A DNA stretch of 32,995 bases, from the IMG/VR virus record IMGVR_UViG_3300026372_000001, positions 1 to 32,995 of that record; one strand, written 5' to 3'. A program made the translations under genes and the position numbers. The notes below the pieces were generated by a model, which did not search any database, was not told the origin of the DNA, and saw nothing but the letters and a program-made list of their open reading frames with translations. Source of the DNA: a virus. This document shows positions 1-32,995 of this stretch, piece after piece; position 1 is the stretch's first letter, and the number at the start of each line of letters is the position of its first letter.

Positions 1-99
1 AGTGAGATTCGTCCAGGTCGGCGTGAACGCGATCAGTGTCGAGCCGAGTGCGGCGATGTCGTCCGCGAGAATCCTGTCACCCGCGTATCTGTCTGCCAC
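1..99 (-). CDS. Partial copy of the tail-tip protein at 32536-32967 (first 33 codons)
   Basis: This is the 5' part of the gene that is complete at 32536-32967, repeated because the circular sequence overlaps itself. The GTG start is at 99-97, preceded on the minus strand by a GGGAGGA ribosome binding site. It is cut by the window edge and should not be counted as a second gene. It shows that on the circle this gene follows the 1101-residue tail protein (stop at 113) with a 13-base gap. Confidence 0.9.
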   Translation of the reverse strand, partial: MADRYAGDRILADDIAALGSTLIAFTPTWTNLT

Positions 100-127
100 G
101 TGTCCTCCCAGGTCAGATCGGTGAATA
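1..127. repeat. Terminal direct repeat, left copy (circle closure)
   Basis: Bases 1-127 are identical to 32869-32995. A 127-base exact overlap equals a k-mer length commonly used by short-read assemblers, so this most likely marks a circular contig rather than real phage ends. The non-redundant unit is 32,868 bp. Confidence 0.95.
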
Positions 128-3100
128 TCTCGCCGGACGGCACAGGCGCACAGCAGCCCCACTGACCTGCGCTTTTATCACGCCGTTGATGGAGCGCTCC
201 ACGGTGAACGTCTGTGGTGATGACGTCCCGGAGATGCCCGTCACGCGCATGCGCTCCCCGGACACCATGACGTCGAGCGGGAACGCGTTCTCCGTCGTCG
301 TCCACCGCTGACCCGTGTACGTGACCGATAGTGACGTCGCCGTGCTGGTGACGCCTGCCGCCAGGGTCGACGTGTCGGAGTCGTATCGGGAGTGGTCGAC
401 ACCCCACCCCCGGTCGATGGCGTCCACGACACACCACACATCGTCGACATCCAGGGTGTACGTGTAGGACGAGGATGTCGTCCCGATCACCAGGGACTTC
501 ACATAGGTGGCGCTCCCGCCAGTGCGTGTCACCTCGTACTCGGTGTCACCGCCATCCAGGCGGATCGCTGCCCACCACGTGACGTCACCGTAGTAGACGC
601 GCCACTCCAGGTAGTGCCACGAGGTGTCGGCCGTGACACCGGTGTCGAGCTCGGATGCGCCTGACACGAAATCGACGACGATCGTGTGGCCTGCCGACAA
701 TGAGATATCGAAATGTCCGGAACCCGCGACATTCTGGATTGTCGCGATCCACGCCCCCGCGCCCGCGGATGGCAGCGTAGAGAAGTGGAACCAGAATCCG
801 CCCGTCGCCCAGGGTGACGTCTGAGCCCATTTCGTTGTCGACGTGGACACGTAGGCAGCTGCACCAGCCGGGGCGACGCGCAGCCCGTAGCTCCCCGAGT
901 GCGCGGCGGCGGCGACGGCCGTGACGGCACCAGAGGTCGTGACCCATGTCGCGAGACCACCGGACTCGAAATCATCACCGAAAGTGATTGTTTGTCCATA
1001 TTTTCCGACGAGGTGTGTCGTTCCGCGCGCGCACACCAGGTCCGTCACCAGCTCATATCGGTCCAGCCTGGACGATGCGCCCTGAACAAGTAGCTCCAGG
1101 ACGTCCGGTGGATACCCGGCCGGCTGCCCCGACAGGACCAGGCGCTGCCCTGGTGTGACGCGACGCAGATCCTCCGCCAGTGAGGTAGATACCACGGGCC
1201 TGGAGTGTCGCACCGCGAGCTGTGGGACGCGCGGCTGCTCATCCGTGCCCAGATGTACCCTCCACCAGGCGAGATCCGCCACGTCGTCGTCGAGCTCGCA
1301 GTTCACGGTGTCCGTGGCGGCATAGATCCCGACCCCGACCGGTGGCTGGGCGCTCGTCAGCGTGCCCTCGGTCGCCACCGCGCGCGCCGCGGACGCGTTC
1401 TTCCTGGTCAGCGTCACGTCGTTGACGATCCCCTGGTCGTCATCCGGCAGGGACGGCACCTCGGACAGGTCAGTCCAGTCGACCTCGACGGCGGCCGACT
1501 GGTTCATGGTGGCCCCGAGGGAGCGATACCACAGGCCGGCCCAGTACGGGGATTCCGACAGGACTCCGCCGTCCGCCGCCTCTGCTTCGCGCAGGATCTC
1601 CAGGGCCGTCGCGATCGGCTGGTATCCCATGGTCGTGCTCGTCCCGGACGCGCCCAGGTAGGTCAGGGGGATGCCCTCTTCTTCACAGATGCGCCTGACG
1701 CGCCGCGCAGCTGTTTCTCCCAAATATGCCTTGAATTGTTGGTAAAGAAGGAACAGCGAAGGTACTTCATTCATCACGTGCACGTGCCCGGCGGTGAGCG
1801 ACGCGATTATGGATGTCGGATCGAGAACGATCTGCGATACGCGCCCCAGGGTGCAGCTGGTCGCAGTCGTGGACCAGTAGAGTCCCGATGACGCGCCCTC
1901 GATGAAATACGCGAACGTGATTATGACGTCGCTGCCGGATGGTTCCAGGGATAGCGAGCAGAAAACCTTCTGACCCCATAGGGTCGACGTGGAACATAAT
2001 CCGGAATCGACAACTATCGCACCGGATGATGAATACGCAATGAATTGAACACCTGTGCTTCTATATATAATCTTTATGTAGCACAGCGATGTTGATTCCA
2101 TGCGTATCTGGAGAATGCACGACGTGTCAGTGGCAGTCGGCAAATACATTACCCACCGGACGGAATATCCAGCCGATGACGGAGTGAATACCGGCACCCA
2201 CCCGAAGCATCTCGCGTATCCGAGAACAGGAAGCGAGTCGCTCGCCTTGAATTCCGTGTAGGACGCCAACGCGGTCGTGGATGTCGCGCCCTCGATGGTC
2301 ATCGGGCGGGCCCCCGACACGGGGGTTCCGAAAGATCCAGCGTCGGCCCCGTCCTCCATCGGCCAGTACGCGACAGCCGGCGTCGCCAGGCTCGTGACAC
2401 CCCTGCGCATGGGTGACCCCAGTACGGCGGCCCCCTGACCGAGCCGGCGCAGGATCCCTGCCGCGCTGACCTGCACTGTCGCGTCGGCCAGTGTCGAATC
2501 CCATGTGGGAGGCCACTCGGACGCCTCCCCGGACCAGGCGACCTCCATGTCGCTGAGCTCGGTGCCACCGGCGAGCGTCCAGGAGTTCGTCCCGTCGCTG
2601 ATACTGGAGCTGCCGGCTGCCCCGGTCGACATGTCGAGGTCGACGAGAATACTCCCGGCTATCCCGTCGCGGATTTGCACGCGATGGTATTCGCCAGGGA
2701 AAGCTGTCGCGTACGTGGAATATTCGCTACAGCCGATCCTGATTGACGACGTACTGTTGTAGATGCTCGCGACGATTGTTCCAGTGACCGGGTCGCCTAT
2801 CCTGTGCCATGGCCCGGTGATCTCGTCGGCGAAATAGAACGCGGCGACGGAATTCGTCCCGTCGCTACAGTCGAGCGTGACACGCAGGCAGCGGCGGACC
2901 ATTGCCTCTTCGATGTAAACGCTGCATGTTGCTGTCTGCGTCGTCGCCCCATCCGCGGAATATATCAGGACGAGTTTTCCGCTCAGGAATCCGATCAGCC
3001 ACGAGTAATTCGAGGCTCCGAATTTCGAGATTATCCCTCGCGTTCCTTTCGGGCACCATCCTTCATAGGCGGTGATATCGAGTCGGATATCGAGATCCCC

Positions 3101-3418
3101 CACCGGCGAGGTGGAAGCGGAATCGGGGGAGGAGATATATGCCCCGGATTCCGCGTCGACCATGAGGCGAACAGTGTCCGTCACGCCGACCCTGATCGGT
3201 GTGTTGCGGCCGATCTGTCCATACCAGGCCCCGACTGGATTCCGTGGGCAGAATTTTCCGTCCCGATTGTCGAGCGTCGCCTGGAGCTGCCCTGTCCCTA
3301 CCGCAGATTGTTCGTCGCTACGGCCGTGACGCCACGTCATCCCGGCCGACTGACGCGGGTAGATGTCCGTCCACGTGTCGTCGACGCGTATCTGGATGCG
3401 CGGAGTGTAGGTGACCAT
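113..3418 (-). CDS. Large minor tail protein with lectin-like domains
   Basis: The 1101-residue product follows the tape measure gene, where distal-tail and receptor-binding proteins lie in siphoviruses. The N-terminal part (about 1-90) has the pattern common in actinophage minor tail proteins: a short beta start, a segment around LDNRDGKFCP, then a GxxGRNTPIRV motif near residue 72. The middle (about 100-300 and 360-560) and a segment near 800-1000 are rich in short beta strands with repeated Trp, Gly and Ser, consistent with concanavalin/LamG-like carbohydrate-binding folds. The start ATG at 3418 has a GGAGGG site 6-8 bases upstream and lies 16 bases after the tape measure stop. It probably combines hub and host-binding roles at the tail tip. 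The exact domain borders are inferred by eye. Confidence 0.8.
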   Translation of the reverse strand: MVTYTPRIQIRVDDTWTDIYPRQSAGMTWRHGRSDEQSAVGTGQLQATLDNRDGKFCPRNPVGAWYGQIGRNTPIRVGVTDTVRLMVDAESGAYISSPDSASTSPVGDLDIRLDITAYEGWCPKGTRGIISKFGASNYSWLIGFLSGKLVLIYSADGATTQTATCSVYIEEAMVRRCLRVTLDCSDGTNSVAAFYFADEITGPWHRIGDPVTGTIVASIYNSTSSIRIGCSEYSTYATAFPGEYHRVQIRDGIAGSILVDLDMSTGAAGSSSISDGTNSWTLAGGTELSDMEVAWSGEASEWPPTWDSTLADATVQVSAAGILRRLGQGAAVLGSPMRRGVTSLATPAVAYWPMEDGADAGSFGTPVSGARPMTIEGATSTTALASYTEFKASDSLPVLGYARCFGWVPVFTPSSAGYSVRWVMYLPTATDTSCILQIRMESTSLCYIKIIYRSTGVQFIAYSSSGAIVVDSGLCSTSTLWGQKVFCSLSLEPSGSDVIITFAYFIEGASSGLYWSTTATSCTLGRVSQIVLDPTSIIASLTAGHVHVMNEVPSLFLLYQQFKAYLGETAARRVRRICEEEGIPLTYLGASGTSTTMGYQPIATALEILREAEAADGGVLSESPYWAGLWYRSLGATMNQSAAVEVDWTDLSEVPSLPDDDQGIVNDVTLTRKNASAARAVATEGTLTSAQPPVGVGIYAATDTVNCELDDDVADLAWWRVHLGTDEQPRVPQLAVRHSRPVVSTSLAEDLRRVTPGQRLVLSGQPAGYPPDVLELLVQGASSRLDRYELVTDLVCARGTTHLVGKYGQTITFGDDFESGGLATWVTTSGAVTAVAAAAHSGSYGLRVAPAGAAAYVSTSTTKWAQTSPWATGGFWFHFSTLPSAGAGAWIATIQNVAGSGHFDISLSAGHTIVVDFVSGASELDTGVTADTSWHYLEWRVYYGDVTWWAAIRLDGGDTEYEVTRTGGSATYVKSLVIGTTSSSYTYTLDVDDVWCVVDAIDRGWGVDHSRYDSDTSTLAAGVTSTATSLSVTYTGQRWTTTENAFPLDVMVSGERMRVTGISGTSSPQTFTVERSINGVIKAQVSGAAVRLCRPARYSPI

Positions 3419-3433
3419 GACGCTCCCTCCGGG

Positions 3434-6205
3434 TCAGGACCCGAGCACGACCTGGACGTCCCCGCCCTGGATGCGGATGGACCTCCGGAGCCACGTGAGG
3501 AACGATGCGTCCGCGCCTGCCAGGTCGACGCGCAGGACGATCGGCGCTGCCGTCGATGCGGGAACTGCCGGCCCGAGCCCGCCGGCGGCCGCGGCTGATG
3601 TTCGCGTCGCCGTGTCCGGGATGACACCGGCCAGGCGCGTCGTCGCCGCTCGCACCTGCGGGATGCGGTCGAGGAGGCCCTGGGCGACGCCGTCGGCGCT
3701 CGACCGGCCCTCTTGCGCCATGATCTTCGACGGGGACGCGATTCCCAGCGCTTTCCGCAGTGCCGACCGCATGCCCTTCGCGATCTTGAGCATCATCGCC
3801 TCGATGGATTTCTGTTCTTTCTGGAGGCCGGATACCAGGCCGCGTGCCGCTGCGACACCGGAGTCGTAGAGAGTCCCGGCGACCTGTGTACCGGTTTTCG
3901 CCGACGCATTGTAGATCTGCGTGTTGAGTTTGTTGATTGTTGATATCGATGATTTGGAGCCTGCCGCGAGAGATGACGCGAGGGCGCCGGCCGAATCGAC
4001 ACCGGACTCGGCCAGTTGCTTGATCAGATCCTTGCTCGCGCCCATTTTCGTGAGGCGTGCGAGGTCGGTCTGGAATTTTTTGATCGCATTGAGGTGTTCT
4101 CGCAGATAGGCTTCATAGCCTGCTCCGGATGACGCTGATCCTGCCTCCTGCGCGTATGAGGACAGGCTCGCGCTGGAAACAAGCGAGGACCGTATCTGTG
4201 ACGAATACTCGCCACGTATTTTAATTGCTTCGTCGAGTTTCGCGGTGGCGGATTTTATCTTATCGGCGAGCGATGCGCGTTGTCTCGCGAGAGATATGAG
4301 CGTGGATGCCTCACGCTGCACGTACGCGGTGAGCGTGGATTGTTTCCGACCCGACATGTTCTTGTCGATGATCGACACGAGTTTCTTGGTCGCCGACGAT
4401 ATGTCACCGGTCGTATCAAACATCCCCAGGGAAATGGAATTTACGAAATTCTGACCGAATGCGCGGCCTTTTTTCGACGGTGACGCGATACCGAGGGCGG
4501 ATTTCATCGACCCGAGCACGGTATCGGTCGCGAACGATTTCACTTTCGACGCGAGCCATCCCGCGGACCCGGCTATACCGCTCCACAGACCGTCGATGAC
4601 GGATTTACCTGCGCCCTTCAGCCATGATGCTGCACCAGAGAATGCAGCCTTTATTTTTCCGGGCACAGCCTTCGCTGCCGCCGAGATTTTCCCGAAATTG
4701 CTGACAACGAATATCACCGCTGCCCCAATGGGGCCGGTGATGATACCCAGGATGCTTTTCCAATGCGATTTCACGAAATTAACTACTGCACTGGCGGCGC
4801 CTTTAATCTTATCGAAATTCTTTATGACGACAATTGCCGCTACTCCGATAGGGCCGGTCAGAGCCAGAAGAAGAAGTTTCCAATTATCCTTGATGAAATT
4901 ATAGGCATAGGAAGCCGCCGCCGCCACGGCATGGAAAGCCCCGTCGACAATTGTGCGGAAAGTCTGCGATTTATTGTAGGCGACGACCAGGGCGGCGCCG
5001 AGTCCAGCTATCGCGAGGACGATCAGGCCGATTGGATTCGCTACCAGGACGACATTCAGCGCGCTCTGCGCCAGACTCCACGCTTTCGTCATCACGGATA
5101 TGTATCCGATGGTAGGGCCGAGCGCGGCGAGAGTCGGCGCGATGGCGTTGATGGCTGGTGCCAGGCCGGAGATGATCGAGGCGAGCGTCGTGAGGATATC
5201 CCCTATGGCCTGCATGGATCCGGCGAACATCCCGCCACCGCCAGTGATGCTCGCCTGGAACGCCGGGCCGAGCCCGCCGGCGGCCGACACAACATCTTGA
5301 ATTCCCTTGACGGCCGGCTGCATATTTTCCCACATGCCGCGCATCGCATTCCCGGCGAGCGTCCATATCGATTTCAGCCGGTCGCCCTCGGATGCTTTCT
5401 GCATGAGATCGCCGAGATATCCTACGGCCGATCCGATCCATTTTCCGAGGCGCGGAAAGAATCCGCTCGACGTCGCGGCGAGTTTGATTATCCCATCCGT
5501 GATGGATGGTATTCCTTGTGCGAAATTCTTGACGCCGACCGCAGCATTGTCGATGATGGTGCGGATCGCGCGGATATTCGACGCGGATGTCGCGGTGTGC
5601 AGGAAACTTTTCGCGACGCCATTCAGCGATGACGCTACCGCCTGCATGGGTGCACGCACGGAGGACATGAGAGGGGAAAGGTTTTTCATCTCCGCGTCCA
5701 TGCCCTGGAAAAGTTTCTGTTGGACGCTATTCCTGAGGGATTGGAATTCGTCCTTCATCGACCGGATCTGCACGAGTGTCGCCTGCGCGGATGGGGCGAG
5801 TTCCTTGATTCCCTCGTTGAATTTTTTGGAATCCTCGCCGACGAGCGCCATCGCGTCAGATATTCCGGTCATGCCGAGCCGGTAGGTTCCCATGGCTGCC
5901 GCGCCTGCCGCCAGGGCGCCGGGCATCGCCGCTGATGCGGCTGTCGCGGCTATGACTCCGGTGGCTGCCAGCCCGCTACTGGCAGAGAATGCGGCGAGGA
6001 TCCCGGACGCGCGCCCGACATTGGATGTCAGGGACTTCATTTTCTTGCCGAGTGAATCTGTCCCTGCGTCTAGCTTTTTCCATGCAGATACCGATTTACT
6101 AGATGATTTCTTGGTTTCTTCTCCGAGCCCGGAGACTTCTTTCTTGGCCTTTTTCACCCCCTCTCCAGTGGTTTCGGAGGTGACGACGATACGGATTGGT
6201 TTCAT
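3434..6205 (-). CDS. Tape measure protein
   Basis: The 923-residue product sits directly after the tail assembly chaperone and is the second-longest gene, as expected for the protein that sets tail length and may enter the host envelope. The N-terminus (about 1-60) is Lys/Ser-rich and helical. Hydrophobic segments rich in Ala, Gly and Ile lie near 65-110 and in the middle (about 340-500), where several stretches look membrane-active. The C-terminal third has helical coiled-coil-like sequence. Two copies of an ALGIASPSK motif, about 225 residues apart, are typical of these proteins. The ATG at 6205 overlaps the stop of the -1 frameshift product by 4 bases (ATGA), so the two are translationally coupled. 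Confidence 0.95.
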   Translation of the reverse strand: MKPIRIVVTSETTGEGVKKAKKEVSGLGEETKKSSSKSVSAWKKLDAGTDSLGKKMKSLTSNVGRASGILAAFSASSGLAATGVIAATAASAAMPGALAAGAAAMGTYRLGMTGISDAMALVGEDSKKFNEGIKELAPSAQATLVQIRSMKDEFQSLRNSVQQKLFQGMDAEMKNLSPLMSSVRAPMQAVASSLNGVAKSFLHTATSASNIRAIRTIIDNAAVGVKNFAQGIPSITDGIIKLAATSSGFFPRLGKWIGSAVGYLGDLMQKASEGDRLKSIWTLAGNAMRGMWENMQPAVKGIQDVVSAAGGLGPAFQASITGGGGMFAGSMQAIGDILTTLASIISGLAPAINAIAPTLAALGPTIGYISVMTKAWSLAQSALNVVLVANPIGLIVLAIAGLGAALVVAYNKSQTFRTIVDGAFHAVAAAASYAYNFIKDNWKLLLLALTGPIGVAAIVVIKNFDKIKGAASAVVNFVKSHWKSILGIITGPIGAAVIFVVSNFGKISAAAKAVPGKIKAAFSGAASWLKGAGKSVIDGLWSGIAGSAGWLASKVKSFATDTVLGSMKSALGIASPSKKGRAFGQNFVNSISLGMFDTTGDISSATKKLVSIIDKNMSGRKQSTLTAYVQREASTLISLARQRASLADKIKSATAKLDEAIKIRGEYSSQIRSSLVSSASLSSYAQEAGSASSGAGYEAYLREHLNAIKKFQTDLARLTKMGASKDLIKQLAESGVDSAGALASSLAAGSKSSISTINKLNTQIYNASAKTGTQVAGTLYDSGVAAARGLVSGLQKEQKSIEAMMLKIAKGMRSALRKALGIASPSKIMAQEGRSSADGVAQGLLDRIPQVRAATTRLAGVIPDTATRTSAAAAGGLGPAVPASTAAPIVLRVDLAGADASFLTWLRRSIRIQGGDVQVVLGS

Positions 6206-6704
6206 GCGTCACTCTCCTCTCTGGTCCCGCCATATTCCTCTATGGCCAGTAGCCTGAATAGCGCCGGTGATTCTTTTTCCAGAGCCGACGGTAGACAATG
6301 GAACCGGTCGCAAATATTCAGGATTACGATAGCGTTCCGGTGAGCGGGGGGCTCATCGGTAAAACCATTTCTCCAGGAATCGATTTCTCTTTTAAATCAG
6401 CGGGGACTTCCATCCCCCCGCTGATCGCGTCGGTCCACGCGCGGTAGATCTCCATCCCCATGCTCGCTGGGAGGCTCTCGATTCCCTCACGCGTGAGCGG
6501 GACATCATCGACGTTCCACCCGATCATGTATGTGGTCAGGTGGTCGACGATGATGGATGGCGTCGGCACGGTGTCGTCCTGCTGTTGGCTGATGTCGAGC
6601 AGCTGCACCAGGGAGATCTCGCGCATCGAGACCTCCAGGCCGGCCAGGCGGTGCCCGTCGGGCCAGGCGAGCTCCAGGGTGGCGTCCCCAACGGTGAATC
6701 CCAT
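6202..6704 (-). CDS. Tail assembly chaperone, -1 frameshift product (gpG-T type)
   Basis: If ribosomes slip -1 at the heptamer T TTA AAA (6390-6396), reading continues past the stop at 6324 for another 62 codons and gives a fusion of about 167 residues. The extension is open through to TGA at 6202, which overlaps the tape measure ATG. Its sequence looks like a real protein, with a helical stretch containing RFHCLPSALEKESPALFRLL. In lambda-like tails the short and fused chaperones coat the tape measure protein and recruit tube subunits. The site, the in-frame extension and the position before the tape measure gene agree, but frameshifting itself is inferred. Confidence 0.88.
6324..6704 (-). 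CDS. Tail assembly chaperone, unshifted product (gpG type)
   Basis: The 126-residue protein lies between the tail tube and tape measure genes. It starts one base after the tail tube stop, with a TGGAG site ahead of its ATG. Residues 1-105 are shared with the frameshift product. The last 21 residues are specific to this form. The position, size and slippery site near the 3' end identify it as the short tail assembly chaperone; sequence alone would not. Confidence 0.88.
   Translation of the reverse strand: MGFTVGDATLELAWPDGHRLAGLEVSMREISLVQLLDISQQQDDTVPTPSIIVDHLTTYMIGWNVDDVPLTREGIESLPASMGMEIYRAWTDAISGGMEVPADLKEKSIPGEMVLPMSPPLTGTLS
6390..6396 (-). other. -1 ribosomal slippery heptamer
   Basis: On the minus strand the sequence is T TTA AAA in the chaperone frame, followed by GAG. 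This is the canonical X XXY YYZ form. The -1 frame is open from here to 6202. I did not fold the downstream RNA, but a C-run and a GC-rich segment follow. Confidence 0.85.
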
Positions 6705-6705
6705 G

Positions 6706-7107
6706 TCAGCTCCAGGTGGGGACGGTGCCGTCGGCGAGGGATCCCTCGCTCGACCAGGCCAGCTCGCCCTTGTCGTCCCGTTTCAGGGAGTAGGTGGTGT
6801 ACAGGAGCTCGGCGGCGAGCGTGGAAGGGCCGGCGACCACGAGGGTGGTGGTGCGCGCGACGCTCGTCGAGGGGACGGTGCGGAAAACCGTGTGGGAGAG
6901 GGTCGAGTTGAATTCGCCCTCGAGCTTGACGGTCATGTCCGCGAGCCCGAGGAGCCTCTCGTGCGCGGACTTGTCGACGCCGGTGACGTCGATGTCAGCG
7001 CGCGGGGTCTCCCAGTCGACGCTCTTGACGTCGTTGCTGATGTCGGTCACGACGCCGGCGGACGTGTCCACGCTGATCGTCATGCCAAGTCCGACACTTT
7101 TCGTCAT
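6706..7107 (-). CDS. Tail tube (major tail) protein, short paralogue
   Basis: The 133-residue protein sits just before the chaperone, the normal place of the major tail protein. Near residues 40-65 it carries DVTGVDKSAHERLLG, which is almost the same as DVTGIDKSAHERVGG in the 241-residue protein at 7953-8678. Both also start MTK and share a segment around YSLKRDD / YDPKRGDDGA. It has the beta-rich composition of tail tube subunits but is short for the family. Which of the two forms the tube cannot be decided from sequence. Confidence 0.75.
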   Translation of the reverse strand: MTKSVGLGMTISVDTSAGVVTDISNDVKSVDWETPRADIDVTGVDKSAHERLLGLADMTVKLEGEFNSTLSHTVFRTVPSTSVARTTTLVVAGPSTLAAELLYTTYSLKRDDKGELAWSSEGSLADGTVPTWS

Positions 7108-7110
7108 GGT

Positions 7111-7581
7111 TTATCCCTTCTCTCTGATGTCCTGGAGGCGCCCCAGGTTGTCCTGGAGGCGCCCCATCCACTCGGTGGAGTGAACGACGTCCGGCCTGCC
7201 TAGTATGTGGCGCGTCCCGTACTGGGATTCCCGCATCGAGACGATCCGGTAGAGCGGAGGCCGTCGCGGAACACGATGCTCCTCGAAGCATTCCTGGCCA
7301 GGCGGGAAATCGAACACGAGCAGCGTGGGGGATTTCGACACGTACAGGCTGTCCGGGATGACGACACCGGCGGCGACCAGCTCGGCGAGCGGAGCCCGAT
7401 GCTCGGTGAACATCCTGCCCGAGTGGGCGCGGACGTAGTGAGCCTGCCGGCTGCCGAGCTCCGTCATGGGGTCGACGATGGTGATCCATCCTGCCGCCCA
7501 GTGCCGACAGTGGACCTCCTCACACGACGCGACGCGCATGTCGCGCATGTCGCGTGTGGCCCGGTAGGAGTCGATGAGCAT
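7111..7581 (-). CDS. Conserved phage protein of unknown function between tail genes
   Basis: The 156-residue product starts at an ATG (7581) that overlaps the upstream stop by one base. The N-terminal half has a Cys and two His (CEEVHCRHW) followed by AAGWITIVD and RQAHYVRAHSGRMFTEHR; the C-terminal half has a hydrophobic strand (LLVFDFPPGQECF) and a Trp/Arg-rich end. This arrangement is familiar from actinophage head-tail regions, but I know of no assigned role. The Cys/His spacing could bind a metal. It lies between two tail-tube paralogues, so a tail assembly role is likely by position. Confidence 0.7.
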   Translation of the reverse strand: MLIDSYRATRDMRDMRVASCEEVHCRHWAAGWITIVDPMTELGSRQAHYVRAHSGRMFTEHRAPLAELVAAGVVIPDSLYVSKSPTLLVFDFPPGQECFEEHRVPRRPPLYRIVSMRESQYGTRHILGRPDVVHSTEWMGRLQDNLGRLQDIREKG

Positions 7582-7940
7582 CACGCGCCTCCGGTGATCG
7601 CGTGTCCGGCCGACCTGCACAGTGCGCTCATGGCGTCGGCGACACCGTCCTCGTCGAGGATGCGTCCGGCGAGGAGTTCCTGGTGCGTGTGGACGAACTC
7701 GCGCACGGACTGCTGCTGTCGCAGTTCGTCGTCCCAGCTGGTCTCGCACCAGGTGAGCATGGCGTCTGGGCTCGGCGTGGTGGACACCATCTGGCTGGAC
7801 GCGTAGCTGCTCGACTGCGCGCGCGTCATGCGCGTCCGGCTGGTGCTGCCGGACCCACCAGTGAGGATGACCACGGTGGCGAGCGCGGTGAGCCCGGTGA
7901 TGATCGACGCCCGTAGGGCTCGCCTGGTGGTGGGGCGCAC
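7581..7940 (-). CDS. Small membrane-anchored protein of unknown function
   Basis: The 119-residue protein begins with a basic stretch (RPTTRRALR) and one hydrophobic helix (about residues 12-28), then a Ser/Thr-rich linker and a soluble helical part with Cys residues near 64 and 108. It starts with GTG at 7940 behind a GGGAGG site, 12 bases after the tail tube paralogue. The anchor would place the soluble part outside the cell or at the membrane. I do not recognise the family. Confidence 0.65.
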   Translation of the reverse strand: MRPTTRRALRASIITGLTALATVVILTGGSGSTSRTRMTRAQSSSYASSQMVSTTPSPDAMLTWCETSWDDELRQQQSVREFVHTHQELLAGRILDEDGVADAMSALCRSAGHAITGGA

Positions 7941-7952
7941 GCTGCCTCCCGG

Positions 7953-8678
7953 TCAGAATGTCGTGGCGGTCTCGTTGCGGCAGATCACCGCGTTGAACGT
8001 GATGCCGACGCTCGCGCCGGTCGTGATGGCGCGGAGGTAGCGGTTCACGGTGGTGGTGGCGGTGGCGGTGGCGGCCCTGGTTGCCCCGATCACTGTGGGG
8101 GTGAACGTGATCAGGTCGACCCACGTCGCATCGTCGGTCGAGTGCTGGATTTTTACGGCGGTAGGCGCGGTGGGGATCGCCGTGACCTGCAAGTACGCTT
8201 GCGCGCCGAAGGATGTCGCGGCCCCGTCGTCGATGCTCGCCCCGTTCGTGGCGGCCGCGTCGACGCGCAGCCCTGCGGTGAGCTGGCGTCCCCACTCGGA
8301 GGCGTACCCGTCGGAGAGCACCTCGACGTCGATGAGGATGGCCCCGTCGTCGCCGCGCTTCGGGTCGTAGCCGATCTGTCGCGCCTGCATGCACAGTGCC
8401 GCACTGCCGAGGGTGGTTCCGCGGCAGTAGGTGGCGATCCTGTCGGTGGTGGGCAGGGTCGAGTAGACGGCGTGGGCTCGGCCGGCGGCGGGGTTCAGGT
8501 AGGTGGTGGTCTTCAGGGTGGCGTCACGTTGGCCGCCGACGCGCTCGTGCGCGCTCTTGTCGATGCCGGTGACGTCGATCGGGGAGACCTGTGAGTCGAT
8601 GTCCAGGCTGCGCGTGTCCCCTGAGACGTCGTATCCGCCCAGGTAGAGGTTGTCGCCCAGGCCGCTCGCTTTGGTCAT
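7953..8678 (-). CDS. Tail tube-like protein, long paralogue with extra C-terminal domain
   Basis: The 241-residue protein starts at ATG 8678 with a GGAGG site 9 bases upstream. Its first 120 residues resemble the 133-residue protein at 6706-7107 (shared DVTGxDKSAHER motif near residues 38-50). The last 100 residues form an added Ala/Thr-rich beta domain ending in VGITFNAVICRNETATTF, of the Ig-like type often added to tail tube subunits. The extra domain makes it a good candidate for the main tube protein. Confidence 0.78.
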   Translation of the reverse strand: MTKASGLGDNLYLGGYDVSGDTRSLDIDSQVSPIDVTGIDKSAHERVGGQRDATLKTTTYLNPAAGRAHAVYSTLPTTDRIATYCRGTTLGSAALCMQARQIGYDPKRGDDGAILIDVEVLSDGYASEWGRQLTAGLRVDAAATNGASIDDGAATSFGAQAYLQVTAIPTAPTAVKIQHSTDDATWVDLITFTPTVIGATRAATATATTTVNRYLRAITTGASVGITFNAVICRNETATTF

Positions 8679-8679
8679 G

Positions 8680-9153
8680 TCATGCCACCTCCGTCCACAG
8701 ATCCTCGCAGATGACCGGGAGGGTGAGCGTGGCCGTGCGCCACGTGGTGTCGTCCGGCAGGAGCGCCCATCCCCACGTGGTGTCTGCCTGGACGCCGTGG
8801 ATGCCGCGCAGGTCGATGCTGGTGACCAGCCCGCCCAGTGTGAAATCGCCACAGTATGCCCCGTAGAGGGCGTCGATGGCGTCGGAGATGACCCCGTCAG
8901 CGGGCTGCGACGACGCGCCGGCCGCCGCCACAGCAGACCGGTACACGCGCGCGCCTGTGATGCGCACGATCCCGTCGATGTTCAGGCCGCCCGTCAGCTG
9001 CCACGTGCCGGTCGCGTAGAACGCGATCCCGAGTCCACCCGACCCGGCAGTCAGGGGCGCCGAGGTCGGCTCGTACGTGGTGACCTGGTCGAACACGCCG
9101 AGACTGGCGGCATGATCGGCGAGGCCCTGGAGGATCTGCCCGTACCCGGTCAC
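8680..9153 (-). CDS. Tail terminator / tail completion-like protein
   Basis: The 157-residue protein begins with GTG at 9153, which overlaps the previous stop by 4 bases (GTGA), and ends one base before the tail tube paralogue. Its position after the neck protein and before the tube protein is that of tail terminators, which cap the tube and join it to the head. The N-terminal helix (GYGQILQGLADHAASLGVF) followed by beta-rich sequence fits that fold. There is no decisive motif, so the call rests mostly on gene order. Confidence 0.6.
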   Translation of the reverse strand: MTGYGQILQGLADHAASLGVFDQVTTYEPTSAPLTAGSGGLGIAFYATGTWQLTGGLNIDGIVRITGARVYRSAVAAAGASSQPADGVISDAIDALYGAYCGDFTLGGLVTSIDLRGIHGVQADTTWGWALLPDDTTWRTATLTLPVICEDLWTEVA

Positions 9154-9536
9154 AGCTCTCCCTGTATGTCGGCGGCTACCTCGGCGCTCGCGATCGCGTA
9201 CCCAGCCGCTCCGTCGGCCCAGGCGCGCGTCTCGGCCCACGCGTGGTATCCGCGGAACCGGGTTCGCCCCCGCCCGGTCCCGTCCTCCAGCCACGGCCCG
9301 TACGCGACGCCACGATCGTGAACAATCTCCCATGGCCCCTGGGAGGCGCGGGTGATCTGCGTCCAGTAGTAGGGGGTGGGATGCCGGATCCGCTCCTCCA
9401 GGAGCGTGTGGACGTGAGCGGATGCCTGGTCGGCGACCGCGGCAGCCGCTGCACGCGCAGCACGCGCGATCCGCGCATCCAGGGCGGCGAGGACGGCAGC
9501 GGCCTCGACATCTCCCTGGGCGTCGACCCCGTTCAC
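9150..9536 (-). CDS. Neck / HK97 gp10-like protein
   Basis: The 128-residue product has an Ala-rich helical N-terminus, then a segment YGPWLEDGTGRGRTRFRGYHAW (about residues 78-99, described here only by position and ends) that is typical of HK97 gp10-like neck proteins, where a Tyr-x-x-x-Leu-Glu-x-Gly-Thr motif is common. GTG start at 9536; the stop overlaps the next gene by 4 bases. It is placed exactly between the head-tail connector and the tail terminator. Confidence 0.7.
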   Translation of the reverse strand: MNGVDAQGDVEAAAVLAALDARIARAARAAAAAVADQASAHVHTLLEERIRHPTPYYWTQITRASQGPWEIVHDRGVAYGPWLEDGTGRGRTRFRGYHAWAETRAWADGAAGYAIASAEVAADIQGEL

Positions 9537-9742
9537 GACGACCCCACACCGATCCTGGCATCACCAGGATCAAGGATGGTGACGACGGCGTGAACGGCCG
9601 CGGCCGCGGCAGCCGCGAGCGCCCCCCTCCACCACCGTCCCGGGTCGGTGAGCTCACCGGCACCCGTCGTGTAGGCGACGGCCGCGGCGAGCGCGGCGGC
9701 GGCGACCTGCCGTGCCACCGACGCGATGTTCCTCGTGGTCAC
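9533..9742 (-). CDS. Small two-helix membrane protein, holin-like
   Basis: The 69-residue protein starts with GTG at 9742 behind a strong AGGAGGAG site and overlaps both neighbours by 4 bases. It has two Ala/Val-rich hydrophobic helices (about 8-25 and 38-55) separated by a short polar turn with GAGELTDPGRW, and an acidic tail. This is the layout of small actinophage holins, but it lies among neck genes, far from the lysin. It could be a second holin or an unrelated membrane protein. Confidence 0.65.
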   Translation of the reverse strand: MTTRNIASVARQVAAAALAAAVAYTTGAGELTDPGRWWRGALAAAAAAAVHAVVTILDPGDARIGVGSS

Positions 9743-10821
9743 TGGATGCTCCTCCTGTAGTGGGCGCGTAGACGCGCGGCGAGGACGGCCGGGCCGGTCG
9801 GTGATGGCGCCCGGACCTCGCCGCCACCCTGCCATCCCCCGGATGCGGGCCGGGCGTAGGCACTACTCATCCCGGCGAGGTCCTCGATGGCGGCCGCGGC
9901 CGTGTAGGCGGTGAGGTCCTCGGGCGGATACCAGGCGTACACGACGGCGTCCTCGGCGTGGGAGGCGGCGGTCGACCCGGTCGCGGCGCGCTCCACGCGC
10001 AGCGTCCACGGCAGGAGAACAGGGTCAGACGCTGAGTGGACGGCCAGGGCTGTCCCCGCGTAGGCGCGCGTCACGTCCATCGCGACGGTGGACATGACGT
10101 CCCGGACGAGCATGCGCTCGGCTCCGACCGTGATGACCTGGCCCGGCGTCAGGCCGGTCGTGGACGCGACGGTCAGGGTCGAGGATGTCGCGCTCGCTGT
10201 GAGGGGCGCCGTGAGGGTGGTGGCCTGGTGGGTGGAGGTGGCCCCGGTGACGGCCAGGCGCTCGCTATCGATGGCCAGGAGTGCGCCGACGTCGACCATG
10301 GTGGGGTCGATGACGGTCGCGATGTCGAGGGTGGTGGTGGTGTCGTCGATGCCGCCGGTACCGACCTGGGCTACCGGGTGCCAGTCATGCCATCCCCACG
10401 AGCCGGTGACGGCGATGGCGCAGGTAGGGCCGGTGGTGGGGTGGGGCTGCCACGTGACGGTCGCGGTGTCGGTCAGGACGATCCGCGAGTAGGGGGGCTC
10501 GGGCGAGTCGGGTCCGCCGGTGAGCGTGTAGTCGCTGGTGTCGAGCGCGACGCCACCGCTGGTGATGCTGGTGGCTGCGTAGAGGTGGTGGGGTCCGAGG
10601 TGCAGGGTGCTGGCGGGGCCGGCCTGCACGGCGGGGTCGGGCCAGTCGTAGTAGATGGTGGCTGTGCGCGGGTACCAGGAGTGCATGCGGCAGGTGATCT
10701 CGGCGGATCGTGATGCGGCGGCGATGGCCCGGTCGATGCGTGCAGCGTCGCGCTGGGACCAGGTCTGGTCGGGGGATGCCTGGACGATGGATCGGGTGGC
10801 GTACCAGGGCCTGGTGGGCAT
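9739..10821 (-). CDS. Head-tail connector (adaptor)-like protein
   Basis: The 360-residue protein lies between the head decoration genes and the neck protein. The N-terminal helical part (about 1-60, with WSQRDAARIDRAIAAASR) resembles head-tail adaptor proteins. The middle is Thr/Val-rich beta sequence with paired repeats of the type ATTLTAPLTASATSSTLTV, and a helical C-terminus ends in RAHYRRS. ATG at 10821 with an AGGA site. It is longer than the classical adaptors, perhaps because of an inserted beta domain. Confidence 0.6.
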   Translation of the reverse strand: MPTRPWYATRSIVQASPDQTWSQRDAARIDRAIAAASRSAEITCRMHSWYPRTATIYYDWPDPAVQAGPASTLHLGPHHLYAATSITSGGVALDTSDYTLTGGPDSPEPPYSRIVLTDTATVTWQPHPTTGPTCAIAVTGSWGWHDWHPVAQVGTGGIDDTTTTLDIATVIDPTMVDVGALLAIDSERLAVTGATSTHQATTLTAPLTASATSSTLTVASTTGLTPGQVITVGAERMLVRDVMSTVAMDVTRAYAGTALAVHSASDPVLLPWTLRVERAATGSTAASHAEDAVVYAWYPPEDLTAYTAAAAIEDLAGMSSAYARPASGGWQGGGEVRAPSPTGPAVLAARLRAHYRRSIQ

Positions 10822-10830
10822 CGCCTGTTC

Positions 10831-11730
10831 CTATCCGCGCCAGGTGGCGCCGCAGTGGGGGCAGTGCAGGATGCTGATATCTGGGTGCTGGTCGAGGGGG
10901 GTGCCGTCGCGGGGGCAGTCGACGAGTGCGCGCATGGCGTAGTCGCCTGCCTGCCGTCGGTTGGTGTCGAGGATGCCCTGGAGGGATGCCCAGCCTCCGG
11001 CGGCGGGGACCGGGGTGGTGATGGTGATGGCTCCGGTGGCGCCTGCGCGAGGCGCGGCGATGACGCCGATAGCGGAGATTGCTCCACCGGTGGAGTTCGC
11101 GAGCGTGGCGGTGGCGCTTGCGTGGGGCGCGGTGAGGGCGGCTGTCAGGACGCCCTGGGGTAGTGCTGCTGTGGCTGTGGCTGTGGCGGCCGGGGCGGTG
11201 AGGGCGGCTGTGGCGGTGATCCCGGTGGTGGCCGGCTCGAAAACGAGGTCGGCGAAATAGCATGACCCGCCACCGTCGACCGGATACTGGAGATCTGTGG
11301 CGTTCGAGTAGTAGCGCCCGTTTCGTGCAGGTCCGGTGGAGCTGTTCGCCGGACCCGTCAAGTTACCGTTAGTGACATCTGCACCGAAAAATGCAGAGGT
11401 CGCGACGTACCTGTCCGGCGTCCAGATCACCGCGTACAGGTCGTCCCCGGCGGTCACCGACACAGGGGATGCGAGCGCGACCGTGCCCCACGCGCCCGGC
11501 GTCCACGACACCCACGTCGCCGACCCGAGAAGAGCCCCAGACGCGTCTGACGTGCGGCGATACAGCCCGAATTTGGGCGCCGACGAAGGGTTCGTGGCGG
11601 GAAAAAACCATCTGCCGTGCGTGACGGTCCCCGCTACGGTGGGCCGGATGCGCGTGGCGAGCGCGTACCCGATGCCGTCGGTCTGGTCGGTGATGGCCGG
11701 CGTCTGGGTGGTGAACAGCGACTCGCTCAC
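10831..11730 (-). CDS. DUF4082-type structural protein with C-terminal zinc ribbon
   Basis: The 299-residue product begins at GTG 11730, overlapping the previous stop by 4 bases. Residues 1-150 match the DUF4082 pattern: SESLFTTQTP at the start, then RIRPTVAGTVTHGRWFFP and a WTPDRYVAT segment. An Ala/Thr-rich linker follows. The last 30 residues hold two CxxC-like pairs (CPRDGTPL and CPHCGATW) that look like a zinc ribbon, a tail common on actinophage head-tail proteins. DUF4082 domains are often carbohydrate-related, so virion surface binding is possible. Confidence 0.75.
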   Translation of the reverse strand: MSESLFTTQTPAITDQTDGIGYALATRIRPTVAGTVTHGRWFFPATNPSSAPKFGLYRRTSDASGALLGSATWVSWTPGAWGTVALASPVSVTAGDDLYAVIWTPDRYVATSAFFGADVTNGNLTGPANSSTGPARNGRYYSNATDLQYPVDGGGSCYFADLVFEPATTGITATAALTAPAATATATAALPQGVLTAALTAPHASATATLANSTGGAISAIGVIAAPRAGATGAITITTPVPAAGGWASLQGILDTNRRQAGDYAMRALVDCPRDGTPLDQHPDISILHCPHCGATWRG

Positions 11731-12134
11731 GACACCGGTACTGTCACTGTCAGTGACGTGACGGTGAGGGTGCCGCCGGTGACGACACTGGTGGATGTGA
11801 CGATCATGTCGCCACCTCCACCCGACGCGGTGATGGTGCCGTCGGCGACGGCCGTGCCGGTGGAGTCCAGGATCCGGAAGTAGCCGGCGGTACCGTCGGC
11901 GACGGCCGTGCCGTTCACGGCCGGGCTGGTGATGAGGGAAGCCGCGCCCGTGGACGGCGTCCCGAAAGCCGGCGCGTTGCACGTGCATGTGCACAGGAGG
12001 GTGCCTGTGGCTGCCGTCTCCGGCGTGGCCGGCTTGCTCCCGGTCCTGACCTGGATGGTCCCGCCGGCGTCCAGGAGGTCGACGATCCCGGCGCACGCGG
12101 CGGTGCGCGCCACGGTGGAGATGCTCAGGGACAT
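11727..12134 (-). CDS. Small structural protein of unknown function
   Basis: The 135-residue protein starts at ATG 12134 behind GGAGG. It has a helical N-terminus (about 1-25) with a Cys-rich short segment (LLCTCTCNAPAF, about 46-57) and a Gly/Thr-rich beta end. Phage virion proteins with this mix are common in head-tail regions, and its neighbours on both sides look structural. I cannot assign a role. Confidence 0.65.
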   Translation of the reverse strand: MSLSISTVARTAACAGIVDLLDAGGTIQVRTGSKPATPETAATGTLLCTCTCNAPAFGTPSTGAASLITSPAVNGTAVADGTAGYFRILDSTGTAVADGTITASGGGGDMIVTSTSVVTGGTLTVTSLTVTVPVS

Positions 12135-12469
12135 GTCGCCTCCGGCGGGGTGTGTGTCCAGGTGGTGATGGTGGTACGCGGCCGTCGCGCGCGCGATTCG
12201 AGGTCGATGAACTCCGCGCGCTCGCCGTCGGTGCGCCCATCGTCGGCGAGCCACCCGATGGCCTCGGCGATGGTCATCGACAGTGGGCTCGGCACCTGCA
12301 CGGCGGAGACCTGCTCCGCGTCGCCCTCGATGCTGGCGTCGGGCTCTTCTGCCTGGTGGATGGGTACCGCGTCGATGCTGGCGCGCCCTGCCCGTACGCC
12401 ACAGTGCGGGCACGTGGTCAGGCACCCCGCGTACGTGGTCCCGCACAGGCACACCCAGAGTCTCACCAT
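12125..12469 (-). CDS. Small zinc-ribbon protein
   Basis: The 114-residue product starts at ATG 12469, inside the end of the previous gene. Residues 7-25 contain CLCGTTYAGCLTTCPHCG, with CxC and CxxC pairs suited to bind one zinc ion. The rest is acidic and helical (DGDAEQ, ADDGRTDGERAEFIDLE). Function unknown; it overlaps the next gene by 10 bases. Confidence 0.6.
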   Translation of the reverse strand: MVRLWVCLCGTTYAGCLTTCPHCGVRAGRASIDAVPIHQAEEPDASIEGDAEQVSAVQVPSPLSMTIAEAIGWLADDGRTDGERAEFIDLESRARRPRTTITTWTHTPPEATCP

Positions 12470-12600
12470 CCGCACACCATCCTGTCGTCGATGCCATCTG
12501 GCGCGATGGCGACCCGGACCTCCTGCTCGACGAGTTCCCTGCACCAGGCGTCCACGGCAGGGAGCGCCACGATGGCAGCGGCCATGATCCACCACGTCAT
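12463..12600 (-). CDS. 45-residue membrane protein
   Basis: The start ATG at 12600 is one base after the upstream stop, and a GGGTGG sequence precedes it. The product opens with MTWWIMAAAIVALPAV, a single hydrophobic helix, followed by a charged segment. The end overlaps the next start. Small proteins like this between structural genes are common in phages; no role can be given. Confidence 0.5.
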   Translation of the reverse strand: MTWWIMAAAIVALPAVDAWCRELVEQEVRVAIAPDGIDDRMVCGW

Positions 12601-12601
12601 G

Positions 12602-13450
12602 TCACGCCACCCTGCGCAGCACCAGGTAGGACCCGGCGTAGACAACGATGTCAGAGGCGTCGGCGGACGCCTGCGCCCACCGGAGCGTGAGCGTCCCCGC
12701 GGTGGCCGCAACGGTCACGAGACCACGCACGTGCGCGGTCACTTTCGTCCCGGCGGCGACGCCACCGACCGTGAGCGCACCCGCATCCCCGATGGTGGAC
12801 GCCGCCGAGAGGATGCTCCCGGACGTGGACGCTGCTGACGACGACAGGCCGTGCGCGCTCCACGCGCACGATGCGCCCGATGGGCCGGTGACGGCGAACT
12901 GCGCGTCGGCCGCCGTGGCTGCCGAGTAGATGACCAGGCCATCCAGGACATACGTGCTCGATGCGGCGACCGCGAGCGCGAGCGCGTCATCGTCCTGGAG
13001 GGCCGCACTGTTCGTGACGGTCTCGTCGGCCGTCTTGTATGCGCAGGTCACGGCCCCGACACCGGCCGCGGCGAGGGCGCCGGTGACAGTGAGGGATCCG
13101 GTGAGCGTGAGCGCCGAGATCCCGGAGCGCGCGATCTGCACATCGGCGGCCGCCGCCCCGCTTCCCCACGAGATCTGCCCACCGACGGTGGCCGCCAGGC
13201 GGTCATACTGGTCGGTCCCGCACCTGGCGGCGAGCGCGCAGCACGTGCATTCGACGTGCCGGATGTCGACGGCAGCCGCTGTCCCGTCGGCGACGACGAC
13301 GCGAGTGCCGGGCGCGGCCCCAGTGGTGGAGCCCTGATAGATGGTCAGGGCAGGGGCTGGCGTGACGCCGTCGACCGGCTCGTGCGCGATGCGCGAGGCG
13401 TGCCGGATGGTGCGGACGTCGAGAGCGTCGCTATCTGCTCCACTGCTCAT
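12602..13450 (-). CDS. Structural protein, possible virion decoration or fiber
   Basis: The 282-residue protein starts at ATG 13450 with a GGAGG site. The N-terminal third is mixed with several Cys (HVECTCCALAARCG, about 64-77). The C-terminal half (about 140-282) has the beta-rich DETVTNSAALQDDDALALAV ... ending LVLRRVA, which is typical of surface-exposed phage structural proteins. A 146-base structured leader precedes it, unlike its tightly packed neighbours, suggesting separate control of its level. Confidence 0.65.
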   Translation of the reverse strand: MSSGADSDALDVRTIRHASRIAHEPVDGVTPAPALTIYQGSTTGAAPGTRVVVADGTAAAVDIRHVECTCCALAARCGTDQYDRLAATVGGQISWGSGAAAADVQIARSGISALTLTGSLTVTGALAAAGVGAVTCAYKTADETVTNSAALQDDDALALAVAASSTYVLDGLVIYSAATAADAQFAVTGPSGASCAWSAHGLSSSAASTSGSILSAASTIGDAGALTVGGVAAGTKVTAHVRGLVTVAATAGTLTLRWAQASADASDIVVYAGSYLVLRRVA

Positions 13451-13596
13451 GGCTGCCTCCGTTGTCCGCCCGCCGCCGGCTCTGCCTGGAGGGTATCCCC
13501 GGTGTGGGTGCTACGTCCTGGCTCGGCCGGCGGCGGGCGGTGTGCCCTGCCCGACCAGGTGGGGGATGCGGGTGGTTCTGGTCGGGCGGGGTCTGG
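13451..13596 (-). other. Structured intergenic leader within the structural operon
   Basis: This 146-base gap holds two inverted repeats. One is a perfect 15-bp pair (13466-13480 with 13526-13540) and one a perfect 10-bp pair (13549-13558 with 13578-13587). In minus-strand RNA the 10-bp hairpin comes first, then the long-looped 15-bp stem, which ends just before the GGAGG site of the next gene. It may be a partial terminator plus a translational control element. It encodes no protein that I can support. Confidence 0.55.
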
Positions 13597-14049
13597 TCAG
13601 GCGGCGACGATGGTCGCGCCCGAGGCGATGGGGACGTAGGTCAGGTACCAGGTGATGGCGCCATCGGTGCCGGCGCTGACCTGCTCGATGGTTCCGGCGG
13701 CGATGATGATGGGCCGCTGAAGGGTGGGGGCGGATCCGGGGCCGTGCACGATCGAATCGGTTTTCACGCCGGTGAAGGACAGGATGTCCCCGGCCGGCGT
13801 GTCCGTGGTGCCGATGTCGGTGGCTGCGACCAGGTCGGATGTCGTCCCGGTTGTCGGGTTTGCCTGGAGTTTGTACGAATTCGCGACGGTGATCGCGGTC
13901 GTCACATCCCCGAAAATACTGGTGACGGCGACCAGTCCGCTGACGGTGAACAGGCTGCTCGTCGCGCTCGCGAGGGTGCCGGTGGCTTTCGACACGACCT
14001 CGCCGAGGATGACGCGGCGCAGGTCGTCACCGCTGTACAGGACGCTCAT
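13597..14049 (-). CDS. Small head structural (decoration-like) protein
   Basis: The 150-residue protein starts at ATG 14049 with a weak GGTGG site. It has a helical N-terminus (LYSGDDLRRVILGEVV) and then beta-rich sequence with two segments typical of capsid-decoration proteins of actinophages: a central GTTDTPAGDILSFTGV and, near the end, RPIIIAAGTIEQVS with AITWYLTYVPIASGA. It lies two genes after the capsid. Decoration is the likely role but is inferred. Confidence 0.62.
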   Translation of the reverse strand: MSVLYSGDDLRRVILGEVVSKATGTLASATSSLFTVSGLVAVTSIFGDVTTAITVANSYKLQANPTTGTTSDLVAATDIGTTDTPAGDILSFTGVKTDSIVHGPGSAPTLQRPIIIAAGTIEQVSAGTDGAITWYLTYVPIASGATIVAA

Positions 14050-14051
14050 CG

Positions 14052-14585
14052 TTACGCCACCGTCCCGGTGAGCCACTCCGGCATGCCGGACGGCTCGCGC
14101 ACGTAGGTCAGCGAGTGCGGGATGTACAGGACGCATCCGAGCTGGGCGTTGCTGCCCGTGTCGCCGACGTTCAGGGACACCCACTCGTACCCGTTGGTGA
14201 GATCGCGGGCGCTGACGGGGATCGCGACGAGCATGGCCTCCTCGGCGGAGGTCGTGTCGCCACCAGGGTCGACGATCTGGTGGGAGGCGGTTTGGGTGAT
14301 CTCCTCCCAGGTTTCGGCACCGGTCAGAGCCGCCGACTTGCGTTTGATCCAGTACGTGTCGATCGTGGAGAGGTTCGCGGACGTCCCGCTGGTGTAGGCG
14401 GTGTGCTGCTGGAGGGTGAGGGTCGGGTCGTCGCCGGCGGTCCCGGCGCCCTTGATGAGCAGGATGGTCGCCGCGTCCGCGTCGCGCATGTACATGCGCA
14501 GCCCGGTGCGGGCGGTCTGGAGATCGAGGGGGGCGATGCCCAGACTCAGGTCAAATCCTCGCCCGAGCTCAACAGAAAGTCCCAT
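14052..14585 (-). CDS. Conserved structural protein next to capsid
   Basis: The 177-residue product starts at ATG 14585 behind GAAAGGA. It contains LTLQQHTAYTSGTSANLSTI (about 56-75), then a Trp-Glu-rich strand and a VSLNVGDTGSNAQLGCVLY segment (about 136-154). This pattern is frequent directly downstream of actinophage capsid genes. It probably forms part of the head shell or neck. The specific function is unknown to me. Confidence 0.65.
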   Translation of the reverse strand: MGLSVELGRGFDLSLGIAPLDLQTARTGLRMYMRDADAATILLIKGAGTAGDDPTLTLQQHTAYTSGTSANLSTIDTYWIKRKSAALTGAETWEEITQTASHQIVDPGGDTTSAEEAMLVAIPVSARDLTNGYEWVSLNVGDTGSNAQLGCVLYIPHSLTYVREPSGMPEWLTGTVA

Positions 14586-14598
14586 GGGCCTTTTCCTT

Positions 14599-15972
14599 TC
14601 AGGCGCGCTCGGCGAGCGTCACGAACGCCGACAGAGTTGACCCGCTGTTGGCGGGCGTGAGTGGCGACAGAAGTAGGGGTCGGCCATCCTCCCGGACGAT
14701 GACCCGGTACACGGTCCGGTCCGAGGAGAACTCCTCGTGCGGGGAGGAGTCCATGGTCATGGCCTGTCGGTCCCCGATGGCGTAGGACGAGAAGTCGACC
14801 AGGGCGATATCGCCCTGGTCGCCCAACTTCGCCATGTGCTCGCTCGGGTATGCGGGCAGCCCGAGGATCGTGACGGGGGGCGTCCCGACACCGGATCCGA
14901 GCCACACGGCGGACCCGCCGGTGCCGACCGACAGGGCCATCGTGGCCAGCTCGGGGAACACGTCGGGGCTGTACAGCCACACGGCGCGCGACAGCCCGGA
15001 CGGCAGCATCCGGGAGTACATGTCGATGATGTTTTCCCAGACGATCGTGTCGGCCGCCTGAGTGGCGCGCTTCGGCACGACGATGCGCGCCGGGTGTGGG
15101 GCGATCGCGCCGAGGGGGCGCCCGGTACCGGACCCGGTAATGAACGCCGAGTCCTCGCCCCACGCCATGGCGGCGGGGTAGGCGGTCTCCAGGAATGTCT
15201 GGAACGCCGGGAGCGCGTCAGCGATCAGTTCGTTCGGGACGGCGGCGCGCGCCATCAATTTGCGCGCGTCCAGGACGACCGCACCGAAAGTGCCCTGTGA
15301 AGCGGAGGGGGTTTCCCCTTCCGCGACCCATTGCACGTCGATGCCGCCGTACACGGTCCCGCCGGCGTGGGATGCGTCGTCCACGGCCGGGTAGGTCAGG
15401 CGCGGGGTGGGCATCGGGACGACTGTGGCGCGCGGCCGGACGCGCGCCTGTTCCAGGGTGCCCATCATGATGTCGGTGCGCAGGGTCTCGGGGATGAGCA
15501 GGGCGCCACTGGAAGGGATGGTGCCCGAGTAGTCGGCCATGGCGCGCGTGTACCGCTCGCGCGTCTCGATGCCGTGACGGGTCGGCCGGTGGTAGGCGGC
15601 GTGGGCAAACTCCGCCAGCGTCCAGGGTTTCCCGTCCCTGTCGAGGTGTGCGCCGGGCGCTTCCTGGCAGTACCCGGCGGCTTTGAGGGCCGACAGGGTT
15701 GCGCCGGGAGTGGAGACGACCTTCGACACCGTCGAGGTGAGGCGTCGGGCTGCGACGTCGTCGTCCCCGCCGGCGAGGAGCTCTCGCATGCTGGCCTCGA
15801 CAGCCTCACGTACCTGATCGGTCAGATCGGCGTCTTTCTTGACGGTGGCGCGCGCATAGTTACTGACCCACTGGGAGAACTCAACGGGGTCGCGCAGGAC
15901 CTCGCTGTTCGGGTCCTCCAGGGCGGCGAGCAGCTCGTCCGCGCTGGTGGGTACCGGGGTGGTGCGTGGCAT
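14599..15972 (-). CDS. HK97-type major capsid protein
   Basis: The 457-residue protein starts at ATG 15972 behind a strong GAGGAGG site. Residues 1-130 are charged and helical, like a scaffold (delta) domain removed by the head protease encoded just upstream. The mature part has the HK97 pattern: GALLIPETLRTDIM (about 153-166), AFQTFLETAYPAAMAWGEDSAFITGSGTGRPLG near 270-305 (an E-loop/spine-adjacent region), and a beta-rich end with DRTVYRVIVREDGRPLLLSP. The gene order portal, protease, capsid supports it fully. Confidence 0.93.
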   Translation of the reverse strand: MPRTTPVPTSADELLAALEDPNSEVLRDPVEFSQWVSNYARATVKKDADLTDQVREAVEASMRELLAGGDDDVAARRLTSTVSKVVSTPGATLSALKAAGYCQEAPGAHLDRDGKPWTLAEFAHAAYHRPTRHGIETRERYTRAMADYSGTIPSSGALLIPETLRTDIMMGTLEQARVRPRATVVPMPTPRLTYPAVDDASHAGGTVYGGIDVQWVAEGETPSASQGTFGAVVLDARKLMARAAVPNELIADALPAFQTFLETAYPAAMAWGEDSAFITGSGTGRPLGAIAPHPARIVVPKRATQAADTIVWENIIDMYSRMLPSGLSRAVWLYSPDVFPELATMALSVGTGGSAVWLGSGVGTPPVTILGLPAYPSEHMAKLGDQGDIALVDFSSYAIGDRQAMTMDSSPHEEFSSDRTVYRVIVREDGRPLLLSPLTPANSGSTLSAFVTLAERA

Positions 15973-15974
15973 GT

Positions 15975-16841
15975 CTACCTCCTCGTGCGGGGAGCTGCCG
16001 CGTCCCGGATGAGCGCGGCAATGTCGGTGGCGGAAATCGGCAGAGCAACTGATAGTTCGGGCCGGCCCGGAGGGTCGGGGATCCACGGGGCTGGCGCCTC
16101 GCTACGCGAGGAGTACCTGGAGCGCGGCAGGGGCGGTGCCAGGCGCATGTCGGGTTTCGGTTTTTTCCCGCACCCGTCGTCGGGATCTTCCTCCACGGGT
16201 GGCGGTGGCGGCTCGTACGGGTCGGGCAGGGGAATGCTCGGGTCGTCCATCTCGCTGATCTCATCGGCCAGACCAGCGGCGATGGCCTCCTCGGCCGTGT
16301 ACCAGGTTTCCGCTTCCATCGCGGCCAGCCACTCGGCCGGCGCGCCGCGTCCCGCGCGCGCGGAGTAGATCTGCGACATCGACAAGTCGACTTTCGACAG
16401 GAGCGCTGTTGCCGACATGTGGTCCTGCGCGGATCCGTAGCAGTAGCAGGACGAGCAGTGGATCATGATCATGGCCCCTGGGGCCATGGCGACCGTGTCT
16501 CCGGCGGTCACGATGATCGATGCTGCCGACGCGGCGATCCCGTCGACGTGCACCTCGACGTCCGCCGGATGCTGTACGAGGGCGGACCGGATCGCCATCC
16601 CGTCGAAAGCGTCCCCTCCACCCGAGTGGATGCGCACGCGGATGCGCGGCGTGGAGATCGAGGAGATCTGGCGGACCAGGGCCTCCGTCTCGTCCCCCCA
16701 CCATCCGCCGATGGGCCCGTAGATGAGGAGCTCCGTCGTGTCGGATCCACCGGTGGCAGCAGCCGGACGGCCGAGGCGCGCGCCTGGGCGCATCCACTGT
16801 TCGCCTGCGAGCGCATCGATCCTGGCCATTCGTGCCATCAT
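15975..16841 (-). CDS. ClpP-like head maturation protease
   Basis: The 288-residue product has the ClpP-type fold signature: LLIYGPIGGWWGD (about 38-50), IHSGGGDAFDGMAIRSAL (71-88), GIAASAAS with Ser105 as the likely nucleophile, and MIMIHC with His128. A later ETWYTAEEAIAAGLADEI segment is also typical. The last 80 residues are Pro-rich (a PPPPP run) and may be a processed or scaffold-linked tail. The ATG at 16841 overlaps the portal stop by 4 bases and has a GGAGG site. It should process capsid and itself during head assembly. Confidence 0.92.
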   Translation of the reverse strand: MMARMARIDALAGEQWMRPGARLGRPAAATGGSDTTELLIYGPIGGWWGDETEALVRQISSISTPRIRVRIHSGGGDAFDGMAIRSALVQHPADVEVHVDGIAASAASIIVTAGDTVAMAPGAMIMIHCSSCYCYGSAQDHMSATALLSKVDLSMSQIYSARAGRGAPAEWLAAMEAETWYTAEEAIAAGLADEISEMDDPSIPLPDPYEPPPPPVEEDPDDGCGKKPKPDMRLAPPLPRSRYSSRSEAPAPWIPDPPGRPELSVALPISATDIAALIRDAAAPRTRR

Positions 16842-19096
16842 GTCCCCTCCTCCTTGACTGGCTGCTTCTCGACCCATTTGCTCTCGTCGCTGCCTGGACG
16901 GTAGACGACGACGACCTGCCCGCGGCATCGCACGCCGCCCTCGCAGTCGACGTAGTGCCCGCCCGGGTACAGGACCCGGGCGTCCGCGATGGTGTTCCCG
17001 AGCCACTTCTTGTGCACGCGCGCGCAGCGCGTGCACGTGTTCGTGTCGAGTGTCTCGTCCGCGTAGTAGGCGGGCGTCGGGCCAGGCAGTGTCTCGGCCT
17101 GGGTGTAGACGGCGGTCTGGGCGGTGGCCTGGGCGGTGCCGAGCGCGCCGCCGAGCGTGAGCTGTGGCTGCGCGATGGTGAGCTGGTCGAGGTGCTCGGA
17201 GACGGCCTGGACGATGTCGGCGGTCTGTTCGCCGCTGTCTCGGTGGCGTAGCGCTGCCCATCCGGCGGTGAGTGCGAGCCCTACCCCGAGGAGGGCGGTG
17301 ACCGTCGCGGCCTGGGAGGTCATGGCGTCGGTGTCGACGAGCTCGGCGGGATCCTCGACGGTAGGGCCGCCGGCGTCGGCGACCATGTCGGCGGTAGTAC
17401 CGGCCGTGTCCTGGGCGAGGGAGGTCATGGCGGCGGCGAGCTCGGTGGCGGCATCCATGGTGGGCGTGGACAGGCCGGCGAGGTCGCCCCAGCGCTCCTC
17501 GTCGACGATGGTGCGGATCTGTTCGAGGAGGGCGGCGTACTGGCTGGGCAGGATGCTGTCCGTCCAGGTGGCGAGGAGGGCGGCGAGGGCCTGGAGGTAG
17601 GCGTCCTGGATGGGGGTGAGGTCTGGCAGGTCGGCGTCGTCCAGGGGCGGATAGTCCGGATTATCCGGTATCTGCGCCTCACAGTCTGGGCGGAGCATCC
17701 GGCCGTCCTCGGGGTAGCGGGCGGCCGGATGCCACTCAGGAGACACTGCCGCTGCGACCTCGGGAGTAGTCGCGGGACTCGTCGGCTCTGATGGTACGCG
17801 CGTGGCCGCCGTGCGCGGTAGTGCCGCTGTGGGGGGTGTCGTGACGGTGACGGCCGGGCGGATGGGCATGTCTGGGAGGCCGACGGCGCGGAAAGCCGCG
17901 GCCGGTTCGACTCCGGCGGCGATGAGGATAGAAGCCGCTTCCACCTTGGTCTTGGTGGTTTCCGCTTCCTCTTTCGCGTCTTTCTTCCGCGGATCGGCGA
18001 AGTCGAGCTCGATGATCTGGCGGGCGCGGCCGAGCAGCGGCGTGAAATACGGGACCAGCGTCCTGTTCAACGTGGAGCGCCATAGGACGAGGCGCGGATG
18101 CACGAGCTCGGAGTCCAGCATGTCCATCTGGACGCGCGCGACATCGCGCGGGACACCGTCGGTGACCCCCAGGAGCGCCCTGGGGAATCCGAAAGCCGCA
18201 ATGATCGCGTCGATCGTCAATTGTTTTATCTCAGGAAAAGCCAAATCCTTGAGGGAATAGGATATCGGCTTGGCCTCATCCTCTCCTTCGACATAGAATG
18301 CTTTCCCGGCATTGCGCGCGCCGCGCATCTGGTGAATGCGCCTACGCAATCTATTGAATTCTTCTTCGTTTCTTTCCTCGCGCGCATTGTAGATGAGCCC
18401 GAAGAAATTCCCCTCGGAGAGGAAAGAATTAATGAATTCCGATGTGAGGCGCGCCGCTGACACGTCGTCCATGGCTGCCTGGACGGGTCCGAGTCCGCGG
18501 ATCGGATCCCTGGGGTGCGGGTACCGACACCACGCGACCTGGTCGACATCCAGCCTGGTCCGCTGCCCCTGCGGGCCGGCCTGCGTCCAGCCGGTCATGA
18601 GCTCGTAGGGGTCCCGGTCGGGAGCGAGCGTGTCCGGGCGGATCGGCCAGATCTCGCGCGCGACACGCACACGGCCGATCTCGACCTTGGTGATGCCGAG
18701 GGCGCCCTCACCTAGTAGTTCCAGGTGTGTCTGCGACCAGGCGATCATGTCTCCCCAGCTCATGGCCCGGTTCGGTGTCGCCATGAGCTGGGCGAGCGGA
18801 TGGTCGGCGATGAGCTCGCGCTCCTCGGGCGGTGCGCCGACCGCGCGCGCATACACCGACCAGGGCGTGAGCGAGACGCGCGTCGCGAGCCTGGACACGA
18901 TCTGGTAGAGGACACCGATGTGCTCATCGGCATCCAGGCACGCATCGGGCGTCCCGGCCCATGGGCCGCTGGTCAGCCACGATGTCCCGGAGATGGTCTG
19001 TGGTACGGGGGATGATGCGCGCGGGCCGCTCCTGGTCGAGGATGCGCGTCCGGGCATGAGGTCGCGCAGCCTCGCGCGCCATCCTCTCCCGCCCAT
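16838..19096 (-). CDS. Portal protein fused to a MuF-like domain
   Basis: The 752-residue protein is longer than a normal portal (usually 400-550). Residues about 30-410 have portal features: an early SPVPQTISGTSW segment, DHPLAQLMATPN, WSQTHLELLGEGALGI, and RVQMDMLDSELVHPRL. The C-terminal 250 residues look like a MuF-type head protein, with long helices and near the end a CxxC (TCTRCARVHKKWLG) and a YPGGHYVDCEGGVRC metal-binding-like segment. The two functions are normally separate genes. The ATG at 19096 lies 30 bases after the terminase stop. Confidence 0.88.
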   Translation of the reverse strand: MGGRGWRARLRDLMPGRASSTRSGPRASSPVPQTISGTSWLTSGPWAGTPDACLDADEHIGVLYQIVSRLATRVSLTPWSVYARAVGAPPEERELIADHPLAQLMATPNRAMSWGDMIAWSQTHLELLGEGALGITKVEIGRVRVAREIWPIRPDTLAPDRDPYELMTGWTQAGPQGQRTRLDVDQVAWCRYPHPRDPIRGLGPVQAAMDDVSAARLTSEFINSFLSEGNFFGLIYNAREERNEEEFNRLRRRIHQMRGARNAGKAFYVEGEDEAKPISYSLKDLAFPEIKQLTIDAIIAAFGFPRALLGVTDGVPRDVARVQMDMLDSELVHPRLVLWRSTLNRTLVPYFTPLLGRARQIIELDFADPRKKDAKEEAETTKTKVEAASILIAAGVEPAAAFRAVGLPDMPIRPAVTVTTPPTAALPRTAATRVPSEPTSPATTPEVAAAVSPEWHPAARYPEDGRMLRPDCEAQIPDNPDYPPLDDADLPDLTPIQDAYLQALAALLATWTDSILPSQYAALLEQIRTIVDEERWGDLAGLSTPTMDAATELAAAMTSLAQDTAGTTADMVADAGGPTVEDPAELVDTDAMTSQAATVTALLGVGLALTAGWAALRHRDSGEQTADIVQAVSEHLDQLTIAQPQLTLGGALGTAQATAQTAVYTQAETLPGPTPAYYADETLDTNTCTRCARVHKKWLGNTIADARVLYPGGHYVDCEGGVRCRGQVVVVYRPGSDESKWVEKQPVKEEGT

Positions 19097-19126
19097 GAGG
19101 TGCAGACTACGCGGTGCGCGACTGGT

Positions 19127-20467
19127 TCACAGTGAGCGAGGTAGTGGCGCCGGGTGTCCGGGTCGGCGTCGACGGTCGTGCAGGTACATCTGCACGTAGC
19201 GCATGGTGTCCATCCCATGATCGTCTTCTTTCACCGGGCGTTCTTTCTCGCCGGTCGTCTCCGGCCACACGTAGGACAGGACCTCCTCCTGCGTGCAGGT
19301 GGGCAGGCCGGCGTCGGCGAGCTCCGGGTCACGCTCGACGAGCGCGTCGCGCATGACGCGGATGCGCGGAACGCGCCCGTACTGACTGGTCAGGCGGTCT
19401 TTCACGACGCCGATGCCTGCCGATACGCGCTTGTCGGCCGCCACGGTTTTAATGCCGAGTTCCTTACGTAGCGTTTCCCGGTCCTCGGCGTCGTGGTCAC
19501 AGACGATGGCGACCGGGCGCGGCTCCAACCACTCCCCCGACGGCGAGCGCACGATGCGCAGGATGTGCGCCGCGTGTTCGGCGACGGTGCGGCGGGTCCG
19601 GTAGATCTCCCGGTACAGGACGCTCCACCCGTCCGGGCTGATCGCCCAGCACTGGAGAACGAAGGGGTTCGTGTACCCGAAGTCGATGCCCCACACGCGA
19701 TCCCAGTCGACTGGAATAGTGCGCTGGTTGATCAAGTGGATGGTGGGATCCCACGTGTCGTAGACGAGCCCTTCGGCGGCCGCCCAAATACCGTCGCGTA
19801 GACGCTGTCTGCGCACGCCGGTGAGCCTGTCGAGGGACGCGAGATATTTTTTTCCACGCTCGGTCGCTTTCCCTGTTCTCGGATTTATGAGGACAGGATT
19901 ATCGGAATGACGCGCGTAAACAATTCGCGTCGCACCGGCGTCGCACCGCCTTTTCAACCAATGCGTGGGAGGCCCCGGATTACAGTCCGCTATCATTTGC
20001 TGGAATGATATTCTGCCATTTCTCAGGCGCGTGGTGAGTGATTCCCACGCGGTGAGAGAAATGTCGGTGGCTTCCTGCACGTAAATGATGTCGTATTCTG
20101 ACGACATCACTTTTCCGGGTTTATCCATTCCGCCGACGCACAAGCGCGACCCATTCTGGAAAATGTATGCCGCCGGTTCCCTGGATGACCCGCCGTAGTA
20201 GGTGATCGCGCCGAGCGCGAGACACTCGGCCGCGACGTGTTCGCGCCACGTGACCATGCCGGTCGACACGAGGGACCGTTCGGTCTGGCGTACGGCCAGC
20301 ATCCGCACCCGTGGGCTCTGGAGTCCGATGATCAGGAGTTTTTCCAGGATCGCACGTGATTTCCCGGTGCCGGCCGGCCCGGACAGCAGTATCTCGGGGT
20401 CGCGTGACAGGTACACCTCGCGCGCCATACCGCGTGGCTCGTACGTGTGTCTGGCCACCGAGACCAT
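19127..20467 (-). CDS. terL: Terminase large subunit
   Basis: The 446-residue protein packages DNA into heads. Walker A is GPAGTGKS (30-37), Walker B with the catalytic carboxylate is DIIYVQEA (126-133), and coupling motif-like ADCNPG is at 160-165. The nuclease domain starts with GIDFG (260-264, Asp262) and has further acidic motifs around CDHDAED. It resembles the PBSX/Terminase_3 group. The ATG at 20467 overlaps the small-subunit stop by one base. Codons 71-82 are the target-like site of spacer 1 of the CRISPR array (20223-20255). Confidence 0.95.
   Translation of the reverse strand: MVSVARHTYEPRGMAREVYLSRDPEILLSGPAGTGKSRAILEKLLIIGLQSPRVRMLAVRQTERSLVSTGMVTWREHVAAECLALGAITYYGGSSREPAAYIFQNGSRLCVGGMDKPGKVMSSEYDIIYVQEATDISLTAWESLTTRLRNGRISFQQMIADCNPGPPTHWLKRRCDAGATRIVYARHSDNPVLINPRTGKATERGKKYLASLDRLTGVRRQRLRDGIWAAAEGLVYDTWDPTIHLINQRTIPVDWDRVWGIDFGYTNPFVLQCWAISPDGWSVLYREIYRTRRTVAEHAAHILRIVRSPSGEWLEPRPVAIVCDHDAEDRETLRKELGIKTVAADKRVSAGIGVVKDRLTSQYGRVPRIRVMRDALVERDPELADAGLPTCTQEEVLSYVWPETTGEKERPVKEDDHGMDTMRYVQMYLHDRRRRPGHPAPLPRSL
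20223..20255 (-). other. Protospacer-like match of CRISPR spacer 1 inside terL
   Basis: On the minus strand this site matches spacer 1 (29822-29854) at 30 of 33 positions, and the match runs 3 bases further past 20255 (to 20258) into the adjacent repeat. Counting 32 bases from 20254, positions 1-21 match and mismatches fall at 22, 25 and 31. The three bases 20257-20255 read ATG, which is a functional PAM for E. coli type I-E. Confidence 0.85.
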
Positions 20468-20901
20468 CAGGTCAGGCTGTCCGTCTCCGCACCGACGATA
20501 CGCACCTCGACGCGCGTACCGGGCGTCGCGTCGCGCAGCTGACCGAGATCCTCGGCAGCCTGACGCAGCGCTGCGAGCCGTACGCGCACCAGAGGGGCAC
20601 GGTCCTCGGGGAGGATGTCTGCGAGCGCCTGGTCGATGTCGTCGACGGTCTGCTGTATCTCGGCGACGCGTTCCTCGCGGCGCGCGATCCACAGGCCGGC
20701 GAGCGCGTCCATCTCGGAGTCGCGTATCCGCTGGATATCGTCAGCATGTGTTTGAGATATGCGATGTATTGACGGCTGGGACACGCCGTATTTTCCCGCT
20801 ATTTCTCTCTGCGTTAGTTCCCCGGACGCGATATCGCGAAGAACATGTAGTAGAACACGGCCCCGAATTTTTTTCTCGGAACCTGATTTGTTTTCATTCA
20901 C
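20467..20901 (-). CDS. terS: Terminase small subunit
   Basis: The 144-residue protein lies directly before terL and overlaps it by one base. An N-terminal HTH (about residues 28-55) includes QREIAGKYGVSQPSIHRI, which should bind the packaging site; the rest is helical (RREERVAEIQQTVDDIDQAL) and ends in a beta-rich tail, as in small terminases. I prefer the GTG at 20901 because a GGAGG site lies 8 bases upstream; the GTG at 20910 leaves no spacing to it. Confidence 0.88.
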   Translation of the reverse strand: MNENKSGSEKKIRGRVLLHVLRDIASGELTQREIAGKYGVSQPSIHRISQTHADDIQRIRDSEMDALAGLWIARREERVAEIQQTVDDIDQALADILPEDRAPLVRVRLAALRQAAEDLGQLRDATPGTRVEVRIVGAETDSLT

Positions 20902-21000
20902 ATTCTCCACCTCCGCTCTCGCCCAGGATATCTGTCGGTGCGCAAACAGGCGCAGGGCCGGCGCACTGTGCGCCGGCCCTGCTGTCTCCGTTCTGTCAGA
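20902..21000 (-). terminator. Intergenic hairpin before the packaging genes
   Basis: A perfect 14-bp inverted repeat (20952-20965 with 20969-20982, 3-base loop) lies after the stop at 21001. It has no U-tract on the minus strand. It may end early transcripts; the remaining 50 bases may hold the late promoter, but I see no convincing -35/-10 pair. Confidence 0.6.
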
Positions 21001-21240
21001 TCATGGCGTCCAGATGTCGTCCATGATGGCGCGGTGTGCCCTTTCCTGTTCCCGCACCACCTCGGCTATGTGCATACCCAGGAGCGGTGCGCTCACGTGG
21101 CCTGCACACCGCGTACATGCGGTGATGAGCTCGGGGCGCTTCCTAGCTGCCCAGAGCTCCATCATGCTGGCCGTGAGCGCGCTTCCGCAGGCGCGGCAGC
21201 GCCCGACACGGGGCGGCAACAGGCGCGGCAGATGTGTCAT
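21001..21240 (-). CDS. Small Cys-rich protein
   Basis: The 79-residue product starts at ATG 21240, which overlaps the upstream stop by 4 bases. It has two Cys pairs (CRACGS near 15-20 and CTRC near 42-45) suited to a zinc ribbon, with a basic N-terminus and an acidic helical end. Such proteins are common near the terminase genes, but I cannot assign one role; HNH-type catalytic residues are not evident. Confidence 0.6.
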   Translation of the reverse strand: MTHLPRLLPPRVGRCRACGSALTASMMELWAARKRPELITACTRCAGHVSAPLLGMHIAEVVREQERAHRAIMDDIWTP

Positions 21241-21458
21241 GCGAGGATCTCTTCCGGGATCTCGCCCTCGTCCAGGAGGGCGAGCTGTGTGCCGCTCCTG
21301 GAGATGAGGCTGTAGACGCCGGGGCCGGCCGGGGCGAGGTAGGCGCCGGCGGCGATGGAGCATCGGATCGCTCCTTCGAGGGGATCGATCCGGGAGGCGT
21401 TGGCCTCGATGAGGGCGCAGTATGCCTGCGCGCGCGGGGTGGGATGGGTCTGATACAT
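21237..21458 (-). CDS. Small protein of unknown function
   Basis: The 73-residue product starts at ATG 21458 with a TTGGAG site and follows the hairpin at 21491-21536. It has a helical start (PRAQAYCALIEANASRI) and an end rich in Leu and Glu (LALLDEGEIPEEILA). It overlaps the next gene by 4 bases. I do not recognise it. Confidence 0.55.
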   Translation of the reverse strand: MYQTHPTPRAQAYCALIEANASRIDPLEGAIRCSIAAGAYLAPAGPGVYSLISRSGTQLALLDEGEIPEEILA

Positions 21459-21490
21459 TCGTATTGCTCCAATTGGGATGGATTGGATGG

Positions 21491-21536
21491 CTGTAGGGCG
21501 ATACGGGCGGATCGGTCACGCCGTATCGCCCTACAG
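21491..21536 (-). terminator. Perfect 16-bp hairpin between small early genes
   Basis: Arms 21491-21506 and 21521-21536 are exact reverse complements (CTGTAGGGCGATACGG) with a 14-base loop. It lies 38 bases after the stop at 21575 and 33 bases before the next start. There is no U-tract, so it is a U-less terminator, a processing site or an operator. Confidence 0.6.
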
Positions 21537-21574
21537 CACTAATCGTATATGGCACCTCGATTTCCCGTAAGGAC

Positions 21575-21799
21575 TTACGTGTGTTTTCCGCGGAATTTCC
21601 GCGTCGTCATCCACTCCTCCAGAGCATCGAGGTCCCACACGAGCCTGACGCGTCTCCCCACGTCAGGGACACGCCTGGGCACCGGAAGGTGCCTGGAGAG
21701 GCCCGGGGTGGCGCTCCTGGCCCTGAGCTCATATCGGCGCAGCGTCCGCACCGACACTCCACACACGTGGGCGGCCTCAGCTGTCGTCCCCTCACGCAT
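21575..21799 (-). CDS. MerR-like HTH protein, excisionase-like
   Basis: The 74-residue protein has one HTH (TAEAAHVCGVSVRTLRRYEL, about residues 6-25) of the MerR/excisionase type and a C-terminal LVWDLDALEEWMTTRKFRG segment. It starts at ATG 21799 and overlaps the preceding gene by 8 bases. In this family, members act as excisionases or as local regulators. No integrase is present in the genome, so regulation is more likely than excision. Confidence 0.65.
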   Translation of the reverse strand: MREGTTAEAAHVCGVSVRTLRRYELRARSATPGLSRHLPVPRRVPDVGRRVRLVWDLDALEEWMTTRKFRGKHT

Positions 21800-22790
21800 C
21801 AGCTGCGTTCTCCTCGCTCATCGTGGCCTGCGCCTCGCGCAGGATCGTCCGTGCAGTGGTCGGCGCGCGACCGGTCGCGGCAGCGAGCCGCTCGGTCAGG
21901 TCCGCTCCCCGGTCGTGCTCGGAGAGGAGCCGGCGGGCGATGTCGAGCGCCTGCTCCCTGGTCGGTCGTGAGATCTGCGTGACCGGTCGCGACCGGGCGA
22001 CCGGCCGGTCGTCGTCATCAATGTCAGGTCGCGACCGGTCGCGACCGGGCGCCATGGCCGGTCGCCGCGTCTGGAAGTCCCGGCCGCGACCGGTCGCGGC
22101 CGGTCGCGGATCGGTAGACCGGTCGACGACCGGTCGGATGGTGACCGGATCGTCACCTGCCCGGTCGCGACCGGTCGCGACCAGTGCGGGTACGATCTCC
22201 TCATCTGTGCAGGTCAGCGCCGAGTCGGGCGCCGACCGGTCGCGTCCCGGTCCTGATCGATCGACGTCCTCATGATCATCGGTCGTCGGTCGCGTGGTGT
22301 CCGCAACCTGGTCCAGGCCCTCGTCATCGAGCGCCTGTTCCTCACCGTCGCGACCGATCACGACCGATATCCGCAGGTGCGCGAGAGCGGTCACCGCGGC
22401 GAGCGCCAGGACCGGGATGACCGAGATGGCGATCACGACCGGCCATGGCGCCCGGTCGTGACCGGTCGCCCGGAGCAGGTGGTAGGCGGTCTGGCCGAGC
22501 GCTCCGAGCGTGAGGGCGCCGATCGTGACTGGTCGGGCGAGGCGTCGGGCGCGGTCGGGCGACCGGTCGGATAGGAGCGCGCCGAGCGCGTAGACGCCGA
22601 GCGCTTCGACGCACAGGGGCAGGGTGATCGCGGCGTCGATGGTGATGTCGGCCCATGGGGTGCCGGGTAGTGGCTGGATGGGTCCCCAGCCGGCCATGTG
22701 GCCGAGGTCGACCCATCCTCCCCAGGTGGCGGTGGCGGCGGCGGGTCCGACGGTGGCGAGCGCGGCGATGTCCGCTATGCGGCGGGTCAT
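21792..22790 (-). CDS. DUF2637-type membrane protein with GRDRS-rich linker and HTH end
   Basis: The 332-residue protein opens with a membrane domain (about 1-135): several hydrophobic helices with WGGWVDLGHM, a PLCVEALGVYALGALLSD segment and LGQTAYHLL, the DUF2637 pattern known from actinobacterial plasmid and phage genes. Residues about 150-260 are low-complexity, rich in R, D, G and P (GRDRS-like repeats); here the DNA carries a cluster of palindromes. The last 70 residues look like a DNA-binding helical unit (REQALDIARRLLSEHDRG, RAPTTARTILREAQA). The ATG at 22790 is coupled to a tiny upstream ORF. It may link replication or partition DNA to the membrane. Confidence 0.7.
   Translation of the reverse strand: MTRRIADIAALATVGPAAATATWGGWVDLGHMAGWGPIQPLPGTPWADITIDAAITLPLCVEALGVYALGALLSDRSPDRARRLARPVTIGALTLGALGQTAYHLLRATGHDRAPWPVVIAISVIPVLALAAVTALAHLRISVVIGRDGEEQALDDEGLDQVADTTRPTTDDHEDVDRSGPGRDRSAPDSALTCTDEEIVPALVATGRDRAGDDPVTIRPVVDRSTDPRPAATGRGRDFQTRRPAMAPGRDRSRPDIDDDDRPVARSRPVTQISRPTREQALDIARRLLSEHDRGADLTERLAAATGRAPTTARTILREAQATMSEENAADA
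21983..22182. repeat. Cluster of GGTCGCGACC palindromes
   Basis: Five exact copies of the 10-bp palindrome GGTCGCGACC lie at 21985-21994, 22027-22036, 22037-22046, 22163-22172 and 22173-22182. Many near copies (CCGGTC/GACCGG) spread from 21960 to 22570. Two pairs are adjacent head to tail. The density is far above the local coding need and may form an origin, partition or regulatory site. Confidence 0.75.
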
Positions 22791-22828
22791 GGCGCGGCCT
22801 GGTCGTCGTCGAGGTGGTCCGTGGGCAT
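22787..22828 (-). CDS. 13-codon leader ORF coupled to the DUF2637 gene
   Basis: On the minus strand an ATG at 22828 follows an AGGAGA site and gives a 13-residue peptide (MPTDHLDDDQAAP). Its TGA overlaps the DUF2637 ATG by 4 bases. The larger gene has only a weak site of its own, so this tiny ORF may supply the ribosomes. It is too short to prove. Confidence 0.4.
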   Translation of the reverse strand: MPTDHLDDDQAAP

Positions 22829-22846
22829 GGGGTCTCCTGGCGCGCA

Positions 22847-22884
22847 AGTAGGCGGTGATGGCGTGGGCGCCATCACCGCCTACT
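22847..22884 (-). terminator. Perfect 17-bp hairpin after the ERF gene
   Basis: Arms 22847-22863 and 22868-22884 are exact reverse complements with a 4-base loop (TGGG on the plus strand). It lies 12 bases after the ERF stop (22897). There is no U-tract in either direction; it is likely an actinobacterial-type terminator or an mRNA-stabilising hairpin. Confidence 0.65.
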
Positions 22885-22896
22885 AATCATATGCGA

Positions 22897-23715
22897 TCAC
22901 TCGCTCGGAGGGTCGTCCTCCTCCGGGAGGTCTGACGTCTCCCAGGGGTCGGCCTCCAGCGTGGTGGCGAGCGATGCCCCCTGCTTGATCGCCTCGGATG
23001 CGGCGGAGAGCAGGTCCCCTAGCGTCCCGTTCCCGACGGTGGGGACGTGGATGGGGCGGAGCTCCTCGATGGATGTCGTGACGTCATGGTCCCGCCAGAT
23101 CTGGCGGAGCGCCGCCATGGAGGTCGTCTCCATGACGAGTTTGATGACGTCCTCCGTGACCCGGCGAGGCACAGGTCGGCGGATGGCCGGCTTGGCCTGG
23201 GCAGGCGGGGGCGTGCGCCCGGCTCCCTGGCACTGCTGGCGCTCGCGGACGGGGATCTGCGGGGACTCCGTATCGGGGTCCGGGTCGTCGGTGGGGATCA
23301 TGAGGGTCTGGATGAGCATGATGCGGGCCGCCACCGACATGGCCTTGGGGACGCTCTTGTCCCCGGTGTCCATGGATTCGCCGGTGACGGTGACGGTGAT
23401 GGTGTCGTCCCCGTCGACGTGCCTCCACGTGTAGGCGACGCGCACAGTGGTGTGCGCGGTAGTGACGGCATCGCCGCTCCTGGAGCGTCCCTCCAGGAGC
23501 TTCGTGGTCACGTCGAGAACTTCCGGCGTGATGATGACGCCACACTCACGCAGTGCGGGGCCGACGGCGTTCAGGACGCCGTCGATTCCACGAAAGTTGT
23601 AGCCGAAATGGATATTCCGGCCTTCCTTGCCCACATGCCCCACGCGCAGCATGACGTCGTGGATTGCCCTGGTGATGGTGCGGGCCGGGACGGTGGGCGT
23701 GGTCGTGTCGGTCAT
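22897..23715 (-). CDS. erf: ERF-family single-strand annealing protein
   Basis: The 272-residue protein has the ERF core at about 18-155: HFGYNFRGIDGVLNAVGPALRECGV (about 37-61; described by ends), VTTAHTTVRVAYTWRHVDG, GESMDTGDKSVPKAMSVA, and LIQTLMIPTDD. These match the ERF superfamily of phage annealing recombinases, which pair complementary single strands in recombination or replication restart. The C-terminal third is Pro/Gln-rich and then acidic. The ATG at 23715 has AGGAGG 6-8 bases upstream, within the 59-bp leader that also precedes the gene at 31882. Confidence 0.9.
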   Translation of the reverse strand: MTDTTTPTVPARTITRAIHDVMLRVGHVGKEGRNIHFGYNFRGIDGVLNAVGPALRECGVIITPEVLDVTTKLLEGRSRSGDAVTTAHTTVRVAYTWRHVDGDDTITVTVTGESMDTGDKSVPKAMSVAARIMLIQTLMIPTDDPDPDTESPQIPVRERQQCQGAGRTPPPAQAKPAIRRPVPRRVTEDVIKLVMETTSMAALRQIWRDHDVTTSIEELRPIHVPTVGNGTLGDLLSAASEAIKQGASLATTLEADPWETSDLPEEDDPPSE

Positions 23716-23769
23716 GGTCTCCTCCTGGGTGATCGTGGCTTCACCATGATAGCACGCTTCATGATGCGT
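23711..23769 (-). promoter_or_regulatory. 59-bp promoter-leader, ERF copy
   Basis: This minus-strand segment differs from the plus-strand segment 31828-31886 at one base only. It contains GCATCATG, then TATCAT as a likely -10, a GGTGA...TCACC hairpin (8-base loop), AGGAGG and the start codon. No good -35 is visible, so an activator or phage-specific factor may be needed. Confidence 0.8.
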
Positions 23770-23771
23770 GC

Positions 23772-24200
23772 CTAGCGCACGCGTCTCGCGTCCTGGCACC
23801 CGTGCATCTCCAGCTCCGCGTCCCCCTCCCGGACACGGATCCTCACCGGCCCGTAGGTGTCGACCTGCCTGCGGATCGTCGCCTCATCCGACCGGATGAT
23901 CACCTGACACGGCGACACGGCATCGGCCGGGCCTGCGATCACGTAGACGCCAGGACGGACCGTCGCCTCCTGCCCGGCCCGTGTCGACACCTCGTACAGG
24001 CCATCCCCCTCGACGGTGGCCAGGCCGCCGGCGAGCGCGAGCCTGGTCACCGTCACCGTCGGGGTCGCTGTCACCGTCACCGTGGAGGTCACCGTCGTCT
24101 CCTGCATCATCATCGAGCTGATGCCGGGGATGGCGATGAGCAGGACGGCCAGGGCGACGGCCGGGATCGCCACGATGGCAGCGGCCGTGCGCCGGCTCAT
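23772..24200 (-). CDS. Membrane-anchored exported protein of unknown function
   Basis: The 142-residue protein has a basic start, one strong hydrophobic helix (about 5-30), then a Thr/Val-rich stretch (VTVTATPTVTVT) typical of actinobacterial cell-surface linkers, and a beta-rich end with two Cys (SPCQVII and MHGCQD). It probably sits in the membrane with the end outside. The ATG at 24200 overlaps the upstream stop by 4 bases, which favours it over the ATG at 24224. A surface location could mean superinfection exclusion, but there is no motif for it. Confidence 0.65.
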   Translation of the reverse strand: MSRRTAAAIVAIPAVALAVLLIAIPGISSMMMQETTVTSTVTVTATPTVTVTRLALAGGLATVEGDGLYEVSTRAGQEATVRPGVYVIAGPADAVSPCQVIIRSDEATIRRQVDTYGPVRIRVREGDAELEMHGCQDARRVR

Positions 24201-24529
24201 CTCGCGGCTGTCGCGTCGAACCATTCACATGTCACGCGCGCCCACTCGCGCAGGACGTGCGTGTGGTTGTCGGTCCACCGCGCGTACGTGCACCCCATGT
24301 CGAGGACGTGGTAGGCGTCCTCGATCGTTGCTGCCACGGCATCGCGCGTGATGGCTGACTGGTTCGGATCGGCCACGTAGGCGGCCATGATCTCGACCAC
24401 GGGCCTCCCGTGCTGCTCGTCGCACAGGATCGTGGTGATCTCTGCGACCGACGCAGCCCACGTGTGGGCTCTCGCGATCTCGCGGGCCATGCCACGAACA
24501 AAGCCGACCTTGTATGTGCTAATTTCCAT
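24197..24529 (-). CDS. Small early protein of unknown function
   Basis: The 110-residue product starts at ATG 24529 with GAAAGGA 9-15 bases upstream. It is helical, with AREIARAHTWAASVAEITTILCDEQ and many Ala, Glu and Trp residues, and ends in a Trp/Arg-rich helix. It follows the hairpin at 24563-24605 and overlaps the membrane-anchored protein by 4 bases, so they are probably co-expressed. I do not recognise it. Confidence 0.6.
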   Translation of the reverse strand: MEISTYKVGFVRGMAREIARAHTWAASVAEITTILCDEQHGRPVVEIMAAYVADPNQSAITRDAVAATIEDAYHVLDMGCTYARWTDNHTHVLREWARVTCEWFDATAAR

Positions 24530-24562
24530 TACTTAGTTGTCCTTTCTCGATGTGCGTTGTGC

Positions 24563-24605
24563 ATGGCGCTGCCCCGGCGGATAGCTCCCGCCGGGGCAGC
24601 GCCAT
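24563..24605 (-). terminator. Perfect 18-bp hairpin after the 576-residue gene
   Basis: Arms 24563-24580 and 24588-24605 are exact reverse complements (ATGGCGCTGCCCCGGCGG) with a 7-base loop. It begins 3 bases after the stop at 24608. Very stable, but without a U-tract on the minus strand. Confidence 0.7.
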
Positions 24606-24607
24606 TT

Positions 24608-26338
24608 TCACCATTTGGTGAGGATGCTGGTGAGCTCCTCCTCTACGGCCGGGTTCTCCACCATGCGTGCGCAGATCGCCGGCATCCCGTGGACCTTCAG
24701 GTACCTCTTGATGTGGGACCTTCGTCCCTCTGCTTCCCCCATCCATTCCGGGTCGTCGGCGGTCGCCATGACCGCCACCAGGCACCTACTGAGCTCGACG
24801 AGCTCGCTGGTCACGGCGTCGTCCTCGGTTCCGTTGAGCATCATGCCCACCTGGAGCTCGCGCGAGCGCGCCACGAGCCGGTACAGGACACACCTGTCGT
24901 CCGAGTCCGAGATGGGCTTCATGAGGCGCTTGGCCACGCGGCCAGCGATCTTGCACCTCCACTGGTCCATTTCTCCACGGCGTCTTTCCCAGGCGCTATC
25001 CCACGCGATCCACGGGATCACGTCCCCCGCGAGCTCGATGACATCGCACGCGAGTGCGATCCCATCATTGGGGACCTCTGTCTCGGGGTCGGCGGCGAGC
25101 GCGGCGGCGATCCGGGTTTCCCACACGTTGGCGTGGATCGTGTCCACGCCACCGTCGAGGCCGAATCTTGCCTGCGCGAACCCGGCCGCGAGGCCGGCGA
25201 CGGTGACGATTTTCAGCTCGATGGCGCGGTTGATGATGTTTTTCGCGTTTTGGTAGATGTACCCGGGGATCTGCCATTGCGTCAGCAGATCAACCAGGCG
25301 CCCCTCCGGGCCGGCCGTCGGCGTGGGGATCCTCACCACCCTGGCCGTGCACCAGGCTTCCATCCGGCTCCGTCCCGGCATGGCGATCATCGTGGGGCCG
25401 GCGTCGATGGCCCCCTGAGTGACACCGATCATGGTGTCAGGGGCCCACCGGGACTCCCATCCGTCCTCACACGGGTACTGGATGGGGCCGCCGTTCAGGC
25501 CATGCTTCAGATTTTCCGTGCCCCAGATGGCGGCCAGGCTGTTCTCACCCGTCCACGTAGGGGACCATGAGGCAATGACCTTGGTCATGACGTCTGCGAG
25601 CTCTGTCGCGCTGCCGATCGGCAGCGTCCCCTCCAGGATCCCGGGAATATTGCTACATCCCACCTCCCCCTGAATCAGGGGAACTCGCCCCCCCTTCAAG
25701 CACGCCATATGTGTTTCTTCGACTGTCTGCACGACGACGCATCGCGCCCAGAGCGCTGCTCGGCGCGCGACCGAGCACAGGGTCGGCAGCTGCCGGGCGA
25801 TCTCCTTGATGTCGCCTAGGTGCTCACCGAGCACCTTCGCGTCACGGTCCCAGGAGACGTCGTGCAGGTGGTCGGGCACCCAGCCCTGCCCGCGGACGGT
25901 CCGCCCGTCGGCGAGCAGGTAGTCGGCGATCTGGCTACCGCAGAGCTCCTCGGGGATCGGTACGCCGCTCCGGTACACCTCGGTAGTGGTGCCGTCGTCG
26001 AGGCCGGCCTGCACGTCGGCGACGTCGGCCAGTCGCTCCTGGAGGGACCCGAGGTCGCGCTCGCGGACCGCGAACGTCGACGGCGCGCAGGGCTGTCCCT
26101 GCGCGTCGGTGGTCGTGATGGTCGCGTCCCCATCCGTGGGGATCACGATGGAGACGTGGCGGTGCGTCCAGTGCCCGTCCCCGTGCATCCAGATGACGGC
26201 CCCCTCCAGGGAGGTCACGCGGTCCCAGATCTCGGGGGAGCAGGCGAGGGCGGACTGCATGGCGGCGCGATAGCGCCGCCACGGCCCGGGAACGGTCATG
26301 TCCTGGTCGTCGTCGACGACGTAGATGGTGTCAGTCAC
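24608..26338 (-). CDS. Large early protein of unknown function
   Basis: The 576-residue protein is the longest early gene. I see no Walker A, polymerase, primase or helicase motif. It is a soluble mixed protein with many Trp and Cys; a middle region (about 235-370) holds SWSPTWTGENSLAAIWGTENL, GWESRWAPDTMIG and AMPGRSRMEAWC, and a C-terminal helical half ends in a Lys/Trp tail. The GTG at 26338 is preceded by AGGAGA, and a GCCGGAG/CTCCGGC hairpin lies in its leader. Its place between the exonuclease and ERF genes suggests a role in replication or in take-over of the host; that is inference from position. Confidence 0.7.
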   Translation of the reverse strand: MTDTIYVVDDDQDMTVPGPWRRYRAAMQSALACSPEIWDRVTSLEGAVIWMHGDGHWTHRHVSIVIPTDGDATITTTDAQGQPCAPSTFAVRERDLGSLQERLADVADVQAGLDDGTTTEVYRSGVPIPEELCGSQIADYLLADGRTVRGQGWVPDHLHDVSWDRDAKVLGEHLGDIKEIARQLPTLCSVARRAALWARCVVVQTVEETHMACLKGGRVPLIQGEVGCSNIPGILEGTLPIGSATELADVMTKVIASWSPTWTGENSLAAIWGTENLKHGLNGGPIQYPCEDGWESRWAPDTMIGVTQGAIDAGPTMIAMPGRSRMEAWCTARVVRIPTPTAGPEGRLVDLLTQWQIPGYIYQNAKNIINRAIELKIVTVAGLAAGFAQARFGLDGGVDTIHANVWETRIAAALAADPETEVPNDGIALACDVIELAGDVIPWIAWDSAWERRRGEMDQWRCKIAGRVAKRLMKPISDSDDRCVLYRLVARSRELQVGMMLNGTEDDAVTSELVELSRCLVAVMATADDPEWMGEAEGRRSHIKRYLKVHGMPAICARMVENPAVEEELTSILTKW

Positions 26339-26444
26339 TGTGTCTCCTGGTGTAGTGCCACGCCGGAGCAGCCATTCTCCGGCAGTGATTCCACTATACA
26401 TCATGCACACCTAGCGCACTATGTGTCTGGGGCGCCCGCCCCCG
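26339..26444 (-). promoter_or_regulatory. Leader and promoter region of the 576-residue gene
   Basis: It contains, in minus-strand order, GTGCGCTAGG and GCATGATG (26399-26406), a possible -10 TATAGT, a 7-bp hairpin (26362-26368 with 26377-26383) and an AGGAGA site. GTGCGCTAGG also occurs before the ERF leader. Confidence 0.55.
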
Positions 26445-27206
26445 TCATCCGTAGACCGGCCATCCCATGCGCATCGAGTCAGCCCGCTCCGGGGACGTCC
26501 TTGAGAAGTACGCGCGCAGGGACTCCTGCTGCTCCCGCGCCCAGATCCTCTGCGCCTGGCAGAGCCCCTCCACGCTCTCCCCCGACCCTGTCGTGCCCTG
26601 GGAGGCGACGCGCACCATGGCGGCCACCCGGTCCGCCGGCAGGGCATGGATGAGACGCAGGGTCGCCACCGCGTCCCCACACGCGTCATGCGCGTCCAGG
26701 TCGGCCGTCTCGATCCCGTAGTGCGCGCACGTGTCCATGAGCCGGCGGCTACCGCGCCGGTAGCGGTCGATCGCCTTGTCGATCACGAGCGGGTCGACCA
26801 GGCGGCCCCTGGCGGCGTGCGAGATCCTCCCCCACACGTCGTCCAGCTCGTGTCGGCGGCACTCGGCCCTGATCAGGGACAGATCGTAGGGCGCGTTGTA
26901 GACACCCACGATGTAGCTGGGCGACCGCGCGACATCCTCCAGAGCGGTCGCGATCGCTTCCAGGGCGACATGCGGCTCCACGCCGCCGCCCGCGACCATC
27001 TCGTCGGTGATGTGGTGGACATCGGTCGCCCCAGGAGGGATGGGCACCCCGGGGTTCACCAGGATGCTATCCCGGTAGACGGACCCCATATCGGGCTCGT
27101 AGGTGACGACCCCGAGCTGGACGATCCGATCTGTTTCGGTGTCGACACCGGTGGTCTCGGTGTCGATGATGACCGCTGGCAGGCTCCTGTACATGCCACT
27201 GATCAT
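26445..27206 (-). CDS. DnaQ-like 3'-5' exonuclease
   Basis: The 253-residue product has all three exonuclease motifs of the DEDDh group: IIDTETTG with Asp15 and Glu17, YNAPYDLSLI with Asp108, and HDACGDAV with His173 and Asp178. It likely degrades or proofreads DNA during phage replication or recombination with the ERF protein. The ATG at 27206 overlaps the previous stop by 4 bases. The C-terminal 75 residues are outside the family core and helical, of unknown function. Confidence 0.88.
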   Translation of the reverse strand: MISGMYRSLPAVIIDTETTGVDTETDRIVQLGVVTYEPDMGSVYRDSILVNPGVPIPPGATDVHHITDEMVAGGGVEPHVALEAIATALEDVARSPSYIVGVYNAPYDLSLIRAECRRHELDDVWGRISHAARGRLVDPLVIDKAIDRYRRGSRRLMDTCAHYGIETADLDAHDACGDAVATLRLIHALPADRVAAMVRVASQGTTGSGESVEGLCQAQRIWAREQQESLRAYFSRTSPERADSMRMGWPVYG

Positions 27207-28195
27207 ATACGGTCACCGGCCGTCTGGCGTGCTCGCCGGCCGCGCCGTCGCGCCAGCACGTCGAGGATCTCCGTGGGCGGCTGTGCGGTAGCCGCCTGCC
27301 GTAGGCACACGTCGCAGCAGCCGGCACGCAGCTGCACGCCAGGATGCTCCGGGCAGCACTGCCGTGCCGGGCCACGCAGGGCGGCAGCCCCAGGCTGATC
27401 CAGAACCGTCAGGCCCCGCAGCCACACGACGACCGCCCCCGTGTGGGCTCCCTGCCAGCTCCTGGCGGCCGCGAGGTGGGCGACCTGCTCCGATGTCCAG
27501 CCGTCACCAGCCATGGCCTCCAGGGCCCGCGTGACGGGTCCTCGACGTGCAGCGCGGACCGCTGCCGCCAGCGCGGGCGGGAGCGAAACCGTCAGGGCGC
27601 CCAGGAGCGCGGCGACCGCGGCCGCGGCCGCCGCGAGCGCGTCATCGTCCTGGCCGGAGTTCTCATCCACCACCTCCATCGCCTGGGTGGTGGTCTCGGC
27701 GGCGGCCGCCCGGTGGGCGCCGGCGGCCGGGATGGTGGGCTGGGGGGTAGGGGGAGGTGTCTCTAGAGGCTGTCTCTCTATATGTAGGACGCCTGGCGGG
27801 CCGGATCCGGGCTGGCCGGATCCGGTTTTCCAGGCGCCGGTCTGACCTGCGGTGATGCCCGTGACCTGCGTCGGGCGCTCATCCGGGCTGTCGGTGCCTG
27901 GGGCGTCGGTGATGTCCCACGTGGTGGTGAGCCGGCCGGCCTGGTCGCGTTCGACGTGGCGCGTCAGGTACCCGCACGTCTCCAGCTCGCGCAGGGCCGA
28001 CAGGACAGCGTCACGGCCCTCACCGGTGGGGCGCTCGCGTGCGAGCTGGGCCGCGCTGGTGCGCCAGTCGAGGGGGCGTGACAGGACGGCGGCGAGGACG
28101 CCGGTGGCCCGGTAGGACAAGCGCACATCCTGGAGGGCTGCTCTCAGGATGGTGGCGACGGCGTCGCCCCGGCATGCTGCTCGACGCACTGTCAT
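27203..28195 (-). CDS. Initiator-like winged-helix protein
   Basis: The 330-residue protein starts at ATG 28195 behind GGGAGGA. Residues 15-95 form a winged-helix domain with VRLSYRATGVLAAVLSRPLDW and a later helix (VLSALRELETCGYLTRHV), a pattern common in actinobacterial phage and plasmid replication proteins. A Pro/Gly/Thr-rich linker follows (about 100-190), then an Ala-rich helical part and near the end a CC...CCDVC Cys cluster that may bind zinc. It may bind the replication origin; the origin itself is not proven. Confidence 0.7.
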   Translation of the reverse strand: MTVRRAACRGDAVATILRAALQDVRLSYRATGVLAAVLSRPLDWRTSAAQLARERPTGEGRDAVLSALRELETCGYLTRHVERDQAGRLTTTWDITDAPGTDSPDERPTQVTGITAGQTGAWKTGSGQPGSGPPGVLHIERQPLETPPPTPQPTIPAAGAHRAAAAETTTQAMEVVDENSGQDDDALAAAAAAVAALLGALTVSLPPALAAAVRAARRGPVTRALEAMAGDGWTSEQVAHLAAARSWQGAHTGAVVVWLRGLTVLDQPGAAALRGPARQCCPEHPGVQLRAGCCDVCLRQAATAQPPTEILDVLARRRGRRARQTAGDRI

Positions 28196-28288
28196 GGGGG
28201 TATCCTCCCTGGTGGTGATGTCGCACCCGTGAGGGTGCCGCTGGGCCCGTCTCGGCGGGTCGCCCGATGCGTGTCGGGCTGTCTCCTG

Positions 28289-28326
28289 TGGGGGGGCGCC
28301 GGTCGTGGCGATATGGCGCCCCCCCA
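28289..28326 (-). terminator. 12-bp GC hairpin between early regulator and initiator-like gene
   Basis: Arms 28289-28300 and 28315-28326 are exact reverse complements (TGGGGGGGCGCC) with a 14-base loop. It lies 9 bases after the stop at 28335. It may attenuate transcription from the regulator into the operon. Confidence 0.6.
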
Positions 28327-28334
28327 GTCACGTG

Positions 28335-28670
28335 TCAGGGGCTGTCCGCGCCGGCAGGGTCGATGATGGTCGTGATTTTTCGGTTCGCGCGGCTGGGTGC
28401 CGGCGGCCGAGGGTGGTCGGGGGCCTCGATCCACCCGGGAGTGCGGGTGATGTAGCCGTCCTCGATGAGGCGGCGGATGTGCATCGCTACCGCTCTGGGG
28501 GACATTCCTGTTGCCTCACCCAGGTCGGTGATGGATACGTCGGTGATGGGGCGCCCGAGGGCGTCCGTGTGCCTACAGGCTGCCGCCAGGGCCAGGTAGA
28601 TGCGGACCTCTGCGCGCACGCCCTGTGCCATGCGCAGGGCCGCTTCTCTGGGGATACTCAAACTGGTCAT
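28335..28670 (-). CDS. Small winged-helix regulator
   Basis: The 111-residue protein has a helix-turn-helix with wing (about 45-80): ITDLGEATGMSPRAVAMHIRRL then IEDGYITRTPGW. It belongs to the MarR/GntR-like winged-helix group and is the first gene of the early block. It has no ribosome site before the ATG at 28670, and a possible -10 TACGAT ends 6 bases before the ATG, so it may be translated from a leaderless mRNA, which actinobacteria allow. Divergent from the gene at 28764, it may repress that promoter and its own. Confidence 0.7.
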   Translation of the reverse strand: MTSLSIPREAALRMAQGVRAEVRIYLALAAACRHTDALGRPITDVSITDLGEATGMSPRAVAMHIRRLIEDGYITRTPGWIEAPDHPRPPAPSRANRKITTIIDPAGADSP

Positions 28671-28763
28671 GGATACATCGTATCACTGCCCTCGGCTTGC
28701 ATGATGCGCACGGCGCGCGTATGATGGTGTCATCACCACGACACAGCAGGAGGCAGAGCAGAC
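28671..28763. promoter_or_regulatory. Divergent promoter region with GCATGATGC site
   Basis: For the plus strand there is TTGCAT (28697-28702), a 17-base spacer and TATGAT (28720-28725). For the minus strand there is TACGAT near the ATG. GCATGATGC (28699-28707) overlaps the plus-strand -35. An inverted repeat TGATG-GTGT-CATCA follows the -10. Confidence 0.65.
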
Positions 28764-29726
28764 ATGGATATCACCGTCACCCACGAGGGACAGCTCCTCG
28801 TCGTCACCACGCCGTATAGCGGAACCTGGAACACCCGCGCCAACGAGCTCAAGGGAGAGTGGAGCCGCGAACGCGGCGCGCGGATCTTCAGCTGCGTCCA
28901 CGAGGCCCTGATCCGCCAGGCCCTCGTGAACATTTTCGGCACCGACGGCACCGGCCCCAGCGCCGAGCCGCGCCTGGCGCGCATCGACGTCGCCATGATC
29001 ATGGCCGTTCGCAGCAACTATCGGCAGGCGGAGTGCGTCATCGCCGGCCGCACGGTCGCGAAACGCCGCGGCCGCGACATGGGCGCAACCCTCGGCGAGG
29101 GCGTCATCCTCGCCGAGGGCGGATTCGCCGGATGCGGCGGATCGATGAAGTACCCCGAGCTCTCGCCGAAAAGCACGTGCGTGGTGCACATGGAGATGCC
29201 GGCGGGGGCACTCGCCATGGCGCTGGAGCGCTATGGCGACGCGATCCAGGACATTACACCCGAGCCCGAGCCCGAGCTCGATGTCGATGAGCACATCGCG
29301 CCGATCGTGATCGTCACCGAGGCGGACGACACGACAGCGGCCACGCCCGCACCGGCGGAGGAACTGCTCGCACGCCTGGCCAGAGTCGAGCAGGCGCTCG
29401 GTGCGCAGCAGGAACGCATCGCCACGCTCGAAGCAGCCGTCGGTGCGCAGCAGGAACGCATCGCCACGCTCGAGGGCGAACTCGCACAGGAGCGCGCCCA
29501 GGCGGCCACCCAGGTCCAGGCAGCGGCCGAGCCGGAGAAGCCGGAGGAAGAGATCAATGCCGCGCAGGCCGCGGAAATATTCGGCGTGACCGCGTCGACA
29601 GTGCGCAGGTCGCTCGCGAAGCCTGGAGCGCCCCGAGTGCGTGGATACCGCCACGGTGCGAGGGTGTACGCCCTCATCGAGATGAGAGACCACTGGGAAG
29701 CGACGCATCCTGTCGCGCGCATCTAG
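28764..29726 (+). CDS. HARP-like / coiled-coil / HTH protein
   Basis: The 320-residue protein starts at ATG 28764 with AGGAGG 8-13 bases upstream. Residues 10-60 (TTPYSGTWNTRANELKGEWS, then FSCVHEALIRQAL) resemble a HARP-like DNA-binding fold seen in phage and plasmid proteins. Residues 200-260 are an acidic to helical coiled coil with a 14-residue repeat (GAQQERIATLE occurs twice). Residues 265-320 form a MerR-like HTH (INAAQAAEIFGVTASTVRRSL). It is one of only two plus-strand genes and is divergent from the early operon, so it may be a phage master regulator or DNA-binding protein. No enzyme motif is seen. Confidence 0.65.
   Translation: MDITVTHEGQLLVVTTPYSGTWNTRANELKGEWSRERGARIFSCVHEALIRQALVNIFGTDGTGPSAEPRLARIDVAMIMAVRSNYRQAECVIAGRTVAKRRGRDMGATLGEGVILAEGGFAGCGGSMKYPELSPKSTCVVHMEMPAGALAMALERYGDAIQDITPEPEPELDVDEHIAPIVIVTEADDTTAATPAPAEELLARLARVEQALGAQQERIATLEAAVGAQQERIATLEGELAQERAQAATQVQAAAEPEKPEEEINAAQAAEIFGVTASTVRRSLAKPGAPRVRGYRHGARVYALIEMRDHWEATHPVARI
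29400..29473 (+). repeat. 42-bp-period tandem repeat inside the coiled coil
   Basis: The 32-base segment at 29400-29431 is repeated at 29442-29473. The period of 42 bases (14 codons) equals two heptads, which keeps the coiled coil in register. It looks like a recent internal duplication. Confidence 0.85.
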
Positions 29727-29741
29727 GACATATACACGCAA

Positions 29742-29773
29742 GGCCCCACCAGGTCACTGGTGGGGCCTTCCGT
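29742..29773. terminator. Bidirectional terminator between plus-strand gene and array
   Basis: A 13-bp inverted repeat (AAGGCCCCACCAG with CTGGTGGGGCCTT, 4-base loop) lies 15 bases after the stop at 29726. It can end plus-strand transcripts of the HARP-like gene and minus-strand transcripts through the CRISPR array. Confidence 0.75.
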
Positions 29774-29793
29774 GTTGATACAGAACGCAGATG

Positions 29794-30211
29794 ATGCTAT
29801 CCCCGCGTGGGCGGGGACGACCTCTCGGTCGTGACGTGTTCGCGCCACGTGACCATGCTATCCCCGCGTGGGCGGGGACGACGTGGGGCCGGGTTCAATT
29901 TGCGTCATCGTTCCGGGCTATCCCCGCAGGCGCGGGGAACATGTTGCAGATGGGGCTTCCCCGCGTGGGCGGGGACGACTACGAGCTCATGGGCGATGCT
30001 GGCGCGTCGACGGGACTATCCCCGCGTGGGCGGGGACGACTTCGAAGGGGTCGCATGGTGGGAGATCCTCGCCGGACTATCCCCGCGTGGGCGGGGACGA
30101 GTTGCCCATGCCACGTTCAGCGGGGCTATCCCCGCAGGCGCGGGGAACACATAGAGGTCATATCAGATCTCGGCCCGAAGCTGGGGCTATCCCCGCAGGC
30201 GCGGGGAACAC
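29794..30211 (-). CRISPR. Phage-borne type I-E-like CRISPR mini-array, 8 repeats, 7 spacers, no cas genes
   Basis: Repeats of 27-28 bases lie at 29794-29821, 29855-29882, 29915-29942, 29953-29979, 30013-30040, 30074-30101, 30123-30150 and 30184-30211. On the minus strand each is a 5-base start, the stem CCCCGC with GCGGGG around a 4-base loop, then ATAG(C/T)CC or ATAGCAT. This is the type I-E layout, including stem position. Two types occur: A (GTCGT start, CCAC loop) five times, and B (GTGTT start, GCCT loop) three times. Spacers, left to right, are 33, 32, 10, 33, 33, 21 and 33 bases. The usual period is 61. No cas gene or AT-rich leader is present. The array follows the 90-residue gene by 15 bases and probably shares its promoter. 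Confidence 0.9.
29822..29854 (-). other. CRISPR spacer 1, matches own terL
   Basis: This leader-distal spacer matches 20223-20255 with three mismatches at the PAM-distal end. Translated in the terL frame it reads VTWREHVTTE, against VTWREHVAAE in this phage. All three differences change a codon's first base, as expected for a related terminase rather than random decay. Confidence 0.85.
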
Positions 30212-30226
30212 TCTTGCTGACCAGCA

Positions 30227-30499
30227 TCATACAGCTCCCCGACCGCACCACACGAACGCAAGATTCCCGCCGCCGAGTCGTTCAGTATCGACCGGGACGA
30301 TTTTCCCTGCCCGCGCGCACTCGCGGAAAGCGGCTCCATAGAAGCTACGCCATGGAACATGAATGTCGTCGGCGGTAAATTTTTTTCCCGTTTCCGCCAA
30401 CTCGCAGATGGCATTCTTGACAAGCTGTGTTCTGGTCGCCGCGCTGACGACATTCATCCTGCCAGCCTGGACCGGTATATCCATGGCGAGCTGTTCCAT
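30227..30499 (-). CDS. Small winged-helix-like protein before the CRISPR array
   Basis: The 90-residue product starts at ATG 30499 with AAAGGAG 5-11 bases upstream. The core (about 20-75) has RTQLVKNAICELAETGKKFTADDI, then SFYGAAFRECARAGKIVPV and GGNLAFVWCG, resembling small phage proteins with a winged-helix fold. Its stop lies 15 bases before the first repeat of the CRISPR array on the same strand. It follows the holin-like gene and has a near-consensus promoter. It might regulate or accompany the array, but its function is unknown. Confidence 0.7.
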   Translation of the reverse strand: MEQLAMDIPVQAGRMNVVSAATRTQLVKNAICELAETGKKFTADDIHVPWRSFYGAAFRECARAGKIVPVDTERLGGGNLAFVWCGRGAV

Positions 30500-30523
30500 A
30501 ACATCTCCTTTCACAATTGCACA

Positions 30524-30551
30524 ATTATGCACGACATTTCATTCATGTCAA
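30524..30551 (-). promoter_or_regulatory. Near-consensus promoter for the 90-residue gene and array
   Basis: On the minus strand, TTGACA (30551-30546) is followed by 16 bases and CATAAT (30529-30524). Transcription should begin near 30517. The region is clearly richer in A and T than its surroundings. It is the best housekeeping-type promoter in the window. Confidence 0.78.
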
Positions 30552-30615
30552 GCAGAATTGGATAATGCGACTGTGAGGAGAATGCATATTTTCGAAACAT
30601 GGCTCTGACCTGGTA

Positions 30616-30807
30616 TTACAGGGCGCCCGCGATGGCCTGCCCGAGCGGGTCGATGACACCCATACCGAGCAGGCCGCCGGCGAGGAGCCACATGCCGCGC
30701 TCGACGGTTCGCAGTCGACTCCGGTCGTCCATGAGCTCGCTACGGATGTCGTCGAGCGCGGCCTCGATACGCGCCAGGCGCTCACGTGTCATCGCCTGGT
30801 CGGTCAC
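30616..30807 (-). CDS. Holin-like protein
   Basis: The 63-residue protein has a charged helical start (about 1-40, with RERLARIEAALDDIRSELMDDRSRL) and one hydrophobic helix (about 41-62, WLLAGGLLGMGVIDPLGQAIAG). It follows the lysin by 9 bases. This is the layout of small one-helix holins with a coiled-coil start. GTG at 30807 with AGGA; the internal ATG at 30792 is an alternative. It should time the release of the lysin. Confidence 0.7.
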   Translation of the reverse strand: MTDQAMTRERLARIEAALDDIRSELMDDRSRLRTVERGMWLLAGGLLGMGVIDPLGQAIAGAL

Positions 30808-30816
30808 GCACGGATC

Positions 30817-31788
30817 CTAGCTGCCGGTACCGGAGCCGGCGGTGATCCTCTCGGCGAGCTCGTCCGTGATGGCGGCAGCGAGCACGACCGGGTCGATGAC
30901 GACCGCCCCGGTAGTCGACGTCGCGAGCCGCTGGGCGACGGCGGCGGCGAGCGTCTCGACGTCGAGCCCGTTGACGATGTTGCGCGCCTGTGTTGCGCGT
31001 GAGCGCGCCTGGAGGAGTGTGCGGGCGGCGACGTTCTCGCTGTTGGGTGTGGATCCTCCGATGCGGATGTTGAGGTCGTCCCGCCAGACGGCCTGGGCGC
31101 ATGCTGCCGCGATGGCGTCGACGTCGGTGCTGGTGATGGGCATGTCGTCCTCCTGTGATGTGGTGAGCTCGGCGAGCTCGGCGGGTGTGCCGGCGTAGAC
31201 GCTGACGTCGCAGTGGCCTGACACGCCGGGCACCTGGGCCCTGTCGCTGTACTGCCACAGGGTCCACGAGGTCCATCCTCCCCAGGGCAGGCCGGGGGAT
31301 TTCTGGCTGGCTCGCTCCCACAGGGCACTGGCTGTGCCGGTGCCGGCGTAGGGGTAGCGGGCTGCCCATAGGTGGCCGTACCGGGCGCCGCTGAAGTCGC
31401 CGGTGAGCTGGTGCCAGCTGGCGTGGGCGCAGTAGATCAGGAGCGGGTGGGTGGGGTGGAGCTCGCGCCACCTGGTGCACCAGTCGGTGACGTCGATGGA
31501 GGTGACGCCGGCCTGTTCGACGTCCAGGGCGATCAGGAGTCCCTCGGGGTTCCCGGTGGCGGCCAGGAAATGGTCGCACTGGCGGGCGCCATGGCCGTGG
31601 GTGAGGAAGTGGTAGGCGCCGGTGACGAGTCCGGCTTTGCGTGCGCCGGCGATGTTGATGGTGTAGCGCGGGTCGACGTAGCCCGTGCCCTGGGTGGCCT
31701 TGATGATGGCGCCGGTGATGCCGCTGTGTGCGACGCGGCCCCAGTCGATGGAGCCGTTGTGGTGGGAGACGTCGATGAGGTAGAGCAT
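30817..31788 (-). CDS. GH25 lysozyme endolysin
   Basis: The 323-residue protein has a GH25 muramidase domain (about 1-205): LIDVSHHNGSIDW with Asp6, LIALDVEQAG with Asp89 and Glu91 (the DxE catalytic pair), and a later WTLWQYSD. It cuts the glycan strands of peptidoglycan. The C-terminal 110 residues are helical, with IAAACAQAVWRDDLNIR and VLAAAITDELAERI, and resemble the cell-wall-binding or virion-linked tails of actinophage lysins. The ATG at 31788 has only a weak ribosome site; an ATG eight codons upstream is possible. Confidence 0.9.
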   Translation of the reverse strand: MLYLIDVSHHNGSIDWGRVAHSGITGAIIKATQGTGYVDPRYTINIAGARKAGLVTGAYHFLTHGHGARQCDHFLAATGNPEGLLIALDVEQAGVTSIDVTDWCTRWRELHPTHPLLIYCAHASWHQLTGDFSGARYGHLWAARYPYAGTGTASALWERASQKSPGLPWGGWTSWTLWQYSDRAQVPGVSGHCDVSVYAGTPAELAELTTSQEDDMPITSTDVDAIAAACAQAVWRDDLNIRIGGSTPNSENVAARTLLQARSRATQARNIVNGLDVETLAAAVAQRLATSTTGAVVIDPVVLAAAITDELAERITAGSGTGS

Positions 31789-31881
31789 CCCGACAGGATG
31801 CCACGCGCACATGTGCGCATGATGCGTACGCATCATGTAGCGTGCTATCATGGTGAAGCCACGATCACCCAGGAGGAGACC
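31789..31881. promoter_or_regulatory. Divergent promoter region with two adjacent palindromes
   Basis: It holds a perfect 14-bp palindrome (31805-31818) and, sharing its last base, a perfect 20-bp palindrome CATGATGCGTACGCATCATG (31818-31837). The second overlaps the 59-bp leader of the plus-strand gene. It lies between the lysin (minus) and the 155-residue gene (plus), so one bound dimer could control both. Confidence 0.8.
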
Positions 31882-31886
31882 ATGAC
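31828..31886 (+). promoter_or_regulatory. 59-bp promoter-leader, plus-strand copy
   Basis: It is identical to 23711-23769 (minus) except at one base. It has TATCAT (31846-31851) as a likely -10, a GGTGA...TCACC hairpin just before AGGAGG, and the start codon at 31882. Confidence 0.8.
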
Positions 31887-32349
31887 GCGCGTCGTCGACA
31901 CCAGCCACCTCGCCCACGCCATCGAGGCCCTCGGCCCCGACCACATCACCACCCGCACCATCCTCGCCACCCTCGCCGAGGCGAGCGTCCCCCGCCAGCT
32001 GGAGCTCGACCTCGACGGAGAGGCCGACCCGGCCTACGCCCCGACGGACGTCACCCCCGTGGTCGTGCCGCTCCTGACGGATCGCGTGATCCGCGCCTGG
32101 AGGGGCGAGATCGCCATCGTGTGGACCATCCACACCATGGTGGACCATGGGTGGGTGCAGGAGACATGGCTGACCGGTCCATGGTCGGCATGGCGGGAGC
32201 TCCAATCCCCGCCCCAGCCAGAGTGGTACGCGTGGAAGCGGTACGCGGATGTCCAGCCTGACGCTCCGACCGACGAGCTCATCGACGCGATCCGGGAAGT
32301 AGGTCGAAGGATGACCCCGGAACGCATCGCGCGGATCGAACAACGCTGA
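31882..32349 (+). CDS. Isolated plus-strand gene of unknown function (moron-like)
   Basis: The 155-residue product is acidic in its first half (LELDLDGEADPAYAP, about 40-54) and Trp-rich in the second (WLTGPWSAWRELQSPPQPEW, about 96-115). It ends in a basic helix. It lies against the direction of all neighbours, with its own promoter-leader (a copy of the ERF leader) and its own terminator (32367-32394). Such units are often morons that alter the host or exclude other phages. There is no recognisable domain, so that role is a guess. Confidence 0.72.
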   Translation: MTRVVDTSHLAHAIEALGPDHITTRTILATLAEASVPRQLELDLDGEADPAYAPTDVTPVVVPLLTDRVIRAWRGEIAIVWTIHTMVDHGWVQETWLTGPWSAWRELQSPPQPEWYAWKRYADVQPDAPTDELIDAIREVGRRMTPERIARIEQR

Positions 32350-32366
32350 CCCGCGCGGATCGACGA

Positions 32367-32394
32367 CCCCCCTCGCCTACGTGCGCGAGGGGGG
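32367..32394 (+). terminator. Intrinsic terminator
   Basis: A perfect 10-bp stem (CCCCCCTCGC at 32367-32376 with GCGAGGGGGG at 32385-32394) is followed by a T-rich stretch (TGTTGTTCGTT). It lies 17 bases after the stop of the plus-strand gene and faces the convergent small ORF at 32406. Confidence 0.85.
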
Positions 32395-32405
32395 CTGTTG
32401 TTCGT

Positions 32406-32522
32406 TCACAGTGCGGCGTTGAACGTCGCGCACTCGACGGTTTCGCCACCGCCGGAGGACTCGCCCTCCTCGGCGATCCGGGCCAGGGCGATATCCAGCT
32501 GAGACCCCATCACGGACTCCAT
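32406..32522 (-). CDS. 38-residue ORF at the end of the tail operon
   Basis: The ATG at 32522 has a strong GGGAGGTG site and lies 13 bases after the stop of the tail-tip gene. The product is small and acidic (SQLDIALARIAEEGESS, then a GGGET run). It is in the operon and has good translation signals, so it is likely real. No function can be given. Confidence 0.6.
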   Translation of the reverse strand: MESVMGSQLDIALARIAEEGESSGGGETVECATFNAAL

Positions 32523-32535
32523 AGGTCACCTCCCA

Positions 32536-32967
32536 TCACGCGATCGGATACGTGATGCACCATCCCATCGTGTCGCTGGTCGCCCACGTGAACGGCGCGC
32601 TGGAGGAGATGTCGGCGCGTGGGGACGCGAATGTCATCAGGCGCAGCGCCCCGCCGGATGGCGACACGAGACCGTGGTACTGGGTGGATGCCGAGGAGTC
32701 CCTGTACACGGCAGTGGCGATGAACACAGCGCTGGCCAGCGCGGCGACTGGGAGCGTCGCCGTGACGATCCCGCTGATCGACGTGGTGGAGCCCCACGTG
32801 AGTAGGTAGCGCGCGTCCACCCACGCGCCGCGTGTGCGGTACGCGCAGTCCTGTGTCCCGTTACCGACAGTGAGATTCGTCCAGGTCGGCGTGAACGCGA
32901 TCAGTGTCGAGCCGAGTGCGGCGATGTCGTCCGCGAGAATCCTGTCACCCGCGTATCTGTCTGCCAC
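32536..32967 (-). CDS. Tail-tip / fiber-like structural protein
   Basis: The 143-residue product begins with GTG at 32967 behind GGGAGGA. It starts with RYAGDRILADDIAALG, then a region with FTPTWTNLTVGNGTQDCAYR, which is common in tail-tip or fiber end domains of actinophages, and a beta-rich Ser/Thr end. On the circle it follows the 1101-residue tail protein. It may help bind the host surface. The gene is complete here; its first 99 bases appear again at the left end of the window. Confidence 0.72.
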   Translation of the reverse strand: MADRYAGDRILADDIAALGSTLIAFTPTWTNLTVGNGTQDCAYRTRGAWVDARYLLTWGSTTSISGIVTATLPVAALASAVFIATAVYRDSSASTQYHGLVSPSGGALRLMTFASPRADISSSAPFTWATSDTMGWCITYPIA

Positions 32968-32995
32968 GTGTCCTCCCAGGTCAGATCGGTGAATA
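32869..32995. repeat. Terminal direct repeat, right copy
   Basis: Identical to 1-127; see the left copy. It shows that the contig closes into a circle. Confidence 0.95.

Follow-up and report, generated by a model that had tools for sequence, protein, structure and literature searches.

A type I-E-like CRISPR array without cas genes in a complete-looking phage genome

CRISPR mini-arrays lacking cas genes have been described in viruses, and according to the published pattern they target close relatives of the virus that carries them (PMC6858448). The mini-arrays of the Sulfolobales viruses SPV1 and SPV2 combine host-like repeats and a leader sequence with spacers against their own lineage, and reciprocal targeting of sequenced relatives was shown for them (PMC6858448). 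Cas-less mini-arrays of bacterial phages are described in PMC6858448 as leaderless, with spacers that match closely related phages and leave the carrier unmatched. Phages also encode CRISPR repeat mimics, the RNA anti-CRISPRs (Racrs), which are solitary repeats and of which type I-E examples were tested by the authors (PMC10651486).

The array described here is located in the IMG/VR virus record IMGVR_UViG_3300026372_000001, which was analysed as a whole (32,995 bases, referred to as the window). As in SPV1 and SPV2 it is virus-borne and cas-less, with host-like repeats, leader sequence and a spacer matching its own lineage, but the SPV1/SPV2 arrays hold one or two spacers, archaeal repeats and full promoter-bearing leaders, whereas this one consists of eight repeats of two types behind a 12-nt leader end, and its nearest match is found in the carrier's own gene instead of in a sequenced relative. 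From the bacterial phage mini-arrays, as described there, it differs in having a leader end and a match to its carrier with three mismatches, and from the Racrs in being a multi-spacer array with eight repeats in one place.

The phage genome and the anatomy of the array

The window carries an exact direct terminal repeat of 127 bp, which is consistent with a closed circular assembly, and the genome looks complete. It encodes the tailed-phage genes terL, portal and major head protein together with large ORFs in the tail region, and further an Erf-like annealing protein, a DnaQ-like exonuclease, a replication initiator-like protein and a GH25 endolysin; the phage proteins scanned did not include an integrase. 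The terL gene product shares up to 59% identity with its nearest relatives in IMG/VR and 50–56% with the TerL proteins of two isolated phages, P1312 (Thermobifida) and Dagobah (Streptomyces). Together with the repeat type and the leader end (see below) these relatives point to a likely actinobacterial host, in agreement with the earlier note on this sequence. A 600-aa protein encoded in the replication region (24608–26410, minus strand) gave no match in Pfam, PHROG, NCBIfam or PADLOC, and no relative in IMG/VR when searched by peptide patterns.

No cas6e was found in the phage genome and no Cas effector or adaptation family among the phage proteins scanned, and the DnaQ-like exonuclease (26445–27206) matches a generic DEDDh model only. 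The array is thus situated, without any cas gene, inside a closed virus contig, as expected for a virus-borne cas-less mini-array, and on this point the earlier note was right.

Eight type I-E-like repeats of 29 nt extend over positions 29793–30211, one base further than previously given (29794). Both the orientation of the repeats and a comparison with a chromosomal array beside cas6e place the crRNA sense on the minus strand, and repeat 1 is therefore the one at 30183–30211. Along the plus strand the start-to-start distances are 61, 60, 37, 61, 61, 49 and 61, and in crRNA sense spacers 1 to 7 are 32, 20, 32, 32, 8, 31 and 32 nt long. The previous description of mostly 32–33-base spacers is loosely worded, as four are 32 nt while the others measure 31, 20 and 8 nt. 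Representative repeats fold into a strong I-E hairpin (z about -3.4 to -3.9), and the CCCCGC/GCGGGG hairpin repeats and unique spacers of ~32 nt, with two shorter ones (20 and 8 nt), are those of a type I-E array. A long ORF running through the array (29791–30378) was rejected as a sign of coding origin, being the usual spurious translation of I-E repeats.

When the repeats were compared two types appeared, differing at six bases. Type A, GTGTTCCCCGCGCCTGCGGGGATAGCCCC, comprises repeats 1, 2 (30122–30150) and 6 (29914–29942), and type B, GTCGTCCCCGCCCACGCGGGGATAGTCCC, comprises repeats 3 (30073–30101), 4 (30012–30040), 5 (29951–29979), 7 (29854–29882) and 8 (29793–29821), all on the minus strand. 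Within type B, repeat 5 combines the type B stem with an A-like 3' end that is one base shorter, repeat 7 ends in GCATG and the leader-distal repeat 8 in GCATC. Spacers 1 (30151–30182), 3 (30041–30072), 4 (29980–30011) and 7 (29822–29853), likewise on the minus strand, each have 32 nt and lie between repeats of the same type. The three spacers of other lengths, spacer 2 (30102–30121, 20 nt, A/B junction), spacer 5 (29943–29950, an 8-nt remnant, B/A junction) and spacer 6 (29883–29913, 31 nt, A/B junction), are exactly the three situated between unlike repeats, a full coincidence with a chance of 1 in 35. Because all the irregular spacers, and no others, sit where the types meet, the array looks like a recombinational mosaic of two arrays and not like the product of Cas1-Cas2 only; apparently it was assembled from two bacterial arrays.

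Putative expression signals were identified on both sides. On the minus strand upstream of the array a promoter-like site, TTGACA-16-CATAAT (11 of 12), is located at 30524–30551, with one site found against 0.3 expected in shuffles of the region. It is followed by a small ORF of 90 aa (30227–30499, minus strand) with no family match, starting with an ATG at 30499 after AAAGGAG and ending with a stop 15 nt before repeat 1, an arrangement suggesting that the array would be co-transcribed with the small ORF. On the other side a strong hairpin, AAGGCCCCACCAG...CTGGTGGGGCCTT (29740–29769, minus strand; -37.6 kcal/mol, z -7.5), sits between the array and a converging gene at 28764–29726 and is likely to be a two-way terminator, although for want of a U-run it was not picked up in the scan for expression signals. 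Apart from this converging gene, the early region has no large gene on the plus strand. The N-terminal part of the encoded protein has relatives among proteins of Fusobacterium and Salisaeta phages (phrog_18108), and the C-terminal HTH resembles MerR or a terminase small subunit.

Relation to host I-E loci and to other phage-borne arrays

Arrays similar to type B, differing from it at one or two of 28 bases, were found on the chromosomes of two genomes from one actinobacterial family, G172 and G048, and in G048 a cas6e gene is situated ~1.3 kb upstream, placing this repeat type beside I-E cas genes. In the array of a further genome, G040, the first 21 bases of the repeat are identical (GTCGTCCCCGCCCACGCGGGG) and the 3' end is different. 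Type A was absent from 35 genomes of the order to which G172 belongs. An exact repeat search for kin gave no viral contig, and a combined A and B pattern run against a set of 84,980 species gave four Streptomyces contigs with one match each, none of which contains an array of type A or B; an exact array of either type was not found in the sequenced hosts.

The minus-strand sequence just before repeat 1 is CTGGTCAGCAAG-A. The 12 bases CTGGTCAGCAAG (30213–30224, minus strand), which adjoin repeat 1, are the same in G040, and counterparts are found in the other two genomes, where the chromosomal arrays begin after CAGATCAGCAAG-G (G048) and CAGGTCAGCAAG-G (G172). With the pattern TCAGCAAG-N5-TCCCCGC-N4-GCGGGG and at most one mismatch allowed, 47 of 297 actinobacterial genomes had the core TCAGCAAG beside an I-E repeat, and the reversed control gave none. 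Judged by these comparisons the array retains the end of an actinobacterial I-E leader, 12 nt in register with the host arrays, without a longer leader or an AT-rich leader region. The absence of an AT-rich leader proposed earlier accordingly holds by composition, the last 60 nt before the array being about 40% AT, but it overlooks the host-type leader end adjoining repeat 1. This retention is not unique to the phage, as near versions of TCAGCAAG beside the first repeat were found in five other IMG/VR records (L106:1380, L124 at 2367 and L127 at 2064, both minus strand, L152:1355 and L163:7356).

A scan of IMG/VR revealed 82 stretches with two I-E-like repeats about 61 bp apart. Among 50 such records tested cas6e was absent from 46, and the four having it exceed 125 kb. 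The view that such an array would be unusual in a phage of this kind could not be upheld, as they recur in IMG/VR and one is carried by six isolated Streptomyces phages of 37–38 kb; the array is a further case of the known virus-borne cas-less mini-arrays and not a rarity. Within its own lineage no array pair was found in 44 terL-related records, and it was therefore probably gained recently.

The six Streptomyces phages, Piccadilly, Ignacio, Vondra, Cumberbatch, Eastland and HFrancette (host S. sanglieri), have a six-unit unannotated array in common, which in Piccadilly lies between genes 53 and 54 (L174:2876–3190; OL455886, about 34591–34905). It resembles the present array in being cas-less and intergenic in an actinophage and in its I-E-like hairpins (spacing 61/60/58/49/51), and is nearly identical across the six phages. 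Unlike here every repeat is different, with the stems intact, and no spacer match was found in the own genome or in the loci retrieved. Piccadilly encodes a serine integrase and is thus temperate.

Spacings of 49–51 bp, corresponding to spacers ~12 nt short, were observed at L127:4573–4732, at L174:3061–3177 and in the present phage (30073–30150) and were absent from the few host arrays looked at, cases that are too few to judge. No excess of the 49-bp spacing in phage arrays is claimed, since the two cases in L127 are units similar to each other and do not count as independent.

Spacer targets

At 29 of 32 positions spacer 7, GTCACGTGGCGCGAACACGTCACGACCGAGAG, agrees with the phage's own terL (19127–20692). 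The near-protospacer is located at 20223–20254 on the minus strand with mismatches at positions 22, 25 and 31, leaving the first 21 positions from the PAM side perfect and all three mismatches PAM-distal, and ATG occupies the PAM position (20257–20255). Of 1500 random 32-mers drawn from unrelated phage contigs every one had at least seven mismatches to the phage genome, and among 1500 from contigs of terL relatives three had four or fewer. In the best terL relatives spacer 7 has eight mismatches or more, and no perfect target was found in the loci retrieved; spacer 7 matches the terL lineage, with the carrier's own copy as the best match. Among the spacer-encoded peptides that of spacer 7 alone scored above shuffled controls. 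It reads VTWREHVTTE, compared to VTWREHVAAE in the phage's own TerL and VTWREHVVTE in the relative L017, and because it resembles the peptide of L017 as well as the own one, the source of spacer 7 is likely to be the terL of a related phage outside the collection.

The carrier's own terL keeps an intact seed and ATG, and spacer 7 could for this reason possibly harm the phage that carries it. In E. coli ATG is listed among the working PAMs, and Cascade binds fully and without interference at protospacers with blocks of PAM-distal mismatches (PMC5904413). The PAM of Streptomyces avermitilis is AAN (PMC12231136). As the PAM rules differ between hosts, the host would decide if the carrier is attacked, bound or left alone.

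Spacers 1, 3, 4 and 6 were scanned against IMG/VR with a 20-base pattern in which the flipped-out positions were left free, giving only matches that failed outside the pattern (10–14 mismatches). Comparison of the array spacers with phage and plasmid records gave repeat-driven or chance-level matches only, and blastn matches between the array and phages of Gordonia and Pseudomonas were rejected, with E-values of 0.04 or worse and the Gordonia ones spanning both repeat and spacer. Missing targets are to be expected where close relatives have not been sequenced; among Streptomyces spacers 99.5% are reported to lack a phage or plasmid match (PMC12231136).

Matches to the carrier were also seen in other phage-borne arrays, where several of 198 spacers match their own contig with 0–6 mismatches. 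In L103 (2601–2633) a spacer has a perfect match in its own contig that covers both the ribosome site and the start codon of an ORF (2624–3103), with TGA in the PAM position, and the same spacer is present in L105, L109, L126, L132 and L145. Other self-matching spacers, at L118:6237, L100:3680, L119:8608 and L141:836, have 1, 4, 6 and 6 mismatches respectively and lie ~0.1–0.8 kb from the array, the one in L141 with an AAG PAM and an intact seed.

Possible functions of the array

The explanation that we prefer, and hold with about even confidence, is that the phage-borne array acts in trans with a host type I-E system and interferes with related phages. The array would have been captured from actinobacterial I-E arrays with the leader end kept, the two repeat families being joined by recombination. 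Transcription would start on the minus strand from a phage promoter near 30540 with the array as the tail of the small-ORF transcript, the repeat hairpins would be cut by host Cas6e, and the predicted processed crRNAs (61 nt, minus strand, 8-nt handles AUAGCCCC and AUAGUCCC) would be loaded into host Cascade. Spacer 7, perhaps with other spacers, would then guide Cascade and Cas3 to co-infecting phages of the same terL lineage, to the benefit of the carrier, whose own terL differs from the spacer at the three PAM-distal positions and, in a host with the S. avermitilis rule, would lack an AAN PAM.

Interference with relatives is favoured because the array consists of eight hairpin repeats with mostly 32-nt spacers, because a type B-like chromosomal array is found near cas6e (G048) and the leader end is common to host arrays, because a promoter-like site and a terminator-like hairpin flank the array, and because spacer 7 comes within three mismatches of terL where random 32-mers from unrelated phages never came below seven. 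Against it stand the facts that spacer 7 has its closest known match in the carrier, that no target was found for spacers 1, 3, 4 and 6 and two spacers are truncated, and that sequenced hosts gave no exact array of either repeat type. The superinfection exclusion suggested in the earlier note has one piece of direct support, the match of spacer 7 to terL of its own family, and this support is mixed, the nearest known match being the own gene and four spacers having given no target.

It is less probable, and on balance unlikely, that the array is an RNA anti-CRISPR in which hairpins made early occupy host Cas6e or Cascade subunits, or fill Cascade with non-targeting crRNAs and so dilute the host spacers. 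Stems kept intact where 3' ends and spacers vary or are truncated would fit such a decoy, as would the stems of the Piccadilly-type array, kept though every repeat differs, and the position of the array, preceded by a strong promoter-like site and then a small orphan ORF, recalls the tendency of known Racr loci to be found close to acr genes (PMC10651486). However, the published Racrs are solitary repeats (PMC10651486), five of the seven spacers measure 31–32 nt and one has a phage target, for which a decoy has no need, and the leader end is retained.

Doubtful, too, is the idea of a functionless and decaying fragment of a host array gained by recombination. The truncated spacers at the A/B junctions, the damaged repeat 5 and the divergent leader-distal repeats speak for decay, and the 44 terL-related records without an array pair give no sign of long retention, but a promoter-like site, intact stems and a retained leader end in a compact genome speak against a passenger. 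A spacer against the phage's own family is moreover unlikely in a random host array, considering the share of Streptomyces spacers without any match (PMC12231136), and such arrays recur in many phages.

A regulatory role, in which host Cascade guided by the crRNA of spacer 7 would sit on the phage's own terL, leave it uncut and thereby delay packaging, is considered very improbable. The match unbroken over 21 positions from the PAM side, with only positions 22, 25 and 31 mismatched, the full binding without interference at PAM-distal mismatch blocks in E. coli (PMC5904413), and the self-matching spacers of other phage arrays, perfect over an ORF start codon in one family, agree with it. Three scattered mismatches are, however, fewer than the blocks tested in E. 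coli, so that cutting might still occur, the site lies within terL and not at a promoter, and ATG may not be a PAM of the host (AAN in S. avermitilis, PMC12231136). An assembly chimera, with a host array wrongly joined to the phage contig, could be imagined for a public virus record but is rejected as extremely unlikely, the contig being closed by its exact terminal repeat and the array being flanked by a gene with phage relatives on one side, by small ORFs and then the endolysin on the other, and by no cas or host gene.

The traits worth following are the mosaic of two repeat families, the kept leader end and the near-match to the carrier's own terL. A leader end kept here, with near versions in five other IMG/VR records, means that some phage arrays may still accept spacers, and the near-match, together with the self-matches in other phage arrays, raises the testable question whether such guides attack relatives, are tolerated or regulate the phage that carries them. 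For the Piccadilly-type phages, which are isolates, the host strain is named, and arrays of this class could be tested there. It is a long shot that the leader end lets host Cas1-Cas2 add spacers in the phage and that the imperfect guide at the same time makes Cascade bind terL and not cut it; if true, one array would act against relatives as a weapon that updates itself, and on packaging as a timing switch.
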